NCBI RefSeq assembly: GCF_014203715.1
Contig: NZ_JACHJP010000001.1
Location: 1,280,432 to 1,344,431, forward strand
Origin: Streptosporangium saharense
GTDB taxonomy: Bacteria > Actinomycetota > Actinomycetes > Streptosporangiales > Streptosporangiaceae
Direction: 5' to 3'
Length of the DNA: 64,000 nt
Shown here: piece after piece, positions 1 through 64,000 of the stretch
Numbering within the stretch: position 1 is the first letter of the stretch
How the letters are laid out: every line of letters begins with the position of its first letter
The notes under the pieces: model-generated
The model's input: only the letters and a program-made list of their open reading frames with translations
Databases searched by the model: none
What the model was told of the DNA's origin: nothing
Program-made: the position numbers and the translations under genes

Positions 1-124
1 GAACGCCTTCTCCTACGGCCGGTTCGGTTACGCCTCGGCGATGGGCGTCGTGCTCTTCGCCGTCACCCTCGCCCTGTCCGCGTTCACGCTCAGGGCGACC
101 CGCAGAGAGAGGATCGAGTTCTGA
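1..124 (+). CDS. Sugar ABC transporter permease, C-terminal end (partial)
   Basis: Only the last 40 codons are present, ending in TGA at 122-124. The fragment holds one hydrophobic segment (GVVLFAVTLALSAF) followed by a short basic tail ending RRERIEF, as in the last membrane helix and cytoplasmic tail of MalF/UgpA-type permeases. Its stop overlaps the ATG of the following MalG-type permease by one base, the usual order of the two permeases of a carbohydrate ABC importer. The substrate cannot be told because the binding protein lies outside the window. Confidence 0.75.
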   Translation, partial: NAFSYGRFGYASAMGVVLFAVTLALSAFTLRATRRERIEF

Positions 125-963
125 TGGCCCTGCGAAAGTCTTCGGGACCGACGGTCACCGTCGCCCAGGCGTTCCTGGTTCTGTGGGCCGTGGTCTCGAC
201 CGTGCCGCTGCTGTGGGCCGTCGTCAGCTCCTTCAAGTCCGACCCCGAGATCGTCGCCGACCCCTGGGCGCTGCCGAAGATGCTGCGCTGGGAGAACTTC
301 GCCCGCGCCTGGGACAGCGCCTCGATCGGGACCTACTTCGGCAACACCGTGATCGTGGTCGGCGGCGGCGTCACGCTGACGCTCCTGCTGTCGGCCATGG
401 CCGCCTACGTCTTCGCCCGTTTCGAGTTCCGCCTCAAGGGGGTGCTCTACTACTTCTTCGTCGCGGGGATGACCTTCCCGGTCTTCATGGCGCTCGTCCC
501 GCTGTTCTTCGTGGTCCAGAACCTGGGGCTCGGCGACTCGCTGGGCGGCCTCATCCTGGTCTACACCGCCTACTCGCTGCCGTTCTCGATGTTCTTCCTG
601 GTGGCCTTCTTCAGGACGCTGCCCGGGGAGATCGCCGAGGCCGCCACGCTCGACGGCTGCGGGGAGATCGCGACCTTCTTCAGGATCATGCTGCCGATGG
701 CCAGACCGGGGCTCATCAGCGTCGGGATCTTCAACTTCATCGGCCAGTGGAACCAGTACCTCATCCCGCTCGTCCTCGTCAGCGACGACAGCAGGTTCGT
801 GCTGTCGCAGGGGCTGGCCAACCTCGCCGTCGAACAGGGCTACGCCGGTGACCGCTCCGGCCTGTTCGCGGGGCTCACGATCGCCATGCTGCCGATCCTG
901 GTGGTCTACGCCCTGCTGCAGGGCAGGGTCCAGGCCGGGATGACGGCCGGCGCGCTCAAGTAG
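124..963 (+). CDS. Carbohydrate ABC transporter permease (MalG family)
   Basis: A 279-residue inner-membrane permease, normal length for the MalG/UgpE family, with about six hydrophobic helices. The cytoplasmic EAA loop that docks on the ATPase is clear at about residues 170-190 (EIAEAATLDGCGEIATFFRI, then the conserved MARPG). It is translationally coupled to the upstream permease by a one-base stop/start overlap. It should form the translocation pore of a sugar or sugar-derivative importer together with that permease, a solute-binding protein outside the window and probably a shared MsiK-like ATPase. An unrelated gene follows, so this is the last gene of the importer operon. The sugar is unknown. 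Confidence 0.93.
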   Translation: MALRKSSGPTVTVAQAFLVLWAVVSTVPLLWAVVSSFKSDPEIVADPWALPKMLRWENFARAWDSASIGTYFGNTVIVVGGGVTLTLLLSAMAAYVFARFEFRLKGVLYYFFVAGMTFPVFMALVPLFFVVQNLGLGDSLGGLILVYTAYSLPFSMFFLVAFFRTLPGEIAEAATLDGCGEIATFFRIMLPMARPGLISVGIFNFIGQWNQYLIPLVLVSDDSRFVLSQGLANLAVEQGYAGDRSGLFAGLTIAMLPILVVYALLQGRVQAGMTAGALK

Positions 964-1042
964 GGGCACCTGGGAGTGCCGGTGGTGGCGTAACCTCCTG
1001 GGCGGAAGCCTGAGCGCGACGGAGGGGACGGCGGAGAAGAAC

Positions 1043-2020
1043 GTGGCGGAACGTCCGACGGCCGAGCAGATCGAACGCCTCTTCGTCGGCACCCCACCCC
1101 ACTACACCCGGGGCGAGGTGGCCGAGCTGGCGGGAGTCCCGCAGGAGCTCACCGAGCGCATCTGGCGGGCGCTCGGCTTCGCCACACTGGCCGACGACGT
1201 GGTCGCCTTCACCGACGCCGACGTGGAGGCGCTCGGCCGGGTCAGGGCGATGCTCCAGGACGGCCCACTCGACGAGCGCGCGGTCATCAGGATGACCAGG
1301 GCGATCGGCCAGACGACCGCCAGGCTGGCGCAGTGGCAGGCCGAGATCATGGTCGGCGCCGTGCTCGACGGACAGGGACGGCCCTCCGACGCCGACCTCG
1401 CCGCGGTCATGGAGGCCTCCCGCAGGCTGCTGCCGGACTTCGAGCAGGTGCTCGTCCACGTCTGGCGCGCCCAGCTCGCCGCGGCAGGGACCCGCCTGCT
1501 CGCCACGACCGACCTCAGCGAGGAGATCGTGCCGAACCGGCTGACCCTCGCGGTCGGCTTCGCCGACCTGGTCTCCTTCACCCAGCTCTCCCGCGAGCTC
1601 GACGAGCACGGCCTGGCCGAGCTGGTCGAGGGCTTCGAGTCACGCGCCGCAGATGTGGTCGCCTCGTACGGCGGGCGGCTGGTCAAGACGCTCGGCGACG
1701 AGGTGCTGTTCACCGCGTCCTCCCCGCACACGGCCGCGAGGATCGCGCTCGGCCTGGTCGAGGTGATCCGCGCCTACGGCCCCGAGGTGCGGGTCGGGCT
1801 CGCCTACGGTCCCGTGGTGCCGATGATGGGCGACGTCTTCGGCACCACGGTCAACCTGGCCGCGCGGCTGACGGCCATCGCCCGCCCCGGCACGATCATC
1901 GCCGACGGCGAGCTGGCCGAGGCCGTCGAGGGGGCTCCCGAGATCGCACTCCACCGCATGCGCCGCCGTCCCGCGCGCGGCCTCGGCATGGTCCAGCCGT
2001 ACGTGCTCAGAAGGGCGTGA
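1043..2020 (+). CDS. Class III adenylate cyclase with N-terminal regulatory domain
   Basis: This 325-residue soluble protein has the two-part layout of mycobacterial Rv1264: an N-terminal helical regulatory region with a MerR-like start (about 1-155) and a C-terminal class III cyclase domain (about 165-300). All catalytic positions are visible: metal-binding D175 (FADLVSFT) and D219 (LGDE), adenine-selecting K215 and D264, and transition-state N271 and R275 (NLAAR). Lys and Asp at the purine positions predict ATP rather than GTP as substrate. Translation starts at GTG. The related Rv1264 is switched by pH through its N-terminal domain; similar control here is inference. It is a single gene downstream of the sugar importer, so a catabolite role is possible but unproven. 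Confidence 0.88.
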   Translation: MAERPTAEQIERLFVGTPPHYTRGEVAELAGVPQELTERIWRALGFATLADDVVAFTDADVEALGRVRAMLQDGPLDERAVIRMTRAIGQTTARLAQWQAEIMVGAVLDGQGRPSDADLAAVMEASRRLLPDFEQVLVHVWRAQLAAAGTRLLATTDLSEEIVPNRLTLAVGFADLVSFTQLSRELDEHGLAELVEGFESRAADVVASYGGRLVKTLGDEVLFTASSPHTAARIALGLVEVIRAYGPEVRVGLAYGPVVPMMGDVFGTTVNLAARLTAIARPGTIIADGELAEAVEGAPEIALHRMRRRPARGLGMVQPYVLRRA

Positions 2021-2110
2021 CAGGAGTCCGCTCCAGCCTGATAAGCATGGAGATGAGGTGTCCCGCGCGGGCGCCTCGGGAACGCCAGACGATCAAGGAC
2101 GAGGTGCAGC

Positions 2111-3196
2111 ATGCCGTACACCGTGCAGGGCGTGGTCGCGCGAGGCAAGGGGGAGCCCGTCTCCCTGGAGACCGTCCACGTGCCGGACCCGGGCCCGGGG
2201 GAGGCGGTGGTGAACATCCAGGCGTGCGGTGTCTGCCACACCGACCTGCACTACCGGGAGGGCGGGATCAACGACGAGTTCCCGTTCCTGCTCGGCCACG
2301 AGGCCGCCGGGATCGTCGAGGCCGTCGGCGAGGGCGTCACCGACGTGGCTCCCGGCGACTACGTGATCCTGAACTGGCGGGCGGTCTGCGGACAGTGCCG
2401 CGCCTGTCGTAGGGGCCGCCCGTGGTACTGCTTCAGCACCCACAACGCCACCCAGCGGATGACCCTTGAGGACGGCACGCCGCTCAGCCCGGCGCTGGGC
2501 ATCGGCGCCTTCATCGAGAAGACCCTCGTGGCGGCGGGGCAGTGCACCAAGGTCGATCCCGCGGCCCCCGCGACGGCGGCGGGGCTGCTCGGCTGCGGCG
2601 TGATGGCGGGCATCGGCGCCGCGATCAACACCGGTGGCGTGACCAGGGGCGACAGCGTGGCCGTCATCGGCGTCGGCGGGGTTGGCGGCGCCGCCGTGCA
2701 CGGCGCCCACCTGGCGGGCGCGACGAAGATCATCGCGGTGGACATCGACGACCGCAAGCTCGCCTGGGCCAAGGAGTTCGGCGCGACCCACACCGTCAAC
2801 TCCCGCGAGAGCGACCCGGTCGAGGCGATCAGGGAGCTGACCGGGGGCGACGGCGCGGACGTGGTGATCGAGGCCGTCGGCCGTCCCGAGACCTACCGTC
2901 AGGCCTTCTACGCCCGCGACCTGGCCGGGACCGTGGTCCTCGTCGGCGTCCCGACCCCGGAGATGACGATCGAGCTGCCGCTGCTCGACGTCTTCGGCAG
3001 GGGCGGGTCGCTGAAGTCCTCCTGGTACGGCGACTGCCTGCCCAGCCGTGACTTCCCCCTGCTCATCGACCTCTACCTCCAGGGGCGGCTGAACCTCGAC
3101 GGCTTCGTCTCCGAGACGATCGGGCTCGGCGACGTCGAGGAGGCCTTCGCCAAGATGCACCGTGGCGAGGTGCTGCGCTCGGTGGTGGTCCTGTGA
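2111..3196 (+). CDS. mscR: S-(hydroxymethyl)mycothiol dehydrogenase
   Basis: A 361-residue zinc-dependent medium-chain dehydrogenase that oxidises the formaldehyde-mycothiol adduct with NAD+; the same family reduces S-nitrosomycothiol. Likely catalytic zinc ligands are C42, H63/E64 and C162. Four cysteines (C93, C96, C99, C107) form the structural zinc site, and the nucleotide-binding motif GVGGVGG lies near 187-193. Length and motifs fit Rv2259-type MscR closely. The next gene, an MBL hydrolase, overlaps its end by four bases (GTGA). The same pair, Rv2259-Rv2260, is adjacent in Mycobacterium, which supports the mycothiol assignment over a generic alcohol dehydrogenase. Confidence 0.93.
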
Positions 3197-3810
3197 TCGA
3201 CAGGGTCGTCACCTCGGGGACGTTCTCGCTGGACGGCGGGACGTGGGAGGTGGACAACAACGTCTGGCTGGTCGGCTCGGAGCGCGAGGTCGTGATCGTG
3301 GACGCCGCGCACGACGCCGCCGCCATCGCCGAGCGGGTCGGCGACCGTGAGGTCAGGGCGATCGTCTGCACCCACGCCCACAACGACCACATCGACGCCG
3401 CGGCCGACCTGGCCGCCAGGGTCGGCGCGCCGATCATGCTCCACCCCGCCGACCAGCCCCTGTGGGAGATGGTCTACCCGGACCTGCCGTACACCCCGCT
3501 CGGGGACGGCCAGGTGATCGGCGCGGGCGGCGTGGAGCTGAGCGTGCTGTACACCCCGGGGCACTCGCCGGGCGCCGTGTGCCTGCACGCGCCCGAGCTG
3601 GGCGTCGTCTTCAGCGGCGACACGCTGTTCAACGGCGGCCCCGGGGCGACGGGCAGGTCCTTCTCCTCCTTCGAGACCATCATCGACTCGATTAGAGAGA
3701 GGTTGCTCACCCTGCCGGGCGAGACGGTGGTCGAGACCGGGCACGGCGAATCGACCACGATCGGCGCCGAGGCCCCGCATCTCCAGGAATGGATCGCCAG
3801 AGGGCACTGA
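3193..3810 (+). CDS. MBL-fold metallo-hydrolase coupled to mscR
   Basis: A 205-residue metallo-beta-lactamase fold protein with the metal motif HAHNDH (H61, H63, D65, H66), a later histidine in YTPGHSPG, the conserved SGDTLF Asp, and GHGES near the end. It starts at GTG inside the mscR stop region (four-base overlap), so the two are co-translated. Rv2260 has the same place in mycobacteria. The likely role is hydrolysis of a thioester made in mycothiol-dependent formaldehyde detoxification, analogous to glyoxalase II or S-formylglutathione hydrolase; that step is inferred from context, not visible in the sequence. Confidence 0.85.
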
Positions 3811-3881
3811 TCGTCAGATCTGATCGTTTGACGCGCCCGGGCGTGCACGGCGGGAAATGTTTTCCCTGTGTTCTACATCAC

Positions 3882-3900
3882 ATAGGCAAGCCTTACTGAA
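3882..3900 (+). promoter_or_regulatory. Upstream iron box (IdeR/DmdR-like), weaker copy
   Basis: ATAGGCAAGCCTTACTGAA matches the 19-bp consensus TTAGGTTAGGCTAACCTAA at 12 positions. It lies 9 bp upstream of a better copy and in front of bfd-bfr. Two adjacent boxes suggest cooperative binding by dimers of a DtxR-family regulator. Confidence 0.55.
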
Positions 3901-3909
3901 TAAGTTATG

Positions 3910-3928
3910 TTAGGTATGCCTTACCTAG
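3910..3928 (+). promoter_or_regulatory. Iron box (IdeR/DmdR operator) before bfd-bfr
   Basis: TTAGGTATGCCTTACCTAG has inverted half-sites and matches 14 of 19 consensus positions for IdeR/DtxR/DmdR1. It lies 33 bp before the GTG of the ferredoxin gene. IdeR-type regulators can activate bacterioferritin genes under iron excess or repress uptake genes; which applies here depends on promoter position, which cannot be fixed by eye. Confidence 0.75.
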
Positions 3929-3961
3929 TTGTAGAGCATTCGAGAAAGGCCTGCTCCCGCC

Positions 3962-4141
3962 GTGTATGTCTGCGTCTGCCGCGCTGTCACCGAGAACGAG
4001 GTGCATGACTGCATAGCGGCCGGAGCCAAGAGCGCACGTCAGGTCCGTGACCGGACCGGCGCCGGCGCCGACTGCGCAACTTGTGTGCGGAAGATCTGTG
4101 CGATCCTGAAGCGGTCTGAAGACTTGCTGCCGACCGCTTAG
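3962..4141 (+). CDS. bfd: Bacterioferritin-associated ferredoxin-like [2Fe-2S] protein
   Basis: A 59-residue protein from a GTG start. It carries the BFD signature of a CxC near the N-terminus (C4, C6 in MYVCVCRAV) and a later CxxC (C38, C41), with RxxxGAGxxC between as in BFD-like [2Fe-2S] domains. BFD reduces ferric iron in the bacterioferritin core so that iron can be released. The bacterioferritin gene begins 15 bp downstream and two iron boxes lie upstream, so function and regulation agree. The gene is short and easily missed in automatic annotation. Confidence 0.88.
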   Translation: MYVCVCRAVTENEVHDCIAAGAKSARQVRDRTGAGADCATCVRKICAILKRSEDLLPTA

Positions 4142-4156
4142 CACGAGGAGCCCGCC

Positions 4157-4639
4157 ATGCAGGGCGACAAGAAGATCATAGAATTGTTGAACGAACAGCT
4201 CACGGCAGAGCTGACCGCGATCAACCAGTATTTCCTGCACGCGAAGATGCAGGAGAACTGGGGATACACCAGACTCGCGAAGTACACCCGCGAAGAGTCC
4301 ATCGACGAGATGCGCCACGCGGAGAAGCTGACGGATCGCATCCTCTTTCTCGAAGGCCTGCCCAACTACCAGAGGCTCGGCACGCTGCACATCGGTCAGA
4401 CCGTTGAGGAGCAGCTCCGAGCCGACCTCAACGTCGAGCTTGAGGTCGTCACCCGGTTGAAGCCCGCCATCATCTTCATGCGCGAGAAGGGCGACGCCAC
4501 CTCCGCGCGCCTCTTCGAGGAGATCCTTGAGGATGAGGAGCACCACATCGACTACCTGGAGACGGAGCTGGGGCTGATCAGCAGCCTCGGCGAGCAGCTC
4601 TACCTGGCTCGCTACGCCGAGCCGCCGTCGGCTTCCTGA
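4157..4639 (+). CDS. bfr: Bacterioferritin
   Basis: A 160-residue four-helix ferritin subunit that stores iron in a 24-mer cage. The complete ferroxidase centre is present: E18, E51, H54, E94, E127 and H130. M52, the axial heme ligand that marks true bacterioferritin, is also present (SIDEMRHAEK). Length is normal. The gene follows bfd by 15 bp, has a GAGGAG ribosome site, and is followed by a strong hairpin terminator, giving a two-gene iron-responsive unit. Confidence 0.97.
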   Translation: MQGDKKIIELLNEQLTAELTAINQYFLHAKMQENWGYTRLAKYTREESIDEMRHAEKLTDRILFLEGLPNYQRLGTLHIGQTVEEQLRADLNVELEVVTRLKPAIIFMREKGDATSARLFEEILEDEEHHIDYLETELGLISSLGEQLYLARYAEPPSAS

Positions 4640-4651
4640 GGCCGATGGCCC

Positions 4652-4695
4652 GAACACGCCCACCGAATCCCTTTCGGCGGGCGTGTTCTGTTTTG
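4652..4695 (+). terminator. Rho-independent terminator after bfr
   Basis: A perfect 10-bp inverted repeat (GAACACGCCC at 4652-4661, GGGCGTGTTC at 4679-4688) is followed by TGTTTTGT. It begins 13 bp after the bfr stop. Confidence 0.85.
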
Positions 4696-4898
4696 TCGGA
4701 AATATTTGAGGGAAGGGTTTGCGGGTCTGCCTTTTCAAGGCAGTTCCGAGGCGGGAGCGCTACCGCGAGCACTCCTGCCGTTGCGGGACGACTATCCGGG
4801 ATTTATCAGTGTTTGCCCAGGTCAATGGATAGGTCAATGACGAGTCAAACCGCGCGCTGTACCCGGGAAACGATCCCTTAAGGTCCTACGATCGCAAC

Positions 4899-5567
4899 AT
4901 GACCTGTGTACTTCTCGCCGAGGACGATACCTCGATCTCCGAGCCACTGGCGCGTGCGCTGCGTCGGGAGGGCTACCAAGTCGAGGTGAGCCCCGACGGC
5001 CCGCAGGCCCTGGAACGGGCGCTGTCGGGTGGCATCGACTTGATTGTTCTTGACCTGGGCCTTCCTGAGATGGACGGCCTGGAAGTCGCAAGACGCATAC
5101 GCGCTGAGGGGCACGGCACTCCCGTGCTCATCCTCACCGCCCGTGTCGACGAGGTCGACACCGTGGTCGGCCTCGACGCCGGGGCCGACGACTACGTCAC
5201 CAAGCCGTTCAGGCTGGCCGAACTCCTGGCCAGGGTCCGCGCGCTGCTACGGCGTGGCACCTCCGAGACGCCCGTCGTCCAGGGGGTGCGCATCGACGCC
5301 GACTCCCGCCGCGCGTGGATGGGCGACAAGGAGCTCCATCTGACGACCAAGGAGTTCGACCTGCTGCGTGTCCTGGTCCGCGACGCCGGGAAGGTGGTCA
5401 CCCGCGAGCAGATCATGCGCGAGGTGTGGGACACCAACTGGTGGGGCTCGACCAAGACCCTGGACATGCACATCTCGTGGCTCCGCCGCAAGCTGGGGGA
5501 CGACGCCGCCAAGCCGCGCTACATCACAACGGTGCGAGGGGTTGGCTTCCGCTTCGAACGCGAGTAG
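4899..5567 (+). CDS. OmpR/PhoB-family response regulator
   Basis: A 222-residue two-component regulator. The receiver domain (1-115) has the acidic pair D9/D10, phospho-acceptor D52 in VLDLGLPEMDG, T80 and K102. The C-terminal winged-helix domain (about 128-222) has the typical TTKEFDLLRVL and RGVGFRFE elements. No ribosome site is evident; TACGAT lies at 4887-4892, six bases before the ATG, so a leaderless transcript is plausible. The cognate histidine kinase starts three bases after its stop. The signal is unknown. Confidence 0.93.
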   Translation: MTCVLLAEDDTSISEPLARALRREGYQVEVSPDGPQALERALSGGIDLIVLDLGLPEMDGLEVARRIRAEGHGTPVLILTARVDEVDTVVGLDAGADDYVTKPFRLAELLARVRALLRRGTSETPVVQGVRIDADSRRAWMGDKELHLTTKEFDLLRVLVRDAGKVVTREQIMREVWDTNWWGSTKTLDMHISWLRRKLGDDAAKPRYITTVRGVGFRFERE

Positions 5568-5570
5568 GGA

Positions 5571-6848
5571 ATGCGCCGCCGCCTGCTCTCGTCAACCCTG
5601 CTTGTCGCCGTCATCGGGGTGTTGCTGCTGGGCATCCCCCTGGGCGTCGCGGTAAACCGGCTGATCGAGGAAGAGGCGACCCAGGAGCTTTCCTCCCAGG
5701 CCAAAAGCCTGCTGGGGGAGGTGGAGTATGCCCGGATCCAGGACCAGCCCATCGATCCGGAGCAGCTCAAGCGCAAATACCCCGACCGATATATCCAAGT
5801 CTACGCGAAAGGGACTCCCCCCCAGGTGACGATGGTGGGGACCGAGCCCCCCGACAATCGCAAGATGACCCAGGACGCACAGTCAGAGAACGGCGTGTAC
5901 GTCGCGGTCAGCCGGGACAAGACCCAGGTGGAGCGGGAGGTCAGGGCATGGCTCCTGCTCATCCTGGCACTGGCCGCCGCGGCCCTCGCGGTCGCGGTCG
6001 GACTCGCGGTCGTGCAGTCACGCCGTCTGACACTGCCGCTCAGCGACCTGGCCATGATCGCCGAGCGGCTGGGCTCCGGCGACGCCAGACCAAGTAAGCA
6101 CCGCTACGGCATCCAGGAGCTCGACCGGGTCGCCGAGGTGCTGGACCGCAGCGCCACCCGCATCTCGGACCTGCTGGCCAGGGAACGGGAGTTCGCGACG
6201 GACGCCTCGCACCAGCTCCGCACCCCTCTCACAGGTCTGACCATGCGGCTTGAGGAGATCGTGGCGGCCGCGCACGAGCCGGGAATCGTCAAGGAGGAGG
6301 GCGAGGCGGCCATCGTGCAGGCGGAGCGGCTCACGGCGGTGATCGACGAACTGCTGGCGGCGGCCAGAAGACAGCGGCAGGCGCAGGCGGACGCCGTCGC
6401 CCTTGACGACGTGCTCGACCAGCAGTTCATCGAGTGGGGCCCGGCCTTCCGCAGGGTGGGGCGGAAGCTGAAGCTGTCCGGGACACGCGGTCTGCACGCG
6501 CTGGGCACCAGCGGCGGCGTCAGCCAGGTGATCTCCACGCTGCTGGAGAACTCCCTCGAACACGGCGGCGGCACCGTGACGGTCACGACCAGCGACAAGG
6601 ACAGATCGATCGTGATCGAGGTCGCCGACGAGGGACAGGGCGTCTCGGACGAGCTGGCGGGACGGATCTTCGAACGGAACGTCAGCGGGGCGGGCGGCAC
6701 CGGGCTGGGACTGACCCTGGCACGGGCGCTGGCCGCCGCGGACGGCGGCCGTCTGGAACTCGTCCGTCCCCGTCCCGCGGCCTTCGCGCTGTTCCTGCGT
6801 CAGGTGGACGACACCACGAGAAACCGCGTGGTCAGCGGCCCCGCGTGA
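5571..6848 (+). CDS. Membrane sensor histidine kinase
   Basis: A 425-residue kinase, partner of the preceding regulator. Two membrane helices (about 7-27 and 126-148) enclose a roughly 100-residue extracytoplasmic sensor. A HAMP linker follows (about 149-200), then HisKA with phospho-acceptor H214 in TDASHQLRTPLTG, and HATPase_c with N box (LENSLEHG), G1 (VADEGQGV) and G2 (GTGLGLTLA). The extracytoplasmic part resembles no ligand domain I know. It ends one base from the convergent gtrA-like gene. Confidence 0.93.
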   Translation: MRRRLLSSTLLVAVIGVLLLGIPLGVAVNRLIEEEATQELSSQAKSLLGEVEYARIQDQPIDPEQLKRKYPDRYIQVYAKGTPPQVTMVGTEPPDNRKMTQDAQSENGVYVAVSRDKTQVEREVRAWLLLILALAAAALAVAVGLAVVQSRRLTLPLSDLAMIAERLGSGDARPSKHRYGIQELDRVAEVLDRSATRISDLLAREREFATDASHQLRTPLTGLTMRLEEIVAAAHEPGIVKEEGEAAIVQAERLTAVIDELLAAARRQRQAQADAVALDDVLDQQFIEWGPAFRRVGRKLKLSGTRGLHALGTSGGVSQVISTLLENSLEHGGGTVTVTTSDKDRSIVIEVADEGQGVSDELAGRIFERNVSGAGGTGLGLTLARALAAADGGRLELVRPRPAAFALFLRQVDDTTRNRVVSGPA

Positions 6849-6849
6849 C

Positions 6850-7335
6850 TCAGACGACCCGCCTGGTCTCGCCGGGAAGCTCCCTGGGCACCTCTTCGGT
6901 GACCTCCACGACGGCCAGGAAGACCCACTTCTTGTAGGACCAGAAGCGGAACAGCGTCCCCAGGCCGGTGCCGACCAGGTTCGCGATGTTCGTGCTCAGC
7001 GGGTCGGTCAGGCCCAGCGTGTACTGGGTGAAACCGATGCACAGCAGGCCGATCAGCAGGCCGATCCCGTTGAGCAGGAAGAACAGGAAGTACTCCCTGG
7101 CCATCCCGCTCTGCTCGCGGTGCCTGAAGGTCCACAGGCGGTTGCCCAGGTAGGCGAAGGAGGCGGCGGCGACCGTGGAGAGGACCTTGGAGGTCAGCGG
7201 TCCCCAGTGCAGGCCGTAGTGGAACAGGTTGAAGCCACCGGTGTCGATGACGAAGGCGATCGCCCCGATGATCCCGAACTTGGCCAGTTCACGGATCAGA
7301 TCGGCGAGCCGCTCGTAGGCACGTCGCAACTGCAC
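6850..7335 (-). CDS. GtrA family membrane protein
   Basis: A 161-residue protein with the four hydrophobic helices of the GtrA/DPMS-associated fold, including the family pattern TFRHR after helix two and FWSYKKWVF near the end. GtrA proteins are proposed to move polyprenyl-phosphate-linked sugars across the membrane for glycan modification. It starts at GTG behind GGGAGAC. It ends one base from the histidine kinase on the other strand. A GtrB/DPM-like partner is present far away (58.3 kb), and other glycan genes lie in the window, so a role in envelope glycosylation is plausible. Confidence 0.88.
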   Translation of the reverse strand: MQLRRAYERLADLIRELAKFGIIGAIAFVIDTGGFNLFHYGLHWGPLTSKVLSTVAAASFAYLGNRLWTFRHREQSGMAREYFLFFLLNGIGLLIGLLCIGFTQYTLGLTDPLSTNIANLVGTGLGTLFRFWSYKKWVFLAVVEVTEEVPRELPGETRRVV

Positions 7336-7651
7336 GTCTCCCGCACGGTCCTTTCCGGATTGGCTGAGGCCGCCGCTTGGGGAGGACCTCGGACATCGTT
7401 CTGTCAGGCTACCGGCGCACCCGCTCGTCCCGTGTTTCGGTTGACCAGATGTTCCGCAATCAGTCAGTTAGCGGTGTTTCAAGAAATATCGGATTTAAGG
7501 CGATAAATCTAGGCATCTGACGTTACTCCCATCCGGAACGTCACACCTGGCACTCGCGGCAAAAGCGCGACCGGCCCCGCGCCGTACCCGGGGGCGCGGG
7601 GCCGGTGCCCCCTGCCGGTTCCCGTGCGGCGGGCCGGTAAACTCGACCGAC
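7336..7651. other. Divergent intergenic region between gtrA-like gene and purK, with hairpin
   Basis: No gene is seen in these 316 bases. The section 7440-7520 is markedly AT-richer than its surroundings and should carry promoters. A perfect 13-bp inverted repeat (7571-7583 and 7593-7605, loop of nine) lies 46 bp before the purK start; it has no T-run. TAAACT at 7638-7643 ends eight bases before the purK GTG, fitting a leaderless or nearly leaderless transcript, in which case the hairpin would lie upstream of transcription. Confidence 0.5.
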
Positions 7652-8809
7652 GTGAGCAGCCCTTCCCCGGTCAGTCCCATCGGTCCCGTCGTCGGCATCA
7701 TCGGAGCAGGTCAGCTGGCCCGGATGACTCAGCAGGCGGCCATCGCCCTCGGGATCGAGCTGCGGGTGCTGGCCAACTCCCTCGGCGAGAGCGCGGCCAG
7801 AGTGATCGCCGACACCCGACTCGGCGACTACCGCGACCTCGCGGTCCTGCGCGACGTCGCCAAGGGGTGCGACGCCATCACCTTCGACCACGAACACGTG
7901 CCGACCGAGCACGTCCGTGCACTGACCGAGGACGGCTTCGCCGTACACCCCGGGGCCGAGGCGCTCGTGCACGCGCAGGACAAGGCCGTGATGCGCGAGC
8001 GGCTGACCGAAATAGGCGCTCCCTGCCCGCCGTGGCGGCGGATCGCCTCCGCCCAGGACGTGACGGGGTTCGCCGCCGAGCACGGCTGGCCGGTCGTGCT
8101 CAAGGCGGTGCGCGGCGGCTACGACGGCCGGGGCGTGTGGGTCTGCCGGTCGGCGCAGGACGCCGCCGAGGTGCTGGCCAGCGGGGTGCCGCTGATGGCC
8201 GAGGCGTTCGTGCCGTTCGAGCGCGAGCTGGCCGTCCTGGTCGCCAGGTCGCCCCACGGGCAGGGCGTCAGCTACCCCGTCGTCGAGACCGTCCAGCGCG
8301 ACGGCATCTGCGTCGAGGTGCTCGCCCCGGCCCCCGGGCTCGACCCCGAGCGGGCCGCCGAGGCGCAGCGGATCGCCCTGAAGATCGCCCACGAGCTCGG
8401 CGTGACCGGGCTGCTGGCCGTCGAGATGTTCGAGACCTCCTCGGGGCTTGTCGTCAACGAGCTGGCCATGCGCCCGCACAACAGCGGCCACTGGACCATC
8501 GACGGCGCCCGCACCTCCCAGTTCGAGCAGCACCTGCGGGCCGTGCTCGACCTGCCGCTCGGCTCGCCCTCGATGGCGGCCCCCGTCGTGGTGATGGCCA
8601 ACCTCCTGGGCGGCGACGACCCGGACCTGTTCTCCCGCTACGAGCACGTCATGGCGCACGACCCGGGAATCAAGATCCACTTCTACGGCAAGGACGTACG
8701 GCCCGGCCGCAAGATCGGCCACGTCACCGCCCTCGGCACCGACCTGGACGAGGTCAGGGAGCGTGCCCGGCACGCCGCGGTCTACCTGACCGAGGGCCGC
8801 TACACGTGA
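7652..8809 (+). CDS. purK: 5-(carboxyamino)imidazole ribonucleotide synthase
   Basis: A 385-residue ATP-grasp enzyme that makes N5-CAIR from AIR, bicarbonate and ATP in purine synthesis. The N-terminal GIIGAGQLARM motif, the central ATP-grasp region (VVLKAVRGGYDGRG) and the metal/phosphate segment ending NELAMRPHNSGHWT are all intact, with the family signature SQFEQHLRAVL. It starts at GTG with no clear ribosome site. purE follows after 43 bases. Confidence 0.97.
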   Translation: MSSPSPVSPIGPVVGIIGAGQLARMTQQAAIALGIELRVLANSLGESAARVIADTRLGDYRDLAVLRDVAKGCDAITFDHEHVPTEHVRALTEDGFAVHPGAEALVHAQDKAVMRERLTEIGAPCPPWRRIASAQDVTGFAAEHGWPVVLKAVRGGYDGRGVWVCRSAQDAAEVLASGVPLMAEAFVPFERELAVLVARSPHGQGVSYPVVETVQRDGICVEVLAPAPGLDPERAAEAQRIALKIAHELGVTGLLAVEMFETSSGLVVNELAMRPHNSGHWTIDGARTSQFEQHLRAVLDLPLGSPSMAAPVVVMANLLGGDDPDLFSRYEHVMAHDPGIKIHFYGKDVRPGRKIGHVTALGTDLDEVRERARHAAVYLTEGRYT

Positions 8810-8852
8810 ACAACCGTGAGCGCGGTCGCCGACCGCGAGGCGAGGAGAGAGC

Positions 8853-9356
8853 ATGACCGCTGTCGGTATCGTCATGGGCAGCGACTCCGACTGGCCGGTG
8901 ATGCGGCTGGCCGCCGAGGCGCTCGCCGAGTTCGACGTCGCCTTCGAGGCCGACGTGGTCTCCGCGCATCGCATGCCCGAGGAGATGATCGCGTACGGCA
9001 AGCAGGCGGCGGGCCGTGGCCTGAAGGTGATCATCGCGGGGGCCGGGGGCGCCGCCCACCTGCCCGGCATGCTCGCCTCGGTGACCCCGCTGCCGGTGAT
9101 CGGCGTGCCGGTGCCACTGAAGTATCTCGACGGCATGGACTCGCTGCTCTCGATCGTCCAGATGCCCGCGGGGGTTCCGGTCGCGACCGTCGCCGTCGGG
9201 GGCGCGCGCAACGCGGGGCTGCTGGCCGTACGGATCCTGGCGGCTTCTGACGAGGGGCTGCGGGCCCGGATGGAGGGCTTCCAGGAGTCGCTGCGGGACC
9301 AGGCCCACGCCAAGGGCGCCAAGCTGCGCGCCGAGGCCGCCTCTCTCGGTTCCTGA
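8853..9356 (+). CDS. purE: 5-(carboxyamino)imidazole ribonucleotide mutase
   Basis: A 167-residue class I PurE that converts N5-CAIR to CAIR, the step after PurK. The diagnostic GSDSDWPVM motif lies at residues 8-16, and the SAHRMPE loop with the catalytic histidine and the GGAAHLPG loop are present. GAGGAGAG is a good ribosome site. Gene order purK-purE and spacing indicate one operon. Confidence 0.97.
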
Positions 9357-9450
9357 GCCCCGGCTCTCCTCCTTCGCGTCGCGTTGGGGATATCTCCGAC
9401 CTCAGGGGGAAGGGGATGACTCCCGGCGGGGGCGAGGAAGGAGGAGAGCG

Positions 9451-9693
9451 ATGAGAAACGCGATACGGACGGCCCTTGGGGTGACGGTCCTGGTCCTGGG
9501 GGTTCTCGGCAGCATGGGAGCCGGAGGCCGTCACTCCCTCACCTCAGGGCAGGCGGTACTCCCAGCCCTCGCGCCAGGCGAAGTCGGCGACGGCCAACTC
9601 CTCCAGCGGCCTACCCTCAACGAGATGGTCGAACGCCCAGCGAGTCGCCACGTGGCCGATCACCAGCACCCTGGAGCCCGCCCAACGCGGTGA
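9451..9693 (+). CDS. Possible small secreted peptide ORF (doubtful)
   Basis: An 80-codon frame starts behind an unusually good ribosome site (GGAAGGAGGAGAGCG then ATG). Its first 27 residues look like a signal peptide: MRNAIR followed by a hydrophobic VTVLVLGVLGSMGAG stretch. From 9544 on it runs antisense to the 3' end of the histidine phosphatase gene and loses protein-like composition. It may be the remnant of a secreted protein, or chance. Confidence 0.22.
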   Translation: MRNAIRTALGVTVLVLGVLGSMGAGGRHSLTSGQAVLPALAPGEVGDGQLLQRPTLNEMVERPASRHVADHQHPGARPTR

Positions 9694-10080
9694 CAGGTCG
9701 CCAAGGAAGCCGCCGACCCGCCGCACCGCCTGCCGCCAGCTCTCCCCACCGGGGTAGGGCCGGTCGAGATAGGCCGACCGCTCGCCGTGCACCTCGGCGG
9801 CGGGTCCGCCGTTCCAGTCGCCGTAGTCGCACTCCCGAAGCCGCCAGTCGTGCAGGATCGGGACACCGCTGTCACCGAAGGCGAGCCGGGCGGTCTCGGC
9901 CGCCCGGGCGAGATCCGAGGTGAAGACGGCCGCGAACCCGTCCGCGCGCCGCCGCTCACCCAGCTCCGCGGCCAGTGCGCGGCCGCGTTCGGACAGCTTC
10001 CCGGGTAACCAGCCGGTGGCCACACCCCGCTCGTTGTCCTCGCTGGTCGAATGGGTCTCGAACACGAGATCAACTGGCAT
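9544..10080 (-). CDS. Histidine phosphatase superfamily protein with altered RHG motif
   Basis: A 178-residue protein with the phosphoglycerate-mutase-like fold. The usual RHGE catalytic motif reads ETHST here: the nucleophile H10 remains but the adjacent Arg and Gly are replaced. Other landmarks are conserved: LSERG, FTSDLARAAETA, the acid in LRECDYGDW, and the second histidine in VIGHVATRWA. It may be a distinct subfamily; the substrate is unknown. It is convergent with purE and not clearly in an operon. Confidence 0.8.
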   Translation of the reverse strand: MPVDLVFETHSTSEDNERGVATGWLPGKLSERGRALAAELGERRRADGFAAVFTSDLARAAETARLAFGDSGVPILHDWRLRECDYGDWNGGPAAEVHGERSAYLDRPYPGGESWRQAVRRVGGFLGDLSPRWAGSRVLVIGHVATRWAFDHLVEGRPLEELAVADFAWREGWEYRLP

Positions 10081-10160
10081 GTGGCCATACTTCAGGCTTC
10101 ACCCGGATGAGGGAAGCACCCGCGCACCTCGGGAGGTGGCGCGGGCGCGGGGGAAACGGA

Positions 10161-11381
10161 CTAGCGGGAGTCTGTCGAGGCGGGTGGGGGAGGGGCGGAG
10201 CCGTACAAGAAAGCGGCGGCGACGCAGAGGTACGGCGCGGCGAAAAGCGCGAAGATCATGCCATGTGTGGCGAAGGGTGACAGAGCGGCGTAGACGCCGT
10301 AGACCACCACCGTGCCCGCGTCCATGCCGATGCCTGCCAGTGAGGTCACCGTGGCGCGGCTCGGTCCGGTGATCCGCCGTTGGAGGCGGGCGTCGGCGAT
10401 CACGCTCGCCAGCTGGAACACGCAGAAGCCCGCGCCGACCGCGACCAGCCCCGCGGGACTTCCCGTCAGCGCCCCGGCCGCCATGACGAGCGAGGCCACG
10501 GCCAGCACCACGGCGAAGGCCCTGACCGGCATCCTGTTCGCCGCCCCGGCCAGCAGGCCGCCGATCGCGACGCCGCCCCAGACGATCAGTACGAGCAGTG
10601 GCACGGTCGCCTCGGAGACGCCGGTCGCCGCCGCGAGCAGCGGGACGTACTCCTCAAGACCGCCCCAGACCGCCGTCACCACCGCGACGAGCAGCAGGGC
10701 GCCCCTGACCGGCCGATTGTGCCGGACCTCGTTCAGGCCCGCCCGCAGCACGGCGACATACCGTCCTGTTTCCTCGTCGTCCTGTACGGCTGCCGCCCGG
10801 TGCTCGGGCAGTGCCGTACCGGCCAGGGCGCACAGCACGCAGGTCAGCACGCTCGCCACGCCGAGAGCGAAGTAGCCGCCGACGGCCAGCACCGGGGTCG
10901 CGACCGCGGTGGCCGCCGCGACGGCGACGAGCCCGATGGCGCGGACCCGGCCCATCACCGTGACGTAGCGCTCGGCCTCACCGAGATGGTCGAGCTCCTC
11001 GTAGACGAGCGCCTCCATCGAGCCGGAGCGGAGCGAGGCCCCGGCGTTCCAGAGGACGAACCCGAGCGCGAACGACCAGTAGGCCGGGACCAGGAACCAC
11101 AGGGCGAAGCCCGCCGCCGACAGCAGCGGACCGACCGAGAGCAGCACGCGGCGGGAGACGGCGTCGGCCCACGCTCCCGAGGGGATCTCCAGCAGCATGC
11201 CGGAGGCGGCGCCGATGACGAACAGCGAGGAGATCTCGGGAACCGACAGGCCGTTGTCGGCGAACAGCAGAGCATAGACCGGATAGAGGAGGACGAAGTC
11301 CTCAAGGGCGGCGTAGACGTAGAGGGGCCGGGTCAGCCGTTTCACACGGGCGCCGGACGCCCGTGGAGAAAGTGCGATCAT
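10161..11381 (-). CDS. MFS transporter
   Basis: About 406 residues with some twelve hydrophobic helices. A major-facilitator loop is visible between helices two and three (GAWADAVSRRVLLSVG). The start at 11381 is preferred over a longer frame because the first helix follows soon after (RPLYVYAALEDFVLLYPVYA), GGAAAGA precedes it, and the extra N-terminal residues look non-coding. It belongs to a group of actinobacterial efflux-type MFS proteins of unknown substrate. The C-terminus ends in a short Pro-rich tail (APPPPAS). Confidence 0.87.
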   Translation of the reverse strand: MIALSPRASGARVKRLTRPLYVYAALEDFVLLYPVYALLFADNGLSVPEISSLFVIGAASGMLLEIPSGAWADAVSRRVLLSVGPLLSAAGFALWFLVPAYWSFALGFVLWNAGASLRSGSMEALVYEELDHLGEAERYVTVMGRVRAIGLVAVAAATAVATPVLAVGGYFALGVASVLTCVLCALAGTALPEHRAAAVQDDEETGRYVAVLRAGLNEVRHNRPVRGALLLVAVVTAVWGGLEEYVPLLAAATGVSEATVPLLVLIVWGGVAIGGLLAGAANRMPVRAFAVVLAVASLVMAAGALTGSPAGLVAVGAGFCVFQLASVIADARLQRRITGPSRATVTSLAGIGMDAGTVVVYGVYAALSPFATHGMIFALFAAPYLCVAAAFLYGSAPPPPASTDSR

Positions 11382-11561
11382 GAGGTCTTTCCACGAGACG
11401 AGATGGGGTGGGGCTCCAGGTGCTCGGAAGCGCCAGGTGGCCCACGGCATCCGCTCTCGGTTCGACCTCTGGTCGTTCATCAATGTCGCCAGATCATGCG
11501 AGGAGTATAGGGACGCCCTGCCCGCGTCCGCCTTCCGGTTTTTCCCCGCCCCGGTGGTCCC

Positions 11562-12380
11562 TCAGCCCTTGATCAGGTCAAGGATGTCGTTGTTCAGCCG
11601 CTCGCTGTGGGTGGCGAACAGGCCGTGGCCGCCCGTGGGGTACTCCTTGTAGACGCAGCCGGGCACGAGCTCCGCGGTGCGCCTGCCGGTCATCTCGACG
11701 ATCGCGGACTGGTCGGCCGTGCCGTGCACCACCAGCGTGGGGACGGTGATCGCGCGCAGCCCCTCGCGGTGGTCGGCGTGGAAGGTCGCACGCCACACCT
11801 CGACCGTCGCCCACGGCGCGGTCTCCAGACACTGCCGCATCGTGAGGTCGATCAGCGCGGGCGAGACGTCGTTGCCCAGGTGGGTGGCGTAGAACCCCTG
11901 CGCCCGCTGGGCGAACCAACTGGGCCTGTCCGTCCTGAACTGGGCGACCGCCGCCTCGCACAGTGCCTCGGGCGCGCCCTGCGGGTTGTCGTCCGTCAGC
12001 TTCAGGAACGGCAGCACCGCCGAGACGAACGCGACCCGCGAGACCCGCTCCTCACCGTGCCTGACCAGGTAACGCGCCACCTCGCCGCCACCGGCCGAGT
12101 GCCCGACCAGGGTGATCCCCCGCAGGCCGAGGTGCTCGATCAGGGCGGCCAGGTCGTCGGCCCTGGTGTCGATGTCGTATCCCGTCGAGGGACGGTCGGA
12201 ACGGCCGTGCCCGCGCCTGTCGAGAAGAACGCACCGGTAGCCCCGGTCCACGAAGAACGGCACCTGGTACTCCCACATGTCCGTTCCCAGCGCCCAACTG
12301 GCCACGAACACGATCGGCGCGCCGGTGCCGTAGTCCTCGTAGGCGAGGCGGGTGCCGTCGGTGGTCTCGAAGTATGGCAT
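11562..12380 (-). CDS. Alpha/beta hydrolase (non-heme chloroperoxidase-like)
   Basis: A 272-residue cytoplasmic alpha/beta hydrolase. The nucleophile is S95 in GHSAGG, followed by the acid in VHGTADQSA and the histidine in GGHGLF. The opening DGTRLAYEDYGTGAPIVF and the LLDRRGHGRSDRP segment are typical of the haloperoxidase/arylesterase group. The start at 12380 is chosen because AAAGGAGA precedes it and the protein aligns with the family from its first residues; the longer upstream frame has no protein-like content. True haloperoxidase activity should not be assumed. Confidence 0.9.
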   Translation of the reverse strand: MPYFETTDGTRLAYEDYGTGAPIVFVASWALGTDMWEYQVPFFVDRGYRCVLLDRRGHGRSDRPSTGYDIDTRADDLAALIEHLGLRGITLVGHSAGGGEVARYLVRHGEERVSRVAFVSAVLPFLKLTDDNPQGAPEALCEAAVAQFRTDRPSWFAQRAQGFYATHLGNDVSPALIDLTMRQCLETAPWATVEVWRATFHADHREGLRAITVPTLVVHGTADQSAIVEMTGRRTAELVPGCVYKEYPTGGHGLFATHSERLNNDILDLIKG

Positions 12381-12617
12381 TTCGGTCTCCTTTGGATTTG
12401 CGCTGATCAGAACGCTATCGAGGTCCTTTTCTGGCGGAATCAGTCGTTCCTTAGGTAATTCCGCCAGGCTTCTCTCCGGTGGTGGTCGGCGATGCGGATA
12501 CTGTGTGCGGGAATCCGACGCGTGCGGGGGACGCCACCGGCCATCCTGTGAAGCGGAAGATCTCCGTGCGGAGGCGCCCCGGGGCGGGCGCCGACCTGAC
12601 AGCGAAGGTGATGAGAG

Positions 12618-12854
12618 ATGGATGTTGACCTGAGCAAGGCCGTCTGGCGCAGGGCGGTCACCACCGACGACCCGGCCGAGGACTGCGTCGAGGTGGCCGT
12701 GATCGACCCCGTCGACTCCGGCCACAAGGCGAACCTCGGCTCGCTGTACGTGCTGCGCGACTCCAAGAACCCCGAGGGCCCGAAGCTCTTCTTCACCCGC
12801 TCGGAGTGGGAGGCCTTCGTGGGCGGCGTGAAACTCGGCGAGTTCGACAACTGA
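12618..12854 (+). CDS. DUF397 domain protein
   Basis: A 78-residue protein made almost entirely of a DUF397 domain: an AVWRR start, the EDCVEVAV core, the invariant LRDSKNPEGPKL, and the W..FVGGVKLGEFD end. DUF397 proteins are usually encoded next to an XRE/DUF5753 regulator and are thought to act as its partner, as in BldB/WhiJ-type modules. This copy has no regulator beside it; the nearest lies 1.7 kb downstream, beyond a peptidase gene. It is divergent from the hydrolase at 11562-12380. Confidence 0.9.
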   Translation: MDVDLSKAVWRRAVTTDDPAEDCVEVAVIDPVDSGHKANLGSLYVLRDSKNPEGPKLFFTRSEWEAFVGGVKLGEFDN

Positions 12855-12942
12855 CAGGCGGCGTGCCCTTTTCTGAACCCCGGGCGCCGGAGTGGGAGTT
12901 TGGGTCTGGTGGAAAAGTGGGCGAACATCAACAATCCCGATC

Positions 12943-14436
12943 GTGAACTTGACGTCGATCACCCTCGCCCTGTCCATCGCCCTGTCGGGCGTCACCACTC
13001 CGACTCCCGCCCCCGTCGCTCCCGCCTGGTGTCCTGAAATTTCCGGTCACCGGGTGGAGTGCGGGACGCTGCCCCGGCCCCTCGTGCAGGGGAGGCCGGA
13101 CCTGGGTTCCGTCAGCGTCGCGTACGCGTGGATCCTCAGGCGGGAGTCGGCGAAGCCTCCCAGGGGGACGATCCTCGCCAATCCCGGTGGTCCGGGAGGG
13201 CAGGCGATCGCCCAGCACGGGACCTTCACCGGCCTGCTCGGCGGGCTGCTCACCAACCACGACCTGCTGCTCGTCGATCCCCGGGGCGTCGGCCAATCGG
13301 ATGCCCTGACCTGCGGCGTCCCCGCGGGTGTCGTGGTGACCGAGCCACGGGAGGGCCTGTTACGCCTGGTCGGCAGGTGCGCGGACAACCTTGGTCCCCG
13401 GGCCGCGGGCTACACCTCGGCCGCGACCGCCGACGACCTCGACGCGGTCAGGGCGACCCTGGGCATCCCCAAGGTCATGCTGTACGGCCTGTCCTACGGC
13501 ACCTATCTCCTGCCGGTCTACGCCCAGCGGTATCCGGGGCGGGTCCAGTCGGCCGTGTTCTCCGCCGCCTACCCGATCGACCTCGACCCGCTGGGCAGGG
13601 AGAGCGCCCAGGCCGTCTCCCTGACGCTGCGGCGGATCTGCCAGCGGAGCGGGGCCTGTGACGGGGAGCGGGCCGTACGGGACCTGGGGAGGGTGGCCGC
13701 CCGGCTGCGGGCCGTACCGGCTCGGGTGCCTCTGACCGTCGGCGGGCAGAACAGGTGGGTCTCCCTCACCGAGGACAGGTTCGCGCAGCTCGTCTACTCC
13801 TCGGCCAGCGTCGCCGTCGGGGCGGTGCCCTCCGAGGTCCCGGTGGTCGGCAGGCTGCCCAGGGCGCTGCGCGGTGCGGCGCGGGGCGATGACCGCGAGC
13901 TGGTCGCCCTGATGGGGGAGATCATGGCCGGGGACCTGGCGGCCTACGAGGGCATGGACATGGGCATCGCGGCCACCGTCTCGTGCAACGACTACCCCCG
14001 CCCGTGGCCGGTCGAGGCCCCGCTCGCCGAACGGCGCCGCCTCTTCGAGCGCGCGGTCGAGCGGGCCAGGCCCGGTGAGTTCGGCGCGTTCGACCCCCTG
14101 GGATTCGCCAGGGCGCAGGCCGACGCGGGGGACTACTGCCTGCGCTGGCCCGCCAGGGGGACCGGCAGGCCGTACGTCTCGACCGGGCGTTTCCCCGACG
14201 TGCCGGTGCTGGTGCTCAACGGCGACCTGGACGGCATCACCGCTGAGGCCAACGGGCGCAAGGCCGCCGCGCAGTTCCGCAGGGGGGTCTTCGTGCCCGT
14301 GCCCAACGTGGGTCATGTGTCCGAGTTCGAGCCCAGCGGATGTGTGACGGGCATCGTGGGCGGCTTCCTCCGCGACGGCCGGACGGGGGACACCTCGTGC
14401 CTGGCGGCCATCCCGCCGGTCAAGGTCCTCGGGTGA
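12943..14436 (+). CDS. Secreted S33-type alpha/beta hydrolase / aminopeptidase
   Basis: A protein of about 497 residues like the SlpD/SlpE and tripeptidyl-aminopeptidase family of Streptomyces. A signal-peptide-like stretch (SITLALSIALSGVTTP) opens it. Then come the NPGGPGG oxyanion segment, VDPRGVGQSD, nucleophile GLSYGT, acid VLNGDLDGIT and a C-terminal histidine in NVGHVSEF. The cysteines and the C-terminal TAP-like part fit an exported enzyme that trims N-terminal residues. The GTG at 12943 is preferred because it puts the signal sequence at the N-terminus; an in-frame GTG at 12892 is possible, and neither has a strong ribosome site. Confidence 0.85.
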   Translation: MNLTSITLALSIALSGVTTPTPAPVAPAWCPEISGHRVECGTLPRPLVQGRPDLGSVSVAYAWILRRESAKPPRGTILANPGGPGGQAIAQHGTFTGLLGGLLTNHDLLLVDPRGVGQSDALTCGVPAGVVVTEPREGLLRLVGRCADNLGPRAAGYTSAATADDLDAVRATLGIPKVMLYGLSYGTYLLPVYAQRYPGRVQSAVFSAAYPIDLDPLGRESAQAVSLTLRRICQRSGACDGERAVRDLGRVAARLRAVPARVPLTVGGQNRWVSLTEDRFAQLVYSSASVAVGAVPSEVPVVGRLPRALRGAARGDDRELVALMGEIMAGDLAAYEGMDMGIAATVSCNDYPRPWPVEAPLAERRRLFERAVERARPGEFGAFDPLGFARAQADAGDYCLRWPARGTGRPYVSTGRFPDVPVLVLNGDLDGITAEANGRKAAAQFRRGVFVPVPNVGHVSEFEPSGCVTGIVGGFLRDGRTGDTSCLAAIPPVKVLG

Positions 14437-14603
14437 TCTCCGGGGTTTCGCTTTGCTGATCTTGACGTGTTTTGGGGATGCGCTTCCAAACGAGTCGGCG
14501 TCACATTACCGTGCGTGATGCAGTTGTCACTGAAGGCATGACCGTGTCCCATCGTGACCGGTCATGCCGTGATGCCGGTGTGAGACGTAAGACAGGAGTT
14601 CGG

Positions 14604-15431
14604 ATGCCACCGTCGCGTGAGCTCGACAGCAGGTCAGGCCCGCTGGCGTTCTTCGCCGCAGAGCTTCGCCGCCTGCGCGACCAGGCCGGGTGGACGCAGG
14701 AGCAGCTCGCAGAGGCGATCTCCTCCTCCGTCTCCCTGGTCGGGATGGTCGAGACCGCCAAGCGCAATCCGTCGCGTGACTTCATCGAGCGCTGTGACCG
14801 GATGCTCAACACCGAGGGAACCCTCATGCGGATCTGGCCGATCCTCAGCCAGGCCGCCTACCCCGCCTGGTTCCGCCCGTGGGTGGAGATCGAACGCAGG
14901 GCGCACGTCCTGAAGAACTGGCAGCCGCTGGTGTTCCCCGGCATGTTGCAGACCCCCGACTACGCCCGTGCCCTGCTGAAAGGCAGGCGGACGCTGACGG
15001 AGGAGAGGATCGAGGAGCTGGTCGCCGCCAGGATCGAACGCCAGGGCCTGCTGCACGGCGCCAATCCGCCCCTGCTGTGGGTGGTGCTCGACGAGAGCAT
15101 GCTCTACCGGCGGATCGGCAGCCCCGAGATCATGCGCGGCCAGATCGCGGCCGTCATCGCGGCGATGGAGAACAGACACATCTCCATCCAGGTGATGCCC
15201 GGGGACGTCAGCGTCACGGCCGGTCTGAGCGGGGCCTTCGTCATCGCCGGAATCGAGGGCAGTACGGACACGGCCTATGTGGAGTGCGCGATCGAGGGAC
15301 GGGTAACGGATCATCCGCGTGACGTGGCGGAGGTCAGCAGACGCTACGAGGAGCTTCGCACCGAGGCCATGTCCCCGGCGGCGAGCATCGAACTCATGAC
15401 GAAGGTGATGGAGACATGGAAGCAGACCTGA
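14604..15431 (+). CDS. XRE/DUF5753 transcriptional regulator
   Basis: A 275-residue regulator. An N-terminal helix-turn-helix (about 15-70: ELRRLRDQAGWTQEQLAEAI, then SSVSLVGMVETAKRNPS) is followed by a DUF5753 domain (about 95-270) with the typical RAHVLKNWQPLVFPGMLQT and LDESMLYRRIG segments. The ATG at 14604 is preferred over in-frame starts upstream because AGGAGTT precedes it and the protein aligns from there. It overlaps the following DUF397 gene by 16 bases, the standard pairing of this actinobacterial developmental/antibiotic regulator module. Confidence 0.92.
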   Translation: MPPSRELDSRSGPLAFFAAELRRLRDQAGWTQEQLAEAISSSVSLVGMVETAKRNPSRDFIERCDRMLNTEGTLMRIWPILSQAAYPAWFRPWVEIERRAHVLKNWQPLVFPGMLQTPDYARALLKGRRTLTEERIEELVAARIERQGLLHGANPPLLWVVLDESMLYRRIGSPEIMRGQIAAVIAAMENRHISIQVMPGDVSVTAGLSGAFVIAGIEGSTDTAYVECAIEGRVTDHPRDVAEVSRRYEELRTEAMSPAASIELMTKVMETWKQT

Positions 15432-15619
15432 GCGGGGCCGTGTGGCGTAAGGCGTCGCTGAGCAGCGACAACGGCGGCGAGTGCGTCGAGATGGCCACGG
15501 TCGGTCCGGTGTTCGCCCTGCGCGACTCGAAGGACCCCGACGGTCCGAAACTGCTCTTCGGTCGTACGGCGTGGCGGACGTTCGTCGGTGAGATCAAGCT
15601 CGGCGTGTTCGACGTCTGA
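15416..15619 (+). CDS. DUF397 domain protein paired with DUF5753 regulator
   Basis: A 67-residue DUF397 protein: AVWRKASLS, GECVEMA, ALRDSKDPDGPKL and the W.TFVGEIKLGVFD end. It overlaps the upstream regulator gene by 16 bases, so the two are co-translated and probably interact. It is clearly similar to the orphan DUF397 protein at 12618-12854, including the closing KLG-F-D pattern, which suggests a duplication or common partner. Confidence 0.92.
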   Translation: MEADLSGAVWRKASLSSDNGGECVEMATVGPVFALRDSKDPDGPKLLFGRTAWRTFVGEIKLGVFDV

Positions 15620-15703
15620 TCAGTCGGCCCCCTGGCGCCAGTCTCTCCGGATTTTTCGGGGTTTTTCCCGGCTTTCCGGTGGCGCAGGGGGCCGTCGCGT
15701 CCG

Positions 15704-17023
15704 TCAGGGGCGTCCCAGGGCGCGGTAGTGCCAGCCCGCCTCGCGCCAGATCTCCGCGTCGAGGGCGTTACGGCCGTCAACGATCTTGCGCCTCGCGACC
15801 ACCGACCCGAGGGCCTCGGGATCGAGGTCGATGAACTCCTGCCACTCGGTCAGCAGCAGCACCACGTGGGCGTCCTTGGCCGCTTCGAGGGCGGACTCGC
15901 CGTAGGAGAGCTGCGGGTGGGCCCGGCGGGCGTTCTCCTGGGCGGCGGGGTCGTAGACGGTGACCCGGCCCCCCTGCTGGCTGATCGTGACGGCGACGTC
16001 GAGGGCGGGCGAGTCGCGGATGTCGTCGGAGTTCGGCTTGAACGCGGCACCGAGGACGGTCACCGTACATCCGTGGAAGGAACCGCCGGTCAGCTCGCGG
16101 GCCAGGTCGACCATGCGGGCGCGGCGGCGCATGTTGATCGCGTCCACCTCGCGCAGGAAGGTCAGCGCCTGGTCGGCGCCGAGCTCCCCGGCGCGGGCCA
16201 TGAAGGCGCGGATGTCCTTGGGCAGGCAGCCGCCGCCGAAGCCCAGGCCCGGGTTGAGGAACTTGCCGCCGATCCGGTCGTCGAAGGACAGCGCCAGCGA
16301 AAGCTGCTTGACGTCGGCGTGCGCGGCCTCGCAGACCTCGGCCATCGCGTTGACGAAGGAGATCTTGGTGGCGAGGAAGGCGTTGGCGGCGACCTTGACC
16401 AGCTCGGCGGTGGGGTAGTCGGTGATCACCAGGGGGGTCTGGCGTTCGAGCATGGAGGAGTAGACCTCGCGCATGATCTTCTCGGCCCTCTCCGAGGCGA
16501 CGCCGAGCACGATCCGGTCGGGGTACAGCGTGTCCTTCACGGCGAAGCCCTCGCGCAGGAACTCCGGGTTCCAGGCCAGTTCGGCGCCCGAGCCGATGGG
16601 AGCGAGTCGCGTGAGTTTCTCGGACAGCCGTTGCGCGGTGCCCACCGGGACCGTCGACTTGCCGATCACCAGGCACTCACGTTCCAGGAACGGCGCCAGC
16701 GACTCGATCGCGGCGTCCAGGTAGGAGACGTCCGCGCCGTACTCTCCGGGTTTCTGGGGGGTGCCGAGGCACAGGAAGTGCACATCTCCGAAGGCCGCGG
16801 CCTCCTCGTAGGAGGTCGTGAAGCGCAGTCGCCCGTTGGCGAGGTTGCGCCGGAGAATCTCCTCAAGGCCGGGTTCGTAGATGGGCAGATCCCCAGCCTG
16901 CAGGCGGGCGATCTTCTCCGCATCCACGTCGACGCCGAGGACTTCGAAGCCCAGCTCCGCCATGCATGCCGACGTCGTCGCACCCAGGTATCCGGTTCCC
17001 ACCATCGTCAGGCGGTAGGCCAC
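15704..17023 (-). CDS. UDP-glucose 6-dehydrogenase
   Basis: A 439-residue NAD-dependent sugar-nucleotide dehydrogenase that oxidises UDP-glucose to UDP-glucuronate in two steps. The N-terminal Rossmann motif GTGYLG (9-14), the VGKST-type segment at about 119-125, the NPEFLREG loop (152-159) and catalytic C266 in GFGGGCLPKD are intact. It starts at GTG behind AAGGAAC. UDP-glucuronate could feed the surface-glycan genes elsewhere in the window. Related UDP-sugar dehydrogenases cannot be excluded without alignment. Confidence 0.93.
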   Translation of the reverse strand: MAYRLTMVGTGYLGATTSACMAELGFEVLGVDVDAEKIARLQAGDLPIYEPGLEEILRRNLANGRLRFTTSYEEAAAFGDVHFLCLGTPQKPGEYGADVSYLDAAIESLAPFLERECLVIGKSTVPVGTAQRLSEKLTRLAPIGSGAELAWNPEFLREGFAVKDTLYPDRIVLGVASERAEKIMREVYSSMLERQTPLVITDYPTAELVKVAANAFLATKISFVNAMAEVCEAAHADVKQLSLALSFDDRIGGKFLNPGLGFGGGCLPKDIRAFMARAGELGADQALTFLREVDAINMRRRARMVDLARELTGGSFHGCTVTVLGAAFKPNSDDIRDSPALDVAVTISQQGGRVTVYDPAAQENARRAHPQLSYGESALEAAKDAHVVLLLTEWQEFIDLDPEALGSVVARRKIVDGRNALDAEIWREAGWHYRALGRP

Positions 17024-17175
17024 TGGTGTTCCTTTCGGTTTCTGCCCGATTCTGTGCCGTCAGAGTAGCGTCATCCCCTTGTCTGTACTCTCTCGCCACC
17101 TGCACAAACATCTGGCCAGGCGGTTCTCCCACCCTGGAGCGGTCCATATTTTGTTGGACGTCCTAGTATTTCTCC

Positions 17176-18339
17176 ATGAGCTTCCCTCTCTACGCGCTGC
17201 CCGAAGAGCACCAGATGCTCCGGGAGACCGTCCGTGACCTAGCCGACGAGAAGATCGCTCCCCGGGCCGCAGAGGCCGACGAGACAGGGGAGTTCCCCTG
17301 GGACGTCTACAAGGCGCTCGTCGCGGCCGACCTGCACGCCGTACACGTGCCGGAGGAGTACGGCGGAGCCGGGGCGGACGCGCTCGCGGCCGTCATCGTC
17401 ATCGAGGAGGTCGCGCGGGCGTGCGCCTCGTCCTCGCTGATCCCCGCGGTCAACAAGCTGGGGACCGTCCCGCTGCTGCTGTCGGCCTCCGAGGAGCTCA
17501 AGCAGCGCTACCTGCCGCCGGTCGCGCGGGGGGAGGCGATGTTCTCCTACGCCCTGTCCGAGGCGGAGGCGGGCAGCGACGCCGCGGCGATGAAGACCCG
17601 CGCCGTGGCCGACGGCGACCACTACGTGCTCAACGGCGCGAAGATGTGGATCACCAACGCCGGGGTCTCCGAGTACTACACGGTCATGGCCGTGACCGAG
17701 CCGGGCGCGGGCGCCAGGGGCATCTCCGCGTTCGTCGTGGAGAAGTCCGACGAGGGCGTCAGCTTCGGCGCCAAGGAGCGCAAGCTCGGCATCAGGGCCT
17801 CCCCGACCCGCCAGGTGATCTTCGAGGATGTCCGCATCCCGGCCTCCCGGATGATTGGCGCCCCCGGCACCGGCTTCAAGACCGCGCTGGCCACCCTGGA
17901 CCACACCCGCGTCACGATCGCCGCCCAGGCCCTCGGCATCGCCCAGGGGGCGCTGGACTACGCGATCGGCTACGTCAAGGAGCGCAAGCAGTTCGGCAAG
18001 CCCGTCGCCGACTTCCAGGGCCTGCAGTTCATGATCGCCGACATGGCGATGAAGCTGGAGGCGGCAAGGCAGCTCACCTACGCCGCCGCCGCGAGGTCCG
18101 AACTGGCCATGCACGGCGAGCCGCAGAAGGACCTCACGTTCATCTCCAGCGCCGCCAAGTGCGCCGCCTCGGACGCGGCCATGGAGATCACCACCGACGC
18201 GGTCCAGCTCCTGGGCGGGTACGGCTACGTGAGCGACTACCCGGTGGAACGCATGATGCGCGACGCCAAGATCACCCAGATCTACGAGGGCACCAACCAG
18301 ATCCAGCGCCTGGTGATGGCTCGCCAGCTGTTGAAGTAG
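17176..18339 (+). CDS. Acyl-CoA dehydrogenase
   Basis: A 387-residue flavoenzyme that introduces the alpha-beta double bond of acyl-CoA. It has the N-terminal helical domain, the FAD/substrate region (YALSEAEAGSDAAAMKT, then KMWITNAG), the C-terminal domain with QLLGGYGYVSDYPVERMMRD, and catalytic E371 in YEGTNQIQ. This pattern fits the short/branched-chain group (FadE25-like). There is no ribosome site; TAGTAT at 17164-17169 lies six bases before the ATG, so the mRNA may be leaderless. It is followed by a clear terminator. Confidence 0.94.
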   Translation: MSFPLYALPEEHQMLRETVRDLADEKIAPRAAEADETGEFPWDVYKALVAADLHAVHVPEEYGGAGADALAAVIVIEEVARACASSSLIPAVNKLGTVPLLLSASEELKQRYLPPVARGEAMFSYALSEAEAGSDAAAMKTRAVADGDHYVLNGAKMWITNAGVSEYYTVMAVTEPGAGARGISAFVVEKSDEGVSFGAKERKLGIRASPTRQVIFEDVRIPASRMIGAPGTGFKTALATLDHTRVTIAAQALGIAQGALDYAIGYVKERKQFGKPVADFQGLQFMIADMAMKLEAARQLTYAAAARSELAMHGEPQKDLTFISSAAKCAASDAAMEITTDAVQLLGGYGYVSDYPVERMMRDAKITQIYEGTNQIQRLVMARQLLK

Positions 18340-18353
18340 GTCGTTGAACAGCG

Positions 18354-18388
18354 AAGACCCGCTCCTCTGAGGTGCGGAGCGGGCTTTC
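18354..18388 (+). terminator. Terminator between acyl-CoA dehydrogenase and convergent XRE gene
   Basis: CCCGCTCC (18358-18365) pairs with GGAGCGGG (18376-18383). AAG before and CTTT after extend the stem. Position and symmetry suggest use in both directions by the two convergent genes. Confidence 0.75.
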
Positions 18389-18452
18389 GCCACTCCTGGG
18401 CAGACCTCGCTGGATAACTTCGCGTTCTTGGGGTGCGAGACGGTTTCGAGGG

Positions 18453-19655
18453 TTACGTCCCGACTCTGTCGGCGAGGGCTCGTAGGTTGGGCGAGGGCGG
18501 GTCCTGCATGGTCAGTAGGTCGGAGACCAGTCTGCGGACGGTACGGTGGCCGCGGATCTGCTCCGGGGTGATCGCCTCCGCCGCGAGCAACGCCGAGACG
18601 GCCTCGTCGATCTGGCGGCGCTGCGCGTGCGCGCGGGCGAGTTCGATATGGAGGCGGGTACGGCGTTCGCCTGAAAGCACGGAGACGTCCACCTTCGACC
18701 CGGCCCGCAGGGCGTGACCGGCGTCGCCGAGTTCGACCGCCACGCTCACCTCGTGCAGGGCGACGTTGGCCGGGCCGAACTCGGTGTTGTGGTCGTTGCG
18801 GCCCTCACCGACCCGTTCGGCGATCTCACGCGCTCTGTCCAGATGCCGGTAGGCGGTGTCGGCGTCGTTGACCAGGGACGCGGCCACCGCGCGTTGCAGG
18901 GTGAGGGCACCCCACAGGGACATGGCCTCCGGCCTGCCCGCCTCGACGAGAGGCCACAGCGCGTGCGAGGCCGTACGTGCCGTCTCCTCCACCTGGTCGA
19001 GGTGACGGGCTCCCATGAAGACGAAGCCGAGCCGGAAGGCGCCGGCCGCGACCAGAAGCGGGTCTCCCGTCCGTTCGGCCGCGACGATTGCCCGGTCTGC
19101 GGCGATCCACGCGGCCTCGGGTTCTCCGAGTTTGGCGAGTGCCGCTGAACACGCCTGGTAGGTCGCGGCGAGCAGTTCGAAGAATTCGGCTGCTCGCCCT
19201 TCCTGGGCCGACCGGACGGCGGTCTCCAACGTGGGGACCAGCTCATGGAGAAGCCGGGTCAGCTCCGTGTACCGACTCTCATGGGTCAGTTCCCAGGCCC
19301 GCTCGACCTGCGGTCTGATCTCCTCAGCGGGTGGCGCGGAGACCGGATGCAACATCGCCCGCAGGGCGTGGGTGCCCGAGAGGAGGAGACGAAGGCTGGT
19401 CGCGTCCGGTATCTCCTCGTTGACGGCGGCGACCACCGGTGCTTCGGCGGCCAACTCCGACAGCGGCACGTCCAGGACCTCGGCGACCTTCTCCAGAACC
19501 GACATCCGGTCGACTTTCCGTACGCCGCGCTCCACCTGGGAGATCCAGGCGACCGACCGGTCGATCATCTTCGCCAGCTCGGGCTGTGACAGGCCGCGTC
19601 GTCTGCGTTCCTGGGCGATGCGGCGTCCCAGCGCCCGTTGATACTCGGTGCTCAC
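18453..19655 (-). CDS. XRE regulator with TPR-like C-terminal region
   Basis: A 400-residue protein. The N-terminal helix-turn-helix (about 8-65) reads GRRIAQERRRRGLSQPELAK, then SVAWISQVERGVRKVD. The remaining ~320 residues are alpha-helical with repeated pairs such as AAWIAADRAIVAAERTGDP and TAYRHLDRAREIAERVGEG, like the TPR-type sensor domains of actinobacterial regulators. It starts at GTG and overlaps the upstream ABM monooxygenase gene by four bases, so it is second in that operon. The palindrome at 20021-20051, upstream of the operon, is a candidate autoregulatory site. Confidence 0.9.
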   Translation of the reverse strand: MSTEYQRALGRRIAQERRRRGLSQPELAKMIDRSVAWISQVERGVRKVDRMSVLEKVAEVLDVPLSELAAEAPVVAAVNEEIPDATSLRLLLSGTHALRAMLHPVSAPPAEEIRPQVERAWELTHESRYTELTRLLHELVPTLETAVRSAQEGRAAEFFELLAATYQACSAALAKLGEPEAAWIAADRAIVAAERTGDPLLVAAGAFRLGFVFMGARHLDQVEETARTASHALWPLVEAGRPEAMSLWGALTLQRAVAASLVNDADTAYRHLDRAREIAERVGEGRNDHNTEFGPANVALHEVSVAVELGDAGHALRAGSKVDVSVLSGERRTRLHIELARAHAQRRQIDEAVSALLAAEAITPEQIRGHRTVRRLVSDLLTMQDPPSPNLRALADRVGT

Positions 19656-19960
19656 TCTGTGGTTCCCTTACCGGCCTGCAGATGGAGAAAGTCGACCTCG
19701 ACCGAGGTCAGGAGATCGTCACGAGCGTTCAGGAAGTGTCTGGTGTGCTCCTGCGCCTCGTGAGTGTCGAAGGCCACCCGGTCTTCATACAGCTCGTAGA
19801 AGATCCGCTGGAGCGGTTGTCCTTCGACCAGGTGTGTGGCGTACACCAGCGTCCCCGGTTCATTCTCGCGGATCTTCTCGACGATCTGGCCGGTCAGTTG
19901 GTCGAACGCCTCGGCGCTGGCCTGGTCTTTGCAGGTGAAACGCACCATAAGTCCGAACAT
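19652..19960 (-). CDS. ABM-domain (putative quinol monooxygenase-like) protein
   Basis: A 102-residue protein with the antibiotic-biosynthesis-monooxygenase/YgiN fold pattern: an opening beta strand MFGLMVRFTCKD, the core EPGTLVYATHLVEGQPLQRIFYE-type strand pair, and ALxDTHEAQEHTRHF-type helix (here VAFDTHEAQEHTRHF). Such small dimers oxidise aromatic or quinol substrates without cofactors, but many have unknown activity. GGGAGGC precedes the ATG. It is the first gene of a two-gene operon with the XRE regulator. Confidence 0.85.
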   Translation of the reverse strand: MFGLMVRFTCKDQASAEAFDQLTGQIVEKIRENEPGTLVYATHLVEGQPLQRIFYELYEDRVAFDTHEAQEHTRHFLNARDDLLTSVEVDFLHLQAGKGTTE

Positions 19961-20020
19961 GGATGCCTCCCTCGATCGCAGCAGTACTTATTGTGCGGCC
20001 CAAGTATCTCAAGTGGCTTG

Positions 20021-20051
20021 TACTTAAAGTACTGTACCCGTACTTTAAGTA
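20021..20051. promoter_or_regulatory. Strong AT-rich palindrome, candidate operator of the divergent operons
   Basis: TACTTAAAGTAC (20021-20032) and GTACTTTAAGTA (20040-20051) are perfect reverse complements with a 7-bp spacer, and each half is itself nearly palindromic. Further TACTT/AAGTA elements lie at about 19984 and 20002. The site sits between the ABM-XRE operon (left) and the ATPase-microprotein operon (right) and is much AT-richer than its surroundings. The adjacent XRE regulator is the natural candidate ligand. Confidence 0.65.
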
Positions 20052-20104
20052 TCAGCCTACTGGTGGCAACTTCTCTGACCTGCGTGATCGTGAGGTGAGC
20101 TGAC

Positions 20105-20509
20105 TTGATTCCACCCCAAGCCCGCTGGGACGTCGTGGACGGATGGCAGCGGGCTTTCCCCGGCACGAGAGAACAGGTGGGCCAGGCCCGTCGCTTCGTC
20201 AGGGCATGTCTTCCTCATCACCCAGACGCCGAACTCGTCGCCAGCGAACTCGCCACCAATGCCGTCGAGCACACTCGCACCGGTGAGCCTGGTGGAATCT
20301 TCACCGTCCTTGTACGGCTCCGCGCCGATGGCACCGCCTATCTCGCGATCGAAGACCAGGGTGGGTCCGCCGTGTTCGGTGTCCGCACTCCCGGCAGGGA
20401 AGGGGGACGGGGACTTCACCTCGTCGCGGCTCTCACCCTCTCCTGGGGAGTCAAAGGTGACGCTGCCAGCCGTACCGTCTGGGCCGAACTGCCTGCGCCC
20501 CTCCCATGA
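20105..20509 (+). CDS. RsbW/SpoIIAB-like ATP-binding protein
   Basis: A 134-residue stand-alone HATPase domain of the anti-sigma-factor kinase type. The N box is SELATNAVEHT (about 47-57), G1 is AIEDQGG and the G2 region is GRGLHLVAAL. Many actinobacterial members have no tested target. It starts at TTG behind GAGGTGAG. Its stop overlaps the start of a 34-codon frame, which in turn overlaps the alpha-CTD-like gene, giving a tightly coupled three-gene operon. Confidence 0.85.
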   Translation: MIPPQARWDVVDGWQRAFPGTREQVGQARRFVRACLPHHPDAELVASELATNAVEHTRTGEPGGIFTVLVRLRADGTAYLAIEDQGGSAVFGVRTPGREGGRGLHLVAALTLSWGVKGDAASRTVWAELPAPLP

Positions 20510-20610
20510 CACAGGTCCCCCCGCTCCTCCGTGGGCGCCGAACCACTATCACCCAGGAACTGGCGGTCCGTATCGCCAACCTCCCGGCCAGACCCCGACC
20601 ATGGCGATGA
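20506..20610 (+). CDS. 34-residue coupled microprotein
   Basis: A 34-codon frame starts at ATG in an ATGA overlap with the ATPase stop and ends in an ATGA overlap with the next start. The product is basic (about six Arg) with a short amphipathic middle (TITQELAVRIANLPARP). I know no family for it. The double stop/start overlap is the main argument that it is translated; a role only in coupling translation of its neighbours is also possible. Confidence 0.5.
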   Translation: MTQVPPLLRGRRTTITQELAVRIANLPARPRPWR

Positions 20611-20834
20611 TCCGTCACTCCCACGCGATCACACCGGCTTGTCCCGTCGCGTGCCTCAGGCCGGTGCTGTCGGCCAGGGCCTACAACCCCCTCAGCCAAG
20701 CGGGCACGGTCGCGGAGGTGGTCAGGTTGTGGCGCACCGGTGACCTCTGTCGAGTCTGGGGGCTGGGGCCTCGGCGCATCGGTGAGATTGAGATGGTTCT
20801 GATCGTCACCGGTCTGGCGACGCCCCATGGTTGA
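20607..20834 (+). CDS. Free-standing RNA polymerase alpha-CTD-like protein
   Basis: A 75-residue protein whose segment 17-72 resembles the C-terminal domain of the RNA polymerase alpha subunit. LSARAYNPL corresponds to LTVRSANCL of E. coli RpoA, so R24 and N27 fall on the DNA-contacting R265 and N268. The helix-hairpin-helix WGLGPRRIGEIEMVL corresponds to PNLGKKSLTEIKDVL, with G54, R56 and E60 on G296, K298 and E302. It lacks the alpha N-terminal assembly domain. It is translationally coupled to the preceding microprotein. The likely activity is binding A/T-rich minor groove or sigma factor; whether it activates or competes is unknown. Confidence 0.75.
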   Translation: MIRHSHAITPACPVACLRPVLSARAYNPLSQAGTVAEVVRLWRTGDLCRVWGLGPRRIGEIEMVLIVTGLATPHG

Positions 20835-20840
20835 TCACGG

Positions 20841-22763
20841 CTATGGCTTCCGAGGGAGTCCGGCGGTGAGGGCGAGGAGGGTGCAGGCTGCGGTTGTTGC
20901 GGCTGGTAGGTGCCAGGGGAGGGCGCCGTCTTTGGTGACGGCGATGAAGAAGAGGGCGTGCCAGGTGGTGGTGGCGATCACGAGGGCGGTCATGGTGAGG
21001 AGGGGGATCGTTAGGTGCCATCGGGGGGTGCTGAGCCAGGTGGTCAGGAGCAGGATGAGCACTCCTGCGAGGCCGAACAGGGTCAGCCAGGTGCCGAGTC
21101 TGGTTCGGGGGGTCGCGGCGTCGATCCAGCCGCTGCCCGGGATGGTGGTTTCCAGGACGGGAAGGGTCGCGTAGGCCGCGCGGGCGACCTGTGGATACTG
21201 CCCTCGGGTGTCGCTGACGACCACGAGCAGGTTCCTGGTCTGTTCTGTACGGCCCCGGCCCACCTGGCTGGTCAGGGTGCGGAGGCCGTACCAGACCTGA
21301 AGCTCCTGCAGCCTGCTGTCCTCGGGGTTCACGGGGGCCGGGGTGGTGGTGCACGGGAGTTTCAGCGTCCGGAGGGTTCCGCATGGGCCGATGAGCGTCG
21401 CGTGCTCGCCGTTCTCGCTGGTCAGCAGTACCGCGAGCGCCGAGGAGGCGGGAAGGGCCCGGGAGAACGCCTCCAGGTTCGGGTGCTCTGCCGTACGCAC
21501 GACAAGGAGAGTGTCACCGATGCGTCGCTCCGTCGCCAGGGCGGCTCTCGCCGTCTCGCCGAGGTGTCCCTCCCAGATCTGGAGGAGGGTCACGGTCCCC
21601 AGCAGGATGATCAGCGCCGTGGACAGGCGCGCGAGCGGTTTGGGGTGTGCCGCGAGCCGTTGGCCGTCGATGAGAGCGGTCGTGAGGGAGGGCAGCAGGA
21701 GCCACATGCCGATGGTGCCGACGGCGAAGGTGATCAGTCCTCCGGTCGAGGGGACGTACTGGCTGAGGGCGATGGTCGCGACGGCGAGGGCACAGGCTAC
21801 GAGGCGCCATCGCGGAACTGGGCGTGGTCGGGCGGCACTGACCTCTTCGGCCTCTCGGTCTCTTCCGGCATTTCGCTTCTTTTCGGAGTCCTGTTCCCCT
21901 CTGGCCTTCCGGTCGCTTTGTGCCTCGTGATCCTTGCCGATGTCCCGGTCGTTTTGGGCCGCGCGGTCTCTTTTCGTCTGTAGGAGCGTTACGAGTGCGA
22001 GGCCGGTGGCGAAGCTTGTGAGGAGGGTGGCGCAGGCGAGGGGCCAGGCGGCTCGGATGTCTGTGGAGTTCAGGATGTAGCCGGTGGCTGGGATGGGCAG
22101 GTCGGTGGATGCGGTCAGGATGAGGGGGAGGCTTCCTGCGGCGCTGCCGATCGCGAGTGGGGGAGCCTCCTTCAACGCTCCACGCTTACGGTTCCCGGTT
22201 CGTGAGGCGGTCGCCATGAGGGCCAGGGCGGGGAGCAGGGTGAGGGCGCCGAGGGCGAGGAGGACCTCGGGGAGGTCGCGTTGGTTCAGCGTCTCGACCA
22301 GGGGGAAGGGGCGGCCGAAGCCGCTGATCGGCAGCCACGAGTCCGTGTTCGGGGGCGCGGGTGGGCGGACGTAGGCGAGCCGTTCCGAGGGGGCGACAAG
22401 TCCTTCGCGCCCGATGAGCCCGCCGAACCGGCCGTAGCGGGTCCGGATGCCCTCCGCGGCGCCACGGCTCAGCAGTTCCGGCGAGAGCATCGCCTCTCCC
22501 GGTGCGGGCCAGCGGGTCAGGCCGGGAGGCGGCGGGGCCGAGGTGCCCAGAGGTTCGACGAGGACGACGCTGTGTTGGAAGTGGCCCACCGAGTCGAACC
22601 TTGACGACCACCAGGCGATGGCGTCCTGTGGTTCGGTGACGATCGGGCCGCGTGCCCGGTCTCTCGCCGCGCGTCCTTCGTAGGTCGCGACAGCGATCAC
22701 CATGAGCGACGCGACCGTGGCCAGCACGCACGAGGCGACCATGAGCGCCCACCGGCGCGTCAC
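20841..22763 (-). CDS. Large polytopic membrane protein, permease-like, unknown function
   Basis: About 640 residues. A signal-anchor helix follows the start (WALMVASCVLATVASLMVIAV), then a ~150-residue extracytoplasmic part, a block of helices (EVLLALGALTLLPALALM and others), a very charged cytoplasmic linker of ~55 residues rich in D/R/E/K, more helices, a second extracytoplasmic part with two cysteines (IGPCGTL, LPCTTT), and a final helix bundle. The order TM-ectodomain-TMs-linker-TMs-ectodomain-TMs recalls FtsX/MacB-type ABC permeases, but there is no ATPase next to it. The start is set at GTG 22763 because GGAGGCC precedes it. Confidence 0.75.
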   Translation of the reverse strand: MTRRWALMVASCVLATVASLMVIAVATYEGRAARDRARGPIVTEPQDAIAWWSSRFDSVGHFQHSVVLVEPLGTSAPPPPGLTRWPAPGEAMLSPELLSRGAAEGIRTRYGRFGGLIGREGLVAPSERLAYVRPPAPPNTDSWLPISGFGRPFPLVETLNQRDLPEVLLALGALTLLPALALMATASRTGNRKRGALKEAPPLAIGSAAGSLPLILTASTDLPIPATGYILNSTDIRAAWPLACATLLTSFATGLALVTLLQTKRDRAAQNDRDIGKDHEAQSDRKARGEQDSEKKRNAGRDREAEEVSAARPRPVPRWRLVACALAVATIALSQYVPSTGGLITFAVGTIGMWLLLPSLTTALIDGQRLAAHPKPLARLSTALIILLGTVTLLQIWEGHLGETARAALATERRIGDTLLVVRTAEHPNLEAFSRALPASSALAVLLTSENGEHATLIGPCGTLRTLKLPCTTTPAPVNPEDSRLQELQVWYGLRTLTSQVGRGRTEQTRNLLVVVSDTRGQYPQVARAAYATLPVLETTIPGSGWIDAATPRTRLGTWLTLFGLAGVLILLLTTWLSTPRWHLTIPLLTMTALVIATTTWHALFFIAVTKDGALPWHLPAATTAACTLLALTAGLPRKP

Positions 22764-22894
22764 GGGACGGCCTCCGGGCGCGACCCGTGATCGGTTCGTA
22801 CGGCGCCGCCGAGGGGGGCCGGTTCCCAAGGGTCTTCTTGGCGCTTTCGCCGCCGCGGATGGAGACGGCCCTGACTTCCTCGGCGTCGGGAGAG

Positions 22895-22920
22895 GGGAGC
22901 CACTGTGAAGGGTGGCTCCC
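22895..22920 (-). terminator. Hairpin downstream of the secreted-protein gene
   Basis: GGGAGCCAC (22895-22903) pairs perfectly with GTGGCTCCC (22912-22920), loop of eight. It lies ~105 bp past the stop of the leftward gene at 23026-23370 and 132 bp before the start of the next leftward gene. No T-run is present, so termination is probable rather than certain. Confidence 0.5.
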
Positions 22921-23025
22921 GGTCACCTTGTCGGTCGGTTTCCACGTGCCTCCCGCCGCTCTCCGAAGGCTGAAAGACGGAGGCCGGGACGGCGGAACCG
23001 GCCCGGCCAGGTCATGGGCTTCGGG

Positions 23026-23370
23026 TCAGGGGGCGACCCAGGGGCCGACGTCGTCGGCGGCGAAGTCGTTGTCGTCGATGGCGCGAAGCCTGATGATCTT
23101 CGAGCCGTGCGCCGAGTAGACGGTCCTCCGGTAGCCGCTGTGGTTCCAGAGGGTCCGCTTGGTGCCCGGGCTGCTCTGCCGGTAGTACTCGGCCTTCACC
23201 GGGTCGCCGTCGTCGCTGTTGTCCTTGACCGCGATCTTTCCCGGGTCGTTCTGGGCGGGTGCCCACGCGTGGGCGCCGCCGCCGTAGGAGCTGACCGCGA
23301 CCGCGTTGGCGGTCGGGAGCGCGAGGCCGGCCACGAGCACCGCCCCCACGATCCATCTGACTCTCACCAT
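23026..23370 (-). CDS. Small secreted protein of unknown function
   Basis: A 114-residue protein with a clear signal peptide (VRWIVGAVLVAGLALPTANAVA, cleavage probably after ANA). The mature part has no cysteines and no motif I recognise; it is polar with several Asp-rich turns (KDNSDDGDP, IDDNDFAADD) that could bind cations. GGAGGAA precedes the ATG. It appears to be a single gene with an AT-rich promoter region upstream. Confidence 0.75.
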   Translation of the reverse strand: MVRVRWIVGAVLVAGLALPTANAVAVSSYGGGAHAWAPAQNDPGKIAVKDNSDDGDPVKAEYYRQSSPGTKRTLWNHSGYRRTVYSAHGSKIIRLRAIDDNDFAADDVGPWVAP

Positions 23371-23761
23371 GATTCCTCCGTAGCACCGATCTGGTCACGG
23401 AACCGCTCGAATCTGATTGGGAAGTGGCCCATTAAAAAGAGCGGTCACAATAACAATATGTTTTCGTTCCGTGCCGTCAAGGTGGTTCGCGCCGCCGAAT
23501 TATGGCGTACGGCCTGGCCAGGAGGGTAGAAGTCAATTCCGGCGTATATTGCGCCGACTATTTCCGCATAAAAGGTGATTGGTTGTTCTCCGGCGGATGA
23601 AAGCGTTTCCCGTTCGGTGCGGGCCGTACGGCCAGGGCGGGGAGGGGGAGCGGCGCCGGTGATGAGCCGGATGTGTAGTCGCCGTTCGATCCGAAGGGAA
23701 ATGTGCGGCGACGACTCGCTAAGGTTAGGCATTCGATCTTGTTGATTCCGGGAAGTGTCGC
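23371..23761. other. AT-rich divergent promoter region, no gene seen
   Basis: These 391 bases separate the leftward secreted-protein gene from the rightward membrane-protein gene. The part 23420-23600 is notably AT-rich for this genome. Frames in it are short or have atypical composition, and I support none. It should hold promoters for both neighbours. Confidence 0.5.
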
Positions 23762-24580
23762 GTGTTACGTCCTTATCGTTTTGGTGTTCCCGCCCTGCTC
23801 GTCGTGGGCCTTTATCTTGTCGCGGTGGTGGTCGCCGTCGTGGTCGCCTGGACGGCCGGTGACCTCGGTGTGCTGTGGCGGTTGACGGTCTTCATGGAGG
23901 TGGAGGAGGTCACGGTGGTGACGTGGCCGAACGTGATCTCCCTGGTTCTGGCCGGGGCGGTGTGGGCCTGGGCGCTGTGGCAGGGGCTCCGTGGGCCGCT
24001 GGCGGGACCGTCGCCCGCGCTGGACCGGGACGAACGGCGGCTGAGGCTGGCGCTGTACGCCACGGCGGCGACCTGGCCGCTCTACTTTCTGGCGCCGTCC
24101 TGGACCTGGTGGATGGCGGTGCTCGACGCCACGCTGATGGTGGCGGTCGTGTGGTCGTTCCGGCCGGTGCTGACCCGCAACTTCAAGGCGGTCGACTATT
24201 TGTGGACCCTGGGCGTGGTGGGGTACGGAGGCGCCATCGTCGCCGAGACGCTCGACTTCTTCGGCCCGGGCGCGCCCGGCGAGATCGAGGCGATCTACGG
24301 CCTGGCGACGCTCGTCTGGGTGATGCTGGTCCTGCGGGCCCAGCGGATGGACGGTCGCTGGCGGCTGACCACCGTCCTGTACGGCGTCGCCGCCCTGCTG
24401 CTGCCCGCTCTCCTGCCCCTGGTCAGGCTCTTCACGGACGGGGAGGCCGTATACGGAGTCCTGGCGGTGGCCGAGGCCGTGAACATGGTCTGGCTGATCC
24501 GTTCCGCCCACGACCTCGCCGACCCCCGGCCAACGGCCGACCCCGCAAACCTGCTGACCGTCTCCGAGGAGAGCGCGTGA
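23762..24580 (+). CDS. Polytopic membrane protein of unknown function
   Basis: A 272-residue protein with about seven hydrophobic helices, starting at GTG. The first helix reads ALLVVGLYLVAVVVAVVVAW and the last helices are followed by a polar tail ending TVSEESA. No catalytic or transport motif is recognised. Isolated acidic and aromatic residues occur within the membrane region (ETLDFFGPGAPGEIE). It is convergent with the GlcG-like gene, six bases away. Confidence 0.7.
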   Translation: MLRPYRFGVPALLVVGLYLVAVVVAVVVAWTAGDLGVLWRLTVFMEVEEVTVVTWPNVISLVLAGAVWAWALWQGLRGPLAGPSPALDRDERRLRLALYATAATWPLYFLAPSWTWWMAVLDATLMVAVVWSFRPVLTRNFKAVDYLWTLGVVGYGGAIVAETLDFFGPGAPGEIEAIYGLATLVWVMLVLRAQRMDGRWRLTTVLYGVAALLLPALLPLVRLFTDGEAVYGVLAVAEAVNMVWLIRSAHDLADPRPTADPANLLTVSEESA

Positions 24581-24586
24581 GGACGG

Positions 24587-25003
24587 TCAGGCGGTGGTGA
24601 GGACGGTGATGCCCGCTTTGGCGCACTGGACGTCCTGGATGGGGGTGGCGCCGCTGACGCCTATGGCACCGAGGAGGTCGCCGTCGTGTTCGAGGAGGAG
24701 GCCCCCCGGCAGGGTGGTCGGGCGGAAGGGGAGCTGGTCGCCCGCCAGGTCGAACACGTCGGGGTAGTTCTCCCTGAGGGCGGTCACGTCGGCGCTGTCG
24801 CGGCGGAAGGCGGCCGCCGTACGGGCCTTGCAGCGGGCGACCTCGGGGGTGAACCAGGTGGCCCCGTCGCCACGGACGACGAGGACGTCCCTGCCCAGGG
24901 CGTCGACGATCGCGACGCTGACCCGCAGGTCGTCCTGGGCGGCGTGGGCCAGCGCGGCCTCCGCCATCGCCCGCGCCTCGTCCAGCCTCAGTTCCCGTGC
25001 CAC
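24587..25003 (-). CDS. GlcG/HbpS-family heme-binding-like protein
   Basis: A 138-residue protein of the GlcG/HbpS (DUF336) family. Family marks include SVAIVDALGRDVLVVRGDGA, CKARTAAAFRRDS, GGLLLEHDGDLLGAIGVSGAT and the closing QDVQCAKAGI. HbpS of Streptomyces binds heme and senses oxidative stress, but most GlcG-like proteins are uncharacterised and this one has no signal peptide. It starts at GTG behind GGGGAGG. A 24-bp inverted repeat lies 66 bp upstream, between it and a divergent drug exporter. Confidence 0.87.
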   Translation of the reverse strand: MARELRLDEARAMAEAALAHAAQDDLRVSVAIVDALGRDVLVVRGDGATWFTPEVARCKARTAAAFRRDSADVTALRENYPDVFDLAGDQLPFRPTTLPGGLLLEHDGDLLGAIGVSGATPIQDVQCAKAGITVLTTA

Positions 25004-25068
25004 AGCCGGCCTCCCCTTCGTCCTGTTACGTAGAGCCTCACAGCGCCCTGCCGTACGGTCCCACTATG

Positions 25069-25092
25069 TAGGACATCGCAGCAAATGTCCTA
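25069..25092. promoter_or_regulatory. Perfect inverted repeat TAGGACAT-N8-ATGTCCTA, candidate operator
   Basis: The 8-bp arms at 25069-25076 and 25085-25092 are perfect reverse complements with an 8-bp spacer. The site lies in the divergent region between the GlcG-like gene (start 25003) and the MFS exporter (start 25268). Size and spacing fit a dimeric helix-turn-helix repressor. No regulator gene is adjacent, so the protein must be encoded elsewhere. Confidence 0.55.
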
Positions 25093-25267
25093 TACGACCG
25101 GACCCGGTGGGAATCGGGGGAATCGGCGTCGTGATACTGGTTCGTGGCTGTCGTTCCGTACCCGGGGTCTCGACGGCTCCGTGCGCGCGAACCGGAAGGA
25201 GATCCATGGACCTCGGCCCAGTCGGCACCCCGGACCGGGACGGACGGTATCAAGGAGGGCGGACGCG

Positions 25268-26479
25268 ATGACGGTCGTCGAACGGCCCGTCGCGCTGTCC
25301 GGGTTCCGCAAGGTGCGGGTGCTGGCCACGCTCGGCGCCCTGTCGGCCTTCGGCCCGCTGTCGATGGACCTCTACCTGCCGGTTCTGCCCGAGCTGGGCA
25401 AGGCGCTGCGGACTACCGACGCCCTGGCCCAGATGACCATGTCGATGTGCATGGTCGGGCTGGCGCTCGGCCAGCTCCTGGCGGGCCCGATCAGCGACCG
25501 GATCGGCCGTCGCCGTCCGCTCCTGCTGGGCGTCGCGACGTACGCGGTGGCCTCGGTGCTGTGCGCGGTCGCCCCCGGCATCTGGTCGCTGATCGGCTTC
25601 CGTCTGATCCAGGGTCTTGCCGGGGCGGCCGGACTGGTCATCGCCAGGGCCATGGTCCGCGACCTGTTCGACGGCGACGAGGCGGCGAAGGTGTTCTCGC
25701 TGCTCATGCTGGTGGGTGGCCTGGCGCCGGTGGTCGCCCCGCTCGCCGGGGGCCAGCTTGCCCGCTTCACCGACTGGCGGGGCATGTTCGTCGCGCTCGC
25801 CGTCATCGGCGTGCTGCTGCTCCTGGTGGGCCTCACCCTGCCGGAGACGCTCGGCGAGCAGGCACGGCACACCGGCGGGCTGCGCGAGACGGGACGGCAG
25901 TTCACGGTGCTCGTGCGGGACCGGGTCTTCGCCGGGTACGCGCTGGTGTCGGCGCTGGCGGGCTGCTCGCTCTTCCTCTACATCACGCTCAGCCCGTTCG
26001 TGCTGCAGGAGAACTACGGGGTGAGCGCGCAGCTCTTCTCGGCGATCTTCGCGGCCAACTCCGTCGGGATCGTGATCGGCGGCAACGTCAACGGTCTCCT
26101 GGTCGGCCGGTACGGCGCACGCGGCATGCTGGGCGCGGGGCTCGTGGCCGGTCTGGTCGGATCGCTGGCGGCGCTCGCCGGGGTGCTCGCCGGTTGGGGT
26201 CTGTACGGCCTGCTGCCCGGCCTGTTCCTGGCGGTCTCAAGCATCGGCATGGTCATGCCGAACACCAACGCGCTGGCCATGACGCCGCACGGCGAGCGGG
26301 CCGGGACGGCCTCGGCGATGCTGGGGGTGCTGCAGTTCCTCCTCGGCGCCGCGGTGCCGCCGCTGGTCTCCCTGGCGGGCGCGAGCGCGCTGTCCATGAC
26401 GCTGGCGATCTGCGTCACCTCGGTCGCGACGCTGGCCGTGCTGGTCGCGACGCTGCGGGTACGGCCCCGCGCCGTTTGA
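25268..26479 (+). CDS. Bcr/CflA-type MFS drug exporter
   Basis: A 403-residue transporter with twelve helices. Bcr/CflA marks are FGPLSMDLYLPVLPEL in helix one, GQLLAGPISDRIGRRRPLL in loop 2-3, and the QGLAGAAGLVIARAMVRDLF motif. The start at 25268 is preferred because AAGGAGG precedes it and the family begins there; in-frame upstream codons are not family-like. It probably exports drugs or a metabolite by proton antiport. Its last 65 bases overlap the convergent phosphodiesterase gene. Confidence 0.92.
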   Translation: MTVVERPVALSGFRKVRVLATLGALSAFGPLSMDLYLPVLPELGKALRTTDALAQMTMSMCMVGLALGQLLAGPISDRIGRRRPLLLGVATYAVASVLCAVAPGIWSLIGFRLIQGLAGAAGLVIARAMVRDLFDGDEAAKVFSLLMLVGGLAPVVAPLAGGQLARFTDWRGMFVALAVIGVLLLLVGLTLPETLGEQARHTGGLRETGRQFTVLVRDRVFAGYALVSALAGCSLFLYITLSPFVLQENYGVSAQLFSAIFAANSVGIVIGGNVNGLLVGRYGARGMLGAGLVAGLVGSLAALAGVLAGWGLYGLLPGLFLAVSSIGMVMPNTNALAMTPHGERAGTASAMLGVLQFLLGAAVPPLVSLAGASALSMTLAICVTSVATLAVLVATLRVRPRAV

Positions 26480-27353
26480 GTGAGGACGTGGCCCGGCGCT
26501 GTTTGGAGGAGGTCGTGGCCCGGCGTTGGGGGAGGGAGACCACCTCGCGCAGCACGTCGGGCCGGTTGGTGATGACGCCGTCGACCCCCTGGGAGATCAC
26601 GCGGCGCATCGCCTCCTGGCTGTCGACGGTCCAGGTGAACACCTCCATGCGGTGCTCGTGGACACTCCTGACATAGCCGGGGGTGAGGTCACCGTACGGC
26701 GGATTGATCTGACGGGCGAAGCCCGACAGCTCGGCGAGGCGGGAGACGGGCGGCGTGCCGAGCAGGCCGACCGGGACCTGGGGCATGACACGGTGGAACG
26801 TCCGCATCGAGTCCCAGTCGAACGACTGCACGACGAGCCGTCCCGGGGTCAGCCAGGCGGGGTTGCGCCGCAGTTCGTCGGCGACGCGCTCCTCGATGCC
26901 CGGATACAGCTCCGGCGCCTTGACTTCGAGCAGCAGGCCGAGGCCGCCGCCGTCCATCGCGCGCAGCGCCTCGGCGAGGGTGGGCACGCGCTCGTCCCGG
27001 TACTTCGCGGCGAACCACGAGCCCGCGTCCAGCCTGCGGATCTCGGCGAGGGTGAGGTCCCTGACCCGCCACGGCGACCGGCCGGGGAAGACCCGCTCGG
27101 CGTCGGTGGTGCGGGTCAGGGTGGTGTCGTGCACCACGACCAGCTCGTGGTCCTTGCTCTCCTGGACGTCGAGCTCGAACAGGTCGGCGCGCTGGTCGCG
27201 GGCCAGTTCGAAGGCCGCGAGGGTGTTCTCCGGCGCGTACGCCGACGCCCCCCGGTGGGCGACGACGCTCACGGGCTGTACGGCGGAGGCCGGGACGGGC
27301 ACCGTCACCAGGGCGACCACGGTGGCGGTGAAGAGGCCGAGTCGTCGGAACAT
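26415..27353 (-). CDS. Secreted glycerophosphodiester phosphodiesterase
   Basis: A 312-residue enzyme with a signal peptide (LFTATVVALVTVPVPASA). The GDPD domain (about 30-270) carries AHRGASAYAPENT, the metal pair in ELDVQ, the HDTTL histidine, and LLLEVK. It hydrolyses glycerophosphodiesters to sn-glycerol-3-phosphate and an alcohol outside the membrane, useful for phosphate or glycerol recovery. The last ~40 residues are a basic, Ser/Arg-rich tail (RRATTSSKQRRATSSLKRRG) that overlaps the end of the MFS gene on the other strand and looks like a frame extended into formerly non-coding sequence. Confidence 0.92.
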   Translation of the reverse strand: MFRRLGLFTATVVALVTVPVPASAVQPVSVVAHRGASAYAPENTLAAFELARDQRADLFELDVQESKDHELVVVHDTTLTRTTDAERVFPGRSPWRVRDLTLAEIRRLDAGSWFAAKYRDERVPTLAEALRAMDGGGLGLLLEVKAPELYPGIEERVADELRRNPAWLTPGRLVVQSFDWDSMRTFHRVMPQVPVGLLGTPPVSRLAELSGFARQINPPYGDLTPGYVRSVHEHRMEVFTWTVDSQEAMRRVISQGVDGVITNRPDVLREVVSLPQRRATTSSKQRRATSSLKRRGAVPAASRPARPASRPR

Positions 27354-27480
27354 GGGTCTCCTCGGTTCGGAGGGATGACCTACGATTCCAAGCTGACTGC
27401 GGCTTGTGACGCGGAGTTGATGAACAAGTGGACCGGCGATGCCGGGCAGGTGAGCAGACGCGGTGGCGGTTTACCCGAAG

Positions 27481-27527
27481 CCGGGTGGATCTTCCCCTTG
27501 GCGAGAGCGAGGGGAAGATCCACCCGG
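27481..27527 (-). terminator. Perfect 17-bp hairpin after secreted-protein gene
   Basis: The arms 27481-27497 and 27511-27527 are perfect reverse complements (CCGGGTGGATCTTCCCC and its complement) with a 13-base loop. It starts four bases after the stop of the leftward gene at 27532-28116. There is no T-run, common for hairpin terminators in high-GC actinobacteria. Confidence 0.75.
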
Positions 27528-27531
27528 GGGG

Positions 27532-28116
27532 TCAGCCCCGGCGCCCGGACAGGGTCGCGTTGTAGGTGGAGTAGCCGCAGGGGTAGCCCCCGAAGCCGCG
27601 GATCGAGATCCGTCCCGAGACGGTGCCGTCGTTGTGGAAGGTGTAGGAGGCGCCGCCCTCGGTGGGGAAGTAGATGCAGCTCGTGAGGCTGCCGGTCGCG
27701 GTGAAGTTGTTCGAGCCCGAGGCGCTGATCCGGCTGTCGGGGGAGACGGTCGCGGTGTTGCCGTTGGTCCTGACGTAGGTCATGTCGAGGGCGGCGGTGC
27801 TGCGGAAGCAGGCCGAGTTGCTGCCGTACCAGATGGCGCCGACCTGCGGGGCTCCGCCGGGGAAGCCCGACTTCAGACAGACGTCGACGGGGTTGACGCC
27901 GTTGGTGGTGACACGGGTGACGGTGCTGCGCAGGACGAGCGTGGCGGAACGCCGGAAGCTCCTGCCGCTGACGGTGCCCGCGATGACGACGTTGTAGCCG
28001 ACGGAGGCGCGAGCCGTACCCGACCTGTCGGCCGTGCTCGCGGTGGCGGGAGAGGGGAGTGCCGCGGCGATCAGTGCGGCACCGGCGAGGGTGGACGTGA
28101 TGACGCGTGTGCGCAT
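27532..28116 (-). CDS. Secreted beta-rich protein of unknown function
   Basis: A 194-residue protein with a signal peptide (VITSTLAGAALIAAALPSPATA). The mature part is rich in Ser, Thr, Gly and alternating hydrophobic residues and has four cysteines (VDVCLKSG, SACFRS, TSCIYF, YPCGYS) that could form two disulfides. This pattern suggests a small beta-sandwich exoprotein. I recognise no family. The ATG at 28116 is used because AGGAGC precedes it and the signal peptide begins there. Confidence 0.75.
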   Translation of the reverse strand: MRTRVITSTLAGAALIAAALPSPATASTADRSGTARASVGYNVVIAGTVSGRSFRRSATLVLRSTVTRVTTNGVNPVDVCLKSGFPGGAPQVGAIWYGSNSACFRSTAALDMTYVRTNGNTATVSPDSRISASGSNNFTATGSLTSCIYFPTEGGASYTFHNDGTVSGRISIRGFGGYPCGYSTYNATLSGRRG

Positions 28117-28231
28117 GTTGTGTGCTCCTGACGGAAAGGGCGGACCCCCAAGGGGGATTTTGGCGTGGCCACTCCACGGACGGCCATCCCCAAACATGGG
28201 GATGCCGCCGGGGTGAGGGAGGGCGGCAGGA

Positions 28232-29029
28232 TCAGCACAGGCGCAGCTCCATCGCCCAGCGCAGCGCCGCGGCGCGGGGAGAGAGGTCCCTCTCCCCGGG
28301 ATGGGAGGCCAGGTACTTCCGCTTGACCGCCTCAAGGTGGTCAGCGACGGTGCCCGGTCTGATCCCCAGCTCCCTGGCGGTCTCCTTCAGGCCGAGGCCC
28401 CGGCAGCCGACGACGGCGACCACGTCGAGCTCGCGGGGGGACAGGCGGTTGACCCTGCGGCGGCGGACGGTCAGGGCGAACGCCCCGGCGAGCGCGGCCT
28501 CAAGCGCGGCCTCGTCGGCCCCGGTCACGGCCAGGACCTCCTCGGGGCCGTCGCCCTCGGCCAGCGCGCGCAGCGCCGTACGTTGCAGGACCGACAGGTC
28601 GCCCGCGCCCAGCGGACGGGCCGTGGCGTCGTCGAGCAGGAGGGCGGCGAGCAGCGGGGAGACATGGTGACGGCCCGCGCCGACCAGGCCGACCGCGTGG
28701 ACGTACTCCGCGTGGGTGGTGAAGCGCTTCTCCACGTATCCCCAGGCCCCCGCGGCGATCACGTCGAGCACCTGGGTACGGCCGGCGACCCCGGAGGTGG
28801 CCACCACCCGCCAGCCCCTGGAGGCCAGGTAGGCGACGGCGTCGGCGCCGGAGCGGCCCTCGGGGAGCGAGCAGTCGCAGACGGCCACGCTCCCCGGACC
28901 GCCCTTCGGCAGGGACTCCACGGCGGTGACCGGTTCGAGCACCGTGTGCCCGGCACGGCGCAGGGCGTCGGCCAGGGGATAGGACACGATCGGGTGGTCG
29001 TCGACGATCCCGACCAGTCTTTCGCTCAC
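28232..29029 (-). CDS. NarL/FixJ-type response regulator
   Basis: A 265-residue regulator. The receiver has D10/D11, phospho-acceptor D52 (VAVCDCSLPEG) and K101, where the usual KP is KR. A middle segment (about 130-190) is longer than normal. The C-terminal LuxR helix-turn-helix reads LSPRELDVVAVVGCRGLGLK, then ETARELGIRPGTVADHLEAV. It overlaps the upstream histidine kinase gene by four bases. Confidence 0.87.
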   Translation of the reverse strand: MSERLVGIVDDHPIVSYPLADALRRAGHTVLEPVTAVESLPKGGPGSVAVCDCSLPEGRSGADAVAYLASRGWRVVATSGVAGRTQVLDVIAAGAWGYVEKRFTTHAEYVHAVGLVGAGRHHVSPLLAALLLDDATARPLGAGDLSVLQRTALRALAEGDGPEEVLAVTGADEAALEAALAGAFALTVRRRRVNRLSPRELDVVAVVGCRGLGLKETARELGIRPGTVADHLEAVKRKYLASHPGERDLSPRAAALRWAMELRLC

Positions 29030-30174
29030 TCCCGGCCCTCCGGCCAGCGCAGGACGACCTTGGTGCCGCCGCCGGGGGGACGTTCGATCGTCCAGCTCCC
29101 GCCGTGCCGTTCGACGGCGGCGAAACTGCGCGACATCCCGCCGCCCCGCCGTACCGGACCCTCGGGCAGGCCGCGGCCCCGGTCGCGCACGACGACCGTC
29201 ACGCCGTCGTCGGCCGCCGCCGCGTACAGGTGCACGCCCTTGGGCTCGCCCGCGTGCCTTGCCACGTTGTTCAGCGCCTCGCGGGCGGCGGAGGCGAGCA
29301 CCTCGCCGACCTCGGGGGGCGGATCGTGGTGGACGCGCAGCACGTGGGTGAGTTCGAGGCCCAGGTCGGCGGCGCTCTCGGCGACCTCGGCCATCAGGTC
29401 GGCGAACGCCGTCGCGTGCTCGTCGGTGATGAACCGCCTGGCCCGCTGGGCGGCCCTGCGGGCGGCGCGGGCGGTCGGCGGGTCGAGCGACGGGCTGCCC
29501 GCGACCCGTTCGACGATCGGCAGCAGGTCGTCGTGGATCGCCCGGTGGGCCGACTCGCGCTGGCGCATCGCTTCTTGACGTCGTTTGTACTCGGCGAGCA
29601 GCTCCTGGCGCTCCTCGGCGAGCCGCTGCGCCAGCACGGTCTGGCCCGCCAGGTCACGCAGCTCCCTGCCGATCAGCACCGCGATCAGGAACCACAGCGT
29701 GAAGCCCAGCAGGTCGGACACCAGCTTCTGGGTGAGGTTGGGGTAGATGGAGACCGTCCACGCCGCGGCCAGCACGGCCACCGAGGCCACGGCCCTGCGG
29801 CTCCAGCCGAAACCGAAGCCGAGCACCGCGGAGGTGGCGAGACAGAAGGGCAGCAGGGCCGTCAGGACGACGTTGCGCTCGTGGGGGAGGGCGGCCCGCG
29901 AGCCGACCGTCATCACGACCACGCTCACCAGGACGTCCGCCCAGACGAGCGCCGGGTCGTGCAGGGTGCCGCCGCGCCACGCCCTGACCGCGAACCACAC
30001 GGCCTCGACGGCCGCCAGGAGTGCCACGCAGACCGCCGCCCAGGGCAGGGCGAGCCGGTCCCAGGAGACCAGCGGGACCAGCAGGAACGCCGTCGTGCCC
30101 GCCCTGGAGTAGATGATCATCCTGGCCATGCGCCGTTCGGTGGCGGCCTGGACGTCGTGCCGGAGCAATTCCAC
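29026..30174 (-). CDS. Membrane histidine kinase (HisKA_3 type)
   Basis: A 382-residue kinase, partner of the NarL-type regulator. About five or six hydrophobic helices (30-175) form the sensor, with no large extracellular domain. A coiled-coil-like region (RQELLAEYKRRQEAMRQRES) leads to the phospho-acceptor in AHRAIHDDLLPIVERV, and the ATPase has an N box EALNNVARHAG and G1 RDRGRGLPEG. Such kinases often sense membrane state or small hydrophobic signals; the actual signal is unknown. Confidence 0.87.
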   Translation of the reverse strand: MELLRHDVQAATERRMARMIIYSRAGTTAFLLVPLVSWDRLALPWAAVCVALLAAVEAVWFAVRAWRGGTLHDPALVWADVLVSVVVMTVGSRAALPHERNVVLTALLPFCLATSAVLGFGFGWSRRAVASVAVLAAAWTVSIYPNLTQKLVSDLLGFTLWFLIAVLIGRELRDLAGQTVLAQRLAEERQELLAEYKRRQEAMRQRESAHRAIHDDLLPIVERVAGSPSLDPPTARAARRAAQRARRFITDEHATAFADLMAEVAESAADLGLELTHVLRVHHDPPPEVGEVLASAAREALNNVARHAGEPKGVHLYAAAADDGVTVVVRDRGRGLPEGPVRRGGGMSRSFAAVERHGGSWTIERPPGGGTKVVLRWPEGRE

Positions 30175-30242
30175 GACCAGGTGACGTGTCCGGCCCCTTA
30201 CCCGGGTTACCGCGTGCCCTGATCGTTATGCCCGGCAGGGGG

Positions 30243-30587
30243 TCAGGCGGCGGCCAGGGCCTCCCGCAGGCTGCCACGGGTCTCGAAGTACCGGTCGAGG
30301 TTGGTGATCGTCAGCAGGCGGGCGACCATGCCGGGCCGTACGACCAGGATGAGGCGGCCGTGGGCGTCCCTGACGCGGGTGAGCGCGCCGACCAGGACCC
30401 CGAGCCCGACCGAGTCGCAGAAGGGGACCTCGGTCAGGTCGAGCACCAGGCAGGGGCACTCGGCCAGGTCGAGAGCGAGGCCTATCTCCACGTCGAGACG
30501 CGGTGCCACCGCCATGTCCAGCTCTCCCGCCGCCCGGACCACGACGCACGGCCCCCTGCGCCAGCTACGAACCTCGAAAACCGTCAT
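30243..30587 (-). CDS. STAS-domain anti-sigma factor antagonist
   Basis: A 114-residue STAS protein (SpoIIAA/RsbV type) with strand LDLTEVPFCDS and the phosphorylatable Ser in DSVGLGVLVG. It should release a sigma factor by binding an RsbW-like kinase. The start at 30587 is chosen because GGAGGTGATG, an almost perfect anti-16S match, lies eight bases upstream; the ATG six bases earlier sits inside that site. No kinase or sigma gene is adjacent. The RsbW-like ATPase at 20105 is in the same window but far away. Confidence 0.88.
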   Translation of the reverse strand: MTVFEVRSWRRGPCVVVRAAGELDMAVAPRLDVEIGLALDLAECPCLVLDLTEVPFCDSVGLGVLVGALTRVRDAHGRLILVVRPGMVARLLTITNLDRYFETRGSLREALAAA

Positions 30588-30633
30588 GACCATCACCTCC
30601 GTACCGGGTTCCCTGCCCGGGGAGGCGCCGATC

Positions 30634-32157
30634 TCACTTCTTGCAGATGTTCTCCGTCGCGGTCCTGGCTTCGGGGAGGTCGCTCGCCGTGGGACTCGCG
30701 GACGGGGTCGCCGAGGGAGTCGTGACGGTGACCTTCTTGACCCCGGGGTAGCGCTGTCCGACGACCACCTCGATCCGGTCGCCGAGATCCTCGACCTCGC
30801 GGAGCTCCACCCCCGGCAGCGCGGCGGCCAGGGTGCGCGCGGAGTCCTCGCGGCCGGGGCCGTACCGGACGAGGGTCTTGTCGTGGTCGCGCTCGCGCGT
30901 GTCACCGGCGGGCTGGGGGACCAGGAAGCCCGCCCTGAGCAGGTCGTTCCTGGTGCGCGCGCCCAGGCCCCTGATGAGGGTGCCGTTGAGCACCCTGACG
31001 GCGATCCGCGACGGCGGCACGGTCAGCGGCGTCGCCGACGGCTTCGCGGACGGGGTGTTCGAGGGGCTCGCGGACGGCGTGGCGGACGGGCTGGCCGTCG
31101 GCTTGGCGGGCTTGGTGAGCGGGTCGTCGGCGGCGATCCTTCGGAACAGCTCGGCCGCCGCCTCCTTGTCCCACAGCACGGCGGACTCGCCGGTCGGCGT
31201 CTTGTAGTCGACGTTGGCGAGCGGGACCGTCGCGAAGGAGACGTCGTCGGTCGAGACGTTCTTGAGCTGGTCGGCCAGGCCGAGCAGGTCCTTGCGGAGC
31301 GCGTCGTCCACGCTGAGCGTGCCGAGGGTGCTGTTGACGAACGCGCTGAGCTTGACCGGGTTGGCCAGCGTGCCGCCGCTCAGCGCCCGCTGCAGCAGGG
31401 CCGAGATGACCTGCTGCTGACGGTCGATGCGGTCGAGGTCGGAGCGGGCGGTTGCCCGGGTGCGGGCGTAGGACAGCGCCTTGGTGCCGTCGAGGGAGTA
31501 GTTGCCCGCGTCGAGCTTGAGCCCGGTCTTCGGGTCGTCGATGGCGACGGGGGTGCAGACGTCAACGCCGCCCAGAGAGTCGACGACCTGGATGAAGCCC
31601 AGCACGTTGACCTCGACGTAGTGGTTGATGGTCAGTCCGGTGGCGTTCTGCACGGTCCGCACGGCCAGCTTCGGGCCGCCGAGCTGGTAGGCCGCGTTGA
31701 TCTTGTGCGGGCCCTGGCCGGGGATCGTCGTCCAGGTGTCGCGGGGAAGGCTGACCACGGTGACGCGGGTGTGGTCCTCCGACAGGTGCAGGACCATCAT
31801 CGTGTCGGTGCGCTGCCCGCTCTCCCGGCCCAGCTTGAGCTGGTTCTGCTGCTTGCGGCTGAGGTTGTCGCGCTTGTCCACGCCGACGACCAGGATGTTC
31901 ATCGCCCCGGTGGACTGCGAGCCCGGCACCCCCGCGTCGACCGACTTGATCTGGCTGCCCACGTAGTTGGTGAACGCCCAGGTCGTCCCCGAGGCGCCGA
32001 GCACCAGGAAGGAGAGCGCGCCCGCCAGGACCAGTCCGCGCCGCCGCGACCGGGCACCCCGGGCGGACCTGCGCTCACGCCGGGGGGCGACCCGGACCTT
32101 GCCGTAGGCGTCGCCGCCCACCCGCACCCCCGAGTCCTCTTCTCCCGACTCGCGCAT
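30634..32157 (-). CDS. LytR-CpsA-Psr (LCP) family glycopolymer transferase
   Basis: A 507-residue membrane-anchored enzyme. A basic cytoplasmic tail, one helix (GLVLAGALSFLVLGASGTTW), and the extracellular LCP domain follow, with MNILVVGVDKRDN, SLPRDTW, the INAAYQLGG segment, and the Arg-containing SYARTRATARSDLDRI. A Pro/Ser/Ala/Thr linker leads to a C-terminal LytR_C domain (VRVLNGTLIRGLG onward). LCP enzymes transfer lipid-linked glycopolymers to peptidoglycan or arabinogalactan. It lies head-to-head with a glycosyltransferase and beside the CDP-alcohol genes, so it may ligate their product. Confidence 0.92.
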   Translation of the reverse strand: MRESGEEDSGVRVGGDAYGKVRVAPRRERRSARGARSRRRGLVLAGALSFLVLGASGTTWAFTNYVGSQIKSVDAGVPGSQSTGAMNILVVGVDKRDNLSRKQQNQLKLGRESGQRTDTMMVLHLSEDHTRVTVVSLPRDTWTTIPGQGPHKINAAYQLGGPKLAVRTVQNATGLTINHYVEVNVLGFIQVVDSLGGVDVCTPVAIDDPKTGLKLDAGNYSLDGTKALSYARTRATARSDLDRIDRQQQVISALLQRALSGGTLANPVKLSAFVNSTLGTLSVDDALRKDLLGLADQLKNVSTDDVSFATVPLANVDYKTPTGESAVLWDKEAAAELFRRIAADDPLTKPAKPTASPSATPSASPSNTPSAKPSATPLTVPPSRIAVRVLNGTLIRGLGARTRNDLLRAGFLVPQPAGDTRERDHDKTLVRYGPGREDSARTLAAALPGVELREVEDLGDRIEVVVGQRYPGVKKVTVTTPSATPSASPTASDLPEARTATENICKK

Positions 32158-32209
32158 GCGTCGCCCCCTAGGCTTGCTGGGTCGATGAGGTACCCGTCCG
32201 TACAGTAGC

Positions 32210-33247
32210 GTGAGCGACGCCATGAAGCAGTTCCCCGACTCGCCCGCGCCGGCGTCGTCTCCCGAGACACGCGTCTGGCCCCCCATCTCCATCGTCATCC
32301 CGGTGCTGAACGAGGAGCGCCATCTGCGGGAGGCGGTGCGTCAGGTCCTGTCGCAGCGTTACGACGGCCCGATCGAGGTCGTGCTCGCGATCGGACCCTC
32401 CAAGGACCGCACCCAGGAGGTCGCGGACGCGATAGCCGCGGAGGACCCGCGGGTGGTCGTGGTCCCCAACCCGACGGGCCGCACCCCCAACGCCCTCAAC
32501 GCCGCCATCGCCGCCTCGCGCAACGGCATCGTCGCCCGGGTGGACGGCCACGCCATGCTGCCCGAGGACTACCTCAAGGTCGCGGTCGAGACCCTTGAGG
32601 AGACCGGGGCCGACAACGTCGGCGGTGTCATGGCGGCCGAGGGCGTCACGCCCTTCGAGCAGGCCGTCGCCCGCGCCATGACCTCCAAGATCGGCGTCGG
32701 CGGGGCGAGGTTCCACACCGGCGGAACCGCCGGGCCCGCGGACACGGTCTACCTCGGGGTCTTCCGCAGGGAGGCGCTCGAACGCGTCGGCGGCTACGAC
32801 GAGCACTTCCAGCGGGCGCAGGACTGGGAGATGAACCACCGCATCCGCGAGACGGGCGGCCTGGTGTGGTTCCAGCCCAGGATGCGCGTCTCCTACCGGC
32901 CGAGACCGTCCATCAAGGCGCTGGCCAAGCAGTACTTCCACTACGGCCGCTGGCGCAGGGTGGTCGCCCGCACCCACGAGGGCACCATCAACATGCGCTA
33001 TCTGGCGCCGCCCGCCGCGGTGCTGGCCATCGTCCTCGGCCTGGTCGTCTCGCCGTTCTTCTGGCCCGGCCTGCTGCTGCCCGGTGGCTATCTCGCGGCG
33101 ATCCTCGCCGGGTCCGCGCTCACCGGCAGCGGACTGCCGGCCTCCGTCCTGCTCAGGCTGCCGCTGGTCTACACGACCATGCACATGTCGTGGGGCTGGG
33201 GCTTCCTGACGAGCCCGCGCAGGCTGGCCAAGCCGCCCAAGGGCTGA
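32210..33247 (+). CDS. Family 2 glycosyltransferase (ExoA-like)
   Basis: A 345-residue membrane-associated glycosyltransferase. The GT-A domain starts SIVIPVLNEERHL; the metal motif is in ARVDGHAML; the ED/W acceptor region is RAQDWEMNHRIRE. C-terminal helices (about 262-325) anchor it. It resembles succinoglycan ExoA-type enzymes acting on polyprenyl-linked acceptors. The GTG start is 52 bp from the divergent LCP start, so the two share a regulatory region. Confidence 0.9.
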   Translation: MSDAMKQFPDSPAPASSPETRVWPPISIVIPVLNEERHLREAVRQVLSQRYDGPIEVVLAIGPSKDRTQEVADAIAAEDPRVVVVPNPTGRTPNALNAAIAASRNGIVARVDGHAMLPEDYLKVAVETLEETGADNVGGVMAAEGVTPFEQAVARAMTSKIGVGGARFHTGGTAGPADTVYLGVFRREALERVGGYDEHFQRAQDWEMNHRIRETGGLVWFQPRMRVSYRPRPSIKALAKQYFHYGRWRRVVARTHEGTINMRYLAPPAAVLAIVLGLVVSPFFWPGLLLPGGYLAAILAGSALTGSGLPASVLLRLPLVYTTMHMSWGWGFLTSPRRLAKPPKG

Positions 33248-33251
33248 GCCC

Positions 33252-34541
33252 TCAGGTTCCGGTACGGCCCGTGCGCACGGTGGTCACCCGGCCGCCCGGC
33301 CCGGAGACGAGGACGTCGAGCGCGGCGCGGGCGACGTCCTCCCGCGAGGGGGCCGGTCCCTCGGGCTCGGGGACCAGACAGCTGACGCGCACCCCGTCGG
33401 CCGCCCACTCCTCGGCCAGCGCCTGGGTCAGCGCGACCACTGTCGCCCGCTGCACGGAGCGCAGCGTGCCGTACGGCGAGGCGGTGTGGAACAGCAGGTG
33501 ACCCCGGCTTTCGCGGAGGTACGGCAGGGCGGCCCTGGCGACGTTGACTGGACCGAGCTGGGCTTCCGCGAGCACGGCGCCGTCGGTCTCGTCCAGGGTG
33601 CCGGTTGGCGGTGGTTCGGCCGCGTTCACGACGTAGTCGACGCCGCCGCTCTCCTTGGCGGCGTGGGCCAGGGCGTCCTCCACCCGGGCCGCGGTCGTGG
33701 GGAAGGAGAACACCACGGCGCCGTGCCGCTCCGCCAGCTCCGCCACCGCCGCGCCTTCGCCGAAGACCACCATCGTCCTGCCGCGCAGGGCCCGGCCGTA
33801 CGCGGCGAGCTGGAACAGGCGCTCGGCGATGAACACGTCAACCGGGTGGGTGACCTTCATGTTGTGCTCGCTGCCCGGCACGACGTGGACCGGCACCTCC
33901 GGCAGGTAGCGCAGCACGACGCCGCAGTCGTCGGTCGGCGGCCGGTCGGCGAAGCCGGGGTCGGCGAACGCCCGCTCGTAGGCCTCCCGGATCACCGAGA
34001 GGCGGAACCCCTGCGGGGTCTGCACGCGCCGCAGCGCCGCCCTGTTGGGCACCTCGCGGACGACCTCCCCGTCCGGCCTCCGCTCGACGACCACGATCGT
34101 GTCGGAGGTGGGGATCGCGACCTCAACGGCCCGGTGGGTCCGCAGCGCCTCGACACACCCGGTGATGATGCCCGGTTCGAGCAGCGGCCGTACGGCGTCG
34201 TGCAGCAGCACGTCGCACTCGCGCCCCTCTAAGGCTTGCAACGCCCGCCAGGTGGTCTCGGTACGGCTGGCGCCGCCCTCGATGACCGCGCTGACCTTCG
34301 TGAACCCCCCGGCGGCGACGAGGCGCTCCACGTCCTCGGTGTAGCCCGGCGTCATCAGCACGAGGATCTCGTCGATCTCCGGCGCGTCCTGGAACACGGT
34401 CAGCGTGTGCTCGATGATCGTCCTGCCCGCGATCTCGACGAGCTGCTTGGGGGTGTCGAGCCCGACCCGCCTGCCGACCCCGCCGGCCAGGAGGACCCCG
34501 ACGGTGTGCGGGCGTGGTTCAAGAGCGGTCAAGGTCTGCAT
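33252..34541 (-). CDS. IspD/TarI-like cytidylyltransferase fused to a degenerate SDR domain
   Basis: A 429-residue two-domain protein. Residues 12-240 form an IspD-type CTP transferase with LLAGGVGRRVGLDTPKQ (CTP loop), HDAVRP, TPQGF and DDCGVV. Residues 255-420 align with a short-chain dehydrogenase of the kind fused or linked to ribitol-5-phosphate cytidylyltransferases (Bcs1/TarI-TarJ type). The SDR active site is lost: where family members have YSASK the sequence is RSVQR, so R361 and R365 replace catalytic Tyr and Lys, and the NAD loop is also altered. The neighbourhood of CDP-alcohol phosphotransferases suggests it makes a CDP-polyol rather than acting in isoprenoid synthesis. Confidence 0.82.
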   Translation of the reverse strand: MQTLTALEPRPHTVGVLLAGGVGRRVGLDTPKQLVEIAGRTIIEHTLTVFQDAPEIDEILVLMTPGYTEDVERLVAAGGFTKVSAVIEGGASRTETTWRALQALEGRECDVLLHDAVRPLLEPGIITGCVEALRTHRAVEVAIPTSDTIVVVERRPDGEVVREVPNRAALRRVQTPQGFRLSVIREAYERAFADPGFADRPPTDDCGVVLRYLPEVPVHVVPGSEHNMKVTHPVDVFIAERLFQLAAYGRALRGRTMVVFGEGAAVAELAERHGAVVFSFPTTAARVEDALAHAAKESGGVDYVVNAAEPPPTGTLDETDGAVLAEAQLGPVNVARAALPYLRESRGHLLFHTASPYGTLRSVQRATVVALTQALAEEWAADGVRVSCLVPEPEGPAPSREDVARAALDVLVSGPGGRVTTVRTGRTGT

Positions 34542-34687
34542 CCTCCAACGGTCTGGATACGGCGAGCGTAACGGCTGGCCGTCCGATCCCGGGTCGCGGT
34601 CCCGTGCTACGCGGTCAAGATCTCGCTACGCTAAGTGGGCACTCCCCGATTCGTACGGCGAAGCCGTCGGATACGAAGGAGCTCCTC

Positions 34688-36292
34688 TTGCCCGATCCCG
34701 ATGCCTCCGTCCCCTCGGAGGTTCCCCCGGACGACCCCTCCGGTGGCTCCTTCAACGACCCCGCGCCCGCGCCGAGGACGGCCACCGTCGTGCTCGCCAC
34801 GACGGACGCCGCCCGCCTGCGCGGCAGGAGCGGCACCCTGCTCGACCGGCTGACCGGCCAGCTCGCCGGGCTGTCCACCGGGGACGTGCACGTGGTCACC
34901 CGGTCGAGCGACGTCATCCACGCCCCCGGCGGCGCCTACATGATCGGCTCGGAGGGCTCGGGCGGCCTGGCGGACGACCTGCGCAGGGTCGCGGGCGTCG
35001 CCCGTACGGCCACCGGCCCGGTCGCGGTGCTCGCCGGGAACCTCGTGGCCCACACCGAGGCGCTGGCGCTGCTGCTCGAACGCCCAGGACGTGACACCGG
35101 CGCCCTGGTCGCCAAGGACGAGGCGAACCCGCCCGTCAGGATCGACAGGGGGCTGGTCACGTCGGCGGGGACCTCCTTCCACGACGTCGAGGGGCCCAAC
35201 GGCTCCTTCCGCGGCGCCTTCCAGGTCGGTGCCGACGACCTGCTTGCCTTGGCGGCGACCGCCGAGACGCTGGCCGACCTCGCCGAGGTCGGCAGGTTCG
35301 GCGCGATGGACGGCGCCGAGGCGGGCGAACTGCTGCTGTCCGGCCTGCTGCGCTCCGGCGTCGCCGTACGGGCCGTCGGGCTCGGGCGGCTGCGCTGCGA
35401 CCGGGTGACGACGCAGGAGGAGGCGGACACGGCCCTGCGGCGCCTCGGCGAGGTGGACGAGTCCGACGCCCGGCTGGACGCGGCGATCAAGTCCGACGAC
35501 GGCTTCTTCGCCACCTTCTTCGTCAGCTCGTGGTCCAGGCACGTGGTCAGGGTCGCCGCCATGCTCGGCCTGCGGCCCAACGCGGTCACCGGTGTCTCGG
35601 TCGGCCTGGCCGTACTGGCCGCCGTCTGGTTCTCCGCGGGCACCAGGCCCGCGCTGGTCACCGGGGCCGTGCTGGTGTACCTGTCGTTCGTGCTCGACTG
35701 CGTCGACGGTCAGCTCGCCCGCTACACCCGGCAGTTCTCGCCGCTCGGCGCCTGGCTCGACGCCACCTTCGACCGGGTCAAGGAGTACGTCGTCTACGTG
35801 GGGCTGGCCCTGGGCTACGCGGGGGAGGGCGTCTGGCCGCTGGCCGTCGGGGTGCTGATCCTGCAGACGCTGCGGCACACCGTCGACTTCTCCTACGCGG
35901 GCGCCAGGGTGGACGCCGAACGGGCGGGCCACGCCTGGGCCGGGGTCGCGGGCTCGCTGACCGCCAGGAGCGACGTGGCCGTCGCCGCGGAGGCCCCCCG
36001 GCGCCGGGGCCGCGAGCCGTACGGGCCGGTGACTCCACCCGCGCAGGCGCCCGCGCGGCAGGGCGGGCAGGGCAACTGGGTCGTACGGCTCTCGCGCCGT
36101 CTTGAGCGGGACTCCCCGACCCGCTGGCTGAAGAAGATCATCGTGCTGCCGATCGGGGAGCGGATGGCGCTGATCGCGGTGACCGCTGCCTTCTTCGACG
36201 CGCGGGTGACGTTCCTCGCGCTGCTGACCTGGGGGTCGGTCGCCCTGCTCTACACACTTTCCGGTCGGGTCGCCAGGTCGTTGAGCCGGTGA
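34688..36292 (+). CDS. CDP-alcohol phosphotransferase with N-terminal nucleotidyltransferase-like domain
   Basis: A 534-residue protein. Residues 31-265 resemble a degenerate nucleotidyltransferase (VVLATTDAARLRGRSGTLL, PVAVLAGNLVAHTEAL), then FFATFFVSSWSRHVVR leads into a CDP-alcohol phosphotransferase domain (about 285-500) with the full catalytic motif: D337, D340, G341, A344, R345, G354, D358, D362. The same fusion order occurs in the CTP:inositol-1-phosphate cytidylyltransferase/DIPP synthase enzymes of archaea and thermophiles. Here the N-domain lacks the GxGxRL..PK signature. The TTG at 34688 is preferred because AAGGAG lies five bases upstream and an earlier GTG (34514) would run into the divergent gene. 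Confidence 0.82.
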   Translation: MPDPDASVPSEVPPDDPSGGSFNDPAPAPRTATVVLATTDAARLRGRSGTLLDRLTGQLAGLSTGDVHVVTRSSDVIHAPGGAYMIGSEGSGGLADDLRRVAGVARTATGPVAVLAGNLVAHTEALALLLERPGRDTGALVAKDEANPPVRIDRGLVTSAGTSFHDVEGPNGSFRGAFQVGADDLLALAATAETLADLAEVGRFGAMDGAEAGELLLSGLLRSGVAVRAVGLGRLRCDRVTTQEEADTALRRLGEVDESDARLDAAIKSDDGFFATFFVSSWSRHVVRVAAMLGLRPNAVTGVSVGLAVLAAVWFSAGTRPALVTGAVLVYLSFVLDCVDGQLARYTRQFSPLGAWLDATFDRVKEYVVYVGLALGYAGEGVWPLAVGVLILQTLRHTVDFSYAGARVDAERAGHAWAGVAGSLTARSDVAVAAEAPRRRGREPYGPVTPPAQAPARQGGQGNWVVRLSRRLERDSPTRWLKKIIVLPIGERMALIAVTAAFFDARVTFLALLTWGSVALLYTLSGRVARSLSR

Positions 36293-36302
36293 GAGGGGGA
36301 TC

Positions 36303-36926
36303 ATGGTCACCGTCCACATGACGCCGGTGCCGCGCGGCAACGTGGTCGCCTACCGCGACGACGGGGTGCTGTCGCGGGCGATGGGCGCACTGGTCGTCGG
36401 GCAGTTGCCGCCGCTGCCGCCCGTGCTGGTCGGCACGTTCGTGACCGGGGTGCTGCTGCTGGTCGGGGTCGCGGGCACCGACGGGCTGGCCGTGCTGGCC
36501 CCCGCCGTGGCGCTGCTGCTCGCGGGGCCCGGCAGCTCCCACCCGCACGACGGCCGCCTCGACTGGCTGGTGCCGCCGATCCTGCGCCTGACGGAGTACG
36601 GCTTCGTGGCCTCCGTGGGGTTCGCCCACGACGTGCCGCCCTGGTTGATCTTCACCTTGCTCGGCGCGATGGCGTTCCACCACTATGATCTTGTCTACCG
36701 CCTGCGGCAGCGCGTCTATCCGCCGCAGTGGCTGGCGACCTTCGGGCTCGGCTGGGATGGCCGGATGCTGCTGGTCGCGCTCGGTGGGTTCACCGGGCAG
36801 GTCACGCTGGTCTTCGCCCTTCTGGCGCTGTACCTGTGGGGGCTGTTCGGGTGGGAGAGCCTCACCTGCTGGCTGGCCGTACCCCGTGCCGGGGCGGACG
36901 CGGTCGACCTGGAGGCGCACGATTGA
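36303..36926 (+). CDS. Membrane protein (DUF5941-like) after CDP-alcohol phosphotransferase
   Basis: A 207-residue protein with about five hydrophobic helices. It opens with polar VAYRDDGVLSRAMGAL and carries conserved-looking polar patches (HPHDGRLDWLVPPILRLTEYG, HHYDLVYRLRQ). It resembles what I know as DUF5941, a domain found with or fused to actinobacterial CDP-alcohol phosphotransferases; that label is from memory. It starts 10 bases after the preceding gene behind GAGAGGGG, so the two are co-expressed and may form one membrane complex. Confidence 0.7.
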   Translation: MVTVHMTPVPRGNVVAYRDDGVLSRAMGALVVGQLPPLPPVLVGTFVTGVLLLVGVAGTDGLAVLAPAVALLLAGPGSSHPHDGRLDWLVPPILRLTEYGFVASVGFAHDVPPWLIFTLLGAMAFHHYDLVYRLRQRVYPPQWLATFGLGWDGRMLLVALGGFTGQVTLVFALLALYLWGLFGWESLTCWLAVPRAGADAVDLEAHD

Positions 36927-37029
36927 GAACACCCGGCAAACCTCCGATTACACGATCAAGGCCTGAAGGCAACTAACCTTTGGGACCAGGAGTGCCCGTC
37001 GAGGGGCTCACTTGGATGAGGAGTGCACG

Positions 37030-37764
37030 TTGCTGGGAATGGTGCTGGCCGCCGGGGCCGGACGACGCCTGCGGCCGTACACCGACACGCTGCCCAAGGC
37101 GCTCGTGCCGGTTGACGGTGACACCACGATCATGGACATCTCGCTGCGGAACCTCGCCGCCGCCGACCTCCGTGACGTCGTGGTCGTCGTCGGATACCAG
37201 GCGCAGGCCGTACACGAGCGCAAGGCCGAGCTGGAGCGGCGGCACGGTGTGAAGCTCACCCTCGTGCACAACGACAAGGCCGAGGAGTGGAACAACGCCT
37301 ACTCCCTGTGGTGCGCCCGCGACCACTTCGACCAGGGGGTCCTCCTGGTCAACGGTGACACCGTGCACCCGGCCTCCGTCGAGGAGACGCTGCTGTCGGC
37401 GCCCGTGACCAGTGACATCCTGCTCGCGGTCGACAACGTCAAGAAGCTCGCCGACGAGGAGATGAAGGTCACCCTCGACGACGACGGCCACCTGAAGCTG
37501 ATCACGAAGCTGATGGACCCGGCCGGTGCCGCCGGTGAGTACATCGGCGCGACGCTGATCCGCCCCGGTGCCGCCGAGCGCCTCGCCGACGCCCTCAGGG
37601 CCACCTTCGAGCGCGACCCGCAGCTGTACTACGAGGACGGCTACCAGGAGCTGGTCACCCGCGGCGAGAAGATCGCCGTCGCCCCGATCGGGGACGTCCC
37701 ATGGGTCGAGGTGGACAACCACGACGACCTCGCCAAGGCGCGGGAGATCGCGTGCCGATACTAG
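37030..37764 (+). CDS. Sugar/alcohol-phosphate nucleotidyltransferase (LicC/IPCT-like)
   Basis: A 244-residue NTP transferase with intact GMVLAAGAGRRLRPYTDTLPKALVPV signature spread over residues 3-28, a metal-binding NGDTVHP and VEVDNHDDL near the end. Length and pattern fit CTP:phosphocholine and CTP:inositol-1-phosphate cytidylyltransferases. The TTG at 37030 is chosen because GAGGAG lies six bases upstream; a TTG at 37012 is possible. Its end overlaps the dehydrogenase gene by 13 bases. It probably supplies the CDP-alcohol used by one of the adjacent phosphotransferases. Confidence 0.85.
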   Translation: MLGMVLAAGAGRRLRPYTDTLPKALVPVDGDTTIMDISLRNLAAADLRDVVVVVGYQAQAVHERKAELERRHGVKLTLVHNDKAEEWNNAYSLWCARDHFDQGVLLVNGDTVHPASVEETLLSAPVTSDILLAVDNVKKLADEEMKVTLDDDGHLKLITKLMDPAGAAGEYIGATLIRPGAAERLADALRATFERDPQLYYEDGYQELVTRGEKIAVAPIGDVPWVEVDNHDDLAKAREIACRY

Positions 37765-38810
37765 CCAGGATGCTCCCCGTCCCCCTGACCATGGAGGTAC
37801 GGCGGGGCGCGGTCGCCCAGCTCGGCACGCTGCTGGCCGACAGCAGGGTGGCGACCTCGGGGCGGGTCGCGGTGGCCGTCGGGGCGGGACAGGGTGACCG
37901 GATCGCCTCGGTCATCGCCCCCTCGCTCGGTGAGGCCCGGGTCTTCCGGGTGGCGGACGGTTCCGTCGACGCGGCGGTCTCGCTCGGCGCCGACCTGCGC
38001 AAGGGCGCCTACGAGGCGCTGGTCGGCATCGGCGGGGGCAAGACGATCGACGCGACCAAGTACGCCGCGTCGCTCGCCGGGATCCCCATGGTCGCGGTGG
38101 CCACCAACCTGTCGCACGACGGCATCTGCTCGCCGGTCGCCTCGCTGACCCACGACGGCGGCAAGGGCTCCTTCGGGGTGCCCATGCCGCTGGCCATCGT
38201 GGTCGATCTCGACTTCGTGCACGACGCGCCCGCCTCCCTGGTCCGCTCCGGGGTCGGCGACGTGGTGAGCAACCTGTCGGCGATCGAGGACTGGCAGCTC
38301 GGCAACGCCGAGCGGGGTGAGCCGATCGACGGCGTGGCCTGCGCGATGGCCCGCACCGCGGCCGAGGCGGTGATCGGCAGGACCGACTCCATCGAGTCCG
38401 ACGCCTTCCTGACCGTGCTGGCCGAGGCGCTCATCCTGTCGGGGATGTCGATGGTCATCGCCGGGTCATCCCGTCCTTCGAGTGGCGGAGACCATGAGAT
38501 CCTGCATGCCGTGGATCAGCTTTTCCCCGGCACCTCCAACCACGGCGAGCTCGCCGGGATCGGTGCGGCTTTCTGCTTCTTCCTCCGCGAGGACTCGCGG
38601 AGACTCAACCAGGTCGTCGAGTGTCTGCGCGGGCACGAGCTTCCGGTCACCCCCGGCGACGCCGGACTGACCGAGGAGCAGTTCACCGAGGCCGTCATGC
38701 TGGCGCCCTCGACCCGCCCAGGGCGCTACACGATCCTGGAACACCTGCGCCTTTCGGAGCCGGAGATTCGCGAGCGGGTGAGGGACTATGGCCGGGCCGT
38801 CGGTCGCTGA
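37752..38810 (+). CDS. sn-Glycerol-1-phosphate dehydrogenase-like protein (AraM/EgsA family)
   Basis: A 352-residue iron-type alcohol dehydrogenase fold protein of the G1PDH group. The NAD loop GIGGGKTID lies at 92-100. The metal-ligand set is D170 (GVGD), H248 in SSGGDHEILHAVD, and H264 in SNHGELAGIG, the pattern that separates AraM/EgsA from ordinary glycerol dehydrogenases. The known reaction is reduction of dihydroxyacetone phosphate to sn-glycerol-1-phosphate. It is coupled by overlaps to the nucleotidyltransferase upstream and the CDP-alcohol phosphotransferase downstream. Start GTG 37752 has GGGAG upstream. Related enzymes acting on other keto-sugar phosphates cannot be excluded. Confidence 0.85.
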   Translation: MPILARMLPVPLTMEVRRGAVAQLGTLLADSRVATSGRVAVAVGAGQGDRIASVIAPSLGEARVFRVADGSVDAAVSLGADLRKGAYEALVGIGGGKTIDATKYAASLAGIPMVAVATNLSHDGICSPVASLTHDGGKGSFGVPMPLAIVVDLDFVHDAPASLVRSGVGDVVSNLSAIEDWQLGNAERGEPIDGVACAMARTAAEAVIGRTDSIESDAFLTVLAEALILSGMSMVIAGSSRPSSGGDHEILHAVDQLFPGTSNHGELAGIGAAFCFFLREDSRRLNQVVECLRGHELPVTPGDAGLTEEQFTEAVMLAPSTRPGRYTILEHLRLSEPEIRERVRDYGRAVGR

Positions 38811-39555
38811 GTTCCGCGCGGTCGCCCAGCCGCAGTCGACCATGGGCCGTAACAGCGGCGAGCACTGGGCCGGTTCGCTGTACATGCGCAAGCTGTCGAT
38901 CTACGTCACCTGGTTCCTCGCCAAGACGCCGATCACCCCCAACCAGACCACCTGGCTGATGATCCTGACCGGGCTGCTGGCGGGCGTGGTGCTCACGGTG
39001 CCCGGGTTCTGGGCCGCGGTCGTCGCCGCCCTGCTCGTCCAGCTCTACCTGCTGCTCGACTGTTCCGACGGGGAGCTGGCCAGGTGGACGGGCCATACCT
39101 CGATCACCGGCGTCTACCTGGACCGGGTCGGCCACTACTTCGCCGAGGCCGCCCTGCTCATCGGGCTGGGCTTCAGAGCCTCAGAGGTCCTGCCGGACTG
39201 GTACACGGTGCTGGGCTTCGCCGCGGCGCTCGGCGCCATCCTGATCAAGGCGGAGACCGACCTGGTGGACGTGGCTCGGGCCCGCTCGGGCCTGGTCGCG
39301 GCGACGGAGAGCTCGGCGGAGCAGTTCCGGTCGCGGGGCCTGGGCCTGGCCCGCAGGGCCGCGGCGGCGCTGAAGTTCCACCGGCTCGTGCAGGCGGTCG
39401 AGCTATCCCTGATCGTGGTGCTCGCGGCGCTGTGGGACGCCCTCAGTGGCGGTCTGGCCGCGACGCGGGTGCTCATGGTCGCCTGCGTGGTGGTCGCCGT
39501 GCTGCAGACGGCGCTGCACCTGGTGAGCATTCTGGCCTCCAGGCGGCTTTCGTGA
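38788..39555 (+). CDS. CDP-alcohol phosphotransferase with D-to-H change in the catalytic motif
   Basis: A 255-residue membrane enzyme with about six helices. The CDP-alcohol motif is D91-C-S-D94-G95-E-L-A98-R99, then G108 and D112 at exact spacing, but the fourth acidic position (normally Asp, the catalytic base) is H116 in LDRVGHYFAE. The N-terminal HWAGSLYMRKLSIYVTWFLA-like helix and TPITPNQTT are typical. It overlaps the G1PDH-like gene by 23 bases. It should join a CDP-activated polyol to an acceptor alcohol in the membrane, if the His can serve. Confidence 0.87.
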   Translation: MAGPSVAEFRAVAQPQSTMGRNSGEHWAGSLYMRKLSIYVTWFLAKTPITPNQTTWLMILTGLLAGVVLTVPGFWAAVVAALLVQLYLLLDCSDGELARWTGHTSITGVYLDRVGHYFAEAALLIGLGFRASEVLPDWYTVLGFAAALGAILIKAETDLVDVARARSGLVAATESSAEQFRSRGLGLARRAAAALKFHRLVQAVELSLIVVLAALWDALSGGLAATRVLMVACVVVAVLQTALHLVSILASRRLS

Positions 39556-39721
39556 GGAACCGGATAACGTTTCGGCGCGTCGTAGGTGCGGACATCCCGC
39601 TGTTTGGTGGGTGTTCGCCAGAGGTTCCGATACGCTTATTTCCCGGTAAATCAGGAAGTTGTACTGAAGCCAGCATTGCCCCACCCAGCAGACTCGGTGA
39701 TCATGAAAGTATGCCCCGCAC

Positions 39722-40633
39722 GTGCTCTCGACGCGTCAAGGCGATGACGCGTTGAAGATCTCGTGCGTCATCCTCACCATGGGCAACCGGGTCCCCGAGC
39801 TGGCCCGGGCCGTCGAGTCGGCCCTGAACCAGGTCGACGGCGATGTCGAGATCGTCATCGTCGGCAACGGCGCGGACGTGCCCGAGCTGCCGATCGCCGT
39901 GCCCGCGGGATCGGCGGCCTCGATCAGGACCGTCCGGCTCAGCCACAACACCGGCATCCCGGCGGGCCGCAACCGCGGCGTCGAGGAGTGCTCGGGCGAC
40001 GTGGTCCTCTTCCTGGACGACGACGGCTGGTACGGCGAGACCAACGTGGTCTCCCACCTGCGCGAGCGCTTCTCGACCGAGCCCGACCTGGCGGTCGTCT
40101 CCTTCCGCGTGATGGACCCCGAGGGCGGCGTCGGGCAGCGCCGCCACGTCCCGCGTCTGCGCGCGGGTGACCCCGAGCGGTCCTCCCCGGTCACCACCTT
40201 CCTCGGTGGCGCCTGCGCCATCCGCCGCTCCGCCTTCCTCCAGGTCGGCGGCCTCCCCGAGCGTTTCTTCTACGCCCACGAGGAGACCGACCTGGCCTGG
40301 CGGCTGCTGGGTGAGGGCTACCGCATCGAGTACGACGCGCAGACGGTCATGTACCACCCGCAGGTCCCGCCGACCCGGCACGCGGACTTCTACCGTCTCA
40401 ACGCCAGGAACCGCGTCTGGCTGGCCCGGCGCAACCTCCCCTGGCCGCTGGCGGGGTTCTACCTCCTCAACTGGATCGTTCTCACCCTGCTCAGGGAGCG
40501 TTCCCGTCAGGCGCTGCGCGCCTGGTTCACCGGCTTCACCGAGGGAGTGCGCGAGCCCGCGGGCGAACGCCGCCCGATGGGCTGGAAGACCGCCTGGCGC
40601 ATGCTCCGCCTCGGCCGCCCCCCGATCGTCTGA
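39722..40633 (+). CDS. Family 2 glycosyltransferase
   Basis: A 303-residue GT2 enzyme: SCVILTMGNRVPELARAVES opening, the metal motif FLDDDGWYG, GGACAIRRSAF, and the acceptor motif HEETDLAWRLLGEGYR. One C-terminal hydrophobic stretch (LAGFYLLNWIVLTLL) suggests membrane association. It resembles rhamnosyl/galactosyl transferases of cell-wall polymers. It follows the CDP-alcohol genes after 166 AT-richer bases that should hold a promoter. The start is GTG 39722 or TTG 39752; neither has a good ribosome site. Confidence 0.88.
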   Translation: MLSTRQGDDALKISCVILTMGNRVPELARAVESALNQVDGDVEIVIVGNGADVPELPIAVPAGSAASIRTVRLSHNTGIPAGRNRGVEECSGDVVLFLDDDGWYGETNVVSHLRERFSTEPDLAVVSFRVMDPEGGVGQRRHVPRLRAGDPERSSPVTTFLGGACAIRRSAFLQVGGLPERFFYAHEETDLAWRLLGEGYRIEYDAQTVMYHPQVPPTRHADFYRLNARNRVWLARRNLPWPLAGFYLLNWIVLTLLRERSRQALRAWFTGFTEGVREPAGERRPMGWKTAWRMLRLGRPPIV

Positions 40634-40759
40634 TCCTGGTTCCCGTGTAGCCCCTGTGTGCTCGTTCACCTCACGTGGCGGGGGTGCTGACGGACAGGGG
40701 GCCGGGGTTCGTCACGGTCTCGGTGATCGGCCTGTTCGGGAACGTTCTTGGTGCGAGTA

Positions 40760-41710
40760 CTACCTCCGGGGGCTCGACTCGGTCGGGAGGTCCTCACCGG
40801 GACTTGTCGCGTTGGGGTGGGCGGTGAGCAGGGGGGCGAGGCGTTCGAGCTGATCTACGGCGGAGACCAGGTCTGCTGTCAGGGGATGTACGAGGACGTG
40901 GTCGGCGCCCGCCTCCAGGTGGGCGTTGAGCCTCGTGGCGACGGCTGTCTCGTCTCCCCAGGCCAGGATGGCGTCGATGAGCCGGTCGCTGCGTTCGCCC
41001 GCGAGGTCGTCGTCCCCGTAGCCCAGGCGCCTGTAGTTGACGGTGTAGGGGGTCTCGACGTCGCGGAACCGGGCCGGGGTCAGGGCGCGCATCCGGGCCC
41101 TGGCCGACACGGGGTCGGTGTCCAGGACGACCGCCTGGTGGGGGATCAGCAGCTTGTCGGACCCCAGGTGCTCGCGTGCGATCGCGGTGTGTTCGACCGG
41201 CTGGAGGAACGGGTGCACGCCGTCGGTGCGGTTGACGGCGAGCCGGTGCGCCTGGGGTCCCAGGGCGGCCAGGACGCGGGGATAGTCGATCTCGGGCAGC
41301 ACCGTCGTGGCGGCGGTCTCCATCGCCTCCAGGTAGTCCCGCAGGACGCGTAGCGGGCGGTCGCCGCCGTGCCCGCCGAGTCCGAGGACGAACCGTCCGG
41401 GGTAGGCCTCGGCGAGGGTGGCGGCACCGCTGTGCGTGGCGAGGGGGTCGCGCGTCCGGATGTTCGCCACACCGGTCCCGACGACGATTCGTTCGGTCGC
41501 GGCCAGCATCACGGCGTGCTGGGTGAACACCTCACGCCCGGCACCGGGGCTGTCCGCCGGAGGTTCGCCACTCCACAGCGAGCCGTAGCCGAGCCGTTCG
41601 ACGCGGGCGAACTGCTCGCGCTGCACGCTGATGGGGGTCTTCAGCAGGATGGGCGGGGATATCCAGACGCCGAACCGGCCCAGTCTCCGACGTGTCTCTT
41701 CCACGGTCAC
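40760..41710 (-). CDS. F420-type LLM-class oxidoreductase
   Basis: A 316-residue luciferase-like TIM-barrel protein: LGRFGVWISPPILLKTP opening, LGYGSLWSGEP, ATERIVVGTGVANI, AEAYPGRFVLGLGGHGGD. This pattern is that of the TIGR03620-type F420-dependent group, so cofactor F420 rather than FMN is likely. The substrate is unknown. GTG 41710 is used because GGAGGG lies eight bases upstream. Beyond it begins the repeat tract. Confidence 0.88.
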   Translation of the reverse strand: MTVEETRRRLGRFGVWISPPILLKTPISVQREQFARVERLGYGSLWSGEPPADSPGAGREVFTQHAVMLAATERIVVGTGVANIRTRDPLATHSGAATLAEAYPGRFVLGLGGHGGDRPLRVLRDYLEAMETAATTVLPEIDYPRVLAALGPQAHRLAVNRTDGVHPFLQPVEHTAIAREHLGSDKLLIPHQAVVLDTDPVSARARMRALTPARFRDVETPYTVNYRRLGYGDDDLAGERSDRLIDAILAWGDETAVATRLNAHLEAGADHVLVHPLTADLVSAVDQLERLAPLLTAHPNATSPGEDLPTESSPRR

Positions 41711-41855
41711 GATCGCTTCCCTCCGGGGGACGGCCTTTTGAGGGAGGCCGTGTGGGTTATTCGGAGCGCTGCTCCGCTTTATGTGCGCAACGATACGGAG
41801 CTGTCCTCCGTTTGGCAATCGGTGTATTCCGGGGTGGTGGTCCTTTCCGCAGGCC

Positions 41856-42375
41856 GTGTCTCCTGGGCGGAGCGTTCGTGGCCAGGGGCGTTCTTGGATG
41901 AAGAGGCGTGTTCGTGGCGCGGAGAGGGTGTGCCTTGGAGGGGAAGGTGTGCTCCTGGGCGAGTGCGCGAGGCCTTGGAGATGCGTTTCTGGCGCGGGAG
42001 GCGTGGGCTTGCGGGTGGGCGGGCTCGAACGGGTCGATCAGGGCGCGGTGGTGACGCCGGGGCAGCAGTTGGGCGCCCACCTCGAAGCCGAGCGCGTCCC
42101 CCTTCGCTTTGCCTCCCTTGGTGATCTTCCATTCCAGGAGACGTGTGCTCGGAGCGGAGGTGCATGCCTGGGACGAGAGGCGCGTACCTGGAGCGAGGGG
42201 CACCTCTCTGAAGTGAGGGACACGTGCCTGGGCCGAGGGGCATCTCTGGAGTGAGAAGCGTGTTCCCGGGGCGATGGGCGCGTTCCTGGAACGGGAAGTG
42301 TGTGCCTGGAGCGGAGAGGACGCATCCCGGAGCGAGGGGCGCCTTTCAGCGTGGGAGGCGGCACGCCGCCATGCA
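41856..42375 (+). repeat. Degenerate ~20-bp tandem repeat tract
   Basis: About 20 imperfect units of roughly 20 bp follow a loose pattern: GTG/GCG, a short pyrimidine-containing stretch, CTGG, AGCG, then a G/A-rich end (for example GTGCCTGGGCCGAGGGGC, GTACCTGGAGCGAGGGGC and GTGTGCCTGGAGCGGAGAGG). Two blocks (about 41856-42015 and 42138-42375) flank a coding-like island. Together with the flanks, 41711-42752 contains no gene I can support. Units are too divergent to be CRISPR repeats. Confidence 0.65.
42016..42137 (-). other. Coding-like island inside the repeat tract
   Basis: Read on the minus strand, these bases give about 40 residues of normal protein composition (LEWKITKGGKAKGDALGFEV, then GAQLLPRRHHRALIDPF) with G or C at nearly every third position. 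The frame continues both ways into low-complexity repeat translation. It looks like a fragment of a real gene caught between repeat blocks. I do not recognise the family. Confidence 0.35.
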
Positions 42376-42400
42376 CGGCGTCGCTCCTTGCTCTTCCGGA

Positions 42401-42434
42401 CTTGACGCGCCATCACGCTTGACGCGCCATCACG
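42401..42434 (+). repeat. Perfect 17-bp tandem duplication
   Basis: CTTGACGCGCCATCACG occurs twice in direct succession (42401-42417, 42418-42434), just after the degenerate repeat tract. It lies outside any supported gene. Confidence 0.9.
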
Positions 42435-42752
42435 AAGGAACCGCGAGTCCGGGAACGCTGATGGGCGCGGTATCGGCGATCGTGGAAACTCCACGAAGGA
42501 TCCACCCCCTGGTGTGCCCTTCACGTGATGGCCGTCCTCATGTCTCGGCCACCACGCTCACCACCCCCATGGACGCGACCGGCGGAATGCGCGTCCTCAG
42601 GAGAGGCCCGACAGAAAGCCCTTGGGAAAAGGGAGAAGCGACGCGCCGGTGACGACCGTCCGGCCGGGCGGCCGTCACCGTTGTGACCTGCCGACGTGGC
42701 CGCCCCTGGAGCCGGACCGCCCCAAAGAAGCCACGGGTCACCGCACGCGGGA

Positions 42753-43586
42753 TCAGGGGATCCAGTTGAAGGTGTCCGGGTCGGGGCCGACGCGTTCGTC
42801 GCGGTTGAGGGCCGAGATCTCGTTCATCTCCTCCTCGGACAGGTCGAAGTCGAAGATGTGGAAGTTCTCCTCCATGCGCTCGACGTTGACCGACTTGGGG
42901 AAGACGATGTCGCCCCGCTGGATGTGCCAGCGCAGTGTCACCTGGGCGGGTGTCCTGCTGTGCCGTTCGGCGATCCGGATGATCGTCGGGTCGTGGAGCA
43001 CCTTGCCCTGTGCGATCGGAGACCAGGCCTCGGTGGCGATGTCGTGTTCGGCGTCGAATGCCCTGACCTCGTCCTGGGTGAGGTACGGGTGCGCCTCGAC
43101 CTGGTTGACGGCGGGCACGGTCTCGGTCTCTTCCAGGAGTCTGCGCAGGTGGCTCGTCTGGAAGTTGGAGACGCCGATGGCCCTGGCGCGTCCCGAGCCG
43201 TAGATCTCCTCCAGGGCCCTCCAGGTCTCCACGAAGCCGCCGACGGCGGGCAGCGGCCAGTGGATGAGGAACAGGTCCAGGTAGTCGAACCCCAGGTCCT
43301 CCAACGTCCGGTCGAACGCCTTCAGCGCGTCGTCGTGGGCGTGGAAGCCGTTGTTCAGCTTGCTCGTGACGAACACCTCGCCCCGGTCGAGACCGGACTC
43401 CCTGATCGCCTCCCCGACCTGCTTCTCGTTGCCGTACATCTCGGCGGTGTCGATGTGCCGGTAACCGACGTCGAGCGCGGCCAGCACCGCCACCTTCGTC
43501 TCGGCGGGTTTGATCTGGTAGGTCCCGAAACCCAGCTGCGGGATCTCGACGCCGTTGTTCAACCTGATGGTGGGTACCGAAGCCAT
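42753..43586 (-). CDS. Aldo/keto reductase
   Basis: A 277-residue NADPH-dependent reductase with the complete catalytic tetrad D46, Y51, K76 and H109 (DTAEMYGNE, VTSKLNN, LIHWP). The C-terminal cofactor motif is FPKSVNVERMEENF. It belongs to the 2,5-diketo-gluconate reductase/YvgN-like group acting on small carbonyls. GGGGGAG precedes the ATG. It is a single gene; an AT-rich palindrome lies ~130 bp upstream. Confidence 0.94.
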   Translation of the reverse strand: MASVPTIRLNNGVEIPQLGFGTYQIKPAETKVAVLAALDVGYRHIDTAEMYGNEKQVGEAIRESGLDRGEVFVTSKLNNGFHAHDDALKAFDRTLEDLGFDYLDLFLIHWPLPAVGGFVETWRALEEIYGSGRARAIGVSNFQTSHLRRLLEETETVPAVNQVEAHPYLTQDEVRAFDAEHDIATEAWSPIAQGKVLHDPTIIRIAERHSRTPAQVTLRWHIQRGDIVFPKSVNVERMEENFHIFDFDLSEEEMNEISALNRDERVGPDPDTFNWIP

Positions 43587-43715
43587 TCGATCTCCCCCTG
43601 GTGTCTGGTGTGTTGAGCCCCAAGCATGCGGTACCCGGCCTCGTCCCGTTTAACAGGTCAAAAGGCGTGTCGCCCGACATATCCACCAAGCGCCGCGACC
43701 CCGCTGACCAGGAGA

Positions 43716-43735
43716 TAAGGAACAAATTTTCCTTA
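43716..43735. promoter_or_regulatory. AT-rich inverted repeat upstream of the aldo/keto reductase
   Basis: TAAGGAA (43716-43722) and TTCCTTA (43729-43735) are perfect reverse complements with spacer CAAATT. It lies 130 bp before the reductase start in a very GC-rich setting. It could be an operator or part of a promoter. Confidence 0.4.
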
Positions 43736-43852
43736 AGTGGTGATAAGTGAACCGAACCGGGAAGGGATCCGGCACCCAAGGGCGGGGAAGAGCCCCCGGG
43801 CCGTGAGGTCCGCCGAGCCGTACGAGGGCGGTGCCGGTGGTTGCCAGGCCCG

Positions 43853-43877
43853 GGGGTTCCGCACTTTCTGGGACCCC
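43853..43877 (-). terminator. Hairpin after the Fsr-like MFS gene
   Basis: GGGGTTCC (43853-43860) and GGGACCCC (43870-43877) pair with one mismatch. The hairpin starts five bases beyond the stop of the leftward transporter gene. Confidence 0.5.
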
Positions 43878-43882
43878 AGGTG

Positions 43883-45085
43883 TCATGCGGCGGGTTCCGC
43901 CACGGGACGGGGAGCTTGGACGAGACCGGAGGGCTCGGGGAGCCTCAGCGTGAGCAGGACGGCCACGGCCAGGACCGCGATGAGGGTCGCCAGCACGGTG
44001 TGCACTCCCCAGGCGTCGGCCAGGGCGCCGAAGGCGGGGGAGAGCAGGCCGCCGACCGACAGGGTTAGCCCCAGGGTGAGGCCGCTGGCCGTTCCCACCC
44101 GGTTGGGAAGGTAGTCCTGGGCCAGGGTGACCTGGGCGGCGAAGGGCACGAACAGGGCGGTGCCGAACAGCAGCGTGCAGCACAGCACCCCCGCCAGGCT
44201 GGGCACGAGCACCACGCCCGCCACCGCGAGCGCGGCCGTCAGGTAACCGAGGCGGATCGTGCTCAGCCGCCCCCGCCGCTCGGCGAGCCATCCGCCAACG
44301 AGGGTGCCGACCACGCCGCCCGCGGTGAACGCGGTGAGCGTGGCCGCCCCGGTCGCGGTCGAGACGTGGAAGCGGCCGATGACGTTCAGGGCGGCGAACG
44401 AGCCCATCACGACGTAGGGGACCGACCAGAAGACCGCCAGGGCCGACAGCCAGCCGAATGCCCGCCAGTCGTCGCGCCCCGTGACCCCGGCCGCGCTCAC
44501 CGAGGCGGCCGAGGCGGAAGGGACGGAGCCGGAGGCGCGGGGAGAGCGCCGTGCCAGGAGGTAGCCGACCCCGGCCACCACGGCGGGCACGGCCAGCAGC
44601 CAGGTGCCCCGGGTGCCCGCGGCGTTGAGGATGAGGGCGACGAACAGCGGGGCGAGCGCGACCCCGACGTTGCCGCCGACGGAGAAGATGCCCATCGAGC
44701 GCGCGGAGCCGCCGCCGACGACCCGCGCCGCCTTGGCCGCGGCCGGGTGGTAGGCGGCCACGCCCAGACCGGAGAGGGCGATGGCGAGCCACGTCCACGC
44801 GTAGTCGTCGACCAGGCCGGACAGGCCGACCCCGAGACCGGCCGCCATCATGCCCACGGCGACCAGCCAGCCCATCGGACGGCGGTCGATGACCACGCCG
44901 AACAGCGGCTGCACGACGCTGGACAGGCCGGTGGCGGCCACGATGATCCCCGTGACCAGCGCGTAGCTGTAACCGCGCTCGGCCACCAGGAAGGGGAGCA
45001 GGGCGGGGACGGCTCCCTGGTACATGTCGTTGACCCCGTGGGTGACCGTGAGCAGCCCCAGGGCCCTGTTGTTCTTCACTTCCAT
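43883..45085 (-). CDS. MFS transporter, fosmidomycin-resistance (Fsr) type
   Basis: About 400 residues and twelve helices. It matches the Fsr/YfkF-like group: LLTVTHGVNDMYQGAVPALLPFL in helix one, and GVAAYHPAAAKAARVVGGGSARSMGIFSVGGNVG in the centre, where the HP motif is typical. It is an efflux pump for drugs or related polar compounds. An ATG at 45115 is also possible, but an operator-like sequence (45114-45133) would then begin inside the coding region, so I prefer 45085. It follows the GntR-ABC unit and shares its operator-like sequence. Confidence 0.88.
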   Translation of the reverse strand: MEVKNNRALGLLTVTHGVNDMYQGAVPALLPFLVAERGYSYALVTGIIVAATGLSSVVQPLFGVVIDRRPMGWLVAVGMMAAGLGVGLSGLVDDYAWTWLAIALSGLGVAAYHPAAAKAARVVGGGSARSMGIFSVGGNVGVALAPLFVALILNAAGTRGTWLLAVPAVVAGVGYLLARRSPRASGSVPSASAASVSAAGVTGRDDWRAFGWLSALAVFWSVPYVVMGSFAALNVIGRFHVSTATGAATLTAFTAGGVVGTLVGGWLAERRGRLSTIRLGYLTAALAVAGVVLVPSLAGVLCCTLLFGTALFVPFAAQVTLAQDYLPNRVGTASGLTLGLTLSVGGLLSPAFGALADAWGVHTVLATLIAVLAVAVLLTLRLPEPSGLVQAPRPVAEPAA

Positions 45086-45113
45086 GTCTTTCTCATAAGA
45101 AGAGAGGACTGAC

Positions 45114-45133
45114 ATCAGACCTCAGACGACTTG
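45114..45133. promoter_or_regulatory. Second copy of the GntR-operator-like sequence, before the MFS gene
   Basis: ATCAGACCTCAGACGACTTG matches 16 of 20 bases of the right-hand part of the palindrome at 46736-46761. It lies just before the MFS gene, in the short gap after the ABC ATPase gene. Its own symmetry is weaker. Confidence 0.45.
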
Positions 45134-45143
45134 CGGCAGTGAT

Positions 45144-45166
45144 CTTCCCCGATGGAACCGGGGAAG
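45144..45166 (-). terminator. Hairpin after the ABC ATPase gene
   Basis: CTTCCCC (45144-45150) pairs with GGGGAAG (45160-45166), loop of nine, directly after the ATPase stop. It would separate the GntR-ABC unit from the MFS gene, consistent with the MFS having its own operator. Confidence 0.55.
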
Positions 45167-45170
45167 AAGG

Positions 45171-45992
45171 TCAGGAGGCCGTCACCAGGGTGGCGGCCTT
45201 GGCGCTCCAGCGGCCCTCACCGCGGGTGATCCGCACCGGATGGTCGAAGCACGCGCTGATCAGGTCGGTCGTCAGGACGTCGTCAACGGGACCCGAGGCC
45301 AGGCAGTGGCCCTTCCTGAGCAGCATCGCGTGGGTGGTGCTCGCGGGGAGCTCCTCCAGGTGATGGGTGACCAGGACCGTGGCCAGCGAGGGATGCTCGT
45401 GCCTGAGGGCGTCGATGCTGCCCAGGAGCTGCTCGCGGGCGGCCAGGTCCAGCCCCGTGGCGGGCTCGTCGAACAGCAGCAGCCGTGGGCTGGGCATGAG
45501 CGCCCTGGCGATCAGGGCCCGGCCGCGCTCGCCCTGGGAGAGCGTCGGCCAGCGCGCCTCACCCCTGGAGCCCATGCCCAGCAGCTCGATCAGGTGGTCG
45601 GCGCGCCGTGACTCCTCCTCGGTCGGCTCCCAGCGGGGCACGAGCGCGATGGTGTTCGTCAGGCCGGTCAGGACGACCTCCCTGACTTGCAGCGGGGAGT
45701 CGGGGGCGTGACGCGGATCGACGTGGCCCAGGTAGGAGCGCAGCTCCCGCATGTCGACCCGGCCCAGCCTGCGCCCGAGCACCTCGACGACGCCACGGGT
45801 GGGGTGGGTGACCGCGCCCAGCAGGTTGAGCAGCGTGCTCTTGCCCGCGCCGTTGGCGCCGAGCAGGGCCCAGTGCTCGCCCCTGCGCACCGTCAGGGAG
45901 ATCTGCCGCAGCAGGTGGTTGCCGTCGCGCACGACGTCGACCTCCTGCGCGCGCAGGACGGGCCCGTTGCCCGAGGGGTGGGAGACGATCAT
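45171..45992 (-). CDS. ABC transporter ATP-binding protein (no permease nearby)
   Basis: A 273-residue single ABC domain. Walker A is GANGAGKST, the signature is LSQGERGRALIARAL, Walker B is LLLFDEPATGLD and the H-loop is VTHHLEEL. It resembles ModF/YlmA-like soluble ATPases whose permease, if any, is not known. It starts in an ATGA overlap with the GntR gene, so the two are co-translated. The absence of a membrane partner suggests a non-transport role or a permease elsewhere. Confidence 0.9.
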   Translation of the reverse strand: MIVSHPSGNGPVLRAQEVDVVRDGNHLLRQISLTVRRGEHWALLGANGAGKSTLLNLLGAVTHPTRGVVEVLGRRLGRVDMRELRSYLGHVDPRHAPDSPLQVREVVLTGLTNTIALVPRWEPTEEESRRADHLIELLGMGSRGEARWPTLSQGERGRALIARALMPSPRLLLFDEPATGLDLAAREQLLGSIDALRHEHPSLATVLVTHHLEELPASTTHAMLLRKGHCLASGPVDDVLTTDLISACFDHPVRITRGEGRWSAKAATLVTAS

Positions 45993-46693
45993 CGGTCGGC
46001 CATCTCCGCCCTGATGAAGGCCATCGTGCCCTCCAGGTTGTCGGCCGTCGCGGCCACCGCGGCCTCGGCGTCGCCACGCTCCAGTGCTTCGAGCACGGCG
46101 GCGTGGGCACACGAGACGTCGGGCAGGGCGGCCTCGTGGGTGACCATCTCGATCAGCGCCGCGCGCAGCACGGGACGCACCACGTCGAACAGGCCGACCA
46201 GCACGGCGTTGCCGGAAAGCTCCACGATCGCGTGGTGGAAGTCCAGATCGGCGTCCACGAAGGCCGCGGGGTCGCCGCCGACCCGCTCCTGACGCTCGCG
46301 CAGGCTCGCCCGTAGCCGCTCGACGTCCTCGGGGCGGATGCGTCGCGCGGCGAGCCTGGCGGCCTCGACCTCAAGCGCCCTGCGCACCTCGTAGGCCTCA
46401 AGCAGCCTGGCCCTGCGCAGGAGCTGGCGCACGTCGGGCCCCTCGTGGGGGATCGTGGACAGGTCCGTGACGAACGTGCCGGAGCCGTGCCGTACGTCAA
46501 CAAGACCGTCACGGGCCAGCAGGCGGATGGCCTCGCGCACCGAGGAGCGGCCGACACCGAGCTCCTCGGCCAGCCGCACCTCGCTGGGCAGCCGTTCACC
46601 GGCCTTCCACCGCTGCTCCCTGAGCAGCTCGCGCAGCAGACTCTCCAGTTGCGGCACGACGGGTCCGTGCCGCAGGCCGGGCGACTCGGCCAT
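45989..46693 (-). CDS. FadR-type GntR transcriptional regulator
   Basis: A 234-residue regulator. The winged helix (about 10-75) has GERLPSEVRLAEELGVGRSS, then VREAIRLLARDGLVDVRHGSGTFV. The FCD effector domain (about 85-230) has the metal-binding pattern DADLDFHHAIVELSGN and later histidines (EMVTHEAAL, SCAHAAVLEAL). Start 46693 has GGGAGGTGGGAG upstream and fits the family length. It is first in an operon with the ABC ATPase, and a 26-bp palindrome lies 43 bp upstream of its start, suggesting autorepression. Confidence 0.92.
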   Translation of the reverse strand: MAESPGLRHGPVVPQLESLLRELLREQRWKAGERLPSEVRLAEELGVGRSSVREAIRLLARDGLVDVRHGSGTFVTDLSTIPHEGPDVRQLLRRARLLEAYEVRRALEVEAARLAARRIRPEDVERLRASLRERQERVGGDPAAFVDADLDFHHAIVELSGNAVLVGLFDVVRPVLRAALIEMVTHEAALPDVSCAHAAVLEALERGDAEAAVAATADNLEGTMAFIRAEMADR

Positions 46694-46735
46694 CTCCCAC
46701 CTCCCGGGGGCTTTCCTTCGACACCAGGACCATAG

Positions 46736-46761
46736 CAGGTCCTCAGACCTCTGATGACCTG
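46736..46761. promoter_or_regulatory. 26-bp palindrome upstream of the GntR gene, candidate operator
   Basis: Outer arms CAGGTC (46736-46741) and GACCTG (46756-46761) and inner arms TCAGA (46743-46747) and TCTGA (46750-46754) are all perfect reverse complements about one centre. Only the two central bases and one base on each side break symmetry. It lies 43 bp before the GntR start. A related sequence precedes the MFS gene downstream. Confidence 0.65.
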
Positions 46762-46872
46762 AAAGGAACTGGGAACCAGGAGGGAAGCCGCACGGGGCTG
46801 GACGAATCGCTAGAGTTCGGAATCCGAACATGGCTCCATCGGCGTCGCAGCGCGCCGCGAAAGGTTTCCCCC

Positions 46873-47748
46873 GTGGACGTCTACACCCTCGGCGAGGCCT
46901 TCGCCGTCGTCAGCAGCGGTCGGATCCGGCACGAGCACGAGGTCAGACTGGACGTCACGGGATCGGAGTTCACCGTCGCGATCGGCCTGGCCAGACTCGG
47001 GCACAAGGTGGCGTGGCTGGGCAAGGTGGGCGCCGACGAGCTGGGCCAGCGGGCGCTCACCGCGCTGCGCGGCGAGGGCGTGGACGTCTCCGACGCCAGG
47101 ACCGAGGACGGCTCGGCGACCGGGATGATCCTGCGCGAGGCCAGGCCGGGTCAGGCGGCCAAGGTCACCCACTACCGGACGGGCACCCGGCTCGCCCAGG
47201 GGAACGTTCCCATCGACCGGATCGCGGCCGTGCGCATCCTGCACGTCAGCGGGATCACCGCGGCGCTGAGCGCGCGCGACGCCATGCACGCGGCGGTGCG
47301 GGCGGCGCAGACGGCGGGGGTCGTGGTCTCTGTCGCCGTCGACTACCGCGACCAGCTCTGGCCCGACCTGCGGGAGGCGGAGGAGGTCCTCGGCGCCCTG
47401 GCCTCCTCCGCGGACCTGCTGTTCGTCCGGCAGAGCGAACTCGACCTGGTCAAACCCGCGCTCGGCGGCGGCAGGCAGGTCGTGGTGCTCAGGGGGACCA
47501 GGGGCGCGAGCGTGCGGGTGGACGGCGTCCGCCACGACGCCCCGGGCATCGTGGCACCCGTGGTCGATCCCGGCGGGTGCGAGCACGCCTTCGTCGCGGG
47601 CTATCTCAGCGCCCTGCTCGACCGGCTGCACCCGACGGACAGGCTGCGCAGGGGCGCCCAGCTCGCGGCCTTCGCCGCGTCGAGCCCCAGCGACTGGCAG
47701 GGCCTGCCGACCCGCGCCGAGCTGCCGCTCCTCGAACTGGAGAACTGA
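46873..47748 (+). CDS. PfkB-fold protein lacking the catalytic Asp
   Basis: A 291-residue ribokinase-like protein. The N-terminal substrate region (TGSEFTVAIGLARLGHKVAWLGKVGADELGQ, spread over 29-59) is well conserved. The C-terminal signature DTTGAGDAF reads D232-P-G-G-C-E-H-A-F240, so H238 replaces the catalytic base and the GAG anion hole is GCE. It is therefore probably inactive as a kinase, or uses altered chemistry; a regulatory or sugar-binding role is possible. It starts at GTG and is divergent from the GntR gene; the convergent gene follows after five bases. Confidence 0.82.
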   Translation: MDVYTLGEAFAVVSSGRIRHEHEVRLDVTGSEFTVAIGLARLGHKVAWLGKVGADELGQRALTALRGEGVDVSDARTEDGSATGMILREARPGQAAKVTHYRTGTRLAQGNVPIDRIAAVRILHVSGITAALSARDAMHAAVRAAQTAGVVVSVAVDYRDQLWPDLREAEEVLGALASSADLLFVRQSELDLVKPALGGGRQVVVLRGTRGASVRVDGVRHDAPGIVAPVVDPGGCEHAFVAGYLSALLDRLHPTDRLRRGAQLAAFAASSPSDWQGLPTRAELPLLELEN

Positions 47749-47753
47749 ACCAG

Positions 47754-48494
47754 TTAGAGCTGCTTGGCCTCGCCGAACGTCATGGCCAGGTGGGAGACCG
47801 TGCCCGTCAGCACCGCCCGTCTGGGCAGGCCCAGCTCGCTCAGCTCCTTGGCGATCGGGTGGTTGCCCAGCCGGATCAGCGCCCCGCCGAGCCGGGCACG
47901 GACCCCGCGCAGGGCCGCTGACCAGGGAACACGCCGGGTGACACCGTCGAGCTGGCCGTAGGCCCTCGGCGGCGTGACCGTGCCCGCGAAGGGCAGGGGC
48001 ATGCCCGGCTTGACGAGCAGGTCGAGCACAAGGCGGCCGTCCCTGCGCACCACGCACCGCTTGTACGGCGAGGCCAGCCGCAGGTCGATGTCGGCGACCT
48101 CCCGGGGGAAGCCCCAGATCACGCGCCCTGCCTCGGCGGCGAAGCTCCGGTCGGCGGGCAGCCAGTGGACGAACGACCCCGCCCCCGTCCTGCGCAGTTC
48201 GGCCAGGTTCGCCCGCAGGCCACGCGCCCTGGGCGGCGGCCCCGCGTCGGGCGGCCTGGTCAGGAAGGAGACGGCGAACTCCCGGCAGGGCTCCAGGTCG
48301 CCGTCGGCGTGCTCGGCGAACGCGAGCGTGCACAGGGCCCTGCCCGGCAGCACCTCGGCGACGTCGAGCCCCGAGTAGGCGATCACGGCCCGGGCGGCGT
48401 CCGCCCTGACGAGATAGGAGGCGGCGCACGCCACCGCGTCGCGGACGCGGACCGGTGTGGCGATCTCACGTCCCTGGATCAGATGGCGTGCCAT
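47754..48494 (-). CDS. Acetoacetate decarboxylase-family protein
   Basis: A 246-residue protein with the ADC-like fold pattern: CREFAVSFLTRPPD-type strands, VHWLPADRSFAAEAGRVIWGFPREVADID, and a C-terminal GLPRRAVLTGTVSHLAMTFGEA. The actinobacterial relatives are mostly uncharacterised and not true decarboxylases, and the Schiff-base lysine cannot be assigned by eye. GGAGGC precedes the ATG. It overlaps the upstream glycosyltransferase gene by 16 bases. Confidence 0.75.
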   Translation of the reverse strand: MARHLIQGREIATPVRVRDAVACAASYLVRADAARAVIAYSGLDVAEVLPGRALCTLAFAEHADGDLEPCREFAVSFLTRPPDAGPPPRARGLRANLAELRRTGAGSFVHWLPADRSFAAEAGRVIWGFPREVADIDLRLASPYKRCVVRRDGRLVLDLLVKPGMPLPFAGTVTPPRAYGQLDGVTRRVPWSAALRGVRARLGGALIRLGNHPIAKELSELGLPRRAVLTGTVSHLAMTFGEAKQL

Positions 48495-49609
48495 GCCTCC
48501 AGTACACCAATCTCCACGGCCGACGTCACCGGTTTGCCCGCCCATTCCTCAAGGCGGCCGACGAACTCGCCCGCCTGGTCGGGCCAGTGGTGGTGGGTCA
48601 GCGCCTCCTCATGCCCGCGCTTGCCCATCGCCGCGGCCCCGCCGAGGTCGTCCCGCAGTCCCAGTACGGCGTGCAGCGCCGCGTCCACGTCCCCGAACGG
48701 CACCACGACGCCGCAGCCGACCCGCTCAACCATGGAGGCCGCCGCGGGCAGCGGCGTCGTCACCACCGGCACACCCCTGGCCATGTACTCCACGACCTTG
48801 GTCGGCATCGACTGCCGGTAGTTGGGCACGTCGTGCAGCAGGGAGAGCCCGGCGATCGCCCCCTCGGCCATTCGCAGCGCGTGCTGGTTGGGCACGTAGC
48901 CGTACCAGTCGAGCACGCCCTCCCGTTGCGCGTCCCGCAGCAGCGGCCTGATCTCCTGGTCGGCCGCCCCGACCAGGTCGGTCCTGATCCCGTACGGCAG
49001 CAGCCGCCTGGCCAGCTCGACCAGCTCGACGGCCCCCCTGGCCGCCGACAGGTGGCCGACGTAGATCACCCGGTTCCCCACGGGCGGAGCGGGCTGGCGC
49101 CGGGGCACGTAGGTGGTGTTGAGCACCACGGGGTGGGTCCCGGAGAAGCGCTCCTGATATGCCTCCTCGGCCAGGATCAGGTGCATACGACGCTCCGCCC
49201 TGGCCTCGATCCCGCGCACCAGCGACGGCAGCGTACGGCGCAGCACCCCCGGCAGGTACGGCTTGGCCTCGATGGCGGCCGCGGTGTCTTCGTGCACGTC
49301 CCACACGGTCGCGGGACGGCGCCTCGGCAGCCGGAGCAGCAGCTCGATGTCGTGGACGATCAACAGGTCGGCACCGTCGAGCCCGCGTTTGAGGGCCTTC
49401 CTGGCGGCCTTGAACGCGCGCCTGCGGCGCCGCCCGGTCGCGCGGGGCACGTCGATCGCCCTGATCCCGGGATCGGGCGTGACGTTGCAGTCGGTGAAGG
49501 GCGCGACATAGGTGATGTCGTGCCCGGCGTCGAGGAGCGCCCGGATCTGCCGATGCATGATCCGGGCGTCTTCGGGGTGATGGACGATCGTCCCGACACA
49601 TACCCGCAT
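48479..49609 (-). CDS. GT4-family glycosyltransferase
   Basis: A 376-residue GT-B enzyme. The N-terminal domain starts MRVCVGTIVHHPEDARIMHR; the C-terminal half has RVIYVGHLSAARGAVELV, GLSLLHDVPNYRQSMPTKVVEYMARGVPVVTT, the typical donor-binding region with the E of KVVEYM. The real start is at 49609; upstream in-frame sequence is not protein-like. It overlaps the ADC-like gene downstream, so the two are one transcript. Confidence 0.88.
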   Translation of the reverse strand: MRVCVGTIVHHPEDARIMHRQIRALLDAGHDITYVAPFTDCNVTPDPGIRAIDVPRATGRRRRRAFKAARKALKRGLDGADLLIVHDIELLLRLPRRRPATVWDVHEDTAAAIEAKPYLPGVLRRTLPSLVRGIEARAERRMHLILAEEAYQERFSGTHPVVLNTTYVPRRQPAPPVGNRVIYVGHLSAARGAVELVELARRLLPYGIRTDLVGAADQEIRPLLRDAQREGVLDWYGYVPNQHALRMAEGAIAGLSLLHDVPNYRQSMPTKVVEYMARGVPVVTTPLPAAASMVERVGCGVVVPFGDVDAALHAVLGLRDDLGGAAAMGKRGHEEALTHHHWPDQAGEFVGRLEEWAGKPVTSAVEIGVLEAWHAI

Positions 49610-49658
49610 ATGCCGATGCTGAGTGTCGGTTCCGTCCTCACCGGATGTGTTGAGTGAA

Positions 49659-51563
49659 CTACCGGGGAATGGCGGCTGAACTCTCCCTGGAGGAGGGCCT
49701 GCGGTACAGCCAGACCAGGCGCGGTTCGAGCAGCCACTTGAAGAGCGTCCGGGTCTGCGGCAGGCACAGGATGATCGCCAGCACCAGGGCACTCGACGCG
49801 ATAGCCAGCACGCCGAGCGGGCCGTACAGCCACGGAACGCTCAGCCACTTCTGGTCCTTGGCGATGAGCACGATGACGCCGTGCAGCAGATAGGCGTAGA
49901 GCGTGCGGGTGCCCAGGTCGGAGAACCAGGTCTCGCGTCTGGGCACGAGCGCCAGCACCGCGATGGAGAGCGTCAGGCCCGCCAGCAGCATGGCCGCGCG
50001 CACGATCAGGCCCATCCACCAGCTGATGTGCATGTACTTGAAGCTGTAGCGGTAGTAGACCGGGTCGAGGCCCACCCGGGGGGCGATGTAGATGGCCACC
50101 GCGACGGCCCCGGCGATGACGAACCCGGCGGCGATCCGCACCCAGAGCGGCTTGAGCAGGTCGAAGTGCTCGGGCTTGAGCAGCAGGCCGAACACGTAGA
50201 ACGGCAGCAGGCCGAAGAACCGGTCGAGGCTGAAGTCGCCGGAAATCTCGGAGAAGCCCGCCACCATATATATGGTCACCGCGACCAGCAGCGGCCTGCG
50301 CATCCTGGTCCAGATGGGCGTGGAGATCCGCCAGAGCACCAGCGCGACGAGATACCAGTTCAGCCAGGCCGGGTCGATGATCGTCAGGGTCCACTTCTGG
50401 CCGAGCGAGTAACGCAGCAGGGCGTAGCCGATCTCGATGAACGCGTACGGCACCAGCATGGTGTCGACCAGCTTGTTGATCTTCGCGTTCGAGTTCCAGA
50501 AGTTACGTCCCAGGTAGCCGCTGATCAGTACGAACGCCGGCATGTGGAACGTGTAGATGAACAGGTAGGCCGACTTGGACGAGTGTGCGGCCAGGGTCGG
50601 CACCAGCGAGTGCCCGGTGACCACCAGGGCGATCAGGATGAACTTGACGTTGTCGAGGTACGGCTCGCGCTTCTTCTTCGCCGGGGCCGCGGGGGGCTCC
50701 TCGGCGTAGGCCCGCTGCTCCCACTCCAGGGCCGTCATGTCCCTGGTGGACAGACCGGGGGCGGCGTGCGCGCCGACGGGAACCTGCACGCCCTGCTGCT
50801 CGGTGGCCGGGGCGTGCTCGTTCAGGTAGGCGGGGATCCTGGGCCGGGCGTCCATCCGGGCGGCCCGCGAGCCCCGCCGCCGCGGCGCGGCCCGCTCGGG
50901 AACCTCGGCGGAGACGGGCTCGGTGTACGGCGTGGCGGGGGGCGGGCCGGGAGGTGCCTGGTCCCAGGACTCGGCGTGCGGGGGGACGGGGGGCACGTGC
51001 TCCCAGGGAGAGACGGTCGCCTCTCCCCACGCGGAGGGCTGCCGGTCGTTCTCTCGGGGCTCCGGCCGCTGCCGCGCGGGGTTCTCCCCGTAGGACCCGT
51101 GGGAGGGCTCAGGCTGCTGGCGGGCGGAGTTCTCCCAGTAGGAGAAGGTCTCCGAGGAGGAGGTGCCCGAGGTCCACGCCCGCGCCTGCGCCGCGCCGAA
51201 CTCCTGCGCCCACCGCGCGTCCCGGTCCCTGGGGTCGGGTGCGGGGGCCGGGGTCTCGTGGGGGTCGGGGTAGGGGCTGCGCGTCTGCCGCGCGCCCGAC
51301 GCGGCCTCTCCGGAACTCGCTCCGTTTCCTGGGGCGTTGCCCGGTTCCCGGTAGGCGGGGTAGCCCCACGCGGTGACCTCGCCCGCCCCTTCGGAGCCTG
51401 CCCCTTCGGAACCCCCGCCTTCGGAGGTGACCGGCCAGCTCGGGGGTTGGGGCCAGGGAGCCGCCCTTTCGCCCTGTGCGCCGGGTTGCCCGCCGTCTCC
51501 GGCGCCGGGGGCGCCGTCGTCTCGTGGGGCCGGTACCTGGGAAGAGGGTCGGGTGTCGCTCAC
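49659..51563 (-). CDS. Acyltransferase 3-family membrane protein with long disordered N-terminus
   Basis: A 634-residue protein. The first ~270 residues are disordered, rich in Pro, Gly, Ser and Glu with loose repeats (EGAGSEGAGE, NSARQQPEPSHGSYGENPAR). The rest is an acyltransferase-3 membrane domain with about ten helices: DNVKFILIALVVTGHSLVPT with the catalytic-type histidine, then FHMPAFVLISGYLGRNF. It probably O-acylates a surface glycan. It starts at GTG without a clear ribosome site. It lies between the GT4 gene and the second LCP gene. Confidence 0.87.
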   Translation of the reverse strand: MSDTRPSSQVPAPRDDGAPGAGDGGQPGAQGERAAPWPQPPSWPVTSEGGGSEGAGSEGAGEVTAWGYPAYREPGNAPGNGASSGEAASGARQTRSPYPDPHETPAPAPDPRDRDARWAQEFGAAQARAWTSGTSSSETFSYWENSARQQPEPSHGSYGENPARQRPEPRENDRQPSAWGEATVSPWEHVPPVPPHAESWDQAPPGPPPATPYTEPVSAEVPERAAPRRRGSRAARMDARPRIPAYLNEHAPATEQQGVQVPVGAHAAPGLSTRDMTALEWEQRAYAEEPPAAPAKKKREPYLDNVKFILIALVVTGHSLVPTLAAHSSKSAYLFIYTFHMPAFVLISGYLGRNFWNSNAKINKLVDTMLVPYAFIEIGYALLRYSLGQKWTLTIIDPAWLNWYLVALVLWRISTPIWTRMRRPLLVAVTIYMVAGFSEISGDFSLDRFFGLLPFYVFGLLLKPEHFDLLKPLWVRIAAGFVIAGAVAVAIYIAPRVGLDPVYYRYSFKYMHISWWMGLIVRAAMLLAGLTLSIAVLALVPRRETWFSDLGTRTLYAYLLHGVIVLIAKDQKWLSVPWLYGPLGVLAIASSALVLAIILCLPQTRTLFKWLLEPRLVWLYRRPSSRESSAAIPR

Positions 51564-51774
51564 GAGGAAAACGCTCAGCTATCTGTCGGAGACGGGAAGC
51601 GGACCGGCGAGATCGCCCGTGACACGGGCGGGCGACGGAGTCGCCCCACCGGTCGGACCACCATAAACGCTCTTGGACGCGATGTCGCACGAGCACACCG
51701 CGTTTCACGGGGTTTCGTGACCGTCGGACGGTCCGGAGCTGGGAGAACGCCCCGGTTTCCGAGGAAACCGGGGG

Positions 51775-53463
51775 TCAGAGGCAGGGGTTGGTGTTGGCGT
51801 CGACCACGTCGTCCTTGATGCTGTCCGGGATCTTGATGGGGGCGGCGACGCCCTCCCAGTCGGCACCGATGACCAACTGGATCACCGGTCCCTGACCGTC
51901 GACCGGGGCGGTGGGCGCGCTCGCCGTCGGCGTCGCGGTCGGGGCCGTGGTCGCGGCCGTGGGGACGTACGGCTTGCTGCTGCCCGGCCTGATCTTGCCG
52001 CCCTCCGGCTTGACCTTCGTCTTGTTGAGGAGCTTGGCGGTCACCGGGGTGGCGTAGTCGGCGCCCTCCTGGGCGTTCTTGGCGTACAGGACGCGCGTCC
52101 TCGGCTGGTCGGCGCCGCTGGGCAGCCGCGCGTCACCCACCTCGACCACCGTGAAGCCCTGCGCGGCCAGGGCGTCGGCCACCTCCTGAGCCCTGCCCGA
52201 GGTGTTGGTGCCGTTGAGCACCTGGACCCTGACCTGGGCGGGCTTGATCGCGGGCTTGGCGGGGGCCGTGGTCTGACCCGGGCTGGCCGAGGGCTTCGGC
52301 GTGGCGGTCGGCTGCACCTCGATGTCGCTGCGGATCGCGGCGAAGAGCTGGTCGGCCTTCGGCTGGGCCCACTCGACCCGGCCCGGGTCGGGCGCGTACG
52401 GCTTCCACGGCACGGTGACCGACTTCAGGCCCTTGGCGTTGAGCGAGGCCGCGCTCTGCGCGATCTCCAGGAGCCGTCCCGTGGTGAGGTTGCGGTCCAT
52501 CGTCACCGAGGAGGTCGCGGCCTCAAGGAAGGCGGTCAGCTTGGGCAGGCTGGTCAGCAGGTCGGAGCTGGTGGCCTTCTTCATCACCTGGGTGAGGAAG
52601 ACCTGCTGGCGCTTGATGCGGCTGATGTCGCTGCCGTCGCCGAGCGTGTAGCGGGCACGCACGTAGGCCAGGGCGGTCTCGCCCTTCACGATGTGCTTGC
52701 CCTTCTTCAGGTCGAGCTTGGCCTTCTTGTCCATGACGTCCTTGGGCAGGCAGATCTCGATGCCGCCGAGGGCGTCGATGATGCCCTTGAATCCGGAGAA
52801 GTCGACCTTGACGAAGTGGTTGATGTGGATCTGGGTGAGCGTCTCGATCGTCTTCCACGTGCAGGCGATGCCGCCGTCGTTGAAGGTCGCGTTGATCTGC
52901 CGGAGACCTGCGGGGATGAGCGCCTTGGTCTTGGGGTTCTGGCAGTCGGGCGCCTGGACCATCGAGTCGCGGGGGAAGCTGATCAGCGTCGCCTTGTCGC
53001 GGTTCGGGGAGATGTGCAGAAGGATGATGGTGTCGGTCCGCTCGCCCGTTCCCTGCAGGTGCTGGCCGTACTTCTTGTTGCCCGCGCCGTCGCGGCTGTC
53101 GGAGCCGACGACGAGGACGTTGAGCGCGCCCGTCTCCGGTGGGCGGTTCGCGCCAAGTTTGTCCTCGACGTCCTCGCGGGAGATGTTGCCCTCGATGTCC
53201 CGGTAGAACTTGTAGCCGGTGAGGGTGCCGACCACCATGACGCCGGTCAGCGCGATGCTGATCCAGGAGCCGATGCCGAGTTTCCCCGTTTTGCCACCTC
53301 CCTTGGAGCGGCCGCCGCCGCCTTTCCTGGGAGTTTCCTGGTAAAGAGGAGAGATCTCCTCGGGAGCCACCCCGTTCCTGCCCGCGCGCCTGGACGCCCT
53401 GCGTCCGGGAAGGGCCGGTTCTGTGGTGTGATCGCTCACGGCGACGTGCCGGTGGTCGCTCAT
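51775..53463 (-). CDS. Second LCP family glycopolymer transferase
   Basis: A 562-residue LCP protein. A ~60-residue cytoplasmic part, one helix (IGSWISIALTGVMVVGTLTG), then the LCP domain with LNVLVVGSDSRDG, SFPRDSM, LRQINATFNDGG and LAYVRARYTLGDGSDISRI. A LytR_C domain (VRVQVLNGTNTSGRA) follows, then a Thr/Ala/Pro tail and a short terminal segment ending NPCL. AAGGAGATC precedes the ATG. It probably ligates the polymer made by the surrounding glycan genes to the wall. Confidence 0.93.
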   Translation of the reverse strand: MSDHRHVAVSDHTTEPALPGRRASRRAGRNGVAPEEISPLYQETPRKGGGGRSKGGGKTGKLGIGSWISIALTGVMVVGTLTGYKFYRDIEGNISREDVEDKLGANRPPETGALNVLVVGSDSRDGAGNKKYGQHLQGTGERTDTIILLHISPNRDKATLISFPRDSMVQAPDCQNPKTKALIPAGLRQINATFNDGGIACTWKTIETLTQIHINHFVKVDFSGFKGIIDALGGIEICLPKDVMDKKAKLDLKKGKHIVKGETALAYVRARYTLGDGSDISRIKRQQVFLTQVMKKATSSDLLTSLPKLTAFLEAATSSVTMDRNLTTGRLLEIAQSAASLNAKGLKSVTVPWKPYAPDPGRVEWAQPKADQLFAAIRSDIEVQPTATPKPSASPGQTTAPAKPAIKPAQVRVQVLNGTNTSGRAQEVADALAAQGFTVVEVGDARLPSGADQPRTRVLYAKNAQEGADYATPVTAKLLNKTKVKPEGGKIRPGSSKPYVPTAATTAPTATPTASAPTAPVDGQGPVIQLVIGADWEGVAAPIKIPDSIKDDVVDANTNPCL

Positions 53464-53617
53464 GCGATCTCCTTGCTCGGCGGCAACGCCCGCTTTCCCA
53501 GCTCGCTCATTGCGCCCAAAGAGTAGGTCACGAAGTCAGCGCGGGGGGCCGTGATGATGTGAACTCGGCCATGACCGCCCCCCGGAGCCTTCGTGATGAT
53601 ACGGCGGCCCAGCATAC

Positions 53618-55060
53618 TCAAATACGGACATTTCTTGGAATGTTACTGAAAGAAGGTTTACTCGCGGCGAAAGCCGCTGCAAGCCCGGCCAGTGGTACGG
53701 CGGGCAGCACGTAGCGGTAGTCGAACTCGGCCACCGCGGCGGGCATGACCAGCAGCGTCACCGCCGTCGCCCACGGCAGCACCCACGCCGTCGAAAGCTC
53801 CGCCCGCCGTACGACCGCGACCACCGGGGGGACGAGCAGGATCACCAGCAGCGCGGCGCCGGGCAGGGCGGCGACACCCTGGTAGGCCCGCATCCAGCCC
53901 GCGTACGGCTCGACGACCTCGGTGTCGATCGGTCCCCGCTCGTAGCGCTGGGCGAAGCCGGCGCCGACGACGGCCGGGTAGCGCCCGGGCGGCTCCGGCG
54001 TCGTGACCGGGAACAGGTAGTGGTCGTAGATCTCCTGGTCGGGATAGACCGGCCGGTCCAGGGTGAAGGAGCGGCCGAGTTCCGTCAGGACCGAGCCCAG
54101 ATAGTCCAGTGGCTGACTCCGGATGGCCAGCGAGGCGAACTCCCCGGCCAGCGCGTCGGTCTCCCGGGTGAAGGTGATGCCCGGCAGCTTGACCAGCGGA
54201 GACGCCGGGTCCCAGATGTACTCCTGCGAGGGAGGCCGCTGCGCCGGAGGGCGAGGGTCGCACAGGACGGCCAACTCGGGAGAGGGCTTCATCACCGCGC
54301 AGTCGGCGAACGTCATCGTCTTGGCGTAGAGGAAGGCGCCGTTCGCCCCGACCAGGCCGATCCGGCCGGTGGTCGCGTGGAACCAGACCCCGTAGCCCAC
54401 GATCGGCAGCGCCGCGGCGGCCAGCGTCACCGCCGCGACCGCCACCCGGCCCCGCTCCCGGTAGAGCAGCCACGCGCCCAGCAGCGCGACCAGCGGCAGC
54501 CCGACCGTCCTGGTCAGCGTCGCCCCGGCCACCAGCAGCCCGATCGCGCTCGCCCTGACCACCCACCCCCGCCCGTCGGCCCGCCGTACGGCCAGGCAGA
54601 CGGCGGCGACCACGAGCGTCGTGAACAGCGTGTCGGAGACCAGCAGGTGCTCAAGCTCGATCTGGTAGGCGTCGAGCAGGATGGGGACGCAGGCGAGCGT
54701 CGCGGCCCAGGCGGGGGCGCGCAGCCGCCGCGCGGTGAGGTAGACCAGCACCCCCGTCAGCAGCCCCAGCAGGTGCTGGACTCCCGCGACGACGGCGAAG
54801 CTGTGGAAGGGCTCGAACAGCCGCAGGAACATCGAGTAACCGGCGGGACGGACCAGGTCGGGCCTGGGCCGCATCGCGGTGACCACGTAGGTGTAGGAGT
54901 CGGGGAACCACAGCGCGGGCCGGTAGCCGAGCATGGCCAGCGCCCGCAGGGCGGCCCCGAGACCGAGCACCACCAGGAACCACCGCTCCCGCAACGCCCC
55001 CGGCAGGGCCAGGGAAAGCCCGTCAGGAAGCCCTCGGCGCCCCCGCACCCACCCGACCAC
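53618..55060 (-). CDS. GT-C-like polytopic membrane glycosyltransferase
   Basis: About 480 residues with some ten helices. The first luminal loop contains PDSYTYVVTAMRPRPDLVRPAGYSMFL-like sequence, with the acidic residue typical of polyprenyl-phosphate-sugar GT-C enzymes (PMT/ArnT type). Later RALxxDAYQIELEHLLVSDTLF-like residues fit the same group. GTG 55060 is the suggested start (AAGGGGG upstream); an ATG at 55165 would overlap the divergent gene's own ATG. The acceptor is unknown. Confidence 0.75.
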   Translation of the reverse strand: MVGWVRGRRGLPDGLSLALPGALRERWFLVVLGLGAALRALAMLGYRPALWFPDSYTYVVTAMRPRPDLVRPAGYSMFLRLFEPFHSFAVVAGVQHLLGLLTGVLVYLTARRLRAPAWAATLACVPILLDAYQIELEHLLVSDTLFTTLVVAAVCLAVRRADGRGWVVRASAIGLLVAGATLTRTVGLPLVALLGAWLLYRERGRVAVAAVTLAAAALPIVGYGVWFHATTGRIGLVGANGAFLYAKTMTFADCAVMKPSPELAVLCDPRPPAQRPPSQEYIWDPASPLVKLPGITFTRETDALAGEFASLAIRSQPLDYLGSVLTELGRSFTLDRPVYPDQEIYDHYLFPVTTPEPPGRYPAVVGAGFAQRYERGPIDTEVVEPYAGWMRAYQGVAALPGAALLVILLVPPVVAVVRRAELSTAWVLPWATAVTLLVMPAAVAEFDYRYVLPAVPLAGLAAAFAASKPSFSNIPRNVRI

Positions 55061-55163
55061 CGCTGCCCCCTTCGCACGCTGCGCGTACGCTACCCGCTCG
55101 GGGCCGCCCGTCGCGCGCCCCCGTCGCCGTCGCGCGGCGCTGCCGCTACGCTCGGGGCCAGCC

Positions 55164-57311
55164 ATGAGGATCGGCCCGTGGGACAGCGCGCGCGGACCCA
55201 CGGCGGGCAGGGTGCTCGCCGTGCTCTCCGCCGTGCCCGCGCTCCTTCTGGCGGGCTGGCTGCTGGCCGGGTTCACGCTGCTGATGCTCGGCTGGTTCAG
55301 GCCGCTGGCCGCGCTGCCGCTCGGCCTGCTGGTCGCGGCGCTGCTGTGCCGCTACGGCCTGCGCCGCCTGCCGGAGACGGTCGAGGCGACCGCGGGACAG
55401 ACCGCGGCGGTCGTCGCCGTCGCCCTCGGTTCGGCGGTCTTCAACACGGTGTTCGGCAGCGAGCAGCTGATCGTCCGCCGTGACCCGGCGACCTACGCGC
55501 AGTACGCCGTCTGGCTCGCCGAGCACGGCTCGCTGCCGATCCCGTACCAGGAGGCGGCCTTCGGCGGCCCCGATCCCGCACTGCGCTTCGGGAGCATGGG
55601 CTTCTACGACTTCGGCGGCGCGGTCGTGCCGCAGTTCATGCCGGGACCGCCGATGATCCAGGCGCTCGGCCACTGGCTCGGCGGGCTCGGCGGCCTGCTG
55701 CTGGTTCCCCCGCTGCTCGGCGCCCTGGCGGTGCTGGTCTTCTCCGGGCTCGTGGCGCGGTTCGTCGGCGCCCGCTGGGCTCCGCTGGCCGCCCTGGTGT
55801 TCGCGGTCAGCCTGCCGATCCTCTACACCTCGCGGACGACCTTCAGCGAGATCCCGTCCCTGATCATGCTCTTCGGCGGGCTCGTGCTGATCCACGACGC
55901 CAGGGCAAGGCTGCGTTCCGGCGTCATGGGGCTCGGCTACCTGCCGCCCGTCCCCTCGGGGGAGCGCCCCGGGCTGGTCCGCGCGGCCCAGGCCTACGGT
56001 GCCGTCGCGGGCGCCGACCTGGCGGGCCTGGTGTTCGGGCTGGCCGTGCTGGTCAGGATCGACGGCCTGCGGGACATCCTGCCCGTGCTCGCCTACGCCG
56101 GGCTGCTGATTGCCATGCGCAGGGTCGGCGGCCGTCAGGAGGGGCGGCTCGGCCTGCCGCTGCTGTGCGGCCTCGCCGTGGGCACCGGGATCGGCCTGGC
56201 CGCCGCCTACTTCCTGTCCAGGCCGTACCTCACCTACCTGGGAGGCTCGGTCAGGCCGCTGCTGGCCATCTGCGGCGCGGTCCTGCTCCTCACCCTGGCC
56301 GCCGCCGCCCTGGCGCCGGTGCTCGCCCCCTTCCTGCGCCGGGCCGTACGGCTGCGCTGGCTTCCCGAGGTGGCCGCGGGCCTGGTCGTGCTGGCCGTCG
56401 CGGTCTTCGTGGCCAGGCCGTGGCTGCAGACCGTGATCCGCATCCCGGTGACCCCCGAGGACGCGCTCAACGCCGCGTTCATCCAGCGCACCCAGACGGA
56501 CAACGGCCTGGCGCCGGACCCCACCCGGCTCTACTACGAGGAGTCGCTCTACTGGGTGATCTGGTACCTCGGCATTCCGGCCGTCGCGCTGGCCACGATG
56601 GCCGCCGCCCTGCTGACGCGCAGGCTGGTCAGGCGGCGCGGGTTCGGCTGGCTGCTGCCGCTGGCCGTGGTCGGCTGGACCACGTTCGCCACCCTGCTGC
56701 TGCCCTCCATCACCCCCGACCACCCGTGGGCCTCCCGGCGCCTGGTGCCCGTCGTCATCCCCGGCCTGGCCCTGCTGTCGGTCTGGGGCCTGCGCTGGGT
56801 CAGGGACAAGGCCCGCAGGCTGGGGTACGGCAGGGCCGTACAGCGTGGGCTGGTCGTGGCGGGGGTGCTGTTGCTGCTCGTCCCGCCCGTGGTCACCTCG
56901 GCGGGCGTGGCCTTCACCCCGGTCGAGCGTGGTGAGCGCGCCGCGGTCGAGGCGATGTGCGCGGCCCTGCCCGCCAACGCCTCCGCGCTGATCGTCGAGC
57001 GGGTCACCGGCGACCGGCTCACCCAGGTCGTCCGGGGCACCTGCGGCGTGCCGACCGCCAGGGTCTTCTACCGCGAGGGCGCGGACATCCCCGTCCCGGC
57101 CGACGTCGACCGCCTGGTCGGCCACATCCGCGCCGCGGGCAGGGTGCCCGTCCTGCTCGCGGTCAGGGCCGACCAACTGGCCCCGTACGGCGAGCCGGTG
57201 CAGGTGATGAAGCTGCGGGCCCGCCAGGACGAGCGTTCCCTCGTCGATCCGCCGAACGGCACCTGGTCGATGGCCGTGGACGCCTGGATGACCGTCCCAC
57301 CCGCCTCCTGA
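55164..57311 (+). CDS. Large GT-C-like polytopic membrane protein
   Basis: A 715-residue protein with about thirteen helices. The first extracytoplasmic loop has the acidic segment RRDPATYAQYAVWLAEHGS, as in PMT-type glycosyltransferases, then FYDFGGAVVPQFMPGPPMI. The C-terminal ~100 residues are a soluble domain (from FTPVERGERAAVEAMCAALP) with two cysteines. Such proteins use polyprenyl-phosphate sugars; the DPM-like GT2 at 58326 could supply one. It is divergent from the neighbouring GT-C-like gene. Confidence 0.75.
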   Translation: MRIGPWDSARGPTAGRVLAVLSAVPALLLAGWLLAGFTLLMLGWFRPLAALPLGLLVAALLCRYGLRRLPETVEATAGQTAAVVAVALGSAVFNTVFGSEQLIVRRDPATYAQYAVWLAEHGSLPIPYQEAAFGGPDPALRFGSMGFYDFGGAVVPQFMPGPPMIQALGHWLGGLGGLLLVPPLLGALAVLVFSGLVARFVGARWAPLAALVFAVSLPILYTSRTTFSEIPSLIMLFGGLVLIHDARARLRSGVMGLGYLPPVPSGERPGLVRAAQAYGAVAGADLAGLVFGLAVLVRIDGLRDILPVLAYAGLLIAMRRVGGRQEGRLGLPLLCGLAVGTGIGLAAAYFLSRPYLTYLGGSVRPLLAICGAVLLLTLAAAALAPVLAPFLRRAVRLRWLPEVAAGLVVLAVAVFVARPWLQTVIRIPVTPEDALNAAFIQRTQTDNGLAPDPTRLYYEESLYWVIWYLGIPAVALATMAAALLTRRLVRRRGFGWLLPLAVVGWTTFATLLLPSITPDHPWASRRLVPVVIPGLALLSVWGLRWVRDKARRLGYGRAVQRGLVVAGVLLLLVPPVVTSAGVAFTPVERGERAAVEAMCAALPANASALIVERVTGDRLTQVVRGTCGVPTARVFYREGADIPVPADVDRLVGHIRAAGRVPVLLAVRADQLAPYGEPVQVMKLRARQDERSLVDPPNGTWSMAVDAWMTVPPAS

Positions 57312-57436
57312 GTCCCGTAGGTAACGGTTCGGTTGGCAAGGGGTCCTGCCGTCGAACGGTGATCGAATCCGTGATATCCATTCATGGCTGTTGTGAAGAA
57401 CGTCTGGTTAGCGCGGTGGGTGACGCATTGGACGCC

Positions 57437-58270
57437 ATGGTTTTCGGAAGTGGCGCGCGGGCACGGGTCCGCCGTGCCGTACTGTGCGGGATCGCGGTGG
57501 CCGCGGTGCTGCCGGTGAGCGCGCAGGCCGCACAGGCGGCGCCGTCCCCCAGGGTCACGCAGGGCGTCACCGACGGGAAGTTCTCCCCGCCGCCCAGGGG
57601 GCCGTGGCCGAAGGGCGGGACGTTCTCCGTCTTCCTGTGCTGGGACGGCGCGCCGGGGAAGAACTGCCACGGTAAGGCCGCGACCGCCGAGCAGCGGCGC
57701 GCCCTCGACGCGAGGCTGCGGGCGATGCCCCAGGTGAGGAACGTGCGGTTCGTCTCCCGTCAGGAGGCGCTGGCGGACTACCGCAGGGCCTACGCCGACG
57801 ACGAGATCATGCTCTCCGTCGTCGAGGCCAGGGACCTGCCGGAGTCGTTCGTCGGGACGCTCCGCGACCGGGCCGACATCGCCCCCTTCCCCGGGACGCT
57901 CAACCCGGTTCCCGGCGTCGCCAACACCGCCGCCTACGGCCACCACTTCTGGCACGGCAAGGCCGACGCCCACGTCACGCTGTGCGGGCCGGACGACTGC
58001 GAGGGACGCGGCCCGGTCACCTCCCAGGAGCGCAGGGCCGTCGAGGCCAGGCTGGCGGGCATGGCGGAGGTCGAGCACGTCTACGTCGAGGACGCCGCGC
58101 ACGCCAGACGCGTCCTGTCCTTCATGACGGCAAGACGCCTGCCCGACTCGGCGCCCGCCTCCGAGGGCTACTACGTCAGGCTCGCCGACCCCTCGGGTGC
58201 CCGGTCGTTCGCCGCGACGATGGAGAAACTGCCGGGCGTGAGCCTCGGCGAGGCCGTGGGAGAGGGCTGA
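57437..58270 (+). CDS. Secreted protein with two FtsX-ectodomain-like repeats
   Basis: A 277-residue protein with a signal peptide (AVLCGIAVAAVLPVSAQA). The mature part contains two units like the extracellular domain of FtsX: FSVFLCWDGAPGKNC.., TAEQRRALDARLRAMPQVRN, FVSRQEALADYRRAY, LPESFVGTL; and again VTLCGPDDCEG, TSQERRAVEARLAGMAEVEH, VYVEDAAHARRVLSF, EGYYVRL. Each has a cysteine pair. There is no FtsX transmembrane part. In FtsX this domain activates peptidoglycan hydrolases; a similar extracellular role is inference. Start 57437 is the simplest; an in-frame GTG at 57418 is possible. Confidence 0.75.
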   Translation: MVFGSGARARVRRAVLCGIAVAAVLPVSAQAAQAAPSPRVTQGVTDGKFSPPPRGPWPKGGTFSVFLCWDGAPGKNCHGKAATAEQRRALDARLRAMPQVRNVRFVSRQEALADYRRAYADDEIMLSVVEARDLPESFVGTLRDRADIAPFPGTLNPVPGVANTAAYGHHFWHGKADAHVTLCGPDDCEGRGPVTSQERRAVEARLAGMAEVEHVYVEDAAHARRVLSFMTARRLPDSAPASEGYYVRLADPSGARSFAATMEKLPGVSLGEAVGEG

Positions 58271-58325
58271 GCCGGACGGGCGAAGTGGATCCGCCCGCCA
58301 GCCGGGCAGAGTATCCTCGCCCGAC

Positions 58326-59255
58326 GTGAGCACGCCCGAGACGCCGAAGAGTGGAACCGCCGTGGACGCAACGCCGTACGTCACCATCGTCCTGCCCTGT
58401 TACAACGAGCAGAACCATGTCATCGACGAGGTCGAGCGCATCTGCAGGGCCATGGACGAGAGCGGTTACACCTACGAACTCGTGGCCGTGGACGACTTCT
58501 CCACCGACGCGACCCTGGCCAGGCTGCACGAGGCAGCGCCGCGCTTCCCCAACATGCGGGTGCGGGCCTTCCACCGCAACGGCGGCTCGGGCACCGTGCG
58601 CAGGATCGGCACGCAGGAGGCCAGGGGCGAGATCGTCGTGTGGACCGACGCGGACATGACCTACCCGAACGAGCGCATCCCCGAGCTGGTGGCGATCCTG
58701 GAGAAGGACGCGACGATCGACCAGGTCGTCGGCGCGCGGACCACCGAGGAGGGCTCGCACAAGCTCCTGCGGGTGCCCGCGAAGTGGTTCATCCGCAAGG
58801 TGGCGGAACGGCTCGCCGGGCAGAAGATCCCCGACCTGAACAGCGGGCTGCGGGCCTTCCGCAAGTCGGTCGCCAAGCCGTACCTCAGGCTGCTGCCCCC
58901 CGGCTTCTCCTGCGTCACCACGATCACGCTGTCGTTCCTGTCGAACCAGCACGACATCTACTACCTGCCGATCGACTACAGCAAGCGGGCCGGCAAGTCC
59001 AAGTTCAGCTTCATCTCCGACGCCTACCGCTACATCCTGCAGGTGCTGCGGATGGTCATGTACTTCAACCCGCTCAAGGTCCTCATGCCGCCCGCGCTGT
59101 GGCTGGTCGGCATCGGCCTGGTCAAGGGCGTGGTGGACATGATCCGCTACGGGTTCTACCTGACCAGCAACACCATCGTCATCTTCCTGTCCGGCCTGCT
59201 CATCGGCTCGCTCGCGCTGCTGGCCGACCTCATCGTGCGCTCCAGGAGCGAGTAG
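58326..59255 (+). CDS. DPM-synthase-like family 2 glycosyltransferase
   Basis: A 309-residue GT2: YVTIVLPCYNEQNHVIDEV, LVAVDDFSTDAT, the DxD motif VWTDADMTYPNERIPELV, LNSGLRAFRKS, and two C-terminal helices (PALWLVGIGLV, IVIFLSGLLIGSLALLADLI). This is the layout of enzymes making polyprenyl-phosphate sugars (DPM1/GtrB/ArnC). It starts at GTG; TATCCT at 58312-58317 lies eight bases upstream, so the mRNA may be leaderless. It begins a run of coupled glycan genes and may supply the donor for the GT-C proteins. Confidence 0.9.
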   Translation: MSTPETPKSGTAVDATPYVTIVLPCYNEQNHVIDEVERICRAMDESGYTYELVAVDDFSTDATLARLHEAAPRFPNMRVRAFHRNGGSGTVRRIGTQEARGEIVVWTDADMTYPNERIPELVAILEKDATIDQVVGARTTEEGSHKLLRVPAKWFIRKVAERLAGQKIPDLNSGLRAFRKSVAKPYLRLLPPGFSCVTTITLSFLSNQHDIYYLPIDYSKRAGKSKFSFISDAYRYILQVLRMVMYFNPLKVLMPPALWLVGIGLVKGVVDMIRYGFYLTSNTIVIFLSGLLIGSLALLADLIVRSRSE

Positions 59256-60329
59256 ATGCGCGTCGCGATCGTCGGGCCCGCCCACCCCTACAAGGGCGGC
59301 GGGGTCGCGCACACCACGGAGCTGGCCCACCGCCTGCGGGCGGCAGGGCACGACGTGCTGATCGAGTCGTGGCGGGCGCAGTACCCCTCCTTCCTGTATC
59401 CCGGCACGCAGACCGTGGACACCCCCGACGGCGCCCCCTTCCCCAACGTGCTGCGCGACCTCGACTGGCGCCGCCCCGACGGCTGGGTGCGCGCCGGGCG
59501 CCGCCTCGCCGGTGCCGACCTGGTGATCCTCGTCGTGCTCAGCCCGGTGCAGGTGCCCGCCTACCTCGGCATCCTGTACGGCCTGCGCCGCCGCACCCGG
59601 GTCGTGGCGCTGTGCCACAACGTGCTGCCCCACGAGCGCAAGCCGTACGACGTGCCGTTGATGCGGGCGCTGTTGCGCAGGGTTGACGGGGTGGTGGCGC
59701 ACTCCCCGGCGCAGGGGGAGCTGGCCGGGGGGCTGACGCCCGCCCCGGTGACGGTCGCCGAGATGGCGCCGCACCTGCCCGCCGTGCTGCGCGGCCGGGC
59801 GCGCACGAGCGGAGAGGTCGCCAACCGGCTGCTGTTCTTCGGCCTGGTCCGTCCCTACAAGGGGCTCGACGTGCTGATCCGCGCGCTACCCGAGGGGGTC
59901 TCGCTGCGCGTCGCCGGGGAGTTCTGGGGTGGCCTCGACGAGACGAAGGCGCTGGTCGCGCGACTCGGACTGACCGGCAGGGTGGAGCTGCGGCCCGGCT
60001 ACGTTGCCGACACCGAGGTGCCCGGGCTGTTCGCCGACGTGGACGCGCTGGTCCTGCCCTACCGTGGCGGTACGGCGAGCCAGCAGGTGTGGCTCGGGCA
60101 CGAGCAGGGTGTGCCGGTGATCGCCAGCCGGGTGGGGACGCTGGGAAACCACGTCACCGACGGCGTTGACGGCCTGCTGGTCGAGCCGGGTTCCGTGGAG
60201 TCCCTGCGGGCTGCGCTTGAGGCGTTCTACCGGCCGGGAGAGCCGGAACGGCTGCGCGCCGGGGTCAAGCCGGTCGATCCCGACCCCTACTGGGCCGCCT
60301 ACCTCGCGGCTCTCGTGGGTGACCGGTGA
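59256..60329 (+). CDS. GT4-family glycosyltransferase
   Basis: A 357-residue GT-B enzyme starting immediately after the preceding stop. Domain one: RVAIVGPAHPYKGGGVAHTTEL, and VVALCHNVLPHERKPYD. Domain two: LLFFGLVRPYKGLDVLIRAL, and VLPYRGGTASQQVWLGHEQGVPVIAS. It transfers a sugar from a nucleotide donor to a lipid-linked glycan. Zero spacing with its neighbour shows tight coupling. Confidence 0.9.
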   Translation: MRVAIVGPAHPYKGGGVAHTTELAHRLRAAGHDVLIESWRAQYPSFLYPGTQTVDTPDGAPFPNVLRDLDWRRPDGWVRAGRRLAGADLVILVVLSPVQVPAYLGILYGLRRRTRVVALCHNVLPHERKPYDVPLMRALLRRVDGVVAHSPAQGELAGGLTPAPVTVAEMAPHLPAVLRGRARTSGEVANRLLFFGLVRPYKGLDVLIRALPEGVSLRVAGEFWGGLDETKALVARLGLTGRVELRPGYVADTEVPGLFADVDALVLPYRGGTASQQVWLGHEQGVPVIASRVGTLGNHVTDGVDGLLVEPGSVESLRAALEAFYRPGEPERLRAGVKPVDPDPYWAAYLAALVGDR

Positions 60330-60378
60330 GAGTGACGACGCGCCGGTACGCTTGCCCGGCGGAGGGCAGGGGCCGGTG

Positions 60379-61242
60379 ATGACGAGGAGCGGTGAGCGGG
60401 CGATGGGCGGCGAGCGGGTTGCGCAGCTGGAGTACTCCGAGTTCCAGGCGGCCATGCTGGACGAGGAGAAACGCCGCCGCAAGGCCGCCAAGATCGTGGC
60501 GGTGCTCGGCCACTTCCTCGGCAGGAAGGAACGGGTCCTTGAAGGCCTGACGGTCGCCGACATCGGCTGCTCGGCGGGGTTCATCGCCGACGAGCTGGCG
60601 GCGGCGGGCGCGCACCGGACCTTCGGCGTGGACATCGACGTGCCCGGCCTGCGCAAGGCGTCGGCGCGCTTCGGCGAGCGGGTCCGGTTCCTCTGCGCGG
60701 ACGGTACGGCGCTGCCCTTCCCCGACGACTCCGTGGACGTGCTGGTCTTCAACCACATCTACGAGCACGTGGTGGACCCCGACGCGATCATGGCGGAGAT
60801 GCGCCGGGTGCTGGCCCCCGACGGCGTGCTCTACCTCGGTCTCGGCAACCGGCTCGGGGTGATGGAGCCGCACTACAAGCTGCCGTTCCTGTCCTACCTG
60901 CCGCCCGCGCTCGCCGACCGCTACGTGCGCCTGTCCGGGCGGGCCGACAGCTACTACGAGCGCTACCGGACCCGCCGTGGACTGCGCCGGATGGTCAGAG
61001 GGCTGCGGGTGTGGGACTACACCTTCCCGGTGCTCGCGACCCCCGCGGAGTTCGCGGGCTCCGAGCTGTTCCCCGGCGCGGTCGGCCGGGTGGCGGAGGG
61101 CGTGCTGTCCCGGACTCCCAGGCCCGTCCTGGGCGCGCTGCTTCCGGTCGTGCCGACCTACCTGTGGGTGGCGACCAAGGGGAATCGCCGTCCGGCCGGG
61201 CCGTCCCTGCCGCAGCCGCCGGAGCCGGTGCTTCCCCTGTGA
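60379..61242 (+). CDS. Class I SAM-dependent methyltransferase
   Basis: A 287-residue enzyme with motif I VADIGCSAGFIADELAAAG, the acidic VDIDVPGLRKA, CADGTALPFPDDSVDVLVFNHIYEH and RRVLAPDGVLYLGLGN. The family (Methyltransf_11) methylates diverse small molecules and glycans. Its stop overlaps the next start (GTGA). In this operon a sugar-methylating role is plausible. The ATG at 60379 is used; a GTG three bases earlier or ATG 60403 are possible. Confidence 0.87.
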   Translation: MTRSGERAMGGERVAQLEYSEFQAAMLDEEKRRRKAAKIVAVLGHFLGRKERVLEGLTVADIGCSAGFIADELAAAGAHRTFGVDIDVPGLRKASARFGERVRFLCADGTALPFPDDSVDVLVFNHIYEHVVDPDAIMAEMRRVLAPDGVLYLGLGNRLGVMEPHYKLPFLSYLPPALADRYVRLSGRADSYYERYRTRRGLRRMVRGLRVWDYTFPVLATPAEFAGSELFPGAVGRVAEGVLSRTPRPVLGALLPVVPTYLWVATKGNRRPAGPSLPQPPEPVLPL

Positions 61243-62171
61243 ATGTGAAACGCCTGGTTCGCGTCGCGTTCCTGGTCGTGGCGCTGGGCTTCGGGACGTG
61301 GGTGGTCGCCAGGCAGTGGGACGACATCCGCGCCGGGTTCGCCCTCCTCTCCTGGCCGGGTCTGGTCCTGTCGCTGCTGGCCGTCATCGCGGCGCTCGGC
61401 GGCGGCATGATGACGTGGCGGGCGCTGCTGGCCGACCTCGGCTCGCCGCTGCCGCTGCGCCCCGCCGCCAAGGTCTTCTTCGTCGGTCAGCTCGGCAAGT
61501 ACATCCCCGGCTCGCTGTGGCCGGTCCTGGCCCAGATGGAGATGGGCAAGGAACTCGGCGTGCCCAGGTCACGCAGCGCGGCGGCGTTCTTCCTGACGAT
61601 GCCGGTGCAGCTCGGCAGCGGCCTGGTCATCTCGGGGGTGACGCTGCTGGCCGCCATGCCGGGCTCCGCGGCGCCGTACGCCTGGGTGTTCCTGCTGATC
61701 CCGGTGCTCGCGGTGGCCTTCGAGCCCCGGGTGGTCAACGCGGTCCTCGGGTTCGGGCTGCGCAAGCTGCGGCGCGAGCCGCTCGAACGGCCGCTCACCC
61801 GCAGGGGCATGCTCACCGCGCTCGGCTGGGCGCTGCTCGGCTGGACCGCGTACGGCCTGCACCTGGCGGCGATCGTCCACGACTTCGGGCCCTCTGGGCT
61901 CTCCGCGATCGTCTTCTCCGTCGGGGCTTTCGCGCTGTCGTGGTGCCTGGGCATCATGACGTTCGTCGTCCCCGCGGGAGCCGGGGTGCGGGAGGTGGCC
62001 ATGGTCGCGATCCTGGCCCCGGTGCTGAGCCAGGGGCAGGCGATCACGGTGGCGCTCTGCTCCAGAATCGTGATCATTGTGGGTGACCTCGTTTGCGCCG
62101 GTGCGGCGGGTTTCGCCGCCCGTCGTGACGTCGGTCCCACGCACGATCAAACAACGGGAAAACCCGTGTGA
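61239..62171 (+). CDS. AglD/MprF-type membrane protein (UPF0104, lysylphosphatidylglycerol synthase TM region)
   Basis: A 310-residue protein with about eight helices. Family marks: GGGMMTWRALLADLGSPLPL, KVFFVGQLGKYIPGSLWPVLAQ (the QLGKYIPGS region), and VPAGAGVREVAMVAIL. Related proteins are flippases for aminoacylated lipids or parts of glycosyltransferase systems (AglD). It starts at GTG in a four-base overlap with the methyltransferase gene. A role in moving or modifying lipid-linked glycan is likely. Confidence 0.87.
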   Translation: MNVKRLVRVAFLVVALGFGTWVVARQWDDIRAGFALLSWPGLVLSLLAVIAALGGGMMTWRALLADLGSPLPLRPAAKVFFVGQLGKYIPGSLWPVLAQMEMGKELGVPRSRSAAAFFLTMPVQLGSGLVISGVTLLAAMPGSAAPYAWVFLLIPVLAVAFEPRVVNAVLGFGLRKLRREPLERPLTRRGMLTALGWALLGWTAYGLHLAAIVHDFGPSGLSAIVFSVGAFALSWCLGIMTFVVPAGAGVREVAMVAILAPVLSQGQAITVALCSRIVIIVGDLVCAGAAGFAARRDVGPTHDQTTGKPV

Positions 62172-62262
62172 TTTACCCCACGTTTTCGGAGACGCTCGCA
62201 ATAGAGTGAGGGGGAAATGGGAGAAGGATCCCGCGTGGACCCTTGAGGGGGAGTGATCGTTC

Positions 62263-63384
62263 TTGACGCCCCGAGTGCTCGTCGACGCCGCCGCGGTACC
62301 AGCCGACCGCGGTGCTCTGATCAGATATGTCGACGGACTTCTCGCCGCGCTTGACCGGGCGGGAGCCGATCTGGCGATCGTGTGCCAACGCGCCGACGCC
62401 GAACGCTACGCCGCGCTCGCGCCCTCGGCCAGGATCGTTCCAGGACCGCTCGGCATCGCCAACCGCGCCGCCAGGATCGCCTGGGAGCAGACCGGGCTGC
62501 CGGTCGTCGCCCAGCAGGTGGGGGCCCAGGTGATCCACGCCCCCTACTACTCGATGCCGCTGCGCTCGGGGCTGCCGACCGTGGTGACCGTGCACGACGT
62601 CACGTGGTTCACCGAGGCGTCCCAGCACGACACGGTCAGGGCCTCCTTCTTCCGCTCGGCCACCCGCACCGCCGTACGGCACGCGGCACGGGTCGTCGTC
62701 CCGTCGAAGGCGACGCGGGACGAGCTGGTCAGGGTGCTGACCGCCGACCCGACCAGGATCGACGTGGCCTACCACGGGGTCGATCCACGGCTCTTCCACC
62801 GCCCCTCCGAGCGGGAGCTGACGCACGCGGCCGACCGGCTCGGCCTGCACGGCACGCCGTACGTGGCCTTCCTCGGGCCGATGGAGCCCCGCAAGAACCT
62901 GCCGAACCTGATCAGGGGGTTCGCCGGGGCGGTGCGTGACCTGCCCTTCCCGCCCGCGCTCGTGCTGGCGGGTGGCGTCCACGAGGCGGACGTGGACGCG
63001 GCGATCAACGAGGTGCCCTCGGACGTCAGGGTCGTCAGGCCCGGTTTCCTGGCCTTCTCCGACCTGTCCGGCTTCCTCGGCGGCGCGCTGGTGGCGGCCT
63101 TCCCCTCGCGGGGGGAGGGCTTCGGGCTTCCCGTGCTTGAGGCCATGGCCTGCGGCACGCCGGTGCTCACCACGCACCGCACCTCGCTGCCCGAGGTCGG
63201 CGGGGACGCGGTGGCCTACACCGAGCCCGACGCGGCCAGCATCGCCGACGCGCTGCGCTCGCTGCTGACCTCCGAGGATCACCGCGACGCCCTTTCCACG
63301 GCGGGACAGGCCAGGGCGAAGGAGTTCACCTGGGACGCCTCGGCCGAGGCCCATCTGTTGTCCTATCAGCGCGCGCTCGATTAA
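62263..63384 (+). CDS. GT4-family glycosyltransferase
   Basis: A 373-residue GT-B enzyme. It opens PRVLVDAAAVPADRGALIRYVDGLLAAL, has a His-rich VTVHDVTWFTEASQHDTVR, and a donor region AYVAFLGPMEPRKNLPNLIRGF-like, then FPSRGEGFGLPVLEAMACGTPVLTTHRTSLPEVGG. This resembles mannosyl/rhamnosyl transferases such as PimB/RfaG relatives. It starts at TTG with GAGGGGGAG upstream; a GTG at 62275 is an alternative. Confidence 0.9.
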   Translation: MTPRVLVDAAAVPADRGALIRYVDGLLAALDRAGADLAIVCQRADAERYAALAPSARIVPGPLGIANRAARIAWEQTGLPVVAQQVGAQVIHAPYYSMPLRSGLPTVVTVHDVTWFTEASQHDTVRASFFRSATRTAVRHAARVVVPSKATRDELVRVLTADPTRIDVAYHGVDPRLFHRPSERELTHAADRLGLHGTPYVAFLGPMEPRKNLPNLIRGFAGAVRDLPFPPALVLAGGVHEADVDAAINEVPSDVRVVRPGFLAFSDLSGFLGGALVAAFPSRGEGFGLPVLEAMACGTPVLTTHRTSLPEVGGDAVAYTEPDAASIADALRSLLTSEDHRDALSTAGQARAKEFTWDASAEAHLLSYQRALD

Positions 63385-63390
63385 CGAAAG

Positions 63391-63409
63391 AATCGATCTT
63401 CTATCGATT
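63391..63409. promoter_or_regulatory. AT-rich inverted repeat between glycosyltransferase and nucleotidyltransferase
   Basis: AATCGAT (63391-63397) and ATCGATT (63403-63409) are perfect reverse complements with a 5-base loop, seven bases after the GT4 stop. It may act as an operator for the next gene or as a weak terminator. Confidence 0.4.
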
Positions 63410-63455
63410 AATGGGCTATTCAGCGTGTCGTTGAACGGTGAGCTAATCTCGCGGG

Positions 63456-64000
63456 ATGATGGAGACCCCTTTGCCGGAACTTGAGGCGATTCTTCTTGTC
63501 GGAGGACAAGGAACGCGACTGCGTCCGCTGACCCTGGGCACCCCGAAGCCGCTGCTGCCCACGGCGGGGGTCCCCTTCCTGGCGCACCAGCTCGCGCGGG
63601 CCCGTTCGTTCGGGGTGCGGCGCATCGTGTTCGCCACCTCCTACCGGGCCGAGATGTTCTCCGAGGCGTTCGGGGACGGCTCGGCCTTCGGGCTCTCCCT
63701 TGAGTACATGACGGAGGAGACGCCGCTGGGCACCGGGGGCGCCATCAGGAACGCCGCCGACGCGCTGACCTGCGGCCCCGACGCCCCGGTGCTGGTGCTC
63801 AACGGTGACATCTTGTCCGGCCACGACATCGGCGACCAGGTGGCCAGGCACACCGCCAGACAGGCCGCGGTGACGTTGCACCTGACCGAGGTTGAGGACC
63901 CCTCGCGTTTCGGCTGCGTGCCGACCGACGAGGACGGCCGGGTGACCGCGTTCCTGGAGAAGACCCCCAACCCGGTCACCAACCGGATCAACGCGGGCTG
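63456..64000 (+). CDS. Sugar-1-phosphate nucleotidyltransferase (partial)
   Basis: The first 181 codons are present; the window ends inside the gene. The protein has the nucleotidyltransferase signature ILLVGGQGTRLRPLTLGTPKPLLP, then GVPFLAHQLARARSFGV, ETPLGTGGAI, the metal-binding LVLNGDIL, and FLEKTPNPVTNRINAG. It resembles GDP-mannose/glucose-1-phosphate pyrophosphorylases (ManC/RmlA/GlgC-like clade with mannose-1-phosphate guanylyltransferases). It would make a nucleotide sugar for the glycan genes before it. Start is ATG 63456 or the next ATG at 63459. Confidence 0.9.
   Translation, partial: MMETPLPELEAILLVGGQGTRLRPLTLGTPKPLLPTAGVPFLAHQLARARSFGVRRIVFATSYRAEMFSEAFGDGSAFGLSLEYMTEETPLGTGGAIRNAADALTCGPDAPVLVLNGDILSGHDIGDQVARHTARQAAVTLHLTEVEDPSRFGCVPTDEDGRVTAFLEKTPNPVTNRINAG

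What the first reader, a model, noticed from the sequence alone, without database searches (positions are those of the whole stretch)
33252..40633. CDP-alcohol pathway with an sn-glycerol-1-phosphate dehydrogenase, linked to LCP ligase and glycosyltransferases
A cytidylyltransferase, a nucleotidyltransferase, a G1PDH-like enzyme and two CDP-alcohol phosphotransferases sit together; three of them overlap (37030-39555). Known G1PDH makes the archaeal-type glycerol phosphate, and the fused phosphotransferase recalls enzymes that make inositol phosphodiesters. With GT2 genes and an LCP gene alongside, the set could make a phosphopolyol-containing lipid head group or wall polymer that has not been described.
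Basis: partly seen in the sequence, partly recalled or inferred. Interest (0 to 1): 0.78.

Follow-up and report, generated by a model that had tools for sequence, protein, structure and literature searches.

The report
Archaeal-type glycerol phosphate for bacterial walls
A gene block kept by many soil actinomycetes seems to make the mirror-image ("archaeal") form of glycerol phosphate, activate it with CTP and feed it into cell-wall polymers; if that is right, it is a new route to teichoic-acid building blocks, but no enzyme here has been assayed.

Summary
The genes are real and conserved well beyond chance. The window is from a Streptosporangium. Nine genes (30634-40633: LCP ligase, GT2, IspD-like, CDP-alcohol phosphotransferase, DUF5941, nucleotidyltransferase NT, G1P dehydrogenase, second CDP-alcohol phosphotransferase, GT2) occur together in 72 of 80 related loci; the genes beyond rarely do. 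Of 246 class genomes, 60 carry the dehydrogenase; 53 of these carry the second phosphotransferase, 47 within 100 bp.

Best reading: NT plus dehydrogenase make CDP-glycerol from sn-glycerol-1-phosphate, replacing TagD, for a wall polymer. In one relative the pair is collinear with a TagH-like ATPase and a TarF-like polymerase; in another, true TagD accompanies the phosphotransferase instead; this genome has three strong TarF-like genes but no detected TagD or PcrB.

Corrections: the IspD-like gene is probably the isoprenoid enzyme, from the ribitol-type clade, its reductase half decayed; DUF5941 may be a degenerate CDP-alcohol phosphotransferase fold. Substrates, stereochemistry and polymer are inferred. 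A 2026 survey already linked the Streptomyces version to teichoic acid by synteny; ten full-text searches showed no paper proposing the G1P route.

The parts
30634..32298 (-). LCP-family glycopolymer transferase with LytR_C domain (wall-polymer ligase)
   Evidence: PF03816 2.6e-48 and PF13399; TIGR00350 above cutoff; in 73 of 80 related loci
32210..33247 (+). GT2 glycosyltransferase (GT2a)
   Evidence: PF00535 3.2e-24; in 73 of 80 related loci
33252..34541 (-). IspD-type cytidylyltransferase fused to a decayed SDR domain; probably the cell's CDP-methylerythritol synthase rather than a polymer enzyme
   Evidence: PF01128 2.5e-48; only full-length IspD match in the genome; SDR motifs eroded; groups with the ribitol-type clade, not with carD/ispF-linked IspD
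34514..36292 (+). CDPOH1: degenerate nucleotidyltransferase domain plus CDP-alcohol phosphotransferase domain (IPCT-DIPPS architecture); true start uncertain, confidently modelled part from about residue 85-90
   Evidence: PF01066 2.4e-11; model matches 4mnd IPCT-DIPPS first, E 4e-13; four Asp of the motif present, D395/D398/D416/D420
36303..36926 (+). DUF5941: membrane protein with a possible degenerate CDP-alcohol phosphotransferase fold; fused to CDPOH1 in Streptomyces
   Evidence: PF19365 7.8e-26; AlphaFold/Foldseek ranks 1-6 all CDP-alcohol phosphotransferases, prob 0.87-0.98 but E 0.27-1.9; fusion in L118
37012..37764 (+). NT: LicC/inositol-1-P cytidylyltransferase-like nucleotidyltransferase (COG1213 type), proposed CTP:sn-glycerol-1-phosphate cytidylyltransferase; true start may lie a few codons downstream
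   Evidence: PF00483 2.9e-14; LicC, PntC and T. maritima inositol-1-P cytidylyltransferase (4jd0) among the best PDB relatives; R19, K29, D116 invariant in 21 sequences
37752..38810 (+). G1PDH: EgsA/AraM-family sn-glycerol-1-phosphate dehydrogenase (open frame from 37701; likely start GTG 37752)
   Evidence: PF13685 1.1e-29; NF002022 238 bits; PDB G1PDHs 4rgq/5fb3; putative metal ligands D187, H265, H281, numbered from 37701
38788..39555 (+). CDPOH2: membrane CDP-alcohol phosphotransferase, proposed to move phosphoglycerol from CDP-glycerol to a lipid-linked glycan; fourth motif Asp replaced by His
   Evidence: PF01066 7.3e-6; IPCT-DIPPS and AF2299 relatives; alignment of 24
39722..40633 (+). 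GT2 glycosyltransferase (GT2b)
   Evidence: PF00535 2.3e-18; in 80 of 80 related loci

Best explanation
The block is a wall-polymer module whose donor branch is a bacterial use of the 'archaeal' glycerol phosphate. G1PDH reduces dihydroxyacetone phosphate to sn-glycerol-1-phosphate. NT joins it to CTP to give CDP-(1)-glycerol, the mirror image of TagD's product. CDPOH2, in the membrane, transfers phosphoglycerol to a polyprenol-linked glycan built by the GT2 enzymes (a priming or decorating step, like TagB), and TarF-type polymerases encoded elsewhere in the genome can extend it. TagGH-type transporters (beside the block in several lineages) export the polymer, and the LCP protein ligates it to peptidoglycan. 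CDPOH1 with DUF5941 is a second phosphotransferase with a catalytically degenerate partner; its substrate is unknown. The IspD-like enzyme mainly serves isoprenoid (MEP) synthesis. Shown: gene content, conservation, linkage swaps and motifs. Inferred: every substrate, the stereochemistry and the polymer.
For: (1) Conserved block: all nine genes in 72 of 80 loci; G1PDH within 100 bp of CDPOH2 in 47 of the 53 class genomes with both. (2) In L161, NT and G1PDH are collinear with a permease-sized gene (not scanned), a TagH-like ATPase (171-191 bits, below cutoffs) and a GT2-PF04464 protein (2e-100; NCBIfam TarF 257 bits against TarL 96, both below cutoffs). (3) Swap: in L153 a TagD above its curated cutoff (204.8 vs 165.4 bits) is in one same-strand run with CDPOH2, GT2b, GalE and a TarS-linker glycosyltransferase; no NT or G1PDH homologue was detected in that 17-kb stretch, nor a G1PDH in that genome at E<=1e-25. 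(4) Own genome: three strong PF04464 genes, all nearer TarF than TarL, no TagD at E<=1e-15, no PcrB. (5) Among 246 class genomes, 60 have G1PDH and 18 have a TagD-like match at E<=1e-30; none has both. (6) The Streptomyces version adjoins an ABC permease and a TagH-like ATPase, and PMC13118837 names the region tagG/tagH/araM. (7) G1PDH and NT keep the putative metal/catalytic residues of their families. (8) A TagF-like polymerase, Cps7D, assembles polymer from Gro1P in vitro (PMC8262930, passages).
Against: No member has been assayed, as far as I found. G1PDH scores 238 bits against an NCBIfam cutoff of 413. A studied COG1213 enzyme, CpgD, gave no product with glycerol-1-phosphate (PMC12275187). 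CDPOH2 lacks the fourth motif Asp in 23 of 24 aligned sequences. CDPOH2 occurs without a G1PDH match in 28 of 81 class genomes, in examined cases beside ribitol-type IspD-SDR genes or a distant NT homologue, so its donor may vary. The TagD/G1PDH exclusion is weak: 14 of the 18 TagD genomes are one family, the 1e-30 line was drawn after seeing the list, only one match passes the curated cutoff, and at E<=1e-15 six of 34 matching genomes are G1PDH genomes (62.8-65.8 bits, far below the 165-bit cutoff). The three own-genome TarF genes are not near this block. No TagGH gene was seen in the window's block. Each of the two linkage arguments (TarF, TagD) rests on one genome. The ABC permease beside the Streptomyces core scores best with a galactan exporter model.
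Confidence: 0.55

Rival explanations
1. The dehydrogenase and nucleotidyltransferase act on another small ketose phosphate/alcohol phosphate pair, so the activated compound is a CDP-alditol other than CDP-glycerol, still used for a wall or surface glycan.
For: COG1213 enzymes are diverse (phosphosugars, phosphocholine, phosphoglutamine, phosphoglycerate; PMC12275187); G1PDH is well below the NCBIfam equivalog cutoff and its single best PDB hit, 3ce9, is named glycerol dehydrogenase; CDPOH2 also occurs near ribitol-type IspD-SDR (L122, L123, L152, L155, L156).
Against: The next PDB hits are G1PDHs with the same putative metal ligands; the pair's best context is a TarF-like polymerase and the swap partner is TagD.
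Confidence: 0.2
2. G1P goes into a membrane lipid: an archaeal-type ether lipid or a phosphoglycerol head group made by CDPOH1/CDPOH2.
For: G1PDH family; in B. subtilis G1P becomes part of heptaprenylglyceryl phosphate (PMC5059525); CDPOH1 resembles archaetidylinositol-phosphate and phosphatidylinositol-phosphate synthases; the Streptomyces locus adjoins hopanoid genes.
Against: No PcrB/GGGPS match in the genome although the model rings in 7 of 14 control genomes; regular company of GT2, LCP or ABC-export genes; no prenyltransferase among the nine genes.
Confidence: 0.12
3. The block makes a soluble phosphodiester solute (like di-inositol phosphate or diglycerol phosphate), as the IPCT-DIPPS resemblance suggests.
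For: CDPOH1 model hits IPCT-DIPPS first; CDPOH2's best NCBIfam model is also IPCT-DIPPS.
Against: CDPOH1's nucleotidyltransferase half has lost its signature loop; LCP, GT2, ABC-export, TarF and TagD linkage has no obvious place in a solute pathway.
Confidence: 0.08
4. The IspD-SDR fusion supplies CDP-ribitol for this block.
For: Relatives with intact SDR motifs exist (41 of 75 locus copies by motif), and IspD-SDR genes in L123, L126, L136 and L156 lie beside weak PF04464 matches (24-34 bits, over the 22.1 cutoff).
Against: In the window the SDR motifs are eroded, and in 13 listed loci the frame ends near the IspD domain (252-285 aa against 429) while the IspD half stays; it is the only full-length IspD in the genome, where carD and ispF lie side by side without ispD.
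Confidence: 0.04

Closest known systems
TagD/TarD (glycerol-3-phosphate cytidylyltransferase) branch of wall teichoic acid synthesis, with TagB/TagF and TagGH
   Same: Proposed product class (CDP-glycerol), polymerase family (TarF-like PF04464), export and LCP ligation.
   Different: NT is a LicC/COG1213-type enzyme, a family unrelated to TagD (PMC12275187); the glycerol phosphate would be sn-1 made by a G1PDH instead of sn-3; CDPOH2 is a membrane CDP-alcohol phosphotransferase, not TagB.
EgsA/AraM sn-glycerol-1-phosphate dehydrogenases
   Same: Family and putative metal ligands.
   Different: No PcrB/GGGPS partner detected in the genome; neighbours are a cytidylyltransferase and a CDP-alcohol phosphotransferase.
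COG1213 cytidylyltransferases (LicC, inositol-1-P cytidylyltransferase, PntC, CpgD)
   Same: Sequence family and the R, K and D that align with 4jd0 (R19, K29, D116). COG1213 membership of NT itself is inferred from these relatives.
   Different: No member was reported, in the papers I read, to make CDP-glycerol; CpgD gave no product with glycerol-1-phosphate.
IPCT-DIPPS / AF2299 CDP-alcohol phosphotransferases
   Same: CDPOH1 has the same two-domain architecture; CDPOH2 the same membrane domain.
   Different: CDPOH1's nucleotidyltransferase half is degenerate; CDPOH2 lacks the fourth motif Asp; both sit in a wall-polymer context.
Streptomyces syntenic region with nucleotidyltransferase, CDP-alcohol phosphotransferase, GT2, tagG, tagH, araM (PMC13118837, 2026)
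   Same: By the gene names, very likely the orthologous core; same gene kinds as in S. fungicidicus.
   Different: That paper gives synteny; no pathway, enantiomer, TagD replacement or IspD point appears in the passages I read.

Membership tests
sn-glycerol-1-phosphate dehydrogenase (EgsA/AraM) | Family model match | tested here: inconclusive
   NF002022 is the best NCBIfam hit at 1e-70, but 238 bits against cutoff 413; PF13685 over its cutoff; PDB G1PDHs rank just below 3ce9
sn-glycerol-1-phosphate dehydrogenase (EgsA/AraM) | Asp-His-His metal ligands (role recalled) | tested here: met
   D187, H265, H281 align with Asp/His/His of 4rgq
sn-glycerol-1-phosphate dehydrogenase (EgsA/AraM) | DHAP reduction to sn-G1P | not testable with these tools
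   Needs an enzyme assay
COG1213-type cytidylyltransferase | Arg, Lys and Asp of the active site | tested here: met
   R19, K29, D116 invariant in 21 sequences and aligned with R, K and the GD Asp of 4jd0. PMC12275187 names R16, K26, D112 as critical; R and K fit these numbers if the 4jd0 chain carries an 8-residue tag, the Asp number I could not match
TagD glycerol-3-phosphate cytidylyltransferase | TIGR01518 match in this genome | tested here: not met
   0 matches at E<=1e-15 in G000; TIGR01518 is not among the 25 of 29 families shown for NT
CDP-alcohol phosphotransferase (CDPOH1) | DxxDGxxAR(x8)GxxxDxxxD motif (recalled) | tested here: met
   D395, D398, G399, A402, R403, G412, D416, D420 invariant in 21 sequences
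CDP-alcohol phosphotransferase (CDPOH2) | Same motif including the fourth Asp | tested here: not met
   D91, D94, G95, A98, R99, G108, D112 invariant in 24, but the fourth position is His in 20, Ala in 3 and Asp only in the divergent L157 copy; Glu/Asp one turn later in 23. PF01066 still over its cutoff
Canonical MEP-pathway IspD | Groups with carD/ispF-linked IspD | tested here: not met
   The 17 carD/ispF-linked rows form one group, 98/94; the window falls in the other, 98/89
Canonical MEP-pathway IspD | Sole full-length IspD in a genome with IspF | tested here: met
   One full-length PF01128 match and two partial ones (47 and 29 bits), one IspF; 53 of 61 family genomes have exactly one at E<=1e-20
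Bifunctional CDP-ribitol synthase (IspD-SDR) | Intact SDR cofactor and YxxxK motifs (recalled) | tested here: not met
   Eroded in the window protein; intact by motif in 41 of 75 locus copies
Wall teichoic acid system | LCP ligase, TagGH-type exporter, polyol-phosphate polymerase linked to the block | tested here: inconclusive
   LCP in the block; TagGH-like and TarF-like beside the core only in relatives; TarF genes elsewhere in the own genome
Wall teichoic acid system | Glycerol phosphate in the isolated wall polymer | not testable with these tools
   Needs 31P/1H NMR and chiral analysis
G1P ether-lipid pathway (PcrB/GGGPS) | PcrB/GGGPS homologue in the genome | tested here: not met
   No PF01884 match in G000; rings in 7 of 14 controls
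Phosphonate pathway (PntC-type) | PEP mutase in the genome | not tested
   PntC is a sequence relative of NT, but PEP mutase was not searched for

The most novel reading that the evidence does not exclude
Many actinomycetes (Streptosporangiaceae, Streptomyces and others) build wall glycerol-phosphate polymer from sn-glycerol-1-phosphate via CDP-(1)-glycerol, using a G1PDH plus a COG1213-type cytidylyltransferase in place of TagD. The resulting wall teichoic acid would be the mirror image of the Bacillus one, and 'archaeal' G1P would have a widespread bacterial use outside lipids. In one family the ribitol-type wall cytidylyltransferase has meanwhile taken over the essential IspD step of isoprenoid synthesis.
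Probability: 0.42. Interest if true: 0.86.

Novelty: new variant of a known kind. Interest (0 to 1): 0.7.

Why it matters
The G1P/G3P split is the textbook divide between archaeal and other membranes, and the bacterial G1PDH role described in the papers I saw is a Bacillus lipid, heptaprenylglyceryl phosphate (PMC5059525, passages; PMC12345273, listing only). A wall-polymer use would explain why these actinomycetes keep a G1PDH, how a genome with three TarF-like polymerases manages without a detectable TagD, and would predict wall polymers of opposite handedness, with consequences for enzymes that read handedness such as GlpQ (PMC7086022, passages). It is directly testable with two enzymes expected to be soluble. 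The side result, a wall-type cytidylyltransferase standing in for IspD across a family, would be a notable displacement of an essential enzyme.

Tried and rejected
IspD-SDR as a CDP-ribitol supplier in this species: rejected because its SDR half is decayed and it is the only full-length IspD. Ether-lipid use of G1P: disfavoured, no PcrB. A profile comparison of CDPOH1's N-terminus with NT and of DUF5941 with CDPOH1 gave no usable statistics (probabilities 0.4% and 0.1%, shallow alignments); the folds were then assigned from predicted models, both of modest confidence (mean pLDDT 68 and 71), and the DUF5941 match has E-values of 0.27 and above, so it is a lead rather than a proof. A search for S. 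coelicolor locus tags SCO6752-SCO6757 (tags recalled, not from a call) gave one paper, off topic by its listing. Searches aimed at Streptosporangium/Nonomuraea wall polymers gave nothing usable in the listings. The passages I read of the umbrella-toxin paper (PMC13274773) and the CglA paper (PMC11481543) name other Streptomyces wall loci. Phosphonate use of the trio (PntC-like) was considered but PEP mutase was not searched for, so it is not excluded by test. It also counted the response-regulator gene as a flank control, which it cannot be because its place lies almost wholly outside the held stretches.
Full report
WHAT IS THERE. The window belongs to an 8.5-Mb genome (26 contigs, 99.98% complete) whose CDPOH2 is 96% identical to that of Streptosporangium carneum. 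The finding's genes are real and show the high third-position G+C of coding frames. In order: LCP ligase with LytR_C (30634-32298, -), GT2a (32210-33247, +), an IspD-type protein with a C-terminal SDR remnant (33252-34541, -), CDPOH1 (34514-36292, +), DUF5941 (36303-36926, +), NT (37012-37764, +), G1PDH (open frame 37701-38810, likely start 37752), CDPOH2 (38788-39555, +) and GT2b (39722-40633, +). NT, G1PDH, CDPOH1, CDPOH2, GT2a and GT2b are my labels.

IS IT MORE THAN CHANCE. A scan of genome contigs with CDPOH2 returned 80 loci, the most a call returns and biased to close kin because the query was one protein. All nine genes are present in 72 of 80; the eight others (L052, L053, L057, L104, L110, L112, L113, L114) lack one to seven of them, some because the contig ends, the last three being distant MAGs without G1PDH. 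Flank control, same call and score line (labels mine, not domain-scanned): downstream, the next ORF ('LLM') 0 of 80, aldo-keto reductase 1, MFS 0, ABC protein 5; upstream, the kinase-like ORF next to LCP 0 of 80 (its place lies only just inside the 10-kb flank). The response-regulator-like ORF beyond it is no control, as its place lies almost wholly outside the held stretch. In 246 genomes of the class, CDPOH2 was found in 81 and G1PDH in 60 at E<=1e-25; 53 have both, 47 of these with less than 100 bp between them and 50 within 5 kb. In G072, G099 and G194 they are apart; seven genomes have G1PDH but no CDPOH2 match. Among the 100 nearest genomes searched, own included, 77 had a CDPOH2 match at E<=1e-3 (a threshold that also lets in paralogues) and 64 a G1PDH at E<=1e-20.

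THE ENZYMES. G1PDH: best NCBIfam model is the NAD(P)-dependent glycerol-1-phosphate dehydrogenase (1e-70, 238 bits, cutoff 413). Against PDB the best hit is 3ce9 ('Glycerol dehydrogenase'), then the G1PDHs 4rgq/4rfl and 5fb3, well ahead of the remaining glycerol dehydrogenases. The Asp-His-His metal ligands (role recalled) are kept: D187, H265, H281. NT: LicC, PntC and T. maritima inositol-1-phosphate cytidylyltransferase are among its best solved relatives; R19, K29 and D116 are invariant and align with R, K and D of 4jd0. PMC12275187 calls R16, K26 and D112 critical; I could not match the Asp's number. CDPOH2 keeps most of the CDP-alcohol phosphotransferase motif, but its fourth Asp (catalytic base, recalled) is His in 20 of 24 aligned sequences, Ala in 3 (two Streptomyces, one Nonomuraea) and Asp in the divergent L157 copy, with Glu/Asp one turn later in 23. 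CDPOH1 has all four Asp in 21 of 21; its AlphaFold model (pLDDT 71) matches IPCT-DIPPS first (E 4e-13), and the nucleotidyltransferase half lacks the glycine-rich signature loop. The DUF5941 model (pLDDT 68) has CDP-alcohol phosphotransferases as its first six PDB matches (prob 0.87-0.98, TM 0.51-0.55, but E 0.27-1.9); in Streptomyces it is fused to CDPOH1. I take it as a degenerate CDP-alcohol phosphotransferase partner, with moderate confidence.

WHAT THE PAIR MAKES. Three lines point to CDP-glycerol. First, in G144 (locus L161), which has no CDPOH2 match, the pair runs collinear with a permease-sized gene, a TagH-like ATPase and a 945-aa GT2-PF04464 protein nearer to TarF (257 bits) than to the ribitol polymerase TarL (96 bits), both below the curated cutoffs. 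Second, in G291 (locus L153), where no G1PDH or NT homologue was detected, a TagD scoring above its curated cutoff (204.8 vs 165.4) lies in one same-strand run with GalE, CDPOH2, GT2b and a TarS-linker glycosyltransferase. So TagD, the classical CDP-glycerol maker, occupies the neighbourhood that NT+G1PDH occupy elsewhere. Third, the own genome has three strong PF04464 genes (307.7, 277.1 and 291 bits by Pfam; TarF 209, 187, 218 bits vs TarL 85, 72, 80) plus one weak match, no TagD at E<=1e-15, no PcrB, and no second IspD-SDR while the one present has eroded SDR motifs.

WEAK POINTS. In the class sample 18 genomes have a TagD-like match at E<=1e-30 and none of these is among the 60 with G1PDH (hypergeometric 0.005, ignoring descent). 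But 14 of the 18 are one family (f28), I drew the 1e-30 line after seeing a gap in the list, only one match passes the curated cutoff, and at E<=1e-15 there are 34 genomes, six of them in the G1PDH set with 62.8-65.8-bit matches. Within f28, G306 has NT and G1PDH and no TagD match. CDPOH2 also occurs near ribitol-type IspD-SDR genes in L122, L123, L152, L155 and L156, with weak PF04464 neighbours (30-34 bits) in L123 and L156 and none detected in the L155 neighbour, so its donor probably differs by lineage. In L142-L150 it lies with GT2a or GT2b, often LCP or CDPOH1, and in several a distant (~30%) NT homologue but no G1PDH. In L157 and L158 (G171, G268) the pair is kept; in L157 a divergent CDP-alcohol phosphotransferase follows, the corresponding gene of L158 was not scanned. 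Of the 20 regions and 20, I domain-scanned chosen neighbours only.

WALL OR MEMBRANE. GT2 and LCP genes in the block, ABC export genes beside the core in Streptomyces and in scanned loci of other lineages (L122, L129, L130, L132, L133, L139, L140, and the L161 ATPase), and the TarF and TagD links favour a wall polymer. Only the L118 and L161 ATPases were tested against the TagH models (best hits, below cutoff), and the L118 permease scores best with a galactan exporter. The Streptomyces copy directly precedes hopanoid genes, so a lipid role is not excluded. [quoted passage not shown] That is prior art for the association, not for a pathway.

THE ISPD SURPRISE. In 53 of 61 family genomes exactly one IspD homologue passes E<=1e-20; seven have two and one (G031, 89% complete) none. 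In the own genome carD and ispF lie side by side with no ispD between, and the fused protein is the only full-length match. On a tree of 50 rows, 17 carD- or ispF-linked IspDs from other families form one group (98/94), while the locus IspDs fall with IspD-SDR (ribitol-type) proteins (98/89); one long-branched second copy in G025 is unplaced. The SDR half is intact by motif in 41 of 75 locus copies; it is eroded in the window and others, and in 13 listed copies the frame ends at 252-285 aa. Of the four family genomes without a G1PDH match among the relatives, G017, G033 and G046 keep an IspD 51-57% identical to this one and G031 shows none. The simplest account is that a wall-type cytidylyltransferase took over the essential isoprenoid step and its reductase half then decayed repeatedly. 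This is inference from presence and absence; no complementation was done, and of the other isoprenoid genes only ispF was checked.

LITERATURE. Ten full-text searches were made. Six papers hold both 'glycerol-1-phosphate dehydrogenase' and 'teichoic'. [quoted passage not shown] PMC7086022 (passages): Bacillus wall teichoic acid is sn-3, lipoteichoic acid sn-1. PMC12275187 (passages): CpgD makes CDP-glycerate and gave no product with glycerol-1-phosphate. DUF5941 appears in no paper of the library. I found no statement of a G1P-derived CDP-glycerol route in these searches; of the listed papers that I do not name as read in passages I saw the listing only, and most subscription papers are not in the library.

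VERDICT. Observation confirmed; interpretation partly supported and sharpened. I rate the overall route at 0.55: G1P made by the dehydrogenase about 0.85, CDP-glycerol as the NT product about 0.7, wall destination about 0.7, CDPOH2 as its user about 0.6 (these are judgements and are not independent).

Noticed in passing
window 33252-34541; L141 3291-4270; L171-L190: The family Streptosporangiaceae seems to lack the carD-linked ispD and to rely on a ribitol-type (TarI-like) cytidylyltransferase; its fused SDR half is decayed or lost in many species.
   Followed up: partly
window 36303-36926: DUF5941, with no paper in the library, has a predicted fold whose best matches are CDP-alcohol phosphotransferases (weak E-values) but lacks most of their motif; in Streptomyces it is the C-terminal part of the CDPOH1 protein.
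   Followed up: partly
L118 14396-30197: In Streptomyces fungicidicus the orthologous core and an ABC exporter pair directly precede the hopanoid cluster (hpnC, hpnD, hpnE, shc, hpnH, ispG, dxs).
   Followed up: no
L168 5143-12056: Elsewhere in the own genome, another CDP-alcohol phosphotransferase and a sulfotransferase lie near a GT2-TarF-like gene, perhaps a second surface-polymer locus.
   Followed up: no
L122, L123, L155, L156: In class family f16 CDPOH2 sits near an IspD-SDR gene (SDR motifs intact in L122 and L123) and ABC export genes, suggesting that it can be served by a ribitol-type donor; in G099 the NT-G1PDH-CDPOH1 set is on another contig.
   Followed up: partly
window 28232-30174: Two ORFs that read like a response regulator and a histidine kinase (not domain-scanned) lie near the LCP gene; the kinase-like one was found in 0 of 80 related loci, the other could not be tested because its place lies outside the held stretches.
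   Followed up: partly
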